Shown here: positions 1-64,000 of the stretch, in pieces
Layout: each line of letters begins with the position of its first letter
How positions within the stretch are numbered: the first letter of the stretch is position 1
From: Scolanthus callimorphus
Taxonomy: Eukaryota; Cnidaria; Anthozoa; Actiniaria; Edwardsiidae
Direction: 5' to 3'
DNA length: 64,000 nt
NCBI GenBank assembly: GCA_033964015.1
Contig: CM066914.1
Location: 31,541,492 to 31,605,491, forward strand
Position numbers and translations under genes: made by a program
Notes under the pieces: model-generated
Database searches by the model: none
The model's input: only the letters and a program-made list of their open reading frames with translations
What the model was told of the DNA's origin: nothing

Positions 1-1
1 A

Positions 2-880
2 CATGACACAAAATACAGGACTTCCACCAGCTTCTATTCAAGTGCAAGACACAACGAGGCCATGGACAAGCGTCTAAATAAATATCAGTTTAAAAGTCTC
101 CTGAACGTGGAAAAAGAGGCGTTTGATTGGCTGCGAAACAATGCGTTGCACTGCATTGTTTGGGCATCACAAATGGCAATTCCTATTGAGGTAAACATTC
201 GTAAAATGAAGTAAAAAAGGGATGCAAGTTAGTCATTTAATAAGAGTGCAAGTAGTTTACAGATTGCACTTTGTTTGATGTCTTTTAGGAGGCCAGCGCC
301 ACTATATCTTCCAATGAACGATCGTTAGAAGACAAACTTCCCGAAACTGAGTTACTGCGAATCCTGAATGTGTGTGTCGGGGAAGCAAGTATTCATGCCA
401 CCGTGAACACAGAGAGCTCAGTGAACGAAAGTGAAGGAGAAGGAGGTGAGGAAAATGAAGATGAAGTGGAGGATGATCCGACAGTGGCCACTTTGAAAAG
501 AGAGATATCTCTGTGTTCCAGTCAGAGTCTGAAAAAGAGGCTTCTCGAGGTGCTCCTCAAGGAGGCTGAACTTTGGCCGGGCAGGACGGCGTCGCCGCTT
601 AGAGTTAATGCGAAGAGAGCTCGTAGAGCTTGAAGTGCTGGACGAAAGCGAAAGGGACACAATATCGGATCCCGACGCACCTTTGTCTCAAGAACGGCAA
701 GAACGCTTGGATGAAGCGCGCCAGAAAAGAGACCGCGAACGAGCAGACGCAAAGCCGATAGAAGAGACGAAAAAACTTAAAGAAGTTTTCCAAAGCAAGT
801 GGCTTATGGACAAGGAGATAATATATAGATTTAGGCACTGCCTAAAAGCGGAGCTCCCAATCACTGAATCAAATATGTAA
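2..880 (+). CDS. Partial two-exon gene, charged protein of unknown function, frameshifted
   Basis: The first exon (2-190) is open at the window edge and ends at GAG|GTAAAC. A 98-bp intron ends in a pyrimidine-rich TCTTTTAG|GAG at 288, and both junctions are phase 0, so the second exon (289 on) continues the frame. It encodes an acidic stretch and then a basic tail, stopping at 633. A second frame, open from about 572 to 880, gives a highly charged helix-rich sequence (REL/VEL/DESERD style) that reads like the natural continuation, so a single-base indel near 574 is likely. The last 15 or so residues are encoded by a dispersed repeat also found at 31.9 kb. I do not recognise the family. The model is inferred from splice signals and reading frame only. 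Confidence 0.5.
820..863 (+). repeat. 44-bp dispersed repeat forming the C-terminus of the first gene
   Basis: This segment matches 31900-31943 with about three differences. Here it is read through as the last codons of the upstream gene, while the copy at 31.9 kb has no reading frame around it. Confidence 0.6.
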
Positions 881-1857
881 TGTTATGGTATCAAAAGTAC
901 ATTTAATAGGTTTAGAACAATTTTATTTGACAATCTGATGGTGCTCTGTTTCTCATTTCCAAGTACAATAATCAACTTCTGCCACTAAACATCGTTTGTA
1001 AACATTTAATTGACCCGTCCTCCCCCTTGAGCTGCAGTAAAAATTTTGAGGCCCTGTCTTTTCTTACCAAGCCCACTGATATTAATCATGGGTATTTCCA
1101 GAAAATATATGTGCCCTAAATACATAATTCCGTTTTGATGGAGCAATTTTGTAGGGGTCTGAAATTTTGTGAAAAATAATATTATGCAAAAAGTGTAATG
1201 AGCCAGAAAAATTAGGAACTTTACAAGGTTCTACAAGTGGACAAAACAAATAAATTCAGTGTTACTTGATTATTGTGCAAGGGACTGTAAACTGTAACCT
1301 CTTCAATGGGGTTGGTTGTGGGGGCATTCTTCCCAAGAGAAATTCTTGACATTTCAATTTTACAATATGACTGGAAATGTAACAGAACGTAGAACAAGTT
1401 AGTTGCATCCTCTTCATTCGTTGGAAAAATGTGTGTATCCCCTTAGAATTTCACCTGCCCACCCCCCCCCCCCCCCACCCCATACATAATGGAATGCAGC
1501 CTTAGATGCTAGTTTGTACAGCAGATCCAAGTCAAGCAATAGTGAAGATGGTAAAATTGTTATCTAAAGCATTGAAAATTATGTTAAACACAAATGGAAA
1601 CCAATATACCACTAATAGTGAAAAGACACATTTTTCAATCCCCATGGGTTATGCCTAGACTTCCTTGAAGTCCTTCAAATTTTTGCTTGTTTGTATCGTA
1701 TGAGAGGTTGACTTTGAGCAAGTCTAGGGTTTGCCTGATAAACACATAGGGGTAATTTTAGACTGAAGTATACCATTTGGCAAAGCATGGAATTGTAAGA
1801 TTTTACTACTTTGAGTAACTTTGTAATTATCAAAGTGTGTTCTTAGTTAAAAATTAT
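881..1857. other. No gene seen; old repeat pieces and a poly-C run
   Basis: AT-rich DNA with no supported coding region. A homopolymer C run lies near 1460-1477. The part 1498-1655 is similar in the same orientation to 7843-7985, on the other side of the BEL/Pao element, so an older repeat lies on both flanks. A short stretch near 1088-1112 resembles the TIR of the 8.56-kb MITE. Confidence 0.6.
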
Positions 1858-1971
1858 TGTCTTTAATTGTAATTAGAATAAACTGATCATGATGACGTCA
1901 TAAACAATCAACTGTAATTAGGATTCTTCAGCAATAACAATAAATATGGATGAACCAGGCTAACATCTACA
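1858..1971 (+). repeat. Left LTR of the BEL/Pao element (114 bp)
   Basis: It starts TGTCTTTAATTG and ends in CTACA. It holds a TGACGTCA octamer (1893-1900) and an AATAAA-like polyadenylation signal near 1940. BEL/Pao LTRs are usually a few hundred bases, so this is very short. Confidence 0.9.
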
Positions 1972-1975
1972 AAAC

Positions 1976-1993
1976 TGGTGCCGAAACCCGCTG
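1976..1993 (+). promoter_or_regulatory. Primer-binding site of the BEL/Pao element
   Basis: TGGTGCCGAAACCCGCTG begins four bases after the ACA end of the LTR. TGG pairs with the CCA end of a tRNA, as expected for minus-strand priming. The tRNA species was not identified. Confidence 0.7.
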
Positions 1994-1997
1994 CAAA

Positions 1998-2800
1998 ATG
2001 TCGAAAGAAGAAATTGCTAAACTAAGATCTTTAAGGGGAGCATATAAAGGGCATTGTACGCAGGATGTGAAACGCGCGGAAAGAATGATCACAGAAGATG
2101 CCGACGAATCGGAGTTAACTTCATTGCTCGAGCGTCTAACGAGACGGATCGAAGAAATCGACGTGATGGACAACAAGATAACAATGACTCTTGAGGGAAC
2201 AGACATCGAACGTGAAGCCGAAGCAGCTCTGTCCTTCCAAGATAACGTGTCCGATTGGATACACAAACTAAAGATGTTCATCGAAACGAAGCGAGCGGTA
2301 AGATCGATCCAAACTAGCAATTTAGCAAACTCCCAGCAGTCCCAGCAGCCTAGTCACGATTCAATGAATATTCACCTTCCAAAAATTAATATTAAGACCT
2401 ATGGCGGGAGTCCATTAGAATTCCAAGCATTCTGGGACCATTATAACGCAATGATTCATAGTAATGAAAGATTGAACAGCATACAAAAGTTTAATTATTT
2501 ACATGGTTTACTAGAAGGAGACGCCGCGCGCGCAATCGCCGGGTTTCCCTTGACAACGGAAAACTACAACAACGCGATCGAACTGTTGAAAGAACGTTTG
2601 GGAAGAAACAGCTTATAATTAATGCTTATATGGAATCGTTGACAAAATTGCGCGCGCCAGCCTTAGAAATCCAACAACTCAGAGAATTTTATGATAAATG
2701 CGAAACTAGCATACGCGGCTTAGAGGCGCTTGGAGTACAAACTGATTCATATGGTAGTTTATTAATACCCACATTGCTAAAAAGATACCGGAAAGCCTTT
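1998..2800 (+). pseudogene. gag: BEL/Pao gag, N-terminal part (DUF1759-like), frameshifted
   Basis: The likely start is ATG 1998 (MSKEEIAKLRSLRG), just after the primer-binding site; an upstream in-frame ATG at 1950 lies inside the LTR. A helical N-terminal region is followed by the motif around LPKINIKTYGGSPLEFQAFW typical of BEL/Pao gag, whose product packs the RNA in cytoplasmic particles. The frame closes at 2618, but gag-like sequence continues in another frame (AYMESLTKLRAPALEIQQL) to about 2790, where a second shift leads into the zinc-knuckle region. These indels would stop translation of the polyprotein. Confidence 0.8.
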
Positions 2801-2805
2801 GTTGC

Positions 2806-4029
2806 ATGATGCTTCGCACAAATCCTTTAGCTGACAGCCATCTGGACGATCTACGGAAAGCGCTAAGGCAAGAAATCGAGACTAGAGAAAAGGGTCATCA
2901 CATCTCAGCAGGACCTTCTACGGCGGAAGACGCCTTTATTCCTACAGCTGACGCCTTACTCGCCGGAGCAAAACCAGGAAGATCAGGACAAAGCCCAAAC
3001 AGATCAAGAGGCCCAAGACCATGCGTTTATTGTGACGAGAACCATCGCCCAGATAAATGCGCAAAAGTAAAGACATCAGAGGAACGACAAGCAATCTTGA
3101 TAAAAAAACGAAGATGCTTTAACTGCCTCGGGCAGAATCACATGAAAGCCAAATGTTTTTCCAAAGGCCGCTGCATGAAATGTAAAGGCAAACATCACAC
3201 ATCAATTTGTGAAGAAACTGAGAAAGCGCAAACAGACTCCAAGCAACCATCGGAGAAGAAGTCCCCAGAAAAAGACTCCAAAGACGCCGCACACATGGGA
3301 GCAGCAGTTGTAAACCAAACACATGCGCCACTGGTATTGATGCCGTCCGCATTAGTGAAGCTGAAGGGAGAACTGCGGAGCTGTACCGCACGCATCCTTT
3401 TTGACTCAGGAGCACATCGATCCTTTATTACCAAAGAACTAAAGGATAAATTGCAACTGAGATCCTTGCATACTGAGTTATTGAACATAACAACGTTTGG
3501 TTCACGTGACGCACACAGAAAGTCACTAGAAGTAGTCCAGTTAAGCCTTCAGGCAAAACAGGAGGTTATCAAGATATTCGCTCTGGTAACCCCAATCATT
3601 TGTCCTCCCTTGTTATCGAAAGGACAGGGAAAAGCAATACCTCCCGAACTAGCGGAGCTGAAATTTGCTGATCCATGTAGCACAAGGGATCATGATCTAA
3701 AAGTCGACATCTTGATTGGAAACGACCACTACGGTCAACTTGTAACTGGCAACATGAAAAAGTCAAACGACGAAACAGTTATTGCAACAGAAAGCAAATT
3801 CGGGTGGCTGCTATCAGGCCCAGTCCCGCATCAGGGAAACGCCCTCTGTCAAACAATCGAGATTCGCTCGTCAGAGGACACACTTAACGAAACCCTCACG
3901 AAGTTTTGGGAGGTGAACGAATTCCCCAGAACACACCTGAAAACAAAGTCCTGGAATCATTTGAGGACACGATTATATTCCACAAAACAACTGGCAAATA
4001 TAATGTACAGTTACCATGGAACGACTTAA
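2806..4029 (+). pseudogene. BEL/Pao zinc knuckles and aspartic protease, start of pol
   Basis: Three cysteine-rich knuckles lie in a row near 3026-3215 (CVYC...H...C, CFNC...H...C, CMKC...H...C), the nucleic-acid binding part of nucleocapsid. They are followed by a retroviral-type aspartic protease (DUF1758-like) with the active-site motif LFDSGAHRSFI near 3400, and by the linker into RT (ESKFGWLLSGP). The last ~35 residues before the stop at 4029 are out of frame; the true pol frame continues from about 3935. The ATG at 2806 is only the first in this open frame and not a natural start, as gag and pol should be one polyprotein. Confidence 0.85.
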
Positions 4030-5432
4030 AACAAGATTTACCATCTAATTTTGAGCTAAGCAGAAAACGCCTGAATAGCCTGCGTTATAGTTTAAAAGCA
4101 AACCAAGAACTGATGGTAAAATATAATCAGCAACTCCAAGATCAAATAACACTAGGTTTCATAGAGAAAGTAGAGGACATTCATACCAACGCAGGAACAT
4201 TACATTATATTCCACATTTCCCAGTCTTAAAATCTGAAGGAAGCACACAAACACGAATCGTATATGACGCTTCCGCCAAGAAATCGGAAAAGTCGTTGTG
4301 TCTCAACGACTGTCTCTATACTGGCCCGAATTTGATGAGAGACCTGTCAGCCATTTTACTTAAGTTTAGAGCACACACATACGCCTTTACGGCCGATATC
4401 GAGAAGGCATTCCTGCAAATAGAACTTAACGAGAAGGACAGGGACGCAACACGATTCCTTTGGCTAAAGGATATAAACAAACCAACTGACGATTCAAATC
4501 TTGAAGTCTTTAGATTCTGCAGAGTACTATTTGGAGCTGCTCCATCGCCATTCCTCTTACATGCAACAATCCAACACCATATGAAACAGAAAAACACATG
4601 GATATCTGAAGACATACAGACATGTATGTACATGGACAACCTAGTCACTGGAACAGATGAGGAAGCAAAAGTAATGGCGTATTACGACAAATCACGAAGC
4701 TACTTCAAAGAGGCTGGAATGAACCTCAGGCAATGGACATCCAACTCCGCCCAGCTGAACAAGAAGATATTGGAAGACAAAACAGGGACAGGTGGAAGTG
4801 TTAAAGTACTTGGACTTATATGGAATCCCGACAACGATACTCTCTCACTTTCAATTGAGAAACTCATCAAGGAAGTAGAAAATGTGCAGATCATCACCAA
4901 ACGATCAGTATTAAGTATCGCATCAAAATTATTTGATCCTTTGGGTTTTACAGAGCCCATTACAGTGAGAGCAAAAACCATGTTCCAGGAACTTTGGAAG
5001 TCAAAAATCGAATGGGATAAAAGTCTACTTGAAGACCAAAAGACCAAATGGCTGATGTGGTTCAGAGAACTTTGTCACTTGAAAACACTCTCGATTCAAA
5101 GAGCCTATTTTACTAAAAGTGGGAAGAAAACACAGCTTCACATATTCTGCGACAGCAGCAAACTCGCCTATGGAGCAGTGGCGTACTTGAGAACTAAGTC
5201 AGGAGATGAAATCAAAACAGCATTTGTAATAGCAAAAACTAAAGTCGCACCTTTCAAAACGCAAACACTTCCTCGACTAGAATTATCAGCTGCACTCCTA
5301 GGAGCCAACATTCTGAAATACTTGCAAAAAATACCTGGTTTCCTAGACAACGACTGCACGATCATACTGTGGAGCGATTCACAAATAGTCTTGTCATGGT
5401 TAACAACCAAGAAAACACCTTCAACAGCATGA
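3906..5432 (+). pseudogene. pol: BEL/Pao reverse transcriptase and RNase H-like region, truncated by MITE
   Basis: Pao-type RT with RIVYDASAK, LNDCLYTGPNL, ADIEKAFLQIELNE and the palm motif MYMDNLVTG near 4624. The second palm residue is Asn instead of the common Asp. A Peptidase_A17/RNase H-like portion follows (HIFCDSSKLAYGAVAYL near 5137, LPRLELSAALLGAN near 5270, LWSDSQIVLSWL near 5370). The frame ends at a TGA made by the MITE that begins at 5431. Removing the MITE and one AT copy continues the frame into CVLNRVIKIKEI at 6889, so the stop is due to that insertion. Confidence 0.9.
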
Positions 5433-6886
5433 GGAGCTTTGGGCAAGTAAAAAATGCGCCCCCACCACTTGAGAAAGGTGTTAATCCCTGCCAAGTCACT
5501 CTCTCGTTTTTATTGACATTTGCTGGTAAACATCAATTAGCATGCTCAAAGGTCACAGCGGAAACTACGTACTTTGCACGCTCGAACAAAGTAGTTCGAA
5601 CAAGCATAGGAAGAGCTCTGATCCATTCTTGTGCAAGGATGGCCAGCTTTCTTCGATTTACTAAGCAGCGAATTGATCATGAGTCCTGCTGTGTCACAAG
5701 CAGTGGTAGAACTAATCCCCGGGAGATCAGTATAGAGAAGTATTAATGTTGTATACTAAACACAGCTAGCTTTGTTATGTTTATATTACCGCGCTATTTT
5801 GAGGCTAAACTTCGGAAAATACCAGGCACGGATGACACGTTTACCTGGTTATCGAAGGGAAAGGTTTTTTGTCTCTTTCAATTTGTAAAGGGCAGGAATT
5901 ATTTTCTCCACTACTATTAATGTGGCTTTTGCAAACGCTGATTTATTGAACGAAACATGCAACGATCAATTTCGCGCGCAAAATGTTCCAGAGTTGATTT
6001 TACTTCGCAGTATAATAATACTCAAATGAAGAAACCTTCATCATTCTCGGAATTTAGGATTTGACTTTGCTAGAGCATTTGAACAGAGCTAGATGCAGAA
6101 CTCATTCTCCACGTAATCTTTAAGTGAAGTATAATGTCTAGAGCGTGCTCTGAAATAGCATTGCTGTTCCGGATCGTTGTGGCGGTTAAGATAAATACTT
6201 TCTTATATTTTTCGATTTTCATAGCTTTCATACGGGTTTCATGCACAATTTGTACAAGAAAATGAATTGATTTCCGCACTGAAGCTACAGGTCAGTTTGT
6301 ACAATGCACTAAGAACGACGAACGATTTGTTACCAAACGAGCACCATACAAAAATGTAATTCCATTTTGCCGGGTTTATTTGGTTCTTTTTATTAGGGGA
6401 AAAGACCTCGCGTTGTCAAGATGTTGCATCTTTCGGCAACGGACTGTCAAGATGATTCATCTTTGGGCAGTTGTCTGGAACCTTATATAATAACATGAGA
6501 GATATGCCATTTCCAGCGGACATATAAGAGACATACAGTATTGGGTATGGGCCAAGTTGTTGTCAAGATGTTGCATCTTTAGGTAACAAAACTGCAAAGA
6601 TGTCCCATCTTTTGGCAGTTGCCCCGAACCTAAAAACTACGATTGTCACTTTGGCGCCCGGGCTTTGCCATTTCTTTTCCGTCATCTGCGTAAAAGTACG
6701 CGTAAAATAAAATAGTAATTTGTTTATGCATGGAACTGCGAAGCATGGACGTCTCAGCGTTTGCAATTGAGCTTAATCCTGACTGACACTAATACCACTT
6801 ATAGTAATCAACGCTTCCTTTGAGGGAATGCCGACTACTGATTCAATCCGTAGCTTCATTATTTTTTTAGCGCGCCTAAGCTCCTC
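5431..6886 (+). mobile_element. 1.46-kb non-autonomous DNA transposon inside BEL pol, AT target duplication
   Basis: The termini are inverted repeats starting GAGGAGCTT(T/A)GG, with similarity extending about 26 bp to an A-run on both sides. The dinucleotide AT is duplicated (5429-5430 and 6887-6888), and removing the element plus one AT joins the pol frame exactly. A 2-bp AT duplication is known for the ISL2EU/IS4EU group, so a non-autonomous member of that group is a reasonable guess. No transposase is seen. Small open frames inside have no recognisable domain. Confidence 0.8.
6418..6611. repeat. Four AAGATG-N3-CATCTT palindromes
   Basis: Copies at 6418-6432, 6449-6463, 6565-6579 and 6597-6611, each able to form a 6-bp stem with a 3-base loop. 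They come as two pairs inside the MITE, and GTCAAGATG and GGCAGTTG flanks are also shared. Confidence 0.75.
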
Positions 6887-6888
6887 AT

Positions 6889-7454
6889 GTGTCCTCAATC
6901 GAGTCATCAAAATAAAGGAAATAACATCAAATCATCCATGGAAATTCTGTCCAACTTCAGAAAATCCTGCAGACTTATTGACACGTGGTCTAACTGCACA
7001 ACAGCTTAAAGAAAACGACCGGTTTTGGTTTAACGGACCAAAATGGCTAAGCAAAGAAAAAGAAGAATGGCCAAACAAAGAACAAGGCGAAGGGGTACAA
7101 GAACCTGAAATAGTCAACAATTACGTGAAGGCTGAAGACACGCCAAACATTCTGAACAGCATAATCCCAACAAGGTACAGTTCATGGGTCAAACTTCTCC
7201 GTGTCACCGCAAATGTGTTCAAGTTCGCAAACAGATGGAGAAAAGGGAGCTGCAAAGATTACCTAACAGCAAACAGGAGGGAACTCTCGCGTCCTATTGA
7301 AAAACTCTATCCTTTGGAGGTGCAAGCATTTGTGGATCAACGGAAAATTAGATCGACAACGGAAGATCACGGAAAAGAAAGCGAGAAATCAGAACGTCCA
7401 CAAAGAGCAGCAGCCAAAATTGCAGCTCAAAAAATCAAAGAACTCTCTCACTGA
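6889..7454 (+). pseudogene. pol: BEL/Pao pol continuation and C-terminal tail; integrase core deleted
   Basis: The frame resumes after the MITE with VLNRVIKIKEI, then WKFCPTSENPADLLTRG, the conserved BEL segment between RNase H and integrase, and the following helical region (WVKLLRVTANVFKFANRW). Where the zinc-binding and DDE core of integrase should follow (several hundred residues), the sequence passes within about 20 codons to a basic tail (RPQRAAAKIAAQKIK) that resembles the polyprotein end. The core was therefore lost near 7330-7380. The element could only move with an integrase supplied in trans. Confidence 0.8.
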
Positions 7455-7570
7455 CTTTCATACTAATGATCAGAAACATTCTGACCAGAACTTTCTACTA
7501 CTCTCGTAATATTAATGGAAAATCGTGTAAATCATCCAAACTATACTTTCAACTTCGCCGCCCGGGAGGG

Positions 7571-7684
7571 TGTCTTTAATTGTAATTAGAATAAACTGAT
7601 CATGATGACGTCATAAACAATCAACTGTAATTAGGATTCTTCAGTAATAACAATAAATATGGATGAACCAGGCTAACATCTACA
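7571..7684 (+). repeat. Right LTR of the BEL/Pao element (114 bp)
   Basis: Same 114 bases as the left LTR except one C/T difference (GCAATAA versus GTAATAA). It is preceded directly by a purine-rich tract. Contains TGACGTCA at 7606. Confidence 0.9.
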
Positions 7685-7842
7685 AAAATTATCAAAAAGA
7701 AATGGAATCTTCCAACATTTTCTAACGTACTTCTTTCTGTGCCCATCGCTCTGAGTCCATTGGTGGTCACTACACTATGGGCCTTGCTACACCATATTGA
7801 GACAGCGGATTTCCATCAAGGGGCTCTATACTGTGTTATTTA

Positions 7843-8240
7843 GATGTTAGTTTGAACAATAGATCCAAGCCAAGCAATAGTGAAGTTGGATAATTCTTTA
7901 TCAAAAGCACTGAAAAAATTTTCAAAGACAAATGGAAACCATTATACGACCAAGAGGGAAAAATACAAAATTTTCAATCCCCATGGATACACTGCCTGAT
8001 AACCAGAAAATATATGTACCCCCACCGCAGGCGGCACTAGGTTTTGGCCATCCCCCCCCCCTCCCCATGCATCCAGAATTTCCAAAATGGCTTACCCCAC
8101 CCCCATGCATATAGAATTCCTGAGAGGTTAACCTACAATAGCTTCCAGCTTCAAAAAAAAAAAAACCATGCAGGCAGAATTCCGAGCTTGAAAACTCCCC
8201 TCCCAGTCAGAATTTCCAAATGCTGGCCATCCCTGGGGTA
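7843..8240 (+). repeat. Partial copy of the 8.56-kb MITE family with its older flank
   Basis: 7951-8240 is closely similar to 8458-8796, with the same landmarks (ccaagagggaaaaatac, caggcggcactagg, C-run, catgcatccagaattt). The left TIR is truncated. The segment 7843-7985 also matches 1498-1655. Confidence 0.7.
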
Positions 8241-8395
8241 CACTGTAAGCATTTCCACTGTAAGCATTTTTATCTTTTTATTTATTCATTTTTATTTTTA
8301 TATTTTTAGTTGATTTAATTTTATATAGTAGAACAATTATTGTAAAGTGCTATTGGATTTTTAGTAGAAATGGCGCTATATCAAAATTTATATTA

Positions 8396-8412
8396 TTATT
8401 ATTATTATTACA
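8396..8412 (+). repeat. ATT microsatellite
   Basis: A short (ATT)n tract between two MITE copies. Confidence 0.7.
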
Positions 8413-8557
8413 TATATTTTCTGGAATTGTCCAAAGGCACAAAATTTTTTAGACACAATGGACCAAGAGGGAAAAATACAAAATTTTCATGGACCAAGAG
8501 GGAAAAATACAAAATTTTCAATCCCCATGGATACACTGCCTGATAACCCATCATGGG

Positions 8558-8816
8558 CAATTCCAGAAAATATATGTACCCCAACCACAGGCGGCACTAG
8601 GTTTTGAACACCCCCCCCCCCCTCCCCATGCATCCAGAATTTCCAAAATGGCTTACCCCCACCCCCATGCATATAGAATTCCTGAGAGGTTAACCTACAA
8701 TAGCTTCCAGCTTCAAAAAAACCCATGCAGGCAGAATTCCAAGCTTGAAAACCCCCCTCCCATTCAGAATTTCTAAATGCTGGCCATCCCCGGGGTACAT
8801 ATATTTTCTGGAATTG
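8558..8816 (+). mobile_element. 259-bp MITE with perfect 25-bp TIRs
   Basis: The left end starts CAATTCCAGAAAATATATGT (8558) and the right end (8792-8816) is its exact reverse complement over 25 bases. The interior is C-rich and has no coding capacity. No clear target duplication was found, so superfamily is unknown. Confidence 0.75.
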
Positions 8817-9077
8817 TCCAAAGGCACAAAAAATTTTAGACACAAAGTATGCCATATGGAAAAATTCGGTGTTAAATTTTACTGTCTCAATGACCAATTG
8901 GTATTTTTAATCTAAATAAAACCCTGTTTGTACAGTGTATAACATAATGTTGTTTTCCACAGGGAATGGGCATACTTCTACTAAGCACAATGACTTTGTA
9001 AATAGTGAATGAAATTCTAGCAAACAACATGTACTATACTAAATACATTAATTCATTTGTTTTCCTATTGTTACTAC

Positions 9078-9446
9078 CCCGGGGGGGACTCCCCATATTT
9101 TCAGACGGGGGTGCTATCTCTTAGGGGTGTTTAAAATCAGCCCTATCCCTAAGGAGAGTCTCAGAACAATCCTTGCCCAGAAATATATTGGTGCTGACAC
9201 CAGAACCGATATTTACAAAGGAAAGTTGGATGAAAACCCTAAAAGACACCAAATTTGCTTTTATTTGTTTTGACCTGCCAAATTTGCTATCTTTTAGGGG
9301 TAAATTCGGCAGTCGCCATGCCAAATTTGCTTTCTTTAGGGGTAAATTTTGTTGTTGGCCATGCCCATTTTGCTATCCCTTAGGGTCGAAATCAATTTTC
9401 CCGACGAGCACCCCCGTCTAAAATATTGGGAGTCCCCCCCCCCGGG
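9078..9446 (+). mobile_element. 369-bp MITE, hAT-like 8-bp target duplication
   Basis: The ends CCCGGGGGGGACTCCC and its reverse complement continue for about 38 bp with few differences (…GACGGGGGTGCT). The flanks read GTTACTAC (9070-9077) and ATTACTAC (9447-9454), seven of eight bases the same, which suits hAT. The interior repeats phrases such as CCAAATTTGCT and CTTAGGGGTAAATT. No real coding region. A decayed relative may lie at 49.38-49.53 kb. Confidence 0.75.
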
Positions 9447-9454
9447 ATTACTAC

Positions 9455-10589
9455 TGGCACTGCCATTTGGTAGTAAATTACACAGTCCATGCATGTTGAT
9501 AGTCAAGTGTTTAGAGCCAATTCAACAGAATTAATTAAATACTGTAATACCATATTTTTTTGATAGAAAATAACTTTTCAGTACCATTAGTCAATATCTT
9601 ACTAAGGTACTAAGGTGATCATCAGACTCCAATACCATTAACCAGTTTCCGGTTGCAGCACTTTTGCCTGAGATTTTCCTTGTGTCAATCGAAATAAGCT
9701 TACGTTTGGGAGTGTTTTTATATCTCGTTTGCAGAAAGCTGAGAAGGCTTAATTAGCCTTCGTTGTTAGAAAACACGACTAAGTCGTTCTTAAAGGACTA
9801 ATAATAGAATTCTAGAGATATTTAGTTAGGGTCGCATATAAGCTAAACACGTTGAGTTGTGACTAGACTCGCGACCTCTCACTCAGATTCAACAAAAGTC
9901 AACATGCTCGAAAAAAGAAACAGCGAATTTTACCTTCATCCTGAGTAGCTTTTCCCTCGTGTATGAACAACCTGAATGTAAATCTGTTCGGAACTTGTGA
10001 ATGTCCTGCCATCTCCCTATAAACAGTGCTCTTATCCAGCAGTGACTTTGATCCACGAATCGAACTGTTTTAACAACTTGCCGCCATTGACTCTCCAAAC
10101 AAATTAATTCTCAAAGTAAGACCTTCTTGACTCACGCTACTGCCGTAATGTACAAATGTAGCGTCTCGCAGTTACTTTTACCTTTCGACAAAATTCTGTC
10201 CCTTTAGGAAAGGGCGAATAAATGGCCAGGTAACAATCTCTGCCGCCATAGCAAGATTTGCGCTGAAAAGTTTAACTTAAGCCTTCTTCTCAGATAACAA
10301 CAGGAGATTTCTTCAGACACTCGCTTCAGACTCCCTGGCTTTTTGTAAACATACTTTTCAGTAGAACAGTTCTGCAGTCGCTTGGAAGAATGTCTTTCGA
10401 TCAAAAGACTCTTGATATATTTTCAAGCAGATTGCTCGAGAATTCACCAATATTGAGCAACCTCCTATCCCCCCCGGCCCCGACAACTCACCCCTCCCTC
10501 CCCCCGTCACTCGACCGGCGGCGCCACCCCGACAAATCACCCTCCCCCGTCTAAAAAAAAAATCGTCACTTGACCGGCGGCGCATGCTG
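9455..10589. other. No gene supported
   Basis: Mostly unique-looking sequence. 10460-10590 is C-rich and repeats the phrase GTCACT(C/T)GACCGGCGGCGC. A minus-strand open stretch near 9930-10100 ends at AAG|GTAAAA, which could be a splice donor, but no start codon or family supports it. Confidence 0.5.
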
Positions 10590-10600
10590 TGACGTCACGT

Positions 10601-10820
10601 CTGTGACGTCAGGCTTCAGGAAGCACACACTCGACGTTCAAAATTCAGTCGTATCCCTTTGCGCCCATTCCCGCCTGTGATACTTTGGGTACCCTGTGGA
10701 TATCACGCCTGTGACGTCAGGCTTCAGGAAGCACACACGCTCGCTCGACGTTCAAATTTCAATCGTATCCCTTTGCGCCCATTCCCGCCTGTGATACTTT
10801 GGGTACCCTGTGGATATCAT
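10601..10820 (+). repeat. Tandem duplication, about 108-112 bp unit
   Basis: Unit one 10601-10708 and unit two 10709-10820 share CTGTGACGTCAGGCTTCAGG to ACCCTGTGGATATCA. The second has a 4-bp GCTC insertion and a few substitutions. Each unit starts with a TGACGTCA octamer; a third lies just upstream at 10590. Confidence 0.9.
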
Positions 10821-10867
10821 ACATGCGCTACATTTGCCATCGTTGGGACGCTCTTTTCTTAGGTATG

Positions 10868-10912
10868 GTGCTCCGCTCTGCGGCCTTCGGCCGCTAAGGA
10901 GCTCCGCTAGAA
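10868..10912. repeat. GC-rich hairpin-type repeat end
   Basis: GTGCTCCGCTCTGCGGCCTT to GGAGCTCCGCTAG forms an inverted repeat around CCTTCGG. A related motif lies at 33459-33510 (GGGGCTCC...CCTTCGG...GGAGTTCCGCTA), so this is probably the end of a dispersed element. Confidence 0.5.
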
Positions 10913-11053
10913 ATGGAAAGAGTGCGCTCCATTCTGAGGGATAAACCTTACCACCCGAACAAGAACGGCATGAAGGCATACTTAGAGATAATGAGCGACA
11001 AGATCAAAGCGTTCCACACCAAAGAAGGCACACTGCATCTGCCGGGGGTATAA
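10913..11053 (+). CDS. Short open frame, 46 codons, possible upstream exon
   Basis: ATG 10913 to TAA 11051 gives a basic, helix-prone peptide (MERVRSILRDKPYHPNKNG start). It lies 50 bp before the PIP-box gene on the same strand, in another frame. It may be the first exon of that gene, with a donor at GGG|GTATAA near 11048 and an acceptor at CAACAG| near 11102, or the 5' part of one frameshifted exon. Family not recognised. Confidence 0.35.
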   Translation: MERVRSILRDKPYHPNKNGMKAYLEIMSDKIKAFHTKEGTLHLPGV

Positions 11054-11069
11054 AGATAAGGCGTAATGC

Positions 11070-11562
11070 TTGTACGAAATGGAAGATCCTGAACCTCAAC
11101 AGCGTGCTGCTGGTCGATGACCTGTATTCCCCTCTCCCGTTTGTTGACGAGGCGACAGATGAAGGAGCCTATGACATGCCGAGTACAGGTACCAGTGACG
11201 AGCTGTTTATGACGCCATCGATTTCAGGACGGCAAAACTACGAAATTGTGGAAAGCCCGATTTTGATGCTATCGCCGTCAGCTAGACAGATGTCACCATC
11301 TCTCGACCGCCCGCCAAAAACACCCACATTGTCGCCCAAGCCCATGAGGATTCTATCCCCTCCTATTTCAATTTCATTTGGCAAGCGCGCGCATGAAGGT
11401 TCACCGGGAAATCCTGTAGAGGACTATTCCAGTTCGCAAGCGTGGGGCGGTCTACAAGTTAGAAGGGTAGAGTCTCAAAAAGCTCGCGCCGGTGCTAAGA
11501 AAAAGTGTGCTCCTCCTAAAGGTCAAACCAGTGTAACAAGCTACTTTAAGTCTCAGAAGTAG
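11070..11562 (+). CDS. Proline/serine-rich protein with a C-terminal PIP-box
   Basis: The open frame has no ATG near its start (the first codons read WKILNLNSVLLVDDLYSPL), so the N-terminus must come from an upstream exon or a frameshift. The middle is disordered and rich in SP/TP pairs (about ten between residues 55 and 95), which are possible CDK sites. The end is QTSVTSYFKSQK, matching the PCNA-interacting motif Q-x-x-[VILM]-x-x-[FY]-[FY]. Compared with the PIP degron Q-x-x-x-T-D-[FY]-[FY]-x-x-x-[KR], it keeps T5 and the +4 Lys but has Ser for D6. It is probably a nuclear PCNA partner. The rest matches no family I know, and it could be a gene fragment. Confidence 0.5.
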
Positions 11563-12003
11563 ACATGGCGCACTTATCAAGAGCCTTTGTTATTGATTTA
11601 AATAATAAGAATGTATGAATTCATTCATTGTTTATGTCACGAAACGTTATGTTTCTGTAAAACATTTTGATTACAAAAATCACGCAACTATTGAAATGGT
11701 GTATACGGCAATTCCCTTGGGAATCATAATGAATATCTATTTATTGAATACAATAATTGTTCATGAAAAGAAAAGTGGTGTCGACATGACTGTCTAATTC
11801 TTTCAACGTTACAGGGCTTCAGAATATTAATTATCCCTTGTGCAGCGACAGAATTGAATTTTTCCTATTTACAATGACACCCAAACTCAAATTTTTAAAG
11901 GCCTATCATGTCCATATGTTCTAAGGGTCTCCAGTTAACAGATTCCAGCACTCGAAGTTCTTCCTCGATGATATCTTCCCTTTTCACCGGCGACGAGATA
12001 ATG
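11563..12003. other. No gene seen
   Basis: AT-rich. A 60-codon open frame at 11615-11797 has no supporting feature. Confidence 0.5.
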
Positions 12004-12255
12004 TCAAGTTATTATCATGAATAAGTTATTCCTGGCTAAATCGCTGTCCTCTAATTTGACTGCAATGAACAAACAGGCCAATATAAGCTCTCTTAGAGTA
12101 TACTTTTTTCTGTCCTTAGTCTTGTTTAAATGACGCCAGAGTAGACTTTCTGCCAACATAGACGTGCTTTGTGGGAAATTGAGGGCACAAATCCCTTGAA
12201 GAAACTCGCCCGCAAACTTGATATCTTTCAAAGCGAGCTCAGGGTGTTTATCCAC
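12004..12255 (-). pseudogene. Cyclin-box-like exon
   Basis: Read on the minus strand the frame gives a helical stretch with KYTLRELILACLFIAVKLED, which resembles the helix 2-3 region of a cyclin box (LLAxxCLFIAxKxED). About 25 residues further N-terminal is QSTSMLAESLLWRHL, like cyclin helix 1. Only about 85 residues are present, less than one box, with no ATG of its own upstream and no clear splice donor at its end. It is probably an exon or gene fragment. Assignment is by pattern only. Confidence 0.35.
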
Positions 12256-12614
12256 AAGAATTTCAATGTTGACACTTTGCGTTCAGTTGCAATAGAGGTC
12301 GAAAGCTCTATGTCCTCGCGATTTGTTTGGGGTTTTCTCTTCCCAGCATGCAAGCGCGAAGCTTCGTTTTTAACAGCGTGGCACCACAGGCCATACATAG
12401 TAAGCTATTATACTACTTTTTGGAATAGGATGGAAATCTTCGTGCTGCCCGACAAAGCAGGGAGTTGCCTGTTCTACCCTTTTGAAAATGAAAATCGGGA
12501 TCCCTGAGGATGGGCTTCCATTGTCCAAATCCGTACCTTTTAAGTCCAGCTTTCAGGTCTTGTCCTCTTCGGAACTAAACGGCGAACTTTTTCTTCTTAT
12601 CGAGCTAAGCCCTT
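12256..12614. other. No gene supported
   Basis: Open frames on both strands here lack any motif; probably an intron or decayed flank of the minus-strand genes. Confidence 0.4.
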
Positions 12615-14260
12615 TCAACTTCGAAGCATTATCCCACTTGAGTTGTGGTTTATCGGCAGGGCGTTCGGGAGGCGGGACTTCCTTAACTGTTTCGACTTCG
12701 TCACTAGAAGAACTGCTCGTTTCTCGTCTTCACGCTCTTGAGGAGGCGTGGACTTATCTGACAGCCGCGCGCGAACATCTTGTTCAAGTTCTGATCCCTT
12801 GTCACCTTGCAATTCCTTCAGAAACGTGCGCGCCTTCGTTGCGACGTCACGCGATCTTTGCTTCTGGTAGTGTACCCTGGCAACCACAGAAGTGTGTTTC
12901 TGGTCTCCTGAGATGGTGCTTTGCGCAGAACTGCTTAGTTTCAACGAGCTTGCAGTCTCGACTATTTGCCAATAGCGCGTAGGATGGACGTATTTGCCGG
13001 TTGCGTCAAAGACCAATTTGCTCATTGACTCTCCAAGTTTGCTGTGCTGGCCACCATTTCTTGTTACCAAAACATAATCGCAACTGGGCTTTAGCAAAGG
13101 ACGAATGTGAGTGATAAAACCATCTAGCACTTGCATGCTTGTGTCTGTCAGAAACAGCGTGTCAAATCCGTATTTCCCAGCAATTTCTGATCGATGTATC
13201 CACCGTTGGTCTTTGCGCTTTTCACCATTTCAACCGTCAAGTACTGATAGGTCATTGGCCGAGAGCCTTTCACCTTGATAAACAAATACAGCGCGAGGAA
13301 TTTAGTAGCGAATGATAAATCTAGAGGCGATGCTGCGCGTGGCTTTTTTTGCACATTTTAAGCACGCTTTCGTAGCGCAGCAAGTAACGCGTAACCGCTT
13401 CCAAGAGCTCTTCTAATGTCGCCCAATGCCCTTTAGCCTCTAACGACTCTATGTCGAGGTCACCATTCCACCGAATGCGCATCATTTTAGAAACTGTTCT
13501 GCGCACCTTTTTTAAGTAGACCTCTGTCGTATAAAGGCTGTTTACCCCTGATTTGACGCGCCATTTACCTTTCGGAAGTCCGCCATTTCTCCAATTGCGT
13601 CGATGTAACCCAGTCGTCCTGCATGGCCGAGCTTCCATTTGTCCTGTAGCATATCAACAAATTTGAAAAGAAGATTAGGAGAACACAATCCAAAGTCTAT
13701 TGTTTCAAAAATCAATTCCTCTTCGTCTTCGCAGCAAAACTTAAGAAACTTTAAACACCTGCTGACTATTTGCTTGGCTTGGCGCTTGCTTTTGCACCCT
13801 CCTCCTGTGCCAGTCAACCAGGAGTTTTTAAAAGTTGCTTGGCAATGTCACTGGAAATATCAAATGAAGGAATGGTTTTCGAATTGCGCACAGCGTTTTC
13901 AGGAAGTTCTTGTTTAACAGTTGGCGCGATCTCCTGGACAGCTTTGCAGTTGGGCTTTTCATCAAAGTAATAAAACCACCGATGCTTTTTCTTAACGTGT
14001 TTTTTTAACAGTTGGCATGATCTCCTAGACAGCTTTGCAGTTGGGCTTTTCATCAAAGTAATAAAACCACCGATTCTTTTTCTTAACGTGTTTTCTGCAT
14101 CCTCGCTGGGTGGAAAACCCATCGTGTTTACAATCTTGAACTGGACAGTAAAAATGGCCGTCTGTTTCATCTTCTTCCAAGTGAAGCCTCTTTGGCTTAG
14201 GCGAAGCATTTGGTAATTTTGACCACTTCTTCGCTCTTGCTCATCCTTCGCCGAGACCAA
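12615..14260 (-). pseudogene. Crypton-like tyrosine recombinase, broken into several frames
   Basis: On the minus strand, pieces in order from 14260 down are: a Cys/Trp-rich N-terminal part with KKHRWFYYFDEKPNCKAVQE; a helical domain (13542-13817, RCLKFLKFCCEDEEELIFE); a middle part (13321-13560, LYTTEVYLKKVRRTVSKMMR); a catalytic start (13148-13354, KVKGSRPMTYQYLTVEMV, probable Arg I); and a C-terminal domain (12615-13136). The last has VHPTRYWQI (HxxR box) and QKHTSVVARVHYQK, where His and Tyr are nine residues apart as in Cre and XerD, so a DNA-cleaving Tyr is present. Frames shift at least at about 13150, 13340 and 13550, and a 91-bp out-of-frame duplication lies near the N-terminus. Tyrosine recombinases cut and rejoin DNA through a 3'-phosphotyrosine. 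Confidence 0.7.
13913..14094. repeat. 91-bp tandem duplication inside the recombinase gene
   Basis: 13913-14003 and 14004-14094 are nearly identical (only a few substitutions). As 91 is not a multiple of three, the second copy is read in another frame. Confidence 0.9.
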
Positions 14261-14264
14261 GAAT

Positions 14265-14614
14265 GGAAATGCGTGAAAACTCGAACGGGCTTACCTTATA
14301 TCCACATTTGCTCCCTAGAGAGTAACACATTTTACTAGCCAATCAGAACTGTCTGGGTATAAGCTTTGCCCAAACTTGTCCTTTTGTTTGAGCTTTAAAC
14401 AATCGAACAAGTTCAAGCAAGGACAAGACGACAGGCTTGCGCATGCTCTCATTAGCAGACAAACAAGCCTGGGCGTGCTGATATAGTCACAGACTGTCAT
14501 GGTGTGCGGGTGTGTCTAAGGAAGCTCCGCGGGCAGTTAATCAAATTTCGTATTTGTCTTATTCATATTCGTTTATAAAGCCAGCAGCCGTTAATAATTA
14601 TATAAATCTAAAGT
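14265..14614. other. Spacer and likely 5' UTR of the LINE
   Basis: No gene. A TTTATAAAG sequence lies at about 14572, some 40 bp before the LINE ORF1 start. The true 5' end of the LINE cannot be placed. Confidence 0.4.
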
Positions 14615-15373
14615 ATGGGGACTCGATCGAAGTCTAAATCTGTAGTAGAGGACAGCAACACTGAGTTCGTGACGATGACAACCGTTCGCGAGATGCTAAA
14701 AGTACAAGAATCAACGATGAAGAGCATGTTTGACTCAGTTGTTAAGAACCTGACTTCACGAGTCGACCAAATGGTTATGAAAGTCCAGGAAATTAAAACC
14801 AGCCTGGAATATACTCAGAAGGACGTAGAGGACTTGAAACCTCTGTCAGAGGACATAGAAGAAGTCAACAAAGAAATCGAAACTATCGTGACCGAGCTTG
14901 GATCTCAATCAGGGAAAATGGAGTACCTGGAAAATCAATCTCGGCGTAATAATATACGAGTAAATGGTATTCCAGAGGTTCATGCGGGGGAAAAGGAGAC
15001 GTGGGAAGATGTGGAGGTCAAAGTGAAGGAGGCGATCAAGGAAAAACTCAATATCGACGTGGATATTGAGAGAGCGCATCGGGTGGAACGAAGGAAGCCA
15101 AAGAAAGTAGTCGGAGCAGCCGGACGAGAGTCTTCAAAAAAACAACCAAGAACCATCGTGTGCAGGCTTAAAAGCTGGAAGCAGCGGGAGCAGGTGGTTA
15201 GAAAGGCTCGTAAAGATAAACCCGTCGGCCTGCGAGTTACGGAAGATCTGTCTTTAGCAACACTGCAGAAGCGAGAGCCAAAAGTCGCCGCGTTAAAGGC
15301 CGCCAAAGAAGCCGGTAAAATAGCGTATTTCGTGCTAGACAAGCTCGTTATACACGATAAGCCAGTCAAGTAA
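14615..15373 (+). CDS. LINE ORF1 protein, L1-ORF1-like
   Basis: 252 codons, intact. Residues ~25-110 are a long heptad-type coiled coil (trimerisation in related proteins). They are followed by MEYLENQSRRNNIRVNGIPE, the start of an RRM-like domain, and by ERAHRVERRKPKK and RTIVCRLKSWKQREQVV, then a C-terminal domain. Proteins of this kind bind the element RNA in cytoplasmic particles and act as nucleic-acid chaperones. The ATG 14615 follows an AT-rich leader and is the first in frame. ORF2 starts about 180 bp further on. Confidence 0.85.
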   Translation: MGTRSKSKSVVEDSNTEFVTMTTVREMLKVQESTMKSMFDSVVKNLTSRVDQMVMKVQEIKTSLEYTQKDVEDLKPLSEDIEEVNKEIETIVTELGSQSGKMEYLENQSRRNNIRVNGIPEVHAGEKETWEDVEVKVKEAIKEKLNIDVDIERAHRVERRKPKKVVGAAGRESSKKQPRTIVCRLKSWKQREQVVRKARKDKPVGLRVTEDLSLATLQKREPKVAALKAAKEAGKIAYFVLDKLVIHDKPVK

Positions 15374-15550
15374 TTTCTTAACTTACTTGCCTTTCCATAA
15401 TTTGGATGATGAAAATTTTCGGTTAACTCTTTATGAACATGAAAATGGTTCAATTCATTATGATCCTGATAGACTCGCTAGTTTAAAATTTAATCCTTTG
15501 TTATGTGAATCTCAGAAAAATTTAGCCTTTGTGATGATCGTGATCCTGAT

Positions 15551-18450
15551 TTGAATTTTTTTACACAATCGTCTGATTGTGAATATTACGTAGAAGAAAG
15601 TTTTAACAGCATGCTAACCGAAAAACATCATTCAAATTTGCCGGCAAGTAACAATGTAAATCAATTGTCTCTGCTTCATTTAAACATCCGAAGCATATCA
15701 AACAAGCTGGATAATTTTTCACAATTCTTGGGAAATCTTTCCCATGAGTTTTCTATCATCGGAATGACTGAAACTTGGCTCGACAACTCAAATCACCTAT
15801 CAGATATTTCGGGATACAATTTTATTCATAATCCTAGGTTAAACACGTCTGGCGGGGGCGTTGGTCTTTATTTGTCTGATTATTTTGAGTTTAAGCGACG
15901 TACAGATTTGTGTTTCTTAAATGACTGCGCTGAGTCATTGTTTATCGAGATTACTAGAGCAAAAGAGAAAAATGTTATAATAGGTGTTGTGTATAGACCA
16001 CCCGACAAAAATTTTAATGAATTCATAAAAGATTTAGATCGTTTAGTCAGTCAAATTTCGAAAGAAAACAAACTCGTTTATTTGATGGGTGACTGGAATG
16101 CAAATTTGCTCTCCCACTCTCGTCATCAAGCCACGGGGGAATTTTTAGAGTTGTTATACTCTAAAATGTTTTCTCCTTTAATAACGCGACCTACTAGAAT
16201 AACCGCTAATACGGCAACATTAATTGATAACATTTTTACAAACGATCCTGTTAGCCCTTCAATTAGTGGTCTTTTTCTTGTTGACATTTCTGATCACCTT
16301 CCTATTTTTGCTATTATCTCAGATTCCAATTATAGTTTTGAAAGGGAAAACTTTTTTACTTTCCGTGACAAAAGCTCAGAAAACTTGAATCGTTTCAAGC
16401 AAGAGCTTGAAGAAGTCAACTGGCATGAACTACCAGAATATGGTGACCCTAACTCTGCTTACAGAATTTTTTTGAATAAATATCGTGACATTTATAATAA
16501 AAGCTTTCCATTGAAGAAAGTTAAAATTAAAAGGCATATTTTACGCAAACCCTGGTTTTCTAAAGGTTTATGCAAATCAGTAAGGACAAAAATACTTTGT
16601 ACAAGCGTTTCCTCAATTATCCTAACCCTCAAAACGAGGCAGTCTACAAGAGTTACAAAAACAAATTAAATCATTCCATTAGAATAGCTAAGAAATTATA
16701 TTACGAAAAGAAAATAGAGGAGTCAAAGTCTAATGCTAAGAACACATGGAAAATTCTGAACGAGGTAATCAATAAAAAAAGAAATAAATTACCATCCGTC
16801 TTTAAGGTGGATGGTAAAGAGATGACTGATACAAAACAAATTGCAGATGGTTTTTGTAAGTTTTTTTCTAATATTGGTGTAAGTCTTGCGAATAAAATTC
16901 CTGCAAGCCGCCTCGCACATAATGCTTTTCTTTCGGGAAATTTTGTTAATTCCTTTTTTCTATGTTCTGCATCTGAGGAAGAAATATCTGAGATTTGTAA
17001 CAGCTTTCGCAGTAAAACTGCGGCAGGGTTTGATAATGTTTCTTTAGATTTAGTTAAAGAGTGTTTAAGTATATTACGTAGTCCGTTGACACATATTATT
17101 AATCTATCTATTACATCAGGCATTGTTCCTGATGAATTCAAAATTGCAAGAGTTATACCTTTATTTAAATCTGGTGATAATTCTCTTTTTTCGAACTATA
17201 GACCTGTATCTGTCCTTCCTGCTTTTTCTAAAATTCTCGAACGAGTGATTTACAATCGCCTTTTAGATTACTTAAACAAATACAATATTTATCTGACAAT
17301 CAGTTTGGGTTTCGTAAAAACCATTCAACAGAATATGCCCTCTCTCTTTTATATGATAAGATTTCCTCTGCTATAGATAATAAGGAGCTAACTGTAGGTA
17401 TTTTCATTGACTTATCTAAAGCCTTTGATACGGTTAATCACGATATCTTATTGGATAAATTATTTCATTACGGGATTAGGGGGGTGGCTCATGACTGGTT
17501 TGCTAGTTATTTAAGCAATAGACAACAATTTGTTCAATACAATGATACATTTTCATTTTCATCACATCATGCCACTAAATGTGGAGTTCCAAAAGGGTCA
17601 ATATTAGGTCCATTGCTCTTTCTGATTTACATCAATGATATGTGTAATGTTTCAAAGGTTTTAGATTTCATACTTTTTGCTGATGATACTAATATTTTTT
17701 TGTCTCATAAAAATTTGTCTGTTCTTGAGAGAACATTGAATGAAGAACTTTCAAAACTAACTGATTGGTGTTTCGCCAACAAATTATCTATCAATTTTTC
17801 TAAATCTAAATATATGGTATTCAAGCCTAAGCAAAAAAGGCAAACAGTTGATATTAGATTATTTTTAAGTAATTGTGCCATTGAACGGGTAAAGGAGGTG
17901 GTTTCTTAGGGGTTATTCTTGATGAGAATCTTTCATGGGCTCAGCATATTGCAAATGTTGCTAGAAAAAGTTCTAAATCCATAGGAATAATATATAAATC
18001 AAGTTTTTGCCTTCCACTATCTTCATTATGTACACTTTATTATAGTCTAGTTTATCCCTATCTCATATATTGCATATCGGTGTGGGCATCAACTTATCCA
18101 ACTAACTTAAACCGTATCTTTATTCTTCAAAAAAGGCTAGTCAGAATAATTTCAAAAAGGAATTGCAAATCCTTAAGTTTTATGATATTTATCTATTTCA
18201 TATTGGCAAATTTATGTTTCTTTATAAGAAACGTCTTCTCCCTAGAGCTTTTAAAGATATGTTTTCACTGTCAAACGAAATTCATTCCTATAACACTAGG
18301 AATGCCGGTGCTTTTCACATTTTCCATATTAGAAAGTTTGCTATTCGGTTTCAAGGTCCTATTTTCTTTAATTCACTTAAGAAAGAAATTCAAAACTCAA
18401 ATTCTATTTCTCTTTTTAAATCAAGACTGAAAACATTTCTTCTTAGCTAA
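15551..18450 (+). pseudogene. LINE ORF2: APE endonuclease and reverse transcriptase, frameshifted
   Basis: Endonuclease (15551-16400): LHLNIRSI, MTETWLDN, GVVYRPPD, LMGDWNANLL, ATLIDNIFTND and SDHLPIF, the usual order of active-site motifs. The frame shifts at about 16600; the next part (to 17376) carries the thumb-proximal linker and RT start (FRSKTAAGFDNVSLDLVK, SNYRPVSVLPAFSKILERV). It shifts again near 17300, then SKAFDTVNHDIL, GVPKGSILGPLLFLIYINDM and the catalytic FADDTNIF (17670). After a third shift near 17900 come the C-terminal IHSYNTRNAG and FFNSLKKEI. Closed frames make this copy inactive unless some indels are assembly errors. Confidence 0.85.
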
Positions 18451-18601
18451 TTTATTTACTACTCATTCTGCTGCGCTTTTTTTTTCGCTTCGCTATTGGT
18501 GCTGTCTGTGTCGTCTGTCTGTGTTGCTTGTTTTTATTATAATTGATCCATCGTAACATAATGCAGTCCCTAGTAAGTTTATGTAATATTATCTATGATT
18601 A

Positions 18602-18651
18602 GGGGGAGCTCATGTTTATAAGCCCTATGGTTTCTTGTGAGCTTCCTCGCC
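18602..18651 (+). ncRNA. Predicted 3' UTR stem-loop of the LINE
   Basis: GGGGAGCTCA pairs with TGAGCTTCCTC across a loop containing AAGCCCTA. A stem-loop with the same loop phrase (AAGCCTTA) and other stem bases lies in the other LINE at 50318-50366. In eel UnaL2 a 3' stem-loop is the RT recognition site; the same role here is inference. Confidence 0.5.
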
Positions 18652-18892
18652 AGTTTCTTTTGTTTAAATTTAAATTTATGGAAATGTATACTCCTGGCAA
18701 AAAAAATGAATAAACTGAATAAACTGAATAAACTGCTGGTTGTTTATAAATAGTGAAGCAAACGTACCTTGTTTTGCTTGTAACATCCGCTGTCCGAGAA
18801 CCCTAGCATTATTAGCCTGTGAGTGATGTAGTACACTCAATTCTGCAATCACTCGACCCTCAGTTATGCCGTACTCCATGCTTTTTTTCACA

Positions 18893-19497
18893 CAGGAACA
18901 AAAGTTCCCTTTAAGTACAAAAGGAACTTTCAATGAAAAGGAGCAATGCCAACAGTGATAGTTCCTTTGTAGGACTGTTAGGAACTAATTTTGGCAATAG
19001 GGGAACAAAAAGAACAGTTATCGGAACAGATGTTCCCTTTCATTGCAAGAAATTAGGAACATTTGGTCCGACTTCCCTTTTCACAGAGATCAATACGGAA
19101 CTTCTGTTCCATTTCACTTTTAAAAGGAGCAAATCGAGTAAAAAGGAACGTATTGAATAGGAACAGGCGGTTCCTGATTACTCTAATAGGAACCCAGTGT
19201 TCCTATTGTTGACCAATTCGTTCACTTTCACACCTGAACAGTTCCTTCTATTCAACATGTTTGTTGTCTCTTTGTAGGGACTTAAAAAACAAAAATGTGC
19301 GGAACACTTGTGTTTCAAAAACAAGGTCGGCTTTCGTTTCGCTTCAGCTAAAATTTTTAAACTCTGAATACCAAAAGAGGTCCAAATTGCACTTTTATTC
19401 AACGAATGACCAACTTTCGAGGTCATTTACGTCCAAAATTTACCTGTCATCACTTTTGGGGAATGTGTATGACCATTCCCCAAAAATGCTGTTCCTT
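18893..19497 (+). repeat. Non-autonomous element rich in GGAAC/GTTCC
   Basis: From 18893 to 19242 GGAAC or its complement GTTCC appears well over ten times. The second half ends in a hairpin TTTTGGGGAATG-N8-CATTCCCCAAAA (about 19456-19487). Its latter half is repeated at 34012-34335. No coding capacity. Confidence 0.6.
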
Positions 19498-19771
19498 TTT
19501 TTTTCATTGTCCGCCAAAACCAAGCTAACTGTTCCATTTTAAAAAGAAGCACCCCTTTGCATGTATCATGACCTCTTCTATAGATGTAAAAAGTCGGTGC
19601 TTTCAAATTTTCTTTAGGTCATGTGTAACGCACTCATTTAGCTGAAACTTGTACTTCACTTGAGGAACACGTGGCAAAGGCCAATTTGGTCCCAACTTAT
19701 ACTAAGGGAAAATCGGCAAGCCCGCTATAACGGTCCATTTTGAAAATGGAATATTGAACGGTAAAAGGTAT

Positions 19772-20508
19772 AACCGTCAAATCCGCTGGATCAGTCTGTT
19801 TTCAAAACGACCTATTCGTGAGCAGTGGCGGCCTATCTATGGTAAGATACATTCATTTCAAAACTTGGCAGAGATGAAGGATACGAAGAAAGCTTATATG
19901 ATAATTAGTATTGGAATTCGTCTGAGAAATTGGCAGAAATGAAGAATATGAAGGAAACTAATATGATAATTAGTAATGGAATCACTCTCCTTGGTGAGCA
20001 AGGTTAATTTGTCTGAAAACTTGGCAGAAATAAAGGAAATGAAGGAAACTTATATGATAATTGATTTAATTAAATAAATATTCATTATTATAATTTAGTA
20101 TTAATTATAAATATTATCAATAAAATTATTCTTAAATATTATGATATTATTATTAATATTAATTATTAATATTAATATATTTTTGAATTAATCAATTATC
20201 ATTAGTTTCCTTCATATCCTTCATTTCTGTTAAGTTTTCAGACAAATTAACCTTGCTCACCAAGGAGAGTGATTCCATTACTAATTATCATATTAGTTTC
20301 CTTCATATCCTTCATTTCTGCCAAGTTTTCAGACTAATTCACCTAGCTCACCAAGGACGGTCATTCCATTACTAATTATCATATAAGTTTTCTTCGTATC
20401 CTTCAGCTCTGTCAAATTTTGAGATAAATGTACCTAGCCCTAGGTGGGTCGCCACTACTCACGAACAGTTTGATTGAAAAAGAGACGGTATTAGCGGATT
20501 TGACGGTT
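19772..20508. mobile_element. 737-bp foldback element
   Basis: The two ends are AACCGTCAAATCCGCT and its exact reverse complement. Inverted similarity continues inwards for about 300 bp per arm, including TTCGTGAG(C/T)AGTGGCG, TGGCAGAAATGAAG and ATATGATAATTAGTAATGGAAT. The centre (about 20060-20190) is almost pure A/T. Within each arm a ~110-bp module (TTGGCAGAAATGAAGG...ATATGATAATTAGT) is itself repeated two to three times. Confidence 0.8.
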
Positions 20509-20668
20509 TTGCGTTTGAAGAAAAGGGAAGGATAGTTATATTTGTTTAAACTCCATTCTTTCTACCCTGTCAACCTCTCAGGACACTTGGCAGCGAGCAT
20601 ATCAAGGAGCGAATAATCACCCACATAACATCTGTTACATAAAGTCGATATTGTGCGGTTTTTGCTAA

Positions 20669-21662
20669 ATGCTTTTGGAGTTTGGAAAAAACGGAAAATC
20701 ATTGAGACGTGGATGGAATTCGATCTGCATGAAAAAGGAGGAGTGTGACGCCTCGGTCAAAAACTTAGCGAACGTTGCTTTCTTCTTTTCAGCAGTAGCG
20801 TCTTTTGAAAGGAAGGCGAAAACGAAGAAAAAAGGAGGTGAAGGCGATGAGGGCGACGAAGAGAACGACGATGCGATAAACCAGAGTCAAGGGCCGGCTG
20901 GACAAAATACGTCTATCAACATAGCGGTAGACAAGGAAAGATTCCCAGCCGTGACTTATTTCATTGGCTTCGAATCCGCAAATTGCGCCCCAGTAAGCCT
21001 GGTGCCAAGGTGCTAAAAGCCACTAAGCAGGGAGAACTGACGGCCAATCTCTGCACAGTCCTAAAAGATCACAGTTCAAGTTATATGATGAGCATTGTCG
21101 ACCACTGCTATGCATACTGTGTCAGGGATGTCCTGGAAGAATTTGACGAAGACATTACAGACCAACTCGAGTCTCAGTCCTCGTATACCGTCGTTAGCTT
21201 CTGCGTTACAAGCACCAACGCGTGGAAACGCTTGCGTAATGGTATTGAAGAGCTACAGAAAATGGGGTTAGATCTGATTTATGTGACTTATTTCATTGGC
21301 TTCGAATCCGCAAATTGCGCCCCAGTAAGCCTGGTGCCAAGGTGCTAAAAGCCACTAAGCAGGGAGAACTGACGGCCAATCTCTGCACAGTCCTAAAAGA
21401 TCACAGTTCAAGTTATATGATGAGCATTGTCGACCACTGCTATGCATACTGTGTCAGGGATGTCCTGGAAGAATTTGACGAAGACATTACAGACCAACTC
21501 GAGTCTCAGTCCTCGTATACCGTCGTTAGCTTCTGCGTTACAAGCACCAACGCGTGGAAACGCTTGCGTAATGGTATTGAAGAGCTACAGAAAATGGGGT
21601 TAGATCTGAAGAAAAAGAACATTCCTCAAGTCGATGCACCCAAAGAATCATCCCCAGAGTAG
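20669..21662 (+). pseudogene. Unrecognised host-type gene, 5' part, tandemly duplicated and split by a Polinton
   Basis: ATG 20669 opens a frame with a basic/acidic low-complexity stretch (KTKKKGGEGDEGDEENDD). In another frame 20957-21282 reads RIRKLRPSKPGAKVLKATKQGELTANL..., and this block is repeated at 21289-21662 where it runs on to KNIPQVDAPKESSPE. The Polinton starts at 21658 within the codons for SSPE, and the frame continues beyond it at 27355. No domain is recognised. A helical, mixed-charge fold is likely. The duplication and the insertion mean that the present copy cannot make the original protein. Confidence 0.55.
20951..21609 (+). repeat. Perfect 327-bp tandem duplication
   Basis: 20951-21277 and 21283-21609 are identical at every base I compared, separated by five bases (TTTAT). 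Period 332. Confidence 0.95.
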
Positions 21663-22155
21663 TATACAAAGTAAGAGTTCTGGCGCGGGTGGATCAGGGT
21701 GGATCTGTGGATCCACCATGAACGTTGCGTGACGAGCGAAAAAATGACTTCTCAAGAGTCACGCAAGTAAAAATGACGTCAGAAGTGAAAACAATAGGTT
21801 GCCCAGACTTGCCCACTCCTCAGATGGACTTGCCCAGAATTCAGAGATTGGGATGATAATTATTTAAGAGGGCTCAGGTGTGAATATCTTTGAATAGTTT
21901 AGCTTATTTAAGGTTTTATGGGATAATTATTAGTTAGAAATTATAGTATGCGTTTTTAATACCAATAGCTAGATAAGAAAAACAAATATGAATTATATAT
22001 AGCATAGTTGTAGTTAATAATATCATATCTTATTATAGGGATATATGCGCATATGCTCCAAGATCACAAAACAACCATAGCTGGATAATATATTTATTAG
22101 TAATACAAATAGGTGTAGGCTACAAATAGGAATACAACACTAATATAGATTTTAT
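21658..22155 (+). repeat. Left Polinton TIR (498 bp)
   Basis: Near-perfect inverted copy of 26851-27348. Contains TGACGTCA at 21774 and a nested palindrome GTGGATC...GATCCAC near 21690-21720. Confidence 0.93.
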
Positions 22156-22703
22156 CTATTTCGTATCTATTTCTGCTGTTCACTAGCGTTTTCGATTCTT
22201 TCACACTATTTTGTAAAAGGTTTTATCCAGCAACACCATACTATACTGTCTTAAACTTGTCTTCGGCTTGATCTGGATACTAGCCTGATGCGATGTTTAA
22301 GCTTTTCCGTCTTGATTGAGATATTTGAAAACGTTTTATTGCTTACAGATCTGACGGCGAAGTTAAACGAACAAGATATTTAGCCCCGCATCCTGGGATG
22401 GGACAATCACGGCAGACGCGTTTGTAAACCATGTTTACTCCTCGAAGACTTGATTGAAATGAGTTATATCTACCGAATTTCGCTTTATATAGACAGCCAA
22501 CAAGGCCTAAACGAGGCCAAACAAGCCAGAAAAGGGCCAAAAAAGCCTAATCCAGGCTAAACGTGCGGAACAGGCGAATCGGGACAAAACTGCTGAGTCA
22601 TGTTCACCTTGCCTCTGCATTAGACATGTTTAGGCCTGCCTGGTGACGTCAAAATAGATGTTTAGACTCCACCAATCAAAATTCTACCCTTTGTCTCTTT
22701 GCG

Positions 22704-22745
22704 TATAAATAGAGGTCGATCGCCTTAATCCACTCATTCAGTCTA
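22704..22745 (+). promoter_or_regulatory. TATA-box promoter of the Polinton gene
   Basis: TATAAATA at 22704 stands about 30 bp before an initiator-like TCATTC/TCAGTC at 22736-22742, close to ATG 22745. Transcription from here would give a leader of only a few bases, so ATG 22796 (MTFACDTCG), directly before the fingers, may also be used. Confidence 0.55.
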
Positions 22746-23050
22746 TGGCCTTCGAAGGGTGCAGATCAAGCCAGGAAGCTCCTCCAGTAGCAAAGATGAC
22801 TTTCGCCTGCGATACCTGTGGCCAGCAGTTTACGCAAGAGACGAACCTTCTTCGCCACAAGAAAACTCTTCACGGCAACCAGTCTTTTATATGTGAGCGC
22901 TGTCGCCAATCATTCACCCGAAAAGATGCTCTCAAGCGACATATGAAGAAACATTCACTAGATAAAGAACATAGGTGTCAGCACTGCAGTCGCAAGTTTT
23001 ACCGCAAGGATAAGTTGTGTGAGCATGAGGAAATTTTGTTGGTATTTTAA
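22745..23050 (+). pseudogene. C2H2 zinc-finger segment of the Polinton polymerase
   Basis: Three C2H2 fingers: CDTCGQQF...H...H (from 22808), CERCRQSF...H...H and CQHCSRKFYRKDKLCEH. The frame stops at 23050. Similar charged linker sequence continues in another frame (23019-23210, KQDLKRKSENEDSEQPKKK) and then in the polymerase frame (FKYKPRIREKHD near 23217), so the fingers and polymerase were probably one protein, now divided by two single-base indels near 23030 and 23205. The fingers may bind the TIRs. Confidence 0.7.
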
Positions 23051-23254
23051 GCAAGATCTCAAAAGAAAAAGTGAAAACGAAGACAGCGAACAGCCCAAGA
23101 AAAAACTAGCAAAAATGAATCAAGTCGGAAATGGAGTAGAACAAAATGATGACAAAGCAACCTCTGAGGATTCTTGTGATTTCACATCGGCCATGAAAGA
23201 GTCTCTAAGACTTTCAAGTACAAGCCACGCATCCGAGAAAAACATGATCTCCGT

Positions 23255-26200
23255 GTGTTTCTTGCCGGCAAGAAGACCTTTCTTCTTCATCGTCTCGATC
23301 AAGAATTAGCCGCCAAGAAAGGTCTCAAGTGGTGTGTGAGCGTGCAAGTGAACTTCATCAAACCAAAAGCCGACGGCTTAGATGTGTTCTCCGAACCTTA
23401 TTTCCGCAGTTTGTGCATGACCACTCTCAATACTCATGATATAGAGCAACAACTAAATGACGTGAACCAAAAGATTTTAGCCGCGTTTGCTACCTACCAG
23501 AGAGAAGGGAGTGGTTGGTCACTCTCTGAAATTCTACATCTGAATTTGAATATCGCCCTTTACAAGCCCCTGAAAGGCTCCAGCTATCTCCCGCTACCGA
23601 AGAAGTTAAAGGATAAGAAAGCTATTATAAATATCCAGAATCAAGACAACAAATGTTTTATGTGGAGTATTCTGGCGGCATTACATCCAACACCTCGTGA
23701 TTCTGAGAGGATTCATCACTATCGGCCCTATATTGATGAACTAGACTTTGATGGTATCGAGTTCCCCGTAGCTATCGACAAGCTCCCAAAGTTTGAGAAG
23801 CAGAACCAGATCGCTGTGAATGTGTTTGGTTTTGAAGAGGGCGCCCTATTCCCAGTTTACATCGGTAAGGAAAGATTTCCCGTACATATCAACCTACTAC
23901 TATACTCTATGGGAGAGAAACGCCATTACTGCCTTATTAGAAATTTGAACCGACTGCTTTCAAGCCAGACTCGAAATCATAACCAAATGTACCACTGCTC
24001 TCATTGTCTTCATGGCTTTGTGCGCCAGGATCTCCTCGATGATCACCAGCCTTTATGCAGTCAACACGGCGCTCAGAGGATCGAGCTGCCTAACGAGGAT
24101 AATATGGTCCTGCATTACAAAGATTTTCACAAGCAGTTGCGCGCCCCCTTTATCATTTATGCCGATTTTGAGAGTTTAACAACCAAGATACAGTCCATAT
24201 CTCCTGACCCGAACAAGTCGTCCACAGAGAAGTTTCAGCACCACCAGGCTTGTGGCTTTTCTTACGTAGTGGTATCCGAGCGGGATGATTACTGTCAACC
24301 CCCTGTAGTCCACCGCGGAGAAGACACCGTTGAGAAGTTTCTTGAATATTTACAACTGGAAGAAGAGCGCATAAAGGTTCTACTTGAAGACATCGCCCCC
24401 ATGGATTTCAACTCTGAAGAAGAACAGCAATTTCAGGATGCCACCATATGTCATATTTGCCGGGAGGAACTGGGAGCTGACAGAGTGAGAGACCACTGTC
24501 ACGTGACTGGCAAATTTCGAGGAGCTGCTCACAATGCTTGTAATCTAAACTTCCAGTTCACTGGCCGCATTCCTGTCGTTCTCCATAATCTGCGCGGCTA
24601 CGACTCGCATCTCATTATGCAAGGGCTCGGCAAGATCAAGAACAAACCCATCAACTGTATTCCCAATAATATCGAAAAGTACATTTCTTTCTCGCTGGGG
24701 AAATTGGATTTCATCGATTCTTTGCAATTTATGAACGCGTCATTGGACAAACTCGTATCTAATCTAGCCAAAGAGGGCGATGCCAAGTTTGAAATTCTCA
24801 AGAAATACACTGCGGCAGACAAAGTCCCGCTATTACTAAGGAAAGGTGTCTACCCCTACGACTATATGGATGATGTGTGCAAGTTTGAAGAACCACAACT
24901 CCCTCCGAAAGAGGCCTTCTACAGCAAACTCACAGACCAACATATCAGTGACGAGGACTACGAGCATGCACAAACAGTGTTTACCACATTTGAGCTTCAG
25001 AATCTTGGAGACTACCACGACCTGTACCTTCTCTCCGACGTCCTGCTCTTGGCTGATGTGTTTGAAAACTTCCGAAGTCTCTGTCTCAACTACTATCAGT
25101 TGGACCCCGCCCATTTCTTCACTTCTCCTTCTCTTGCTTGGGCTTCCTGTCTCAAGATGACCGAGGTGGAACTCGACCTCTTGACTGACCCCGACATGTA
25201 TACGTTTATGGAAAAGGGAATTCGAGGCGGTATTTCAATGATCAGTAACCGCTACAGCAAAGCGAACAACCCGTATGTGCCTAACTATGATGCTGCACTG
25301 GAGACGAACTACATATCATACCTGGACGCTAATAATCTGTACGGTTGGGCTATGAGCCAACCTCTGCCAACCAATGACTTTGCGTGGTTGTCGGAGCAGG
25401 AAGTGCGTGATTTTGATGTAATGGAGGTGTCGGATGATAGCGAAGAGGGGTTCATACTCGAAGTGGATCTCGAATATCCTGAAGAGCTACATGTTCGGCA
25501 TTCCGACTACCCCTTGGCGCCAGAGAAAATGAAGGTGACCGCTGACATGCTCTCTCCCTACTGCCAACAACTCAATGAAGAGCTTCACCTTGGTGGTGCG
25601 CCCGTCCCGAAACTCGTACCCAGTCTCCAGAACAAAACGCAGTATATCCTCCATTACCGGAATTTGAAGCTGTACCTCAGCCTCGGTATGAGACTAACCA
25701 AGATTCACCGTATACTAGGATTTTCACAGAGCACCTGGCTTAAACCCTACATCAATTTCAATACTCAGAAGAGAAAGCAGGCAACAAATGACTTTGAGAA
25801 GGATTTCTTCAAGCTGATGAACAATGCCGTCTTTGGAAAGACCATGGAGAATCTTCGCCTTAGAGTCAACGTCAAGCTTATCACAAACCAAGAGAAACTC
25901 ACTAAGCTGAGCGCATCCCCCGCGTTCGACTCCTTCCGGATCTTCTCTGAAGACCTTGCCGCCATCAACATGAGAAAAACCAAGTTGTACCTGAATCGCC
26001 CTATTTATGTAGGGTTTTCTATTCTCGATTTGTCCAAAGTTTTGATGTATGACTTCCATTACAACTACATGGTTCCTAAATACGAGTCCCGCTGCAAACT
26101 CCTTTTCACAGACACAGATTCTCTCTGCTATGACGTCAAGACAGAAGACCTATACCGTGACTTCCTACAGGACCTGGATCTTTTCGACATGTCAGAGTAC

Positions 26201-26599
26201 CCCACCGATCACTTCCTGTATAGCGCGCGAAACAAGAAAGTCCTTGGAAAGATGAAGGATGAAACCCATGGAATCCCGATTGAAGAGTTTATTGGTCTCC
26301 GCCCTAAGATGTACTCCATCCTTTACACCGAAAACAGCAAGCCTGTAGAAAAGAAAACTGCCAAAGGCATCTCCAAGAATGTCACTAAGAGGGTGATCCG
26401 TCATCACGATTATAAGACATGTCTCTTTGACAAGAAAGTGCAAATGGCTCGGATGAATCAGATCCGAAGTGAGAATCACCAGATTTACTCTGTTACCATC
26501 AACAAAACTAGTCTCTCTCCCTACGATGACAAACGCTACATTCTTCATAATGGATGTGATACCCTAGCCTATGGACATTTTAGGATCAAAAACTCTTGA
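23255..26599 (+). CDS. polB: Protein-primed family B DNA polymerase (Polinton PolB)
   Basis: An intact frame of 1,114 codons; residue numbers count from 23255, which is GTG and not the true start. An N-terminal conserved region (about 125-265) has QDNKCFMWS and HYCLIRNLN, then a Cys/His cluster. Exonuclease: Exo I YADFES (D304/E306), Exo II RGYDSH (D450), Exo III YLLSD (Y591/D595). A zinc cluster like recombination endonuclease VII sits between Exo I and II (C399, C402, C415, C429). Polymerase: motif A YLDANNLYG (D691), motif B KLMNNAVFGK (K853), motif C TDTDS (D953/D955). All expected catalytic residues are there. It would copy linear DNA from a terminal protein. AATAAA lies at 26685. Confidence 0.93.
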   Translation: MFLAGKKTFLLHRLDQELAAKKGLKWCVSVQVNFIKPKADGLDVFSEPYFRSLCMTTLNTHDIEQQLNDVNQKILAAFATYQREGSGWSLSEILHLNLNIALYKPLKGSSYLPLPKKLKDKKAIINIQNQDNKCFMWSILAALHPTPRDSERIHHYRPYIDELDFDGIEFPVAIDKLPKFEKQNQIAVNVFGFEEGALFPVYIGKERFPVHINLLLYSMGEKRHYCLIRNLNRLLSSQTRNHNQMYHCSHCLHGFVRQDLLDDHQPLCSQHGAQRIELPNEDNMVLHYKDFHKQLRAPFIIYADFESLTTKIQSISPDPNKSSTEKFQHHQACGFSYVVVSERDDYCQPPVVHRGEDTVEKFLEYLQLEEERIKVLLEDIAPMDFNSEEEQQFQDATICHICREELGADRVRDHCHVTGKFRGAAHNACNLNFQFTGRIPVVLHNLRGYDSHLIMQGLGKIKNKPINCIPNNIEKYISFSLGKLDFIDSLQFMNASLDKLVSNLAKEGDAKFEILKKYTAADKVPLLLRKGVYPYDYMDDVCKFEEPQLPPKEAFYSKLTDQHISDEDYEHAQTVFTTFELQNLGDYHDLYLLSDVLLLADVFENFRSLCLNYYQLDPAHFFTSPSLAWASCLKMTEVELDLLTDPDMYTFMEKGIRGGISMISNRYSKANNPYVPNYDAALETNYISYLDANNLYGWAMSQPLPTNDFAWLSEQEVRDFDVMEVSDDSEEGFILEVDLEYPEELHVRHSDYPLAPEKMKVTADMLSPYCQQLNEELHLGGAPVPKLVPSLQNKTQYILHYRNLKLYLSLGMRLTKIHRILGFSQSTWLKPYINFNTQKRKQATNDFEKDFFKLMNNAVFGKTMENLRLRVNVKLITNQEKLTKLSASPAFDSFRIFSEDLAAINMRKTKLYLNRPIYVGFSILDLSKVLMYDFHYNYMVPKYESRCKLLFTDTDSLCYDVKTEDLYRDFLQDLDLFDMSEYPTDHFLYSARNKKVLGKMKDETHGIPIEEFIGLRPKMYSILYTENSKPVEKKTAKGISKNVTKRVIRHHDYKTCLFDKKVQMARMNQIRSENHQIYSVTINKTSLSPYDDKRYILHNGCDTLAYGHFRIKNS

Positions 26600-26850
26600 G
26601 AACACTAATATCATGTGTTTATATATGAAGCACATGTGTATATTAGCCTATAACCTGTATAATTGCTATTATTCCATAATTAATAATAAAATATATGAGA
26701 AGAAAGATCGGACTGATAGAAATATGAGAGTTTAGATCCTACTCTTGTATCGAAAAATTTATAGTTTTGCATTTCTATATCCACTCTAGCTTATCATACA
26801 GGATTTCCATGTAGTTTATATGTATTACAGTCTAGAACATACTCGTGTAT

Positions 26851-27348
26851 ATAAAATCTATATTAGTGTTGTATTCCTATTTGTAGCCTACACCTTTTTG
26901 TATTACTAATAAATATATTATCCATCTATGGTTGTTTTGTGATCTTGGAGCATATGCGCATATATCCCTATAATAAGATATGATATTATTAACTACAACT
27001 ATGCTATATATAATTCATATTTGTTTTTCTTATCTAGCTATTGGTATTAAAAAAGCATACTATAATTTCTAACTAATAATTATCCCATAAAACCTTAAAT
27101 AAGCTAAACTATTCAAAGATATTCACACCTGAGCCCTCTTAAATAATTATCATCCCAATCTCTGAATTCTGGGCAAGTCCATCTGAGGAGTGGGCAAGTC
27201 TGGGCAACCTATTGTTTTCACTTCTGACGTCATTTTTACTTGCGTGACTCTTGAGAAGTCATTTTTTCGCTCGTCACGCAACGTTCATGGTGGATCCACA
27301 GATCCACCCTGATCCACCCGCGCCAGAACTCTTACTTTGTATACTACT
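26851..27348 (-). repeat. Right Polinton TIR (498 bp)
   Basis: Inverted copy of the left TIR; visible differences include one base in each of the segments near 22073, 22110 and 21952. Contains TGACGTCA at 27225. Confidence 0.93.
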
Positions 27349-27354
27349 CCCCAG

Positions 27355-27934
27355 AATCTGTTATTCTTACTGCTGATCCTTGCACACAATTGATCAATGA
27401 TATTGAACGGGTGATGAGACAGTGCAAGTACACGATTCGAAAAGGGAAGTTTACAAGTTGAAGGATGGCGCCAGATTCACTTACGCTATTGAAGAATTTG
27501 TCGCAGTGCTAGAAGGAAACCCCCTCTTCAAAGCTAAACTGGTGAAGCACGGCCACAAAGTCAGAGAAATGCTGAAATGCCACCAGAGTCAACTGATTCG
27601 TCAAATGGAAGTCGATTACAACTTAATTGAGATAGATGATGGATGGATGCTGTCAAAACAAGAAAGATCATTTGTTAAGGGTGCTATCACGGAGAACGAT
27701 ATCGGGAAAATTAGTCCACGGGCGTTCGTGCCTTATCCTCGCACCAAGTCCCCAGATCCTCGTTACTTTAAAGGCATTCTAGAAAACAGCTTAATCGACG
27801 ACGAAATAAGAAGCTTTTGTACTGACTTTCTTGGCTTGCTGAACCACCAAGGAAAAAAGCACAAAGAAAAGGTGAGCAAAAGTGTCCCTAAGCCATATGT
27901 TAGCATTGGCGTAGGGCGTGCAAGAGGGGGATAA
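27355..27934 (+). pseudogene. Continuation of the split host-type gene
   Basis: After the target duplication the frame resumes (ESVILTADPCTQLINDIERVM), then shifts by one base near 27430 into KLKDGARFTYAIEEFVAVLEGNPLF...VDYNLIEIDDGWMLSKQERSF...ISPRAFVPYPRTKSPDPRYFKGILENSLIDDEIRSFC. This region resembles, from memory, an abundant cnidarian protein family in which a P-loop (GxxxSGKTS) follows directly. Here the sequence reaches AAG|GTGAGC at 27870, a good splice donor, so the P-loop exon would be further away; it is not seen within the next kilobase. The family function is unknown to me. Confidence 0.5.
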
Positions 27935-27959
27935 GCCAATGAGACCACTATTTACGCTT

Positions 27960-28130
27960 GTCTAATGCTTGAATTTGTTACCTACAGGTGCCGTGTACTA
28001 GTGTGGTTTTAGGGGCCTGGCGTGGTGTGATTTGGTGTGACCTAGTGTGTGGTTTGGTGCTGTGGTGCGGTTGGCTGGTCTAGTACTGTATGGTGCGGTG
28101 TAGTGGTTTACAAGCATACATACATATATG
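27960..28130 (+). repeat. GT-rich low-complexity stretch
   Basis: Degenerate repeats of GTGTGGT/GGTGTG without clear period; similar in style to the minisatellite at 29.7 kb. Confidence 0.5.
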
Positions 28131-28276
28131 TTATTTACCGGCTGGGAGGTCCGTATAGGGAAAAACCGTGACCGAGGGCTGGAAAATGTTGACCAAGGCC
28201 GGAGGCCGAGGTCAACATTTTCCAGGCCGAGGTCACAGTTTTTCACTATACGGACCGACCTAAAGCCGGTAAATAA
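28131..28276. repeat. 146-bp hairpin element
   Basis: TTATTTACCGGC and GCCGGTAAATAA close an almost complete palindrome (GGTCCGTATAG, GTGACC, GGAAAATGTTGACC and complements) around a GGCCGGAGGCC centre. Confidence 0.85.
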
Positions 28277-28465
28277 CTTATTTATTTTTTTCAAACTCTA
28301 AAATGTGATTTTTTCGATGAAAACAAGCGCGCGCAAATGGTTACCGTGACCTAGGTCAGAGATAGGAAAATATTGCCCCGCGCGCGCGCTCTGAGAACCA
28401 ATCAGAATGCAGAATTCGTTACCGTGCCCTCGAGGAAAAAAATAAATACAGATATCTTTATTTAA

Positions 28466-29318
28466 GGATACGGTTCACCTTCAGAGGAAAAATTCGGCTA
28501 AAAATCTTTTTTTCGCTAATTCGGTGTAGAAACCATAAAGGGATATTTTTCCAAAAAAAGTATTTTAAAATGTTTAAAACTTCGCGAGATATTTAGAAAA
28601 TGCGAATTCCGTGATAAACAAGACCCGCCACTTCAGGCGAGGTAAATGCCTTCAACGCGACCGTGACTAGTGTGGAAGTCCCGCGCTGATTGGCTTTGAA
28701 CGCTGGCGCTGGGGTTTTAATTAGGTGTTAACGTCAATCTTCTCCAAAAAGGTGTCAAACGCTGAAAAACTTTAGCGCTGGATTTCTGGAAGATTCATTT
28801 TCTCGTGTTTACGGCGATATTCGTGAATTAATGGTAAGGTTTCCCTGGTTCAATTTCACCCAAATTTGGCACCCGTGCTCAGTAGGAACTGGGCTACCAA
28901 AGAGTGTCTCAGAATCTCCGATTTCCAAATGGTCTTGCAACTAGAGCCTCGCGAATTACTTTCACTGCACAAAAATGCGTCTGTCGACTTTGCCCAAAAG
29001 TATCTCCTGAATGAAATTAGATATCGATAAAATGAGACACCCTTTTGATGTCTAACATGTGCTGATTGATATGACGATTAAAGTGAGTTTTTTTTAGTAA
29101 GCCAAACCTTACCATTAATTCGCTTAAAGACGCATCGCCGAATCTGCGGATTTTTACTGATTGCTCGAACTCTTTTTAACAAAACACAAAACTAATTGAA
29201 CAAGCAAATTCTGCATTTACTTAGCTTTAATATGATATATAGTTTGTGGGAATTCCTTTAAAAAGCGCGCGCGTGAGAATTTTTTGCGAAGCACACCCTC
29301 TGAAGGTGAACCGTATTC
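28466..29318. mobile_element. 853-bp TTAA-flanked non-autonomous transposon
   Basis: TTAA stands on both sides (28462-28465, 29319-29322). TIRs read G(G/A)ATACGGTTCACCTTCAGA, extending to about 22 bp. TTAA duplications are shared by piggyBac and Kolobok. A second inverted pair (AATTAATGGTAAGGTTT, about 28825 and 29105) lies inside. No coding capacity. Confidence 0.8.
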
Positions 29319-29490
29319 TTAAGCACATGATCAAGACAGTGTTTTTCATGAAAGCCGTGATTGAAACTGTATGTAAGTAATAATTTACAATAAATATTTA
29401 AATTTAAAGTAATTGTCAACATGTTTACAATTCCGCATAAGGTATTTCAAATAGTGGATACAATACACTGACATTACACAGAAATCAAGG

Positions 29491-29715
29491 CTACAAAGAG
29501 GCAGGGGCGGGGAGAGAGCGCAAATCCTTTTTGAATTCGGTTAAGTTTCTTGCGGCCCTCAAGCTGTTTGGTAGACTGTTCCATTCCCGAGCACATCGAA
29601 AAACGAAAGCTTTCCTAGCCATTTCAATTTTTGGAAGAGGCAGGCAGGCTTTAGTTTCGCGACCTATTAGGTCATACTCACAGCTCTCGGCTAGGGTAGT
29701 GTAGCGTTTAGTGTG
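29491..29715 (-). pseudogene. LINE RT C-terminal fragment, 5' truncated
   Basis: The minus-strand frame reads YDLIGRETKACLPLPKIEMA, RKAFVFRCAREWNSLPNSLR and FKKDLRSL, the order seen at the C-terminus of CR1/L2-like reverse transcriptases (R/K-x-F-x-x-R-x-A-x-x-WNSLP). It joins a minisatellite at about 29,700. No 3' tail was identified. Confidence 0.6.
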
Positions 29716-30312
29716 TACGTTTGGTGTGAAGCGTATAGTGCAAAGCGTGCAGTGTAGTGTAGCGAGTAGTGTGTTGTGTAGTGTATTGTGCGCAGCGTGC
29801 TGTGTGGTGTATAGTGTGTAGCGTGTAGTGCGTAACGTCATAACGTGCAGTGTAGTGTATAGTGTTAAGCGCGTAGTGCGTAGCGTGCAATGTAGTATAT
29901 GGTGTGTAGCGCATAACGTCCAGTCTAATGTATTGTGTAGCGTGTAGTGCATAGCGAGCAGTGTAGTGTATAGTGTGTAGCGTACAGTGCATAGCGTGCA
30001 GTGTAATGTATAGTGTGTAACGTATAGTGCATAGCGTGCAGTGTAGTGTATAGTGTGTAGCGCGTACTGCTTAACGTGTAGTGTGGCGTGTAGTCAGTAG
30101 CATACAGTGTTTAGCGTGCAATGTGTAGCGTGGTGTGAAGTGTGCAGTGTGTAGTAATGTTTAGCGTGCAGTGTGTATTTTGTGTGTAGCGTGAAGTGGA
30201 GTGGGAAGCGTGCAGTGTTTAACGTCCAGAGCGTTAGTTGTGTAGTATGTAACAATGTGTAGTATGAAACATGCATTGTGTAGTTTGCAGTATGGAAGTA
30301 TAAAGTGTGTAG
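29698..30312 (+). repeat. GTGTAG/GTGTATAG minisatellite, about 600 bp
   Basis: Degenerate tandem units of the type GTGTAGCGTGTAGTGYRTAGCGTGCA. Frames on the minus strand that read ATHYTLHTIHYTA are produced by the repeat and are not genes. Confidence 0.85.
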
Positions 30313-31129
30313 ATGAAAATGTTTCCTTATTGTGCGACCTTGGACTCTGACACACAGGACTGAAAGCCTGAATATCGGTTTTTCTTTGTTGATTTTTTGT
30401 GTCGTCAAATCCTGATTGGGCTGCTCGGCCCATTACATGGGCACGATTTCAAATGAAATATAGTTTGAAAATCCATTATCAACACAGTGAAACAAAATTC
30501 GATCAATCGTGATGCGTGTTTTTGCAAAACATCGATTTCTCTTCAAACTGTGCCGAAGCGTTTATGCCCGGTGTTTGGAAAGAGTTAGGCGCCATGGACT
30601 TAACAAAAAAGAAAAGAATTGTCTCAATAGGCCGTGAGGGACAGCATAGAAAGGCCCAAATCTAAAACCAAAAACACACGTGATCGCGATACATGAGAAT
30701 TTTCCAGTAATGTATACCGCTAAACCTCGCACTTCAATTGCTAGGAGCGTTTTAAACAATGAAGTCAATTTTTGAAAAGAGTCCTTACCTGCTTGCCAAA
30801 GTTTTCAGACTGATAAGTTGTTAATGACTGAAGAACGATGAAGGTCATACAGAAATCAGTGCCTTCTTAGGTATGTCCATAGATATAATGACTCGTTGGC
30901 GGAACAGCTTTTAGGGGTGCAAAATTTATTTTTTCTCCTAAATTACGTCCCTTCGTCAACTTTTGGACCCATATAGAAAGGCTCATATCACCAAAAATTC
31001 AAGTGCTACTTCAGCGAAAAGCCACATGCGGTTACTCCATACGGTCCTCTACAAATTTGCCATATGTCACTTTGTAATCTGTGCAACAGTTTGAAAGTTA
31101 TCCAAAGTTAAAAATCTGACTTCACTTCA
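30313..31129. other. No gene supported
   Basis: Unique-looking. A minus-strand CAG|GTAAGG at about 30787 is a fair splice donor but no coding exon before it could be recognised. Confidence 0.4.
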
Positions 31130-31137
31130 CCTTAAGT

Positions 31138-31240
31138 TCGCTTGGCAACTTTTAGGGCCCTTTGGCAACGCGTGGCGTCCACTCAGCAACCACTGGGTCC
31201 GTTTGGCATTGTTCAGGAGTCCGATTGGCAATTTTGAGGT
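31138..31240 (+). repeat. Degenerate ~21-bp tandem motif
   Basis: About five units of the form TTGGCAAnnnTnnGGTCCGTT in a row, running into the (TCACAA)n tract. Confidence 0.4.
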
Positions 31241-31310
31241 CCGATTGTCAATCACAATCACAATCACAATCACAATCACCATTCCCCAAAAATTCAGTTC
31301 CTTTTTCTTT
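31241..31310 (+). repeat. (TCACAA)n with half of a hairpin element
   Basis: The hexamer array (31248-31280) is followed by CCATTCCCCAAAAATTCAGTTCC, the right half of the hairpin element seen whole at 19.45-19.50 kb. Confidence 0.6.
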
Positions 31311-31680
31311 AAAAGGCGTTTACGCCAACGAGAAACGCCCACTGATTGATAAAAACGGGTCTCATAATACAGGTGTAACTCATTTTGGTCTTAGCCATTT
31401 TTGTTGCTCAGAACATGGCATGACTGCGGCTCTAACGTCCATTTGAGGCAAGGTTTTGGACAAGAAAGAGGACCATTGTGAAGCAGTCCATGTGTTCCTA
31501 TTTGGTAGTTCTAATCCTTTGACATAAAACGGCAGTTTATTTTCTAAAAGCGAGCCTCATCATGAAATGAATACACAGCCCCATAAACTGACTCACTGTT
31601 GATTTGACTGGTATGACATTTCTGCCGTATGTGCTACTTACAGTGCTTGACACTGGAACTGTTTTAGAATGTGGTTTTAG

Positions 31681-31818
31681 TATCATGAACCCATAGATGG
31701 ACAAGGATCTCTCTCAAGCGGTGTATTTGACTGATATGGCGTATCTGGCGTACATCATACTTACAGCTAATGTAAACTGTTCAATGAATAACATGTTCAT
31801 TTACCTGTAAGTATCATA
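31681..31818 (+). repeat. 138-bp direct repeat, copy 1
   Basis: Matches 33518-33655 over 138 bp with about eight differences and no length change. Both copies begin TATCAT and end CTGTAAGTATCATA. Confidence 0.8.
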
Positions 31819-31899
31819 TATGCCAAATACACTAAATCAGCCATGTCAGTCTCTACTCAAACTAGTGTTGTGATGCTATACTAAAACATGCCACTCAGT

Positions 31900-31943
31900 T
31901 AATATATAGATTTAGGCAATGCCTAAAAGCGGAACTCCAATCA
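31900..31943 (+). repeat. Second copy of the 44-bp dispersed repeat
   Basis: Same sequence as the end of the gene at 820-863; here not in a reading frame. Confidence 0.6.
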
Positions 31944-32009
31944 TACACACCCCACGTCTTACTCACAGGGAGCTCACCTTTACAGTTTAAATCAAGAAAA
32001 TTCATGTTA

Positions 32010-33225
32010 CCATTATATGGCAATGATAGTATTAGCGCGTTCTGATATGCTAACAAGTCGCAGTTCACGACCGGCAAAAGATAATCTCCTTGAAATAAAA
32101 TTAGAAAATAACACCTATGTCGTATTGTGAATGTGCGCATTCTGATTGGTTAAAAAGCGTGTTTGTAAGAGACCTGAGAACACGATTGTCGCGCGTGTGT
32201 ACGTTATTTTCTAAAAGCAATAAAAATACTTTCTGCGTGCTCTCTGGTTTCTTACAAACACTCGGGGAATGTTGGTCGAACTGATAAAACTTGAAAGACA
32301 CTCGCCTTCGGCTCGTGTCTTTCAAGTTTTGATCAGTTCTCCCAACATCACCCTCGTGTTTGTAAGAAAGCAGAGAGCACGCGGAAAGTACTTTTATTGC
32401 TTAAATGAAAAATAAGATTCTCAGCGAAATCTACAACAAAGAATACTTGACATAGTATTTGTCTCATTGTACTAACTAAATCTAACATGTGACAAAGGAA
32501 AATCAAGGCTAGAATATCAGTAAAGATTACTCAAAACTATAATTCGAATTTAGCCGGAGAAAAAGAAACTAAAGCAGCAAAACGTAAAAGTTACATGTAA
32601 AGTCAGAATTTTCTCATCAGGAATGCAATAACTTGGAAGCTAAAAATATAAATACCATAAGAAGCAATTTCAAGCTTTGTGCTTACCGATAACTGATAGT
32701 GAAGTCGTTTCTTTCCTCCGAAAGTCTCCGTCGTGTTGAGTTGAATTCATTCTTACTTGGCAAGCTTTTGCACAAAGCCAATTTTCCTAAATATATTATT
32801 CGGCTAAAACCATTGCAATTTTCTGTTATTGTCAATCCTGTTCAATCCAGTTCTGGCTCCCTGTTCGTAGATTTCATATGAGTATTCGAAGAACACGTCG
32901 TTTGCAGCTTTTACGAAAGAAACTGTTGTTTTTCTTCAGAAGAATGCCGAAGTCTTGCTTTGCTGTGGGCCGGGTATTCTGCAATCTAGCCTTTGAATCT
33001 TTTGCAACTCCCTCATAGTTTCTCCAAAATGACTAAACAACATTATGAAATTTCGGCGAAGGAGTCGAATCCGAAGTATTTTGACAATCATTAGAGAATT
33101 CTTTTGAGCAAATTTGGCGTGGTTCGCACAGTTTGACTCAACAAAAATTATGAACTCGAGTGAGCCAACGCGGGCGCGTGTTTTGTGAGTTTTTTTCGGC
33201 GGGAAAATGAAGGAGCGACTTCCGG
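32010..33225. mobile_element. Decayed copy of the 0.96-kb TTATTATATGGCA element
   Basis: Colinear with 58753-59685: TATATGGCAA, TTCACG, CAGCGAAAT, GTGCTTACCGATA, GAATTCATTCTTACTTG, GTTTGACTCA and GCGGGAAAATGAA follow in the same order. The right TIR is lost. It is interrupted near 32107-32405 by the hairpin-bearing element. Confidence 0.7.
32217..32400. repeat. 184-bp hairpin element
   Basis: GCAATAAAAATACTTTC to GAAAGTACTTTTATTGC with near-perfect pairing throughout (GTGCTCTCTG, TTTCTTACAAACAC, AACTTGAAAGACAC), centre CTCGCCTTCGGCTCG. Confidence 0.88.
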
Positions 33226-33458
33226 TCCGTGTCCTCTGCCAAGCACCGCGTCAAAGCACCGCGGCGCTGTAACGGCGCTGTGCTGGAGGACAAAATGACG
33301 CGCGCGCTCAGGGATCCAAGACGGACTGTGATTGGCTGTGTACACGGGTTGCCAAAAACGCAAGTGCGCATGCGTAAATAAGAGCCCGCGATGTTTTCGT
33401 AAGCCGCTGAACGCATCGTTTTGGCTTCGATGGGTTGCTTTCTCATGTGACGTTGAAT

Positions 33459-33510
33459 GATACGTATGGGGCTCCACTCCGTGCCTTCGGCACGGGGAGT
33501 TCCGCTATTA
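33459..33510. repeat. GC-rich hairpin-type repeat end
   Basis: GGGGCTCCACTCCGTGCC-TTC-GGCACGGGGAGTTCC is an inverted repeat; related to 10868-10912. Confidence 0.5.
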
Positions 33511-33517
33511 ATGTAAG

Positions 33518-33655
33518 TATCATCAACCCATAGATAGACAAGGATCTCTCTCAAGTAATGTATTTGACTGATATGGCGTATCTGGCGTATATGATACTTA
33601 CAGCTAATGTAAACTGTTCAATGAATAACAAGTTCATTTACCTGTAAGTATCATA
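33518..33655 (+). repeat. 138-bp direct repeat, copy 2
   Basis: See 31681-31818. Confidence 0.8.
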
Positions 33656-33656
33656 A

Positions 33657-33854
33657 GTATCTTCTCTCTCGACGTACGAACCGAAAAGTGAGAAAAAGAA
33701 AGGCGAACTAGAAGAGCAGCAGGAATCAAGCGAGGAAGAGGACGAAATTCCTTCTTTTCAAGTACCAAGTCAATCCCTGCATTCATCGCCACACGCGAAG
33801 GAAGCTTCCGAGAAGAAAAGATACCCCTCAATTACGTATTGGATCGCGATCTAG
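33657..33854 (+). CDS. Possible exon fragment, acidic/Ser-rich
   Basis: An open frame without ATG encodes TYEPKSEKKKGELEEQQESS and a further polar stretch ending ITYWIAI-stop. Composition is protein-like and the frame starts right behind the direct repeat, so it could be the remnant of a gene exon. No domain recognised. Confidence 0.25.
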   Translation, partial: VSSLSTYEPKSEKKKGELEEQQESSEEEDEIPSFQVPSQSLHSSPHAKEASEKKRYPSITYWIAI

Positions 33855-34011
33855 TCAGTTAACGGCGCACGGTTTCGCTATCTGTTGTGCAGTCTGCCCT
33901 GCTGAAATGCGAGGTAGAAGTAAACCCCACAAGAGCCAGTCCGAGAAACAAAAGGGGGTACTCGTCGGAGATACTCAACAAACTTTGTCAAGCGCTTAAG
34001 GACCATAAGAA

Positions 34012-34380
34012 GAGTAAAAAGGGACGTATTGAAAAGGAACAGGTAGTTCCTGATTACTCTAATAGGAAACCTGTGTTCCTATTGTTGACCAATTCGTTCA
34101 CTTTCACACCTGAACAGTTCCTTACTATGAAACATGTTTGAGGTCTCTTTGCTGCTAAAGGGACACTCGTGGTTCAAAAACAAGGCCGGCTTTCGTGTCG
34201 CATCAGCTAAAATTCGATTTTTAAACTCTGAATCCCAAAAGAGGTCCAATTTGGACTTTTATTCAACGAATGACAAAAATTAGAAGTCATTTAGGTCCAA
34301 AATGTAGCTGTCATCACTTTTGGTGAATGTATATCACAATCACAATCACAATAACAATAACAATAATAATAATAATTCAA
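34012..34380 (+). repeat. Second copy of the GGAAC-rich element, ending in (TCACAA)n
   Basis: Matches 19135-19465 (GAACAG, CACACCTGAACAGTTCCT, GTCCAAAATG, CATCACTTTTGG). At the hairpin it changes to a (TCACAA)n/(AAT)n tract. Confidence 0.75.
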
Positions 34381-34623
34381 GCGCTTGATTGACTCCACCT
34401 CTTCGAAGGAGACAAGCAATTACATGTTCGAACACAGAGCGCGCGCTCAAGCTAGTACGTTTTGCAAGAAAAAAGAGGAAAAGAGCTAGATTTCTTGCTG
34501 ATTGTTTCGTTAATGCCTTCTAAAAAGGAAGGTACAGTGATTTGAATAATTATTTTTGTCATAATAGGTCGGTAATTCGAAAAACAGAGAATTTCGTAAA
34601 CTTGCGTTTGGCTTGCGTTGGGT

Positions 34624-34687
34624 GGCCAAACGAAACGAAAGTTGCCGCAAGTACCAAAACTTGCATCGACTTGCGTTTCGTTTGGCC
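34624..34687. repeat. 64-bp inverted repeat
   Basis: GGCCAAACGAAACG at 34624 and its reverse complement ending at 34687. Confidence 0.6.
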
Positions 34688-34779
34688 AGGGCTTAATATT
34701 AATGTAAATAAATGTTAAATTCGTGCTATTGATTGTCGAATCACGTTGTCGAGATTTCGTTAAATGTTAATGATATTAA

Positions 34780-37730
34780 GAGCGATTATCAGAGTGGATC
34801 GACTGGTGGTCGGAAAATCGAAATCTCCGATTTGGATGAAACTCGGTCAGGTGATAGTGGTCCATGAGTAGATCACGACAACACAATTTGTTTGAGTCAT
34901 AACAATTTCTATGTACGGATTTAAGGGGGGTACATTTTCATCCCCAAATGGTGGAATTTTGGCCTTGTGATATTGTGCAATTTTTGTCGATTTGAGGCAG
35001 CCCTTATCGAAACGCGTTATAATATGGAATATTTTGTTTCATTTATTTTTTTCATTTATCGAGAGAGATTCTCTTCGACTTTCAAAATTCGCTTAAACCA
35101 TTTGAAATCAATTAAACCTCAAGTTTTTACAGAGAGGAAAATAAAGGGACACACAAATTTTAGCGATTTTCAATTTACTCTTACGCTTTGTTCCAACAAT
35201 CATTATCTCTGGTTTCTATGGGGACGTGAAGGCAATGGACCAATATACATGGGAATACAAAAATATCTTTGGGCACGTCATTTACGTGCAGCTGGCTGTC
35301 AATCACTTTTATGGCTATGTGGGGGTCTTAAGGGGCTTAAAACCATTTTTTGCAACTATAGCCTCGTGAAGGAAAAGGAGATGAGACAATCAAACGTGAC
35401 AATTGCCTTGTCTGTGCCATTGTCAAAGTGTTGACAGTACTTGTTGCCATGGCAATCGAATTAAGGGGGCTCGATGCTAAGTTTGCTTTTTGACGTTCGT
35501 GGGTAGAAATTTGAGGGTGATATCTGATATATTTCACCTCATCGTTTAGTTACTATGGCAACGTTTCATTAAATGTTCCCCTACTTCACGAGCGTCAAAA
35601 CAGCAAAATTAAAAAAGAACCCTGGGATGCTGATACAGGTCTTCAGGTCTAACTAAAATACTTCACAGGCGCACGGGACGACGAGCCACCTCGTGGATGT
35701 GCCCAATGTGCGAATCCGTTATTATTATTACAAGAAAACAGCCCGTCACTTCGTGACGCTAGAAGACTCAACCTGAGTTCCCCCTTACATAAACTGCTGA
35801 TTTACATTACTAATGACCTTCCTTCAAGAAAGACCCCCTGCCGCATGCCGAAATAAATGAAGTGAGCCCCAGAGCCTTTTTTGTACGTTTTGCACTGGTT
35901 CCTGATTTTGGTGGAGAAAATGACGCACGTGTGTCGTGTGAGTCAGTACGGCTCTCAAATCTGTCTAAGTCCGAAGAACCCGCTAAAATTGAAAACGCAA
36001 GCCTATTACACCGAAAAACCATTTGACTTTGTTGTTTGTATGCTTATTATATCTCAGCAAGGGAAGAGAAGAACAGGTAAAGTAAAATTGTTCTAAGAAA
36101 TTTTTAGTTTACCATAGCCATAGGTTTTTTTTTAGAGAATTTCATTCATGGCTTAGCGTGCGATCTGTAGGCAGTGGCAGTGGTGTAAGTTTGTTCAAAT
36201 TTGAATGAAAATTTTTCTCAGCTCAAATCTTTCGAATTAAAATTATCCATGCACATAATAGTAAGTCATCTGTAATAGAAACATTTAGTTTTGAATGTCT
36301 ATGGTGCTTTCGATCGGCCGAGGGAAATGAGTTCTTTTTTAGTTTATGTGGAAGACATGGCCGCGAATCCCTCGCTGAAAAAATCGCTTGAATTTGAACT
36401 TAGCCAAAGGTAATTATTTTCCAACAAAAACACGCCCACTTGAGAGATTTCCTTCTTCTTTTCGGGTGTGTGTCCTTCGTTTTGCGATACAGCGTGAGGA
36501 TTTAAACTTTGAGAATATTATTCATGGCTTTGCTTTGTGTAAATTTGTCGTTCATTTCGCCTTAGCGCGCGAACAGGAAAGCAAGGCACTGGTGGTGTAC
36601 GTTTGTTCAAGCTGAATAAAATTTTTTGTCAACTTAAAGCTTTCGAATAACAATTATCCCTGCACATTCCTGACAGTAATTTGTGACAGAACCATTTAGG
36701 TCTGAATGACTATGGTGCTTTCGGCTGTGCGAACTGAGTTCTTTTTTAGTTTTCAAAATGGCGGCGATGGCAGCTTTGTTCCTCGCTTAAGAAATCGCTT
36801 GAATTAGAACTTAGCCCAGGGTGAATCTTTTCCAACCAAAACACTCTCACTGTCGAGATTTCCACCTTCTCTGCAGGTTTGTGAACTTCGTTTGGCGACA
36901 CAGCTTCAGGCCCAGCGGAGTGAGTGCGAACGATTTAGCCAATCAGAAACGTTTGCGCAGACAACCCGATTATAATAGTATAGATTATTATTATTATTAA
37001 TTAGCATCGAGCCCCCTTAATTTGATTGCCATGGCAACAAGTACTCTCAACACTTTGACAATGGCACAGACAAGACAATTGTGACGTTTGATTGTCTCAT
37101 CTACTTTTCCTTCACGAGACTATAGTTGCAAAAAATGGTTTTGACCCGCGTATAAGCCCCTTTAGACTCCAAAATAGCCGTAAAAGTGATGACCAGCCAG
37201 CTGCACGTACATGACGTGCCCAAAGATATTTTTGTATTCTCATGTATATTGGTTCATTGCCTTCACGTCCCCATAGAAAGCAGAGATAATGATTGTTGAA
37301 ACAAAGCGTAAGAGCAAAGTGAAAATCGCTAAAATTTACCTTCACAAAATAGCCCTTCTGTACCCCCTTTCTTGTCCTCTCTGTAAAACCTTGATGTTTA
37401 ATTGATTTCAAATGGTTTCAGCAAATTTTGAAAGTCGAAGAGTATCTCTTTCGATAAATGGCAAACAAAATATTCTACATTATAACGCGTTTCGATAAGG
37501 GCTGTGTCAAATCGACTAAAATTGCACAATATCACAAGCCAAAATTGTACCATTTGGGGGTCAAAATGTACCCCCTTTAAATCCGTACATAGAAATTGTT
37601 ATGACTCAAACAAATTGTGGTGTCGTGATCTACTCATGGACAACTATCACTCGACTGATTTTTATCCAAATCGAAGATTTTGATTTTCCGGCCATTTTGT
37701 AAAATGGTCGATTTTCTCTGACAATCGCTC
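34780..37730. mobile_element. 2.95-kb TTAA-flanked element with ~0.7-kb inverted arms
   Basis: Left arm 34780-35480 and right arm 37001-37730 are inverted copies (clearly diverged, roughly 85-90 percent by eye). The outermost bases are GAGCGATT(A/G)TCAGAG with TTAA on both sides (34776-34779, 37731-37734). The inner arm ends read TTAAGGGGGCTCGATGCTAA. The interior holds an AT-trinucleotide-bounded segment with a ~385-bp tandem repeat. No transposase. Alternatively these are two independent inverted copies of a 0.7-kb repeat. Confidence 0.65.
36130..36900 (+). repeat. Diverged tandem repeat, about 385-bp unit
   Basis: Two units share CATGGC, TTTGTTCAA, TTTCGAAT, AATTATCC, TGACTATGGTGCTTTCG, AGTTCTTTTTTAGTTT and AAATCGCTTGAATT in order. 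Confidence 0.65.
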
Positions 37731-37738
37731 TTAATATT

Positions 37739-39473
37739 CATGCAAGCTGAATGGCGCTTTTCTCAGTTGAATGTCCTTACTCGTAAAATGAATGCTCAAA
37801 GATGTAATTGAATGCACACAATTATGCAAAATTCCTAATTGAATGTGTATTTGCACAACCGAATGCGGTTGCGTTCAAATGAATGTATTTCTTGGCGCAA
37901 ATGAAAGTGTCAGTGTAATTTTGCTTTTGGTGGGGTGCAAACATGTTTTTTCCCACATGTCGACACTAAAATTAAGACCATCCATTTTTTATCTCGTTGG
38001 TTACTATGGTAACCAGGAGTTGTAGTGGGGGCCCGATGTCACTCACTCCGGTGTTAGCTCTACATTAGCATAATTTATGTTGATTATTTATTAATTTATG
38101 TGTTCATTTTTACCCACCCCTCCCTCGATACACACGCTTATCCTTTCCCTCCCCTCTCAAGTTATCTCCGGGACTTAGCGTGTCTAAAAACTCTTGGCAA
38201 ACTCTTGGTTACCTCTATACCTCCGCCAAAGCATATATAGGTCGAATTGCCACTTAAACTTCTCCATGTAGGGTGCTACCTATTTTTGCCAAAAAACTGG
38301 TTTGTTTCGATTCGGTACTTTTTAGTCATCTCAAAGCCTACACTGTGTAAGGACTTTGATCCGTGCAAAGCCAGGTGTAGGGGGTTACAAAACGTGGGAA
38401 AATGAAAAGTACACTACCAATGACGTCATTAGCGCATGCGCAAAAACCTAATTGTTTTAAAACGCTACTTTTTAGTTATTTTAAAACCTACACTTAACGA
38501 GTAGCTTCATCAAGCAAAGCCAAGTTACCGAATACAGGGTTATCAATGCAGGGGGGTGTCTAATTCCCATTTCCCAGAAATCCCAGTCCCATTTTCAATG
38601 TATAATCGGCCGAAAATAGAAATCCCATTCCCCAGAGGCATCTGAACAGCAAGAAGACAATACACCCCCTCCTCTCTATACCACAGGGAACCTAAATCTA
38701 GTAATAAATAGCGGAGAAGATCTGGGCTCGAGAACGTTACGATCACAATATTTCGATGGTTCAGTCATTTAGCTTGGAAAAGTGAGGGATGTTCATCGCC
38801 TGTTGCTTCTTCTTTTTGCGGAAATTCGACTGAATAATGGTTGTTAAAGAGGGAATAACCAAGTCCACACTCGTGAACTCGCGATATTGTCAAGCGGATC
38901 TGAATCGTGTTTACAGGTGAATTTATAAAGGGGCTATGTCACGGTTGTTTCAACAAAAGGTTATAAAATAGGACCAGTGATCCAAAAAAACAACTCAGAA
39001 TCCTACATTATATTATTATTGAGTGTTAAAAAGAAAAAGGAGGAATTGAAACTTGCATTATAAAGGCGTTCGTACGTAAGATTTTATAGCTTTCAGCCTG
39101 TTCAGCCTGTTAATCCAAAATGCCTTTTCGTAATCCAATTCAATCTGCTCTATAACACACCAATATAATCCAAATTAGCTAGCAGTTGAAAGGCTGTTAA
39201 ACAATCCTATATTATTTTTTTCATGTCTTTTGAATTTGCCTACATTAAGCTACCTAAATAGAGATTTCCGATTTAGCGACCTTGGCACTATTAGTTCCAG
39301 CAATTTAGTGCCAACCCCCATACCTCCGCATAAAAATTCAACAGAGAGGTGATAAAAGAATAGATACCCAGCTACAAAACTGCAAAGCTGGTGACGGATT
39401 CCTTGAATGTTATAACGGGAAAGAGTAGTATAGAGACATCCTTTTTGAAAATAATTTGTGCCTTTTACGTAAG
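37739..39473. other. No gene; weak internal repeats
   Basis: 37745-37910 contains many GAATG/TTGAATG words. 38290-38540 holds two diverged copies of a ~165-bp unit (TACTTTTTAGT..., CCTACACT, GCAAAGCCA). TGACGTCA at 38421. 39262-39292 resembles 44690-44735 in the opposite orientation. Confidence 0.45.
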
Positions 39474-39574
39474 AGTTAAATACCGAGGGCTGAGGCAATA
39501 TGGCATATAAATACCGAGGGCCGTAGGCCCGAGGTATTTATATGCCATATTGCCGAAGACCGAGGTATTTAACT
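39474..39574. repeat. 101-bp hairpin element
   Basis: AGTTAAATACCGAG to its complement at 39561-39574, with GCAATATGGCATATAAATACC paired in full and the centre GGGCCGTAGGCCC. Confidence 0.9.
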
Positions 39575-39943
39575 GACTTATTACATGATCTAAGGTGATT
39601 TTTCTATCGGGTGGAGCGCCATGCAATAAAAAATCGAAAATACTTCGTCAAATAAACGATTTTTAACCATATAAATCAACCAGGGATCTTTATTTTTCCA
39701 GTAGAGGGGTATCCCCTGAGGTTTAAGTCGTATCGGAACAAAAGGATGAAAAATGTTTTTGAAAGCTATTGTCGTCAGTGTTGGTTAGGAAATATGTGAT
39801 TCCTTGACTGTCTTTTTTCTTTTCAACTTTTCATAATAACGTGTATTTTGCGTGGCAATTCAAATTCAAAGGACTCATTGCTAACGCTTTATCACTGCAG
39901 AGAAGGTGCCTTTTACAATACGTTTGTTTGCATTCTAAAGCCC

Positions 39944-40250
39944 CCGTTTCTCACACTAGAGACGGATGATTCGTCCAGACGACTTCGGGCAATGATTTTT
40001 AGTGCGTCTCTTACTTCATCGGTTGCTTCGTCTTGTGTGAATACGGGCAAGAGACGGATAAAACGTCCAGACGAATTAAATGATTTAGTTCGTCAGTTCG
40101 GACGTATTAAGCCACTTAATTCATCTGGACGTTTTATCCGTCTCTTGCCCGTATTCACACAAGACGAAGCAAATGACGAAGTAAGAGACGCACTAAAAAT
40201 CATTTCCCTAAGTTGTCTGGACGAATCATCCGTCTCTAGTGTGAAAACGG
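39944..40250. repeat. 307-bp hairpin element
   Basis: Ends CCGTTT(C)TCACACTAGAGAC and its complement; arms of about 130 bp pair nearly base for base (GGATGATTCGTCCAGAC, AAGAGACGGATAAAACGTCC) around a ~40-base loop. Open frames on both strands reflect the palindrome. Confidence 0.9.
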
Positions 40251-40399
40251 CCAATATCCCTAGAGTGGTTGGGAGACTACAAACAAAAGTGTGGGCTATT
40301 GTTCCTTTAGCTTCCATGCATTCATTTTTAAACGACTAATGGTAGTACTTCTTTTTGTACCAAACAACAAAAGAATCAAAACACCTGATTATCGCGATT

Positions 40400-40920
40400 T
40401 TAGGTCGTCATTTTGTAGGAGTCAGTGCTTGAGTGCTGAACTAGTAGTTGTAAGTTGGCGACTGCAGAGAACGAGTTTCGGAGGAAAAAAACAACGCTTG
40501 AGGACTCCAGACTAAAAGGGTGCATTATGCGCGTGAGGAACTCGGTACTCCCTGTGTGGTTTCAAGCTGTTCAAGAGATAATACATTTCAAAGTGTCCTG
40601 TAGTTGGCGATTGATAACGACATGGTAAGTTTAACTAAAGTTCTTATTTACAGCAATTCGTTTTATTATAACAGTTGAAATATACCGCTCTGGTGAATTT
40701 AAATTGCATGACTAACTTCAACGTATCTTAGACCGGTGTGTCGTTGATGCTGCGACGTACGAGGTCCATCCTAAATTTGAAAAACTTATAAAATGTATTA
40801 AAGAAAGAAAAATGTGTTGTGCATATGCATTGTTATGAGCTTAATGTTCTAAATTATTTTTATTTCTATTTCTTTCACAGTTTGATTGAGCGTGAAGCAG
40901 AAATGGAGCCGGCCAGCAAG
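40400..40920 (+). other. Possible 5' exons of a host gene
   Basis: GACATG|GTAAGT at 40625 is a strong splice donor. At 40880 TTTCTTTCACAG| is a strong acceptor, followed by a 40-bp stretch with ATGGAGCCGGCCAGCAAG|GTTACC. This could be a 5' UTR exon and a short start exon, but no downstream exons were recognised. Confidence 0.25.
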
Positions 40921-41894
40921 GTTACCTATAACAACTGCTCATTCCATATTAATTATAGTTAAATTTAGTAGAAAAGAAGAAAGAATCGCCAATTTGGAAT
41001 TTTAAAACACGCTATTCAGCTAAAGCTAGTAATATATATATATTTTCAATTTAACCTAGCAGACAATTTTGTAGTATTTATCATTTATCTGTGTGTTTCA
41101 GCATCGGAAGGGTGGGGCTTTATTTGTCTAATTAGTCATAATTGCTCCTCATTATAAATTTATGAGAATCAATTGTTCCATAAAGACCCGTGCATTTATA
41201 ATGCGGGTCATTTATGAATAATTATTCAATAATAGCCCCAATCTTCCCTGCTGAAACATCAAACCCTCCCCGTTCTTTTAGAATGTAATTAATTCATAGG
41301 GATTTAAGTAAAATAAAGGGTCCTGAATAACAACAGAAAAGGTGTCAATCATGTAATAAGAATATATAAAACCATTGTCGTGTTGTCGTGTTGGCACTGG
41401 TTCCGATAAAAGATCGCAAAACATAAACCCTTTCAAAATGATCTATTTCGAAAACTTTTCAAGAAGACCAATATCAAGTACTAAAAAAATTAAAGATGCA
41501 AATTAAGCAACATTACAAAAGCTAGCAAAATAGCAAACTTGTTATTTTTCGGTAGTAAACGTAACGTCAAACAGTGAAAAATATGCGCTCGATGCGAAGT
41601 CCGTCAAGAAAGTTCGAGAAGCCGGCGGCGGAAATATTTTCATATATTACTATTCAATTGTAACTAAATTGTAATTACTATTAGGAGTTCGTTGTAATTA
41701 CTGTTAGGAGCAGATTTCGTATGAAAAGTGTTGCGACACGGCACGGTACGGTCGCGGTGGCGGTACGGAACATGGGCTGCTGTAGATACGGAATGAAATC
41801 GCGTAGTCGCGGTACGGTCACGATCGCGACGCGGCACAACTCTTTCCCCTCGGTTTGTCCACGCCCGTTAATGCTGTCTTGCTAATAACCCGCC
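40921..41894. other. No gene seen
   Basis: AT-rich; 41730-41850 is CG-rich with repeated CGGTACGG. Confidence 0.45.
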
Positions 41895-42801
41895 ATCAGT
41901 GTCGCCCCGTGTAAGGTAATCCAGAATCCGGAATCCGACGTTTTGTTAGCTTTGGAATCCGGAATCCGTAGAATGGAATCCGGAATCCATATAGCTGGAA
42001 TCCAGAATCCAAAGGCCTTGAGAATCCGGAATCCAAGTGTCATTTCTTTTATTTTTTAAAAGTCGGGCATTTGTTCACACGAGTTGTGAGGAAAAGATAT
42101 CCTGTCCATTTTGACGAATTTGTGAGCTTTCTGATTGCCAGCAAGCTCTCGCAATTGGCAGGGGTATGTTCCCCTGTCAGTAATAACCTCTCCTTCCCGT
42201 AACAATCGTAATGTATATTTATTGTTTGATTCATTTAGTATGTGCTATTTGTCGTCATTTGGGTATAGTTTTAGCTCAATTCCCTTATGTTTGCTTCCCC
42301 ATGCTATGCATGTTGTTGTTACTGTTCAAGATATTATTCGATATGATTGAGAATGTTTCGTGCATTTCATGTGCCTAACTGTCCTGAAAGTTATTTTGGA
42401 ATTAGAAATAGTTTCAAGTATCAGAGACGGTAAAAATGTAAGAAGATATAACCTATAACTAGCGGGGGGGGGGGGGGGGGGGGGGCGGTGGGGAGGTTCC
42501 AAAAAAGTTTTCAGCAACTTCTCTATCATTTGCATTTTTCTTCTTAACTTCAATACATAATAAAAAGTTAGCGCACAAGGAATGACGCCTATTAGTATCA
42601 CCCAGCTAGTGGACTATTGCCAATGCTGCATTCTGATTGGCTACGCTACTAGGGGACTATTATCAATAGACCTCTAGTAGCGAAAGCGCCGAATTAGAAC
42701 ATGAAAACAATGGCGGCCGCTTCTCGTTATGTCGAGGTTCACAATTTTGTCGAGGTTCACAATTTTTCACTTTTTTTGTCTAACTAGTTGGGTGATTCTA
42801 A

Positions 42802-42908
42802 AACAATTAGACCTCTCGCCCTCAAGGGCCACAGGTCAATAGCCCATTCGGCCTGCGGCCTCATGGGCTATTGGTCCTTAGCCCTTTCGGGCTCGAGGTC
42901 TAATTGTT
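42802..42908. repeat. 107-bp hairpin element
   Basis: AACAATTAGACCTC and complement close the palindrome; inner segments GGCC-ACAGGTCAATAGCCCAT pair with ATGGGCTATTGGTCC. Centre GGCCTGCGGCC. Confidence 0.85.
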
Positions 42909-43639
42909 AAATATACTCTTTCAGATCTCGCGCAACGAAGACACAACCCTCGCGCCGTTGATAAGAACAAGAGTATCTTAACGAATAAAAAATTAGCTCT
43001 CCCAAAAATACCTTGCAGTGATAGACTGCCGCGGAGTCACTATGTTCGAAAGAAGAGTAAGCGTGAGAGACAAGCATAGAAATTCGTCATTTGGGCCGCC
43101 CTTCACGCACATGAATAATAATAATTTTGTCATTTGCGGCGTGCAGCTGCCCGCACGAATAAACCTACAGACTCAATAGACAACCTATGTAATTGAGGTA
43201 GCGTATTTCCTGGGCTGCTGAAAGGCTTTGTTTACTATACACGAAAAACGTAATGCTCATCTACCCTTTCTCTGAGGCTTGATGAAATGCGTCTGAGGCG
43301 CAAGAAACAAACAAAAGACAAACAAAAGAAAAATGTGCCCCTCTTTCTGTAAATTGTGTTCTACTAGGTCAAATAGGGGACGTGGGGGAGGGTCCTAATT
43401 TTTTTGACTTAGACTGGGGGAGGGTCAAAATTGTTTTGTTATGTTCAAGGGGAGGGTCCTAATTTTTTTGGGAGCCTTAAAAAAAATAGTAGCCATGCTA
43501 AATAATGACACGTCCCTAAAATGCTGCGAACATGCGAACGCGATTTTACAATCTTCATGCCATTGGTATACACTCATTTTTAAACACTTTACATAGCTGT
43601 CAACTCACCCACATTAGGCGGGTGTCACAAAATTTTGAA

Positions 43640-43850
43640 GCCGCATTTGCTTATGCGAGACGATATTTTTGCAAAAGTCCTCCTGTGCGAAAAATCTGCG
43701 CGCAATCTTTCTGAAACGTCTGATTTTTTAGACTGCCTATATAAATCCGATTTACGAATTAACTCAGCAACCACTTGTTTCGCGATTGCTTTTGTAAAAA
43801 AATACCAGTTAGGATATAGGTTCGCATAAGCAAATACGGCTCTTAAAAAT
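43640..43850. repeat. Short element with ~19-bp inverted ends
   Basis: GCCGCATTTGCTTATGCGA near 43640 and TTCGCATAAGCAAATACGGC near 43850. Confidence 0.5.
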
Positions 43851-44927
43851 AAATTCGAAGAAATAGTTAAAAGCACCAATAGTCGATGTTTAAATTCAGA
43901 GCTAAAAAATATACGACCATTTTTGACGCGACGCGAGCGAGTTAAGAACATTTTTGAAAAACGCGTTTCATTTTGTTGGAATGAAGCTGTTTTTAAAGCA
44001 AAGTAAGCTTAATAAACATCACTGGACATAATATTTTCGGCATTATGTTATGCGTTTGTATAGCAGTTATAATTCAATGATGTGAGAACAATTACGTCAA
44101 ACAGCAAAATACCTTTCTATAACCGAGATAAAATAGCCAAAATCAGCCTGGCAGTGCTAAAAACTGTTGTTATCTCATATATTCAAACATTTATTCAGAT
44201 AAAGAAATACTGGAATCCGGATTATTTGAGAGTTATGGAATCCGGAATCCACTCGTATGGAATCCGGAATCCAGTAGGTTGGAATCCGGAATCCAAGGGC
44301 TGGAATCCGGAATACAAGATCTGCTTGGATTACCTTACATGGGGCGATCAGTGAGTTCAAACTCTATATCGCATAAGAAGCCGTCGTCTCCGATTTGTTA
44401 GAAAGCCACACGTGGAAACAACCATCGGCAGGAGTGCTCTTTTGTGTCCAAAAACACTGGAAACTGCCCAAATGAAATCCCAAATGATCTCGATGTCAAT
44501 CGTGTACCTTTTTTCGTTGTCAACTTCGAAATGAAACACATGTCGCTCATTTTAGTGGGAAAAGCGCTTTATTGAATAAATATGACAATTATTATACACT
44601 GACAGTGATTTGCGTATGTGCTCCTTAATCTTCTTCTTTTTCAAATCGAATAAAATCGACTTTCATATCCCGGCACTATCGCGTGGCACTAATAGTACCA
44701 AGGCACTTTTTAGGTCGCTAAATCGGAAATGTGTAATTAGCCCTAAAAACTGTCCCTTTAAGTACTTTCAAGTGTGTATCTCAGCAAGATAATTTGACAG
44801 TTAATAACTTCAGCAGAGTTTGAAAAAAGGAGTCCCTGAAGTTGATTACACCGATCCTGAAACTTGGCTTGAGGGAAGTTCATTTCTGATTTTTTATAGG
44901 GGATGTGCAATTAGGGGCTGGCATTAA

Positions 44928-46123
44928 GGACGGTGCCCACAAAAACGAATATTTGTTTCGCACTTAATGACTATGTGGTAATGAAAGGTAATGTGAGAGG
45001 CTATCTATTTTCGATAAAAAAAGATAGGGTACCCATGCAAGTTTTCGAGATAACCCATCCCCAACACCCTAAATGCAGAATTAGCGTTTTTTTAGAAATT
45101 ACGAAAAAAAATAATTTTACTCGATAGTTTTATTTAAATGCTACTTTCGCTCGTAAAAGCAGCAGCTGTTATTACATTTGCTGGATTCCACAACAAATGT
45201 TTGTAAATTTCGGCTTTTAAAAGTATTTTAGGGGGTAAAATTTCTACAAAAGGTCCAAAATTTACCCTGACACCCGCTACTTTATGCGTTAAAAAAACAG
45301 CCTCAGCATATTTTTCGCACGTTAAAAATTTGCAAATACGATGCGGAGGTTTTATATTTTCAAATGATGTAAAAAAAAATATAGGGGTAGCCATGCAATT
45401 TTCAGAAATAATCGTCCCTTTTAACACCAGGTAGAATGGTAATGTGACAAATCTGCGCACCCCTCGCCTGTGAGTAGAAATTGACATACAAAATGGCGAC
45501 TCTTTAAGCAAGAGGGGAAAAATGGAAAAATAAAGGTAACTACGTGGTACATTGACTAAAAATCACTTTAATATTGATTTTAGATAAAGGTGTAGTATAT
45601 TTGATTCCACAATAAATGACAAGCAGGTCGAAATTATTGAAAATAGCAAGGCGAACTTACGAAGTCGGGTTCTCTTTGAAGCCCCGGGTCAAGCATTATT
45701 GAAATGAAACTGCACTTACGCCATATAACTTGAAGTGTACATATACATTAAGTTTTCTGATTCATTTGTTGTTATTTTGCGTAAAGATATCTATACTTTT
45801 AGGTATCAAAGCTACGGCTACTTTTACTCAGGGAACAATTACGATACTTTTAATAAATGTAAACTTTTGTAGGTTATTTCTCCAATAAATTTTCAACTGA
45901 AGGTAATTTACAGAGAAAAACAAAGAAAAAAAGAAGAAAAAGGAGAAAAAAGAAAAAAATTCCACGCCGCGAGTAAGTTCCGAACCCGGGTATTTGCAGT
46001 GTTACTTGCAGTCCATCTAGCGCCTTAGCCAACTGAAAATGTCATTGATTAAAATGCTAAAAATACAGAAATCCGTATAGAATGCGCGAGCAGGATGCGC
46101 AGTAACATTAGTAGGCACCGTCC
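44928..46123. mobile_element. 1.2-kb TTAA-flanked non-autonomous transposon
   Basis: TTAA on both sides (44924-44927, 46124-46127) and TIRs GGACGGTGCC(C/T)AC. The interior includes a minus-strand tRNA-like stretch. No transposase seen. Confidence 0.8.
45905..46050 (-). repeat. tRNA-like, SINE-type sequence
   Basis: On the minus strand GTTGGCTAAGGCGCTAGATG resembles an A-box region, and about 45 bases later CCCGGGTTCGGAACTT resembles a B-box (GGTTCGAxxCC). A T-rich tract follows. The acceptor stem does not pair, so it is a degenerate tRNA-derived sequence and not a tRNA gene. Confidence 0.4.
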
Positions 46124-46127
46124 TTAA

Positions 46128-47060
46128 TAGAGATCATGGCTGCTTTAATTGGGTTACTTGTCTAAAGACAGCAATAAAATAGTACTGCAAAAATAATTTT
46201 GAAATAGTGGAAATGGAAGGGAAGTTATAGACTTGCTCCAACTAGGGAAGTTATTACCTTTGCAACAAGTTGGCACACCCGAGTCACAGCATTTTGAATT
46301 TTGACTGAGTCACCCGTAAGGCACTTTGTGTTCTTTTTCTGTCATTGTGTTTTCAAACTTCTTTTATTTGCTCAATATAGTATTTTGATTAAGACATGAG
46401 TGTGTAACTCGGAAATACGGCATCTGTACATCTCATGACAATAAATTACAGTATAGAGGGGTTTCGTATAACGGTAGTGAAACGAATCGCAAGGTAATCT
46501 GTACACAAATTCTGAATACAACCTATCGGATTAATTACAAAGTAATTGCGAATAACGACAGTCATCTGAAATCTGCTGTAAGCTACTTTGTAGTTCACCA
46601 TTCTAATAGCAACAATGAAAACATTCACATAGTTAACTCAAGCTAATAAATGTGTCAAATACTGCAATGCAATTGTTGACTAAAAGGAAGAGATAGTTTG
46701 TATGTCACAAATCCAGGTGACCAAGAGCTTCAACAACAAACTTGTGACTTTTCCCTGAATTTTTCTTAATGTTATATTTTAGGGGCTACGCACTCATGTC
46801 GGTATCAGTTAGGTGTCAAATTGTTTTTCTCATTGAGCAGGCCCTGCCCAAAAATATAGGAGCCTTCACCCAAATTGATAGAGTCTTCTTAAAAAACTAA
46901 TATCTAAAAGTTTTTCAAAGGAAAACACCCACGAGTTGGCCTATGGCATGCCTTTGATTTATACCTTAGGTGGAAGGACCCGCCAACAGGTCAGGAGAGT
47001 AAAATGTTAAGTTCTCAGCGTTTACTGTGTTGCTTTGAATAACTGAATGTGTTTTTGCAG
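46128..47060. other. No gene seen
   Basis: AT-rich spacer before the transposase remnant. A pyrimidine tract and GTTTTTGCAG| at 47061 look like a splice acceptor for it. Confidence 0.45.
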
Positions 47061-47061
47061 G

Positions 47062-49069
47062 AACCCGTCAAGAAAGTACTTGGAACTGTTAGACAAACAA
47101 CAAAACGCAAGAACAAAAAACGGATAGTAGAAGGAGAAGAAGCATTTTACTACATCCCTTTGCTCAAGAGTCTCCAATGTCAGCTCTCGTCACTAAAGAT
47201 GTTAGAAATTATTTGACCGAGCCTCTAAAATCCCAAACACCAGAGACACTTGTGGACTTTTCCGATGGGACTTATGTTTCAGAGGATCATACTTTGTTCT
47301 CCTGTGATGACCAAGCTATCAAGTTGATAGTATATTATGACGATGTCAACATTGTCAATCCTTTATCAAACAAAGTTCACTCGTTGGGGTTTGTCTACTA
47401 TCAGCTGGCAAACCTTCCTCAGGTGAAAGATCAAGTCAATCAACTTGCTCGCGATCGCTAAAAAAGCGTTTATAAAAAAATACGGACTCAACAAGATTAT
47501 GGAGCCTCTGGTAGAAGACCTAAAACACCTTGGGTCAGACAGGGGATACTCGTTTCATATCGATGGCGTGGGTGTATTGTGCTTAAGAAGTGCACTGATG
47601 TTGGTATTTGCTGATACGCCGGCTAGTCAGGCTTGTGGTGGTTTCAAAGAGGGCGTGGGAGGGGCCAGAGGAAGAGTCGCCACTGTATGGCAACATTCGA
47701 AACAATGCAAGGGCAATTCACGGAAGATAACTTTGTTTTGCGTTCAGCTGGACAACACGAAGAACACCTGCAAAGAATGGAAAACGCACCTTCGACATTT
47801 TTAAAGAACTTTTATTCAAGGGAATACGGTATAAGTAGCAGGTCAACCTTGACTGAAGCGCCATACTTCGATGTCTATCAGCAGCTTCCCCAGAACGTGA
47901 TGCATGTTTTTAGAAGGGGTGCTGGCGTACCATCTATAACGTTTACTACATGAGTACATAACTATCCAAAATGACTTTTCGTTGTAAGACCATGATATCC
48001 AAAGATTTCCTTTTGGTTATTCAGAAAAAAAAGACAAGCCTGTTATCATAAAAAGTACTGACCTTGACTTTAAGTCTAGTACAAACCTTGGTCAAAGTGC
48101 AAGTAAGATGCACCTGCTTGCTAAGATCTTACCCTTCATTATTGCAAACTATATCGAAGATGAGGACGACGAGCACTGGGTATGTTTTACGTCGCTCGTT
48201 GAGATCATGACTATTTGACTTTCGCACGCTGTGACGTACACGGTGTGGGGGTACTTGAAAGTTGCAATAAGAAGCTATCTGGGCTCATTCAAAGATCTAT
48301 ATGATGCCAGAATCACCCTAAACTACACTACCTGGTCCACATGCCCACCATGATGTTTAAGTTTGGCCCCTCTAATACGGTCGTGGTGCATGCGGATGGA
48401 AGCCAAACACTCACACTTCAAAACCTTGGTGAAAGCAGTAAAAAAACTTTAAGAATCTCCCGTACACGTTGTCGCACAGACACCAAAGTATGGATGCAGT
48501 AGACAGAGTTCCCTTCGACGACGGACTAGATCCCTGCCCACTTTTGCAAGAAGAAAGTCAGAGTGGTTCATATATTAAGCACGTTTTTGACACGGATAAA
48601 TTCAATCACATAAAGGAGGCCCTTAGACGATTCTACGGAATTCAATACCATCGACCGGATGGCATATTCCAGTTATCATCAGTAACAGTTCATGGATCGC
48701 TCTACAAACCGGGCGAAAACATTATGTTGTCGTCTCCTTGGATCCTCCAGAATTTTACAGGGTACTGAAAGTTTGGAATGTCATGGATCATGTGATCTTT
48801 TTTAACTGAAGATTATGCGCACCAAAGCATTTTATGAGGAACTAACTGCATTTGAAATAGAGTATGAAGCTATAGCACAGGGGAATGAGGTTCGGGCCTT
48901 AAATGACCTATGTTATCAGCATATACTTCACTCAAGGAAGTTCGGTGAACATCGACGCAATCTTCAAATTTTTGAGCAAATTGGCAAAATGTCATTTCGA
49001 ACACAACTAAGGCTTCAGAGAAAGTTCCTGATGGCGAATATTTTTCTCGCGCTCTTAACTGAAAATTGA
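47062..49069 (+). pseudogene. tnp2/CACTA-like transposase remnant
   Basis: In order, across several frames: YYDDVNIVNPLSNKVHSLGF (about 47335), VGGARGRVATVW / RHCMATFETMQGQFTEDNFV (47650-47750), YFDVYQQLPQNVMHVF (47865-47910), HLLAKILPFI (48115), RSWCMRMEAKHSHFK (about 48370), NFKNLPYTLSHRHQ and a C-terminal HGSLYKPGENIMLS. DVMHV resembles the DVMH motif of plant tnp2 transposases, so the CACTA/EnSpm link is tentative. At least four frameshifts or stops break it. No element ends were identified. Confidence 0.55.
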
Positions 49070-49484
49070 CCAGTGAGCCGAACCTGTCACGTTTAGCTCT
49101 TATTAGCTCTAGAAGGACGTTCCGCAGTAAAGGAAGTAAGTTTTGTCTAATCGCCATCTTATCCAGCAGGAACTGGAGTTGATTAGCTCGGTTGGATGCG
49201 AAAAAAATGAACTAGCGTGACCGGTTCCGCTCATTGAACCAGAATAACAGGAGCAAAAGTGAATGCTGGAATGTGCGAAATAGACTAAATCCCATAGAAA
49301 TCTGCAACTGTAACAGCTTTCGAATCTTGAGAGGAACTAGGAAGAAGGTAGTGAACTTTGGAATTTTACCAAGAAAAAATTTGACCCCTAAGAGATAGCG
49401 AAATGGGCGTGGCTTCTCAATTTTTACCCCTAAGAGATAGCACAATGTTTAGTGTTTAAAAATATACTTTATTAAAACAACGTA
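49070..49484. other. No gene; possible decayed MITE end
   Basis: TTTACCCCTAAGAGATAGC occurs twice (about 49380 and 49425) and recalls the interior of the 9.08-kb MITE. Confidence 0.4.
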
Positions 49485-49499
49485 TGAATAGTTACTGCC

Positions 49500-49532
<33 letters not shown>
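49500..49532 (+). repeat. Poly-C run, about 32 bases
   Basis: Homopolymer; its length is likely unreliable in any assembly. Confidence 0.85.
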
Positions 49533-49534
<2 letters not shown>

Positions 49535-49544
49535 GTGTTGACTG

Positions 49545-49930
49545 TAAAACAAGAAACGTCAAATGCCAACCTCAAACGTGAAACAAGACTCCGTAATGTC
49601 ATAAAACTAGCAGCGTTTAAATTCATACTCAGAGTAAAAGTAAAACAAGACTTTCAGAATGCCTTAAAACGAGCAGCATCGAAATTAATGCTAGTAAACG
49701 TAACAAGACTCTCAGAATCTCTTAAAACAAGCAGAAAGACTTTCAGGATGTCTTAAAACGAGCAGCATCGAAATTCATACTTATTAAACTTAAAAGAAGA
49801 CTTTAAAAATGTCTTAAAACGAGAAGCGTTGAAATTTATACTTAGTAAACTTAAAACAAGACTTTGAAAATGTCTTAGAACGATACTTTTTTCAAGTTAC
49901 TCCTAATAAAACTTAAAACAAGACTCCTTT
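49545..49930 (+). repeat. Minisatellite with ~63-bp unit
   Basis: About six degenerate units of AAAACAAGACTTT(C)AGAATG followed by CTTAAAACGAGCAGC(A/G)T and a T/A-rich rest. Confidence 0.75.
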
Positions 49931-49934
49931 ACTT

Positions 49935-50507
49935 GAATCAAGATCACATTCACTAATGCGCTTACGCAAGCTTATTCCTATCGAAGCCAAACTAAGAATT
50001 TACAAGACTTACTAACATCAGGTTTTCCCACCCCCTTTCAAAATTTATTTGTAACCGGTGCCCAATTTCATCATTATAATACTAGAACTGCCTCAAACTT
50101 TCGCACCCATTATTGTCGCACAAACATCAACCAATTTACCATTTTGTATCAGGGACCAAAAATCTGGAATTCACTACCAATAGCGATCACTTCTGCCACT
50201 ACTCTTGCTAGCTTTAGAACAAGACTAATTTCATTTCCTAATAATTAGCCACTTTATATCAATACCTATTCCACACTGACTCCGATACACAATCAGTTTG
50301 TAATTAGCTTAATATAAGCGAGGGGGCTCTTTTCGAAAAGCCTTAGCTTCCAAGGGCTCCCTCGCCACATTTTTATAACCTTCCCTTTTTCATTTCCTTA
50401 TTTTCATTTATTTTCTTTTTTTGTACAATGATATGTAAGTGAAAATAATTATAAAAATCTGTAAAAATGTGGCGGAAATAAAAAATTGAATTGAAAATTG
50501 AATTGAA
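49935..50507 (+). mobile_element. 3' fragment of a CR1/L2-type LINE
   Basis: A short C-terminal RT frame (HHYNTRTASNFRTHYCR, YQGPKIWNSLPIAI, FRTRLISF, stop near 50246) is followed by a 3' UTR with a stem-loop (50318-50366) and a tail of TTGAATTGAAAATTGAATTG. The LINE is 5' truncated, as usual for target-primed insertion. Confidence 0.75.
50318..50366 (+). ncRNA. Predicted 3' UTR stem-loop of the LINE fragment
   Basis: GCGAGGGGGCTC pairs with GGGCTCCCTCGC; the loop has AAGCCTTA. Compare 18602-18651. Confidence 0.5.
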
Positions 50508-51036
50508 GACAGCCATTCTACCATATATTACATATTGTGCATTGACATTGCATTTCTGCAAAAAATATGATAGCAATAAGCTAGAAAGGGTAAATGAAAA
50601 AGGGTTAAGGGATGTGTACAATGACTGGAGTTCCCCATATAGTGAGTTGTTAGGCAGAGCAAACATGACTTCACTTTTCAACAAACGACTACAAGATATC
50701 GCCATTTTTATGTTCAAAGTTAAGAATAAGTTGTTACCAGAGAATATTTTAGAATTGTTCAATTGTGGAAGGAACAACTATAACCTAAGGAACGCTGATT
50801 TCCACTTACCTAGAGTTAAGACTACCAGATATGGCAAGCATTCAATACGGTATTATGGCCCTTCCCTGTGGGCTAAATTGCCTTCAGATATAAGAAAGAT
50901 CTCATCTATATCTATTTTCAAGGGCACAATACGGTCATTAAACATTAGTCTCTTACTGGGCAAGACATACCCGATTGCTTCCTCTGCAATCAATAATTTA
51001 TGTAAATGTTTAAATTTTAGAATACTTTTTAAATAG
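50508..51036 (+). pseudogene. RT C-terminal fragment of another LINE
   Basis: LKTAILPYITYCALTLHFC, RLQDIAIFMFKVKNKLLP, YNLRNADFHLPRVKTTRYG and YYGPSLWAKLPSDIRK are in the order of the C-terminal region of CR1/L2-like RTs. The frame is open but begins at the tail of the preceding LINE, so only the end of ORF2 is present. Confidence 0.7.
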
Positions 51037-51080
51037 ATTTAGTGATACTACTTTTATATTTTATATTTCGGTTATTTCAG

Positions 51081-52690
51081 GATGCAATACGCCCACTGAG
51101 AAAATTTGTTTGTAGACTATCATTTGAGTCCAGGGGTACCTAAAATCCAGTCATATATAAAGGACACGGGTCATTTTCTTAGAAGGTTGAAGGACCTGGG
51201 GACTCTTCCGGAGAATGCTATTTTATGTACGATAGACGTGGTAGGATTGTATCCTCATATTCCACACGACGGTCTGACGTTAGGCGGTTCGTGAATTAAA
51301 TATGGGGAACTTGGGCAATGATATCTTGGATTTTACAGAACTAGTGTTAAAGAACAACAACTTTGAATTTGATAATAAGCATTATCTACAGATCCTCGGG
51401 ACGGCTATAGGGACTAGAATGGCACCTACATATGCTTATATATTCCTGGATAAATTAGAAAGAGAAATTATTTCTCGTGCTACTGTTAAACCATTTATTT
51501 GGTGGCGATATATAGATGATGTATTTATTATTTGGGCGGAAGGAGAAGAAAAGCTACAATATTTTATAACTCACTTGAACAGCTCGCATAATACGATGAA
51601 ATTTACATCGAATTGGTCAAGATCGGAAATAGAATTTTTAGATGTGAAGGTTATCAACGAGTCTTGAATACTGGAGACGGATGTCTATATAAAACCGACG
51701 GATAGCCATCAGTATCTGCACCATACTTCCTGTCACCCGAGGACATGTAAGGACAGCATTCCTTATGCACAAGCACTTAGGCTCCGTAGAATTTGCTCAA
51801 AGGACACGTTTTTCTTGAAAAGAACGAAAGACCTTACATCGTTCTTAGTAGAGAGGGAATATTAGAGGAGATTTGTTGAACAACAAATAGAGAAAGCTGG
51901 GAGAGTGTCACGGAATGAAGCCCTTCGAGAGAAACCAAAAAAAGAGAACAATAGAATACCTTTTGTCGTGACTTATCATCCGGGACTCCCTAATATTGGC
52001 AAGATTTTACACGATCTCCATCCAGTGTTGGGTTCGTCTGTAAAATGTAAAAATGCTATACAAAATGTTCCTATGGTTGCGTTTAAAAAGCCCAAGAATC
52101 TTTCAAATTATTTGGTACGAGCTAAATTTAGTAGTGAACCTAAAGCTGAGGCTTTAGGCACTTGCAAGTGTGGTTCCAGTAGATGTGAGGTATGCGACTA
52201 TTTGCAATTGGGGGATGCTTTCTCTAACAAGACGACAGGGAAGCGATTCAGCATAAATTACAATTTGAACTGTAACTCTACCAATGTTGTATATATCTTG
52301 TCATGCGGAAAATGCGATGCACAGTATGTCGGCTCAACTACTACCAAGTTTCGAGTAAGGTTTAACAACCACAAGAGCAGGTTGAATGCGCATGGTCGTA
52401 ATAACCAGGCAAAGAGAGCGGAAGACGAGACCATATACAAGCACTTCTAAGGCTTAGGGCACAACGGCCTACAAGATATGAGAGTCCAATTAATAGACTG
52501 GGTTAGGGGGGAGAAAGAACTCCGGGAAAAAGAAGGCCAATGGATTTATAAATTAGACACGCTCGCTCCAAAGGGACTAAATGAGAACGATGGTTTTATG
52601 TACAGAACACTAGAGCTCGTGGTAGGGCGCGCGCGCAATAAGCGCGAGCGAGTAGTTATGATTGTACGCGTTGCGCTTTTGTTTTATTAG
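51081..52690 (+). pseudogene. Penelope-like RT and GIY-YIG endonuclease, broken
   Basis: RT: TIDVVGLYPHIPH (51230), then a small deletion and frameshift, NNNFEFDNKHYLQILGTAIG and the palm WWRYIDDVFIIWAEG (51500), EIEFLDVKV. A stop and a frameshift lie near 51665 and 51870. Linker and endonuclease (51905-52450): FVVTYHPGLPNIGKIL, the CxC-x4-CxxC cysteine cluster (CKCGSSRCEVC), and NVVYILSCGKCDAQYVGSTT with a downstream R and H as in GIY-YIG nucleases. A last piece in another frame (52478-52690) holds KEGQWIYKLDTLAPKGLNEND. Such enzymes prime reverse transcription at a nicked target. Confidence 0.88.
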
Positions 52691-52717
52691 AATATTATTG
52701 TAACGGTTGTATTTAGT

Positions 52718-52765
52718 ATACCCTGAAGAAGATCTCTGTTAGAGATCGAAATATAGGTATTTTTG
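52718..52765 (+). ncRNA. Conserved 3' stem of the Penelope-like element, hammerhead-like core
   Basis: CCCTGAAGAA, then GATCTCT-GTT-AGAGATC (stem), then GAAATATAGGT. It resembles a hammerhead core CUGANGA-stem II-GAAA with one extra A before the stem. Known Penelope-like elements carry hammerhead motifs. The stem differs from that at 58104-58140 but stays paired. Confidence 0.55.
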
Positions 52766-53109
52766 AACAGTTTGTAATTTTTGTTTTGACATATTTTTGT
52801 CTTCATTTGTGATTAACATATATATGATAAGATTTATATTGGTACCGCATCTTTGGAATGGCAAGTACTAAAGATTTTTTCAAGCTTTTAAAAAACGCAA
52901 AAAGAAAGTGAGGTTTGAACATCACATTGTGTTTTTACAAACATGTGAGCGTGTCAACGTGACCCCTAATGGCTTCCAGTTGCGCAAGACGGCGAACATT
53001 GGATATTTATCAACGGATTTTGAAGAAAAATGGAACAATGTTTTGAATTCTGCATCGAAGAACATGCAAGATTTGGTTATGCGGGAATTAAAGATACTTT
53101 TTGTTTTCA

Positions 53110-53930
53110 ACCAATGTTTAATTTTATTGTTCATCATATCCACATAATCTGTGTCATCTGAAAGGCTGTTGGTAAATTTCCAAAAGGAGGGTCTGTGTTT
53201 TTTTCTCTCTAAACTATTCAGATCTAGAAAAATTGCAGAATGATCAGAGTGTATGGCCGTTTTGATTGTTGCATTCTCGACATCGTCCTGTAGTGAGTCG
53301 GCAATTAACCAAAAATCTAAACGCCTTTGAATTAAAGGACTTTTTTGCCGCCACGTAAATCGCTTCTGACTAGGATTTCGTATCCTCCAAATATCAGTTA
53401 AGTCGTTATTTAACATCAAACATTCTAAGGACTTTACAGATTCTTTCAGTTGCAAATTACCTCCGGAACCATCTAGTGCAGAAAAATAACATTCCAATCT
53501 CCCCCATTATCAAGTTCAAATTTGATACGCTTTGATAGCTGTCGATTATTTTCCCAATCTTAATTAATCTCATTAACCAGCAAAAAGGACGAGTCTTGAA
53601 TTTCAATTTCGAGAAAAATATATCGTCCATCATCATCGCATTGATAGGATTTAACATGAAAGTCTAAAGATTCTCGTATCAAGATTGCCGTCCCTTTACT
53701 ATGAAAATAACCATGCGCAAAGAAACACCTCTCCACAGCTTCTTGCAGTCAGATTCGACATCCTCCGTACTATAAACCTCTTGCAAGAAGCACATGTCAG
53801 CGCTTTGCCGATTAATTCAGTTAAAAACATTGAGTCTTTTTTCCTTAGTGCGAATGCCTCGAACGTTCAAAGAAAGCAAATTGAACTGGAAATTACTATC
53901 CATTGTCAAAAACTAGAAAGGACAGAACAA
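53110..53930 (-). pseudogene. L1/Tx1-type endonuclease, broken
   Basis: LLSLNVRGIRTKEKRLNVF and ADMCFLQEVYS (about 53920-53780) are the N-terminal endonuclease motifs. Further down RNPSQKRFTWRQ, RRLDFWLIADSLQDDV and IHSDHSAIFLDL (53390-53220) are the C-terminal motifs, the last with the catalytic SDH. Frames change near 53700 and 53500. The following FWKFTNSLSDDTDYV is the usual post-endonuclease linker; then similarity ends. Confidence 0.75.
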
Positions 53931-54232
53931 AAGACCCACTACTTGCTATTGTCACTCCCAAAAAAGCGTGAAAAAGAACAATTATAAAAAGTTGAGCAAT
54001 CCAAAAAACATTTCTCAATTTACAATTGACTTTTGGTGCAGAAATTGCACTGAAAGAAAAAAGTATCAACATTATTATCAGAAAGTTCATTTTAACATTA
54101 AGTTATGGATTGCGTAGCTAGCTCCGTAGAGGTAAATATGACCACCCTATCTTTAAGACCCTAAAGAAAATTAAACAGAAAATTAAACTCGTCCTTTTTG
54201 CAAAGTTCAAGTAAACTTAACTCATTAGACCT

Positions 54233-55156
54233 TTACAAAAACTCGGCAGGAATCGTATCGAATCTATACAGTTCTCCTTTTAACTGGATGGATCTGCCCA
54301 GAGCTTTTGCGTCCTCACCCATCTCCTTAGCTTTAAGCATAGCTTTGACAAGCGCACGCCTCTCCTTTTGAACCTTTTGAACTACCTTCGGGTAGTCGAG
54401 AGTGATGTATGCGTCAGTGTAATTGATGGAATTTCGCAAACCGGCTCTCCGACTCCAAATAAGATTTCGGTCTTCACGGCACAAAAAACGCACTATTATA
54501 GGTCTAGGTCTAGTTCTCTCCCCCACTTTGCCAAGGCGGTGTACAGCGTGAAAGCGCATCCCAGCAGCGTTGATACCAAGCTCGTTTATAATGACATTTC
54601 GTATTAACTCTCTGCAGTCCTCGCCTGGACATTCGGGTATATTCTTGACATTGAGATTCTCCCTCCGGGTGTAGGCGTCCAAACGAATCCTTTCCTCCTT
54701 CTCAATCTTAATTTCCTCCTCCAAAACGCCAACTTTTGACTGGAGCTCCTCAAGTACTTTCTCTTGCGAAGCGCTGGTAGACTTCAACTCATTCACCTCT
54801 GACCACGCGTTTTCGAGCGACTTTTCAATGTCCGTAACCGAAGATCGCAATTCTCTCACTTGTAGTGTTATTTCTTCTCTAAAAGACGCCATATCGGCTT
54901 GCACATTCTTAAAGCCAATAGTCATGCTGCTTTCCATACTCTCAAGTTTCGCCAGAACAACTGCCATCTCAGAGGTTTTCTTGTTAACTTCGCCGTTCGC
55001 CGCCATATTGGACTGCTCGAGTTTTAGAGGCGACGGGGACAAAAGTCTGATTTTCTTGAAACTTGCCTTCTTCGGAGTTTTATTTTCGCCTTCAGGGCTA
55101 GATGAGCTGCTTAACACTCTTTTACGCTCAGTGGACATACCTATAGCTCCAAACAC
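54233..55156 (-). CDS. L1/Tx1-type LINE ORF1 protein
   Basis: 307 codons, intact. A basic, Ser-rich N-terminus is followed by a coiled coil (about residues 60-155), then RLDAYTRRENLNVKNIPE, the start of the RRM-like domain, and FHAVHRLGKVGERTRPRPII, RFLCREDRNLIWSRR and the C-terminal domain with KERRALVKAMLKAKE. It would bind element RNA. ATG 55156 is the first in frame and lies ~40 bp inside the presumed 5' end; a second Met is at residue 7. Confidence 0.85.
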   Translation of the reverse strand: MFGAIGMSTERKRVLSSSSSPEGENKTPKKASFKKIRLLSPSPLKLEQSNMAANGEVNKKTSEMAVVLAKLESMESSMTIGFKNVQADMASFREEITLQVRELRSSVTDIEKSLENAWSEVNELKSTSASQEKVLEELQSKVGVLEEEIKIEKEERIRLDAYTRRENLNVKNIPECPGEDCRELIRNVIINELGINAAGMRFHAVHRLGKVGERTRPRPIIVRFLCREDRNLIWSRRAGLRNSINYTDAYITLDYPKVVQKVQKERRALVKAMLKAKEMGEDAKALGRSIQLKGELYRFDTIPAEFL

Positions 55157-55346
55157 TCATTCATAGGGTAGCGCGAGAGCAGAGCTAACTAATCACGTAT
55201 GTACTCCATGAGTACCAGGAATTAAAGATGCTGCTCGAGGATGTTAGTCTTCAAATAGTAATGGAGGAATCGAGAATAGTGGTCAGGATAAGCTTTGTGA
55301 GTTTGATACAAAGATAAACGAGATTACGGAGAAGGTCCAAGGAGTT

Positions 55347-56304
55347 TTGGGCAATCGTAGGGAATCAAAATTACATAAATTTATGGATCAGTCGAGCGTA
55401 TCACCGAATGAGCAAGAATCGGCATCGGAGGATTTACATTATCGAACGGTTTCCCAAGTGAACGCGTTCATCTCAGAGTGGACAATACCAAGGAACAACA
55501 GACACTTATGGTACATGATAGTCAAGATGAGGATGTTGTTTCGTTGCCAGCTGATTTATTAGGAGTTCCGAAGGACGTGGCTCAAGATTTGGAAAAGAAT
55601 TCTGGGGTTGTTGAACAAGAAGTTATTGCCTTTTTGACCCCTTATGAGACATCAGAGGGAAATATCACCGAGGAGACACGGGAAGAAGGAGTGCGTGCTT
55701 ATTTAGAAGAGAAAATAGGACTGGGGGTTGAGGGAGCTTAAGAGTTTTTTTGGAGGGCTACAAGTGGTAGTTTATTTGTCGAGTAGGGTGTTGTCGAAGG
55801 CTGAATTATCATTGTTATCTAAGGGACTTAAGTTTTGTCCAACACCGGAGGAGATTGATGTTTATGCGTTAAGGAAGGATATTGAAGAGTATGTTAGACG
55901 TATTCGTCTCAAGGAATACTTTTATTGTGACGAAGATGTCGAAGGTGAGTTTTCGGAGACTCCAGCGTTTAGGAAAAAAATCATCTTGGTGCCCAGATCG
56001 AAATAGGGAGCTAATACTTGAGTCCTATGTTCAGGAGTTGGAAAAGAGAATTATGTCGGGAGATTTTAATAACCGGGTCAATAGAAATCTAACAAGTGAG
56101 GAACAACAGGCATTTATAGATCTAGAGACTTACGACGATATTGTGATAAAAGAAGCAGACAAAGGTTCCGCTGTCGTCATCATGGATAAGCAGAGATACA
56201 TTTCGGAGGGTATGAGACAAGTGCAGGATAAAGACGTTTACGTTGCTCTTAGATCGGGACATTACCCAGGAGATGAAAACCAACGTGAACAGGATCGTAA
56301 ATAA
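55347..56304 (+). pseudogene. Penelope-like element 2, N-terminal region
   Basis: Frames 55347-55741, 55728-56006 and 55882-56304 overlap and together hold LRKDIEEYVRRIRLKEYF, NRNLTSEEQQAFIDLETYDD and IVIKEADKGSAVVIMDK, the last being the conserved region just before RT in Penelope-like proteins. Shifts lie near 55735, 55950 and 56290. Confidence 0.7.
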
Positions 56305-56314
56305 ATCGTAAACA

Positions 56315-57714
56315 TTGCAGTATCTACAAGTGATTAAAGACGTGAAAGCAGGAAGATTTTATCTATTACAAAAGATTCACAAGAAAGGTTGCTCAGGACG
56401 ACCTGTTATTTCAGGGTGTGGCACTCCTACTGAAAAGATTTCCGAGTTCGTGGACTCTTACCTGAAACTTCTGGTGCCTAAGGTCAAATCCTATGTTCAG
56501 GATACCAACGATTTTCTTCGTAAATTAATTGACATTGGAAATATTCCAGAAGGAACGATTTTAGTCACCATTGACGTCGATGGTTTATATCCCCATATCC
56601 CTCATGATGAAGGTCTGCAAGCCAGCCGAGAAGCTGTGGAGAAAAGAACTAGCCCAAGGATTCCTACAGAACGATGTATTAAACTGGCGGAGTTAGTATT
56701 AAAAGGCAATAATTTTGAGTTTAATGGTCATCACTTTCTACAAAAGTTAGGCACGGCGATAGGAACTAGGATAGCACCAGCATATGCTAACTTTTTATGG
56801 ACAGGCTAGAGACTAGTCTTCTAGAAGGATACGAAAAGAAGCCACATACCTGGCTTAGATATATTGATGATGTGTTTATGTTGTGGGCGCATGGGGAGGA
56901 GGAACTTAAGAGTTTCCTAACATATTTGAATGACGCTCACCCTACTATCAAGTTTACCTGGGACTGGTCCACGGAGAGAGTTAACTTCTTGGATGTATTG
57001 GTTAGTAATGATAATGGTGCCCTTGTGACAGATTTGTATGTGAAACCCATCGATAAACATCAATATCTGGAATTTATCTCATGTCACCCAAGGAACTGCA
57101 AGAACGCTATACCGTACGCTCAAGCGCTAAGGTTGAGAAGAATTTGTTCATCTGAGGAAAGTTTTGACAGGAGAGCTCAAGAGCTGATGACGTATTTGGT
57201 AGCTAGAGGTTACAAGGAGGGGTATATTCTTCAACAGATAGCGCGAGCTAAGAGAACCTCGAGAGAACAAGCTTTGACTCCTCCAAATCAACCCCCAAAT
57301 ACAAGTACTCGGACACCGTTTGTGGTAACATATCACCCCGGACTTCCAAATATTGGAGGTATTCTGCGTGACCTTCATCCGTTGCTACATATGTCCGAAA
57401 GATGTAGAAATGCAATCAAAGAGATTCACATGACAGCGTTCCGTAAACCCAAGTGCTTGAAAGATTTCCTTGTACATGCCAAAGTCAAACAATCAGGGAG
57501 CGAGGTTCGTGGCACACAGAAATGCGCATCAGGCGCGAGATGTGAGATCTGTACCAAAGGAAATTACCTTACAATAGGCGACAGATTTACCAGCAAAACC
57601 ACCGGCAAGAGTTATAGTATTAATTACAGACTGGATTGTAATAGTGCTAATGTAGTGTATTTGCTTTCATGTAAGATCTGTGGTTTTCAGTACGTGGAAT
57701 CGACCACTACCTAG
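56315..57714 (+). pseudogene. Penelope-like element 2, RT and GIY-YIG endonuclease
   Basis: RT (56315-56809): RFYLLQKIHKKG, GRPVISGCGTPTEKISEFVD, TIDVDGLYPHIPHDEGL, ELVLKGNNFEFNG, LGTAIGTRIAPAYAN. One base shift at about 56800, then WLRYIDDVFMLWAHGEEELK (56850) and RVNFLDVLVS. Linker FVVTYHPGLPNIGGILRDLH, cysteine cluster CASGARCEIC, endonuclease NVVYLLSCKICGFQYVESTT. The Gly of the usual YVGST is Glu here, and the next codon is TAG. Sequence behind it (FRLRFNNHKSRLKKH, then NGHNGLKDVEV and LGLNENDFLYS) is still alike to element 1. Confidence 0.88.
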
Positions 57715-58103
57715 TTTAGACTTCGCTTTAATAACCATAAGAGTAGGCTTAAGAAGCATAGCAAACTACCGAAAGAGGAGAGAGAGTCAGATGATCTAAT
57801 TATAGACACTTTTTTACTAATGGACATAATGGTCTGAAGGATGTAGAAGTAATACTTATAGACAAGACGGATACCGGTTCAAGGCTCACAGACAAGGAAG
57901 GACCATGGGCTTATAAATTTCGTACCATCAACCCATTAGGACTCAACGAAAATGACTTTTTGTACAGTGAAAACCGCCGAATCGGACGTGCGCGTGGAGC
58001 TAGGAAGTAACTCCAGACTATTTATTATTCCGTTATTTTCATGTTAGCGCGCGCTGTTTGTACCTCTCACTCTATTTATATCACGCGTAATGCGTTTCAT
58101 TCA

Positions 58104-58140
58104 CCCTGAAGAAGGCCTTCTTGAAGGTCGAAATATAGGT
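58104..58140 (+). ncRNA. Conserved 3' stem of Penelope-like element 2, hammerhead-like core
   Basis: CCCTGAAGAA, GGCCTTC-TT-GAAGGTC (stem), GAAATATAGGT. Same plan as 52718-52765 with a different but paired stem. Confidence 0.55.
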
Positions 58141-58150
58141 GTTATTGTTT

Positions 58151-58752
58151 GATATTTGTCTTTTTTCTTGTGTTAAGATATATTTTTATCGAAGAGAGTT
58201 TATTAGACAACGTTTGATGCTTGTGATAAGATTTATATAGATAGAAAGATATTATTCATATATTTTCTTGTATTTAACTTTTTATATATTCATATCACAT
58301 ATTTGTTAGGGTGTCCCCGATTAGTGTACCACCTGTGGTATGCTAGAAGATATTGACACAATAATAAAGTTGTTGATTGATAAACAACCTGTCAATCAAA
58401 TATTTGTGACGTCATTACTAACGTTATTTCCTAACTAGAAGTTTCTAATAGAAAGTGAAGTGCTCCCTGCAACAACAGACAATGCACCTCCTCTGCATGG
58501 TGAACAAGCAATAGAAATCACCTGAAGAGCAATATCAAGGCAAAGGATTTCTTGCAGCATCATCTTGTTTATCACACTTGCCTGTGCTCCATGCTTGAGT
58601 TTTAGGCTTTACTAAGGGTGATACGAATTTTATCTTATTGTGTTCAAACATTATAAATTTCAACACTCAAAGATAAAATGTGTATCGCCGTATGGCCATG
58701 TAATATTGTCTATGCATGCAGCTCAATGAGGTGTAGACTGAATATTATACAC
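58151..58752. other. No gene seen
   Basis: AT-rich end of the Penelope-like element and spacer. TGACGTCA at 58407. Confidence 0.45.
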
Positions 58753-59710
58753 TTATTATATGGCAACGATAGTACGCGCGCTCTGATTGGCTAACGAGCG
58801 GGCGTAACTCTCCGTAATGCCCACGGGCATTATGGAAATTCTTAATGCCCGCTCCCAGTTCACGGACTGACAAGCATTCATCTCCTTTAAATAACACAAA
58901 TTCAAAAAGATTTTCAGCGAAATTCACAACAAGGAATACATGACACAGTATAACACCAGATCTAACTTGTGACAAGACGAAAATAATGGCCTGAATATCA
59001 GAAATGACCTGTTTACAAAAGCAAACAGAGCCAAAAAAGTTACTGTAAGAAATTCGAGCGAGAAAATGAAGGGAGTCAAAATAGCAACAAAAGATAAAAG
59101 CTACTGTAAAGTCAAAATTTAATGGGAATTCAAGATACTCGAGAGCTAAAAATAGAAAGCGAGTTCAAACTTTGTGCTTACCGATAGTCAAGTCGCTCAT
59201 TTCTTTTCTCTTTTCATCTCCTCGAGTTAAATTCATTCTTACTTGACGTTTGCTTTTGCACAAAAGCCGGCTAAAATAACCATGCAATTTGGAGGATAGC
59301 TTGTGAAGTATCTTCTTCAGGTTAACTCTTCTTCCGTACTTATTAAAGGCCTTTTGTAATGAGCAATGCTTTCCCCAATGGTGCTAAAATAATTTGAGCT
59401 GACGTCGAAGACTTGCTTCCCGGTTGCTTGCCGTTTGAAACTTCTGTAACTACTCAAAAGTTTCTCACAAATGACTAAACAGCATTATAAAATGTAAAAG
59501 AAAGGATTCCGAAGTATTTGACATCCATAAGAGATTGATTACATTAGATCAAGTCTGGCGTGGTTTGCACACACGGGTGTTCTATCAGTTTGACTCAGAG
59601 AATGAAAAACTCTGAATGAACTCGAGCGACGCGGGCGCGTGTTTCGGCGGGAAAATGAACGAGGCGACTTCCGGTTCGTAAAAAGTTTGTAGAAAAGTGC
59701 CATATAATAA
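58753..59710. mobile_element. 958-bp element with TTATTATATGGCA ends
   Basis: TTATTATATGGCA (58753-58765) and TGCCATATAATAA (59698-59710) are perfect 13-bp inverted ends. A decayed copy is at 32.0-33.2 kb. On the minus strand both copies keep a splice-donor-like ATCG|GTAAGC (near 59180 and 32684). Confidence 0.65.
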
Positions 59711-59860
59711 ACAACTTACTAACCTCGACCGTTCGGGCATTACGTGAAATATCAAACCTCGGTTTTGGCGTATCAACCTCGCTATCGCTCGGTCGATACG
59801 CCAAAACCTCAGTTTGATATTTCACGTAATGCCCTCACTCTCGGTTAGTAAGTAGTTATT
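59708..59860. repeat. ~150-bp hairpin element
   Basis: ACTTACTAACC...GGTTAGTAAGT enclose GGGCATTACGTGAAATATCAAAC and its complement; centre CCTCGCTATCGCTCGG. Confidence 0.85.
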
Positions 59861-59951
59861 AATGACTGCTCCCGAGGGAAACATCAGTTTTGTTTCCCAA
59901 GCTCGAGATTCGAGGGAAACAAAACTGGTGTTTCCCGAGGGAGCAGTCATT
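59861..59951. repeat. 91-bp hairpin
   Basis: AATGACTGCTCCCGAGGGAA pairs with its complement ending at 59951; inner GTTTTGTTTCCC/GGGAAACAAAAC. Confidence 0.9.
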
Positions 59952-59956
59952 AAGTG

Positions 59957-60326
59957 TTTTGTTATATAGCAAAAAATAAACTGCAATTATTAAATCAAAA
60001 CAAATGTATTTCAAGAACGAAAGAGACAAAGTGTGTGCGCGACTGCATCGTGTAAAATGAAAACACTCCTAAAATCCCACAATTTTCTTGCATTAGCAAA
60101 AACTTATCAAAATTAGCAAAGGTAAAAGAGACACGCGCGTTTACAATAAACTTCTATTTTTCCCGCTCTCAAACGCGACGCGCGAAAGCAATATTCCCCG
60201 ACCAGTCAATAATTTTTCGAAATATTGACTGATCGGGGAATATTGATTTGTACTTCACCACGTGACCTTGATTTAGCCAATAAGAGCGCGCGTTCGGTTG
60301 GAGTGACTACTCGCTATATAACAAAA
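59957..60326. mobile_element. ~370-bp element with TTTTGTTATATAGC ends
   Basis: TTTTGTTATATAGC at 59957 and its complement at 60313-60326. It contains the 57-bp hairpin 60189-60245 (CAATATTCCCCGA...TCGGGGAATATTG). Confidence 0.65.
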
Positions 60327-60534
60327 GATAAATACTCACTTGGTGTGCTATAAAACAACAGTAAATTTGCCAGAAACATCAAATTAGGGACGCAACAAAA
60401 TGTAAGATATAGAGAAAAATATATAAACAATTACTTTTAAATTCAGAAAAAGCTTTTAATTAAATTTTTCATCTCTCAGATTAATACAGATCCCTACCAG
60501 TAATATTGTTGGATTTATCCATCAGATTTTCTTG

Positions 60535-62736
60535 TTTATTATATCCATTTTGAAATCACTGTCAATCCCTGCAATCTGATTGGCTTACAACAGTGCGATT
60601 TATTCCCAAATCGCATCCTTTTGAGTCTAAATCGCATCTTTTTCTCAGCCAATCACAAATAAGCACCAAAACCAAACAACCAATCAGATTTGAGCATTAC
60701 ATTTCATTAGCTAATCAAATTGCAGGAAAATGTGCTAGGGAAGCCATTTGGGGAAAAAATTTTCAAGTTTTTGTTGCAAAACTTCCCAAACTTTCAAGGC
60801 AAAATGGATGAAATTAATTACTTACAGTTTGGTATTGATGATGATGACTTACTAGCAGCAGAGGCCTCATGTTCACTTGATTTTCCCGAGTTTTTGTTAC
60901 TTTTGAGGAAAATTTTGGCGATAATTCTACAGCAACATCTCACAATCCGAGCGTCCCGCGATCCAAAGCAAGTGAAATACCGACACCAATAACAGAGAAA
61001 TCCAATGATAACGATGTTTCCCGGTTCCCTGAAGTTACAAGCGATGCAATTGAAGAGCTGAAGACGGTTGCCATTAATAAAAACACTTCTAGATCCACGA
61101 AACAATGGATGAATGTGTTCAATGCTTGGTGTCAGTCCCGTCATCTTCAGAATGTAAACATCGAAACAATGGCGCCGCGAGAACTTGACAAGATCCTGAG
61201 CCAGTTCTATGCAGAGGTCAAGAAGAGAGATGGAGAGGACTACGAACCAGAGTCACTCAAAAAAATGCAGTCAGCCATTGAACGCTTTCTTAAGGATAAA
61301 AACTACCCCCTGAGCATCGTGCGGGCGAGAGAGTTCTTCAATTCGCAGCAAATCCTCCAGGCGAAGGCGATTTCCTTGCGTCAAGAAGGAAAGGGAAAGA
61401 GACCAAATAAAGCGCAACCATTATCCGAGAATGACGAGGTGGCACTCTGGGAGAAAGGCCAGTTGGGCGACTTCAATGGCCGAGTTTTGACAAATGTAAA
61501 CTTTAAGAACTTGACTGAGCAACTAGGGTTGCGAGGTCGCCAAGAGCATTACGATGCATATGTGGAGGATCTTGTGGTAAGACAACTAGAAGACGGCAGT
61601 GAAGCGGTTGAATTCCGAGAAGGGCCAACCAAAACCCGAAGTGGTGGGCTAACAATCAAGAGACGAACAACTCCCCAAGTAATGCACACCACAGATGGAG
61701 GAAAAACCGATCCTGTTCGCCTGTTCAAGCTCTGGCTATCGAAGCGTCCAGAAGGCATGAAGAGCAGCGGTCCCCTGTACTTGAGTGTCATAAATCGCCC
61801 GAAAACACCTGATGTCTGGTATACAAAAGTCAGAATGGGCCAGAATACAGTCGGAAATCTAATGAAAACCATGGCCTCCTGTCTCCAGACCGACAAAAAG
61901 ATCACAAACCATAGCATGAGGAAAACACTCGTCGCAAAGTTGAAGAAATCTGGCCAGCCGAGAAACGTTATCTGCGAGATAACTGGACATGCACGAGAGT
62001 CGTCGCTAGATGATTACGACGCCATGGATGAGACACAGAGGAAAGAGCTCTCTCATATCATCAGTGGATATCAGCCAGATCATAATGATCATCTGAAAGT
62101 AGCCCAAAATCAAGCGCCGAAAAAGTCAAATCCCGCTTCAAGTTCAAGTCAAATGTCTTCTCAGGCCGTTGAAGCTCAGCGTCAGCCACTACTTTCACTT
62201 CCAGTTTCGCAGTTCCAGCACCAAAGCAAGGTTATGCATCAGTCTCATCAGTCTATGGGCTATAATACAGCCTTTCCATCTACTGGATTCCAAGGTTTCC
62301 CAGGCTTTCATTCCCTGCAATATGGAATGGCAGCGTTCACCAGTGCAAGCAGCTCACCGAGTCCATCTCATTCACAGAATTACACGGGCTGCACTTTCAA
62401 TTTCTACGCTAGAGAAAGCGAGAATGCCGAAAAAAACCCAAAGAAACGCAGGGCATTCATCTTAGAGTCAGATGAGGAAGACTGAACTGTTCTAGTGACT
62501 GTTTTTGCGAAGAATTCCCCGTTCTATTGCGGGAATTGACTTTAAATGACGTTCGGGAAACTTGTTTCCCATTTTCATGCTCGAATGAGTTTTGATCACA
62601 TGATATATTTCGCATATTTTACCATATTTTAATCAGATGTACAAGCGTTTCCGGTTCCGCTTTAGAAAACCGGAATGAGAAATAAATCATATTTTGACAA
62701 CCCGAATTCGTGTGATTTCAAAATGGATATAATAAA
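60535..62736 (+). mobile_element. Crypton-type element enclosed by perfect 25-bp inverted repeats
   Basis: 60535-60559 (TTTATTATATCCATTTTGAA...) and 62712-62736 are exact reverse complements. Between them lies a single intact tyrosine recombinase gene with its own 3' AATAAA (62683). No target duplication was evident. Cryptons are normally described without TIRs, so the repeats may mark a different kind of element or a MITE pair around it. Confidence 0.55.
60804..62485 (+). CDS. Crypton-type tyrosine recombinase (KIAA1958/DUF3504-like)
   Basis: The main frame is intact from about 60900 to the stop at 62485; ATG 61109 is the first in it and gives 458 residues, but in-frame sequence upstream (SRSTKQWMNVFNAWCQSR) belongs to the N-terminal SAM-like domain. 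The real start is probably ATG 60804 (MDEINYLQFGIDDDD) in another frame, needing a one-base shift or short intron near 60890. Numbering from 61109: Arg box LGLRGRQEH (R142/R144), TNHSMRK (H268/R271), TGHARESSLDDYD (H294, nucleophile Y303, nine apart). Residues 330-458 are Ser/Gln-rich, ending in KKRRAFILESDEED, probably nuclear. It may be an active transposon enzyme or a domesticated gene. Confidence 0.85.
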
Positions 62737-62884
62737 ATGGTAATTGAACTTCGTGTCGTGCAATTTTGGTCTGAAATCGCACTTGTGATTTCAAATCGAC
62801 CTCGCGCTTACGCGCTCGGTCGATTTGTAAATCACGCGTGCGATTTCAGACCAAATTGCACTCCACTCAGTTCAATTACCATTA
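62737..62884. repeat. 148-bp hairpin element next to the Crypton repeat
   Basis: AATGGTAATTGAACT pairs with AGTTCAATTACCATT; inner TTTGGTCTGAAATCGCAC with its complement; centre CCTCGCGCTTACGCGCTCGG. It abuts the right 25-bp repeat with no gap. Confidence 0.85.
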
Positions 62885-63253
62885 TATATTATTCCCGAAT
62901 AATGTGTGTGCAATTGTAATCAGTTTTTTGGCTGGCTACTAAAAAATTGTCTAGTAACATCACTGGAATTATATTCTTGTGCCGAGTCTACAAAAAGAAA
63001 AGAAAAAAATCCAAAAGTGAGCACACAAAAAATATCACTCAATCAGTCAAGTTTATTTATGATTAATACACTGTTAAAAAGTTTTTATTCAAGTTACATG
63101 TATTTTACTTACAAGAAATCCACCAAAGAATAATTAAGCTTATTAGTCCCTCTGCAGTCGGCAAATTGTTCGTGAAATTGTTGTCAAAATACGCTTCAAA
63201 AACATCTACAAATATGCAATCACGACTGACAAAGGCATATGACTGTTACTTAC
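62885..63253. other. No gene; presumed intron of the exon at 63.3 kb
   Basis: AT-rich. Lies downstream of the donor on the minus strand. Confidence 0.4.
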
Positions 63254-63318
63254 CGATAACCTCCGAATTTAAACAACAATTTCTGTAAACCGATCGACAA
63301 ATCGTGAATGTTTTCCAT
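63254..63318 (-). CDS. Possible first coding exon, minus strand
   Basis: ATG at 63318 encodes MENIHDLSIGLQKLLFKFGG and ends at TATCG|GTAAGTAA, a consensus donor. The region upstream is CpG-rich. The start resembles N-termini placed before RecQ-type helicase cores in cnidarians, but the rest of the gene is outside or not recognised, so function is not assigned. Confidence 0.35.
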
Positions 63319-63442
63319 CTTGACAAGAATGGCGTCGCTAACTCTCCGAGCAAAGGACTCTGGGGGAATGTGCCACCGACCGAACCCAAAATCGCTTGGC
63401 CTCAGCCGAGAAAATGATCGTACTGCGCATGCGCCACATTCC

Positions 63443-63500
63443 AAGGGCGTTAGGACTAAGGGCGTTAGGACTAAGGGCGTTAGGACAAAGGGCGTTATGA
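63443..63500 (+). repeat. Four tandem copies of a 15-bp unit
   Basis: AAGGGCGTTAGGACT repeated with one or two changes in the third and fourth units, just upstream of the possible first exon on the minus strand. Confidence 0.85.
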
Positions 63501-63559
63501 CTTGTCCAGATTTCCGTCCAGATTAGATATGCTCGCTCGCTGGCGCTCGCTCGCAAAAA

Positions 63560-63960
63560 TGTTTTTAACTCTGCGAATTGCTAATATACAACCGCCCAAT
63601 TTTGTCAACAAATTATCTCGCACATCGGTAATTGACACCTGTCAATCACAATGTGATGACGTCATTGATCACGTGATTCCCAGAACTGCTCATAAATCCG
63701 CGAATTTTTAGAATAAAGTCGTCAAACTTTGTCAACATCCCCTCTGGCACACTGCCAATTAGCACATATCAATCAAAATGTGATGACGTCATCGATCACG
63801 TGATTCCACAAAACTGCTTATAACTCCGCCAATTTAATTTAAAAGACATAAGCAAAACTTTGTCAGCATCTTATCTCGAGCACTGACAATTCACACCTAT
63901 CAATCAAAATATAGTGACGTCATCGGTGACATGGTTTCACAGCCAGTCTAATTTTCACGG
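63560..63960 (+). repeat. ~127-131-bp tandem array carrying TGACGTCA and CACGTG
   Basis: Three units with TGACGTCA at 63657, 63784 and 63915. In the first two TGATCACGTGATT follows directly; the third has GGTGACATGGTTT. Each unit also has AACTTTGTCA-like, ACACCTATCAATCA-like and ACTCCGC(C/G)AATTT-like words. Confidence 0.85.
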
Positions 63961-64000
63961 ATTTGCCATAAATACCTTTGGCATGCTACAGTGAAATTCT

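What the first reader, a model, noticed from the sequence alone, without database searches (positions are those of the whole stretch)
21658..27348. A 5.7-kb Polinton carrying only a zinc-finger/DNA polymerase B gene
Seen: 498-bp TIRs of equal length and about 99 percent identity, 6-bp CCCCAG duplication, and a PolB frame with all exonuclease and polymerase residues. Known: Polintons are 15-20 kb and need a retroviral-type integrase; bidnaviruses hold a Polinton-derived PolB on a ~6-kb linear molecule. Inferred: this could be a self-replicating, integrase-dependent satellite of Polintons, or a state between a transposon and a small linear virus. Its near-identical TIRs and complete PolB speak for recent activity.
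Basis: partly seen in the sequence, partly recalled or inferred. Interest (0 to 1): 0.88.

Follow-up and report, generated by a model that had tools for sequence, protein, structure and literature searches.

The report
Mini-Polinton family carrying only replication genes
This window holds one shortened, partly broken copy of a family of short virus-like mobile DNA elements that carry their own DNA polymerase but, as far as seen, not the integrase and capsid genes of their large relatives, so they probably copy themselves and borrow the rest.

Summary
The observation largely holds: 21658-27348 (5,691 bp) has 498-bp TIRs with 3 mismatches, a CCCCAG duplication and an open 1,139-aa PolB frame. 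Two corrections: the zinc-finger part is not in frame with PolB here, though it is in relatives; and the copy lacks about 1 kb of a canonical 6.6-6.9-kb element, including most of a small second zinc-finger gene. The host genome holds a family: 12 distinct insertions with perfect 6-bp duplications and AGTAGTATAC tips; seven paired PolB copies of 5.65-6.91 kb; none of 30 tip pairs is 12-25 kb. PolB differs between copies by dS 0.18-0.53 with dN/dS 0.08-0.17, so the lineage long needed a working polymerase. No integrase or capsid gene was found in the 26 family loci searched, some of them partial, while full-length Polintons with AGTAGTAT tips and integrase are abundant. Best reading: a reduced Polinton/adintovirus lineage that replicates itself and uses an integrase in trans. 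The trans step is inferred; none of five copies read in full is unbroken; the window copy is itself a deletion derivative.

The parts
21652..21657 (.). Target-site duplication CCCCAG, left copy
21658..22158 (+). Left TIR, tip AGTAGTATAC; 498 columns with 3 mismatches, match ends after column 501
   Evidence: in L028-L031 the TIRs align over 585-720 columns, so this arm is shortened
22158..22161 (.). Junction where 0.5-0.6 kb present in other copies is missing
22343..22546 (-). Remnant of the small C2H2 gene: first 24 residues kept (MVYKRVCRDCPIPGCGAKYLVRL), then a different end
22364..22365 (.). Junction where about 0.33-0.54 kb present in other copies, with the rest of the small gene, is missing
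22709..23050 (+). C2H2 zinc-finger frame, 5' part of the ZF-PolB gene, frame 2
22962..23309 (+). Frame 0 that holds the linker between fingers and PolB (frame break on either side of it)
23180..26599 (+). Adintovirus/Polinton-type PolB, open frame of 1,139 aa, frame 2
26848..27348 (-). Right TIR
27349..27354 (.). Target-site duplication CCCCAG, right copy

Best explanation
A member of a reduced Polinton/adintovirus lineage ('mini-Polinton'). The canonical element is 6.6-6.9 kb: long TIRs with AGTAGT tips, a ZF-PolB gene and a small divergently placed C2H2 gene. Shown: the family, its 6-bp duplications, the gene content of the copies read, and purifying selection on PolB and on the finger half of the small gene. 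Inferred: a linear form is copied by its own protein-primed PolB, starting within the AGT-AGT repeat and jumping back to the tip; the small zinc-finger protein helps replication, perhaps by binding the ends; insertion is done by retroviral-type integrases of full-length Polintons/adintoviruses of the same genome, whose tips share AGTAGTAT. Helper capsids may carry it. The window copy inserted recently by its TIR identity, has lost about 1 kb, and its ZF-PolB gene has two frame breaks.
For: 12 distinct perfect 6-bp duplications. The same two-gene order in L028-L031, and in L037 interrupted by another element. Seven PolB-bearing pairs of 5,653-6,910 bp and no 12-25-kb pair among 30. dN/dS 0.08-0.17 at dS 0.18-0.53 over 53 of 55 pairs; the two left out are segmental duplicates. 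Small gene: dN/dS 0.16 over codons 1-58. No integrase, capsid or other Polinton gene in 26 family loci plus the window element, apart from a nested ATPase unit in L051. Integrase supply: 121 scored hits, 48 of them covering the query from end to end without a stop. A 16.2-kb Polinton in the same genome has tip AGTAGTATCT. (AGT)2 end-motifs, 6-bp duplications and jumping back are described for vertebrate Mavericks (PMC8097293, passages only).
Against: None of the five copies read in full (window, L028-L031) has an unbroken ZF-PolB gene. Trans integration is not shown. Three tip-bearing pairs (L054-L056) lack a 6-bp duplication. Other close PolB loci (C2:14308554, C7:6319263, C1:43895051) were not read, and L037-L039, L042-L044 are 10-kb cuts. 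A genome-wide search with the C16-type integrase did not complete. 18 of the 131 tips lie outside the two complete listings. The dN/dS script used only alignment columns with at least 60% local identity and no stops, which favours low ratios. Terminal protein and PolB structure were not tested.
Confidence: 0.62

Rival explanations
1. Recurrent defective genomes: each short copy arose by its own internal deletion of a full-length parent virus that is not in the assembly, like defective interfering genomes, and the constraint on PolB is the parent's.
For: Short variants do arise by different deletions: the window lacks about 1 kb by the small gene, L052 lacks the start of PolB. Palindromic ATPase units of this genome look like defective derivatives of 15.7-16.1-kb elements. 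Each insertion is a separate lineage, as expected of insertion from a diverse outside pool.
Against: L028-L031 share one two-gene order although their polymerases differ by dS 0.18-0.52, so the short form predates their split. No full-length element with these tips was seen among 30 pairs.
Confidence: 0.2
2. One segment of a divided, adintovirus-like virus: PolB on this element, other functions on other AGTAGTAT-tipped elements such as the ATPase units.
For: Short elements with AGTAGTATA tips and 6-bp duplications carry either PolB or a Pox_A32-like ATPase. The small zinc-finger protein resembles the N-terminus of that ATPase (36% over 61 aa, E 2e-4) and of the C16 ATPase (46% over 41 aa, E 3e-9).
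Against: The ATPase unit of L051 is a nested insertion with its own GTGGAT duplication. Its longer tip is shared with four pairs of 15.7-16.1 kb, one of which, half read, has integrase and capsid candidates, so the units look like derivatives of those. No capsid-only or integrase-only segment was found; none was specifically searched for.
Confidence: 0.08
3. A single ordinary deletion copy of a full-length Polinton, without meaning beyond the locus.
For: The window copy does lack about 1 kb relative to L028-L031, and its gene is broken.
Against: What it was shortened from is itself a 6.6-6.9-kb element with many related insertions.
Confidence: 0.05
4. Passive non-autonomous repeats in which PolB is mere cargo.
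For: Many tip pairs of 0.4-5.1 kb exist; those read (L032, L034, L054-L056) had no PolB match.
Against: dN/dS 0.08-0.17 between PolB copies.
Confidence: 0.03

Closest known systems
Polinton/Maverick elements
   Same: Protein-primed-type PolB by homology, TIRs, 6-bp duplications, (AGT)2 end-motif; TIR length within the 46-1,447 bp reported for intact vertebrate Mavericks (PMC8097293, passages)
   Different: 5.7-6.9 kb against 12.7-24.6 kb reported for those; no integrase, ATPase, protease or capsid gene found in the copies read
Adintoviruses
   Same: PolB 54% identical over the searched region (51% overall) to PolB of 'Parasteatoda house spider adintovirus'; [quoted passage not shown]
   Different: No hexon or integrase found
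Bidnaviruses
   Same: A Polinton-derived PolB and inverted repeats on linear segments of about 6-6.5 kb (PMC4061559, passages)
   Different: They also carry a parvovirus-type capsid protein and SF3 helicase (same passages); no such gene was noticed here and no dedicated search was made
Full element C16 of the same genome
   Same: PolB 58.5% identical; joins the window's group in the tree (99/98 support); has a zinc-finger ATPase next to PolB
   Different: Has integrase, capsid, protease and ATPase candidates
Short non-coding elements with the same tips
   Same: AGTAGTATAC tips; perfect 6-bp duplications in L032 and L034
   Different: No polymerase match

Membership tests
Polinton/Maverick | Family B DNA polymerase of Polinton type | tested here: met
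   Pfam DNA_pol_B_2 itself matches 2 of 30 aligned relatives and not the window frame
Polinton/Maverick | TIRs and 6-bp target-site duplication | tested here: met
   13 of 16 family pairs with both ends read, 12 of them distinct insertions
Polinton/Maverick | (AGT)2//(ACT)2 end-motif | tested here: met
   motif as described in PMC8097293
Polinton/Maverick | Retroviral-type (rve) integrase gene in the element | tested here: not met
   tblastn of three integrases against 26 family loci and the window element: no hit at E<=1e-3; some loci are partial
Polinton/Maverick | Capsid, protease and packaging ATPase genes | tested here: not met
   Same searches with capsid, ATPase, minor-capsid, protease and penton candidates; the only hit is the nested ATPase unit in L051
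Polinton/Maverick | Size of about 13-25 kb | tested here: not met
   Seven PolB pairs of 5,653-6,910 bp; 0 of 30 pairs of 12-25 kb
Adintoviridae | PolB related to adintovirus PolB | tested here: met
   P0101
Adintoviridae | Recognizable hexon and chromodomain integrase | tested here: not met
   No capsid or integrase hit
Bidnaviridae | Parvovirus-type capsid protein and SF3 helicase | not tested
   No bidnavirus sequence was at hand; the only large frame in the element is PolB
Protein-primed replicons | Terminal protein bound to the 5' ends | not testable with these tools
   Needs biochemistry; the AGT-AGT tip repeat is compatible

The most novel reading that the evidence does not exclude
A natural satellite virus of Polintons/adintoviruses, or one segment of a divided one: a two-gene linear replicon that makes its own DNA but borrows integrase and capsids from co-resident full-length elements, persists in a diverse, recombining extrachromosomal pool, and inserts only now and then.
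Probability: 0.25. Interest if true: 0.9.

Novelty: new variant of a known kind. Interest (0 to 1): 0.72.

Why it matters
Polintons are described as elements with their own polymerase, integrase and capsid genes. A lineage kept under selection with only replication genes would show that replication can be split from integration and packaging, would give a satellite-helper pair inside one animal genome, and would offer a living comparison for how a Polinton-type PolB with inverted repeats can exist on a unit of about 6 kb, as in bidnaviruses. It makes the use of Polinton integrases in trans directly testable.

Tried and rejected
A divided virus was considered when L051, with the same tips, turned out to carry an ATPase; its junctions showed a nested unit with its own GTGGAT duplication and a longer tip shared with 15.7-16.1-kb pairs, so I lowered it. 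A one-off deletion copy was rejected by the family, passive cargo by dN/dS. Viral contigs: nothing with the single sequence, two distant relatives with the alignment. Prokaryote genome contigs: 17 distant PolB loci; in the 11 that I inspected I saw no PolB enclosed by terminal inverted repeats (contigs may be cut). L054-L056 have no 6-bp duplication, their flanks being inverted copies of each other; not counted as insertions. L035 and C152 share the duplication AATAGT, L037 and L038 the same left flank, with dS 0.002 and 0.012: taken as duplicates. The last protein search (small zinc-finger protein) gave 486 relatives, 120 listed, none named beyond 'hypothetical protein', so no host distribution. 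A profile of 30 PolBs against solved structures matched zinc-finger proteins in the 60 of 106 rows shown; a polymerase match was not seen there. Literature: exact-phrase searches gave 0 papers; broader searches listed no PolB-only lineage in the titles and abstract beginnings that I saw. The library lacks most subscription papers, and the adintovirus paper was not held.
Full report
What is in the window. The inverted repeats that end at 21658 and 27348 are real: 498 columns with three mismatches, flanked by CCCCAG on both sides, with open frames of the host on either side. The PolB frame runs 23180-26599 without a stop. The closest proteins are P0001 (73%, source unnamed) and cnidarian ones such as Dendronephthya (P0003, 72%), then molluscan ones; a named adintovirus PolB (P0101) is 54% identical over the searched region (120 of 8000 scored hits are listed). 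Thirty aligned sequences, the window included, keep the residues that I take, from recall, for exonuclease and polymerase motifs; all thirty match Endonuclease_7 and two match DNA_pol_B_2 in Pfam. In a tree of 26 polymerases the window pairs with P0001 (100/99), next to the Dendronephthya group (99/96), then Oculina and the full element C16 of the same genome (99/98); the full-length Polinton C10 of this genome is further off. The tree is rooted at the midpoint only and has five long branches.

In P0004 and P0005 and in the genomic copies L028 and L030, zinc fingers, linker and PolB N-terminus share one frame; in L029 they share one frame interrupted by a stop. In the window they lie in frames 2, 0, 2, so this copy has two frame breaks. 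On the minus strand a 67-aa frame begins like a small C2H2 protein (six hits, five at E below 1e-3) and departs after 24 residues.

The family. The host assembly has 597 Mb in 302 contigs. A tip pattern gives 131 matches, its reversed control 7. Two tip subtypes, listed in full, give 44 and 69, controls 0. I paired neighbouring opposite tips on each contig by eye: 30 pairs. Seven are 5,653-6,910 bp, all with PolB matches inside; three are 9.4-10.3 kb, of which L051 holds a nested ATPase unit, and L050 and L035 hold what look by eye like retroelements; two exceed 25 kb; none is 12-25 kb; the rest are 0.4-5.1 kb. Of 16 pairs with both ends read, 13 have perfect 6-bp duplications: CCCCAG, TAGAAC, AACAAG, TACAAG, CACATA, ACGGCA, CTAGAT, GGCAGA, CACCTA, AATTGT, CTCAAA, and AATAGT in both L035 and C152, taken as one insertion duplicated. 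L054-L056 have none. Close PolB copies lie at 15 or more loci: 13, which scored 41 of 832 candidates, plus C152 and C1:25056327.

Canonical form. L028-L031 are 6,644-6,910 bp and share the order TIR, ZF-PolB, divergent small C2H2 gene, spacer, TIR. Against them the window lacks about 0.5-0.6 kb at 22158-22161 and 0.33-0.54 kb at 22364, which explains its size and its shorter TIR. L052 (5,844 bp) lacks the start of PolB instead. None of the five copies read in full (window, L028-L031) has an unbroken ZF-PolB gene.

Selection and age. Over 53 of 55 pairs of eleven sequences (two pairs of duplicates left out), dN/dS is 0.08-0.17 and dS 0.18-0.53. Columns of low local identity and stops were left out, which favours low ratios. 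Codons 1-58 of the small gene give 0.16, its tail 0.84, summed over seven copies. The two TIRs of one element agree at 99.2, 99.1, 99.8, 97.8 and 95.1% in the window and L028-L031, less in others (L052 92.1%, L050 79.2%; L032 97.1%, L034 90.0%). TIRs of different elements are 73-83% alike in 14 of 15 pairs, 96.7% in L028/L029. So for the window and L028-L029 nearly all divergence predates insertion. Identity is uneven: window against L031 is 97.5% in the first 400-bp bin and 81.7% in the next; against L030 it is 98.5% there and 77.9% in the TIR. I read this as exchange between co-replicating molecules; uneven constraint is not excluded.

What is missing and who could supply it. Proteins of C10 and L001 (integrase, capsid, ATPase, others) and of L059 (integrase, and capsid, ATPase, protease and penton candidates) have no hit at E<=1e-3 in 26 family loci and the window element, except the nested ATPase unit of L051; several loci are 10-kb cuts. 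C10 is 16.2 kb, with TIRs 99.5% alike over 375 columns and tip AGTAGTATCT; the flanks share 5 bp, not 6. Pfam supports its integrase (rve) and ATPase (Pox_A32); its capsid match is below the curated cut-off. The integrase search scored 121 hits of 1011 candidates; 48 cover the query from end to end without a stop. C16, the nearest full relative, has counterparts of L059's integrase, capsid, protease, penton and ATPase, the ATPase with a zinc finger beside PolB; L059's own capsid match in Pfam is weak, and its protease has none.

Mechanism. The AGT-AGT tip and 6-bp duplications are described for vertebrate Mavericks, where the repeat is taken to allow jumping back in protein-primed replication (PMC8097293, passages). 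I take the family as self-copying and its insertion as the work of helper integrases. Shown: lineage, tips, duplications, selection, gene content of what was read. Inferred: protein priming, the role of the small protein, trans insertion, possible packaging. The main rival is recurrent defective genomes of an unseen parent; the two-gene order shared by copies that differ by dS 0.18-0.52 speaks against it. Novelty: a reduced variant of a known kind. I found no description of it in a limited library.

Noticed in passing
L058 (C14:22128816-22137418) and the unit nested in L051: Near-perfect palindromes (8.6 kb, 99.4%; arms of 4.15 kb, 99.2%) carrying a Pox_A32-like ATPase in inverted pairs, with AGTAGTATAG tips and 6-bp duplications GCAGTT and GTGGAT; at least 93 ATPase hits in the genome. 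They look like snap-back derivatives of 15.7-16.1-kb elements with the same tips.
   Followed up: partly
C15:12941359, 12946419, 12951479: Three equal hits to the small zinc-finger protein, exactly 5,060 bp apart, as if a 5-kb unit were repeated in tandem.
   Followed up: no
window 20951-21582: Perfect tandem duplication with 332-bp spacing in the open frame just left of the insertion.
   Followed up: no
window 1858-7687: Pao-type retrotransposon: Peptidase_A17 and RVT_1 between direct repeats 99% alike at 1858-1974 and 7571-7687.
   Followed up: partly
window 60881-62485: 534-aa frame with DUF3504 and Phage_integrase matches, Crypton-like by recall.
   Followed up: partly
window 14612-18430: Non-LTR retrotransposon-like frames; RVT_1 at 17232-17906.
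   Followed up: partly
L003-L019: Polinton-type PolB on 17 contigs filed under prokaryote MAGs, some with rve-like integrase: probably eukaryotic or viral contamination of those bins; L003 carries an AGTAGTATAG tip 30 bases from its end.
   Followed up: partly
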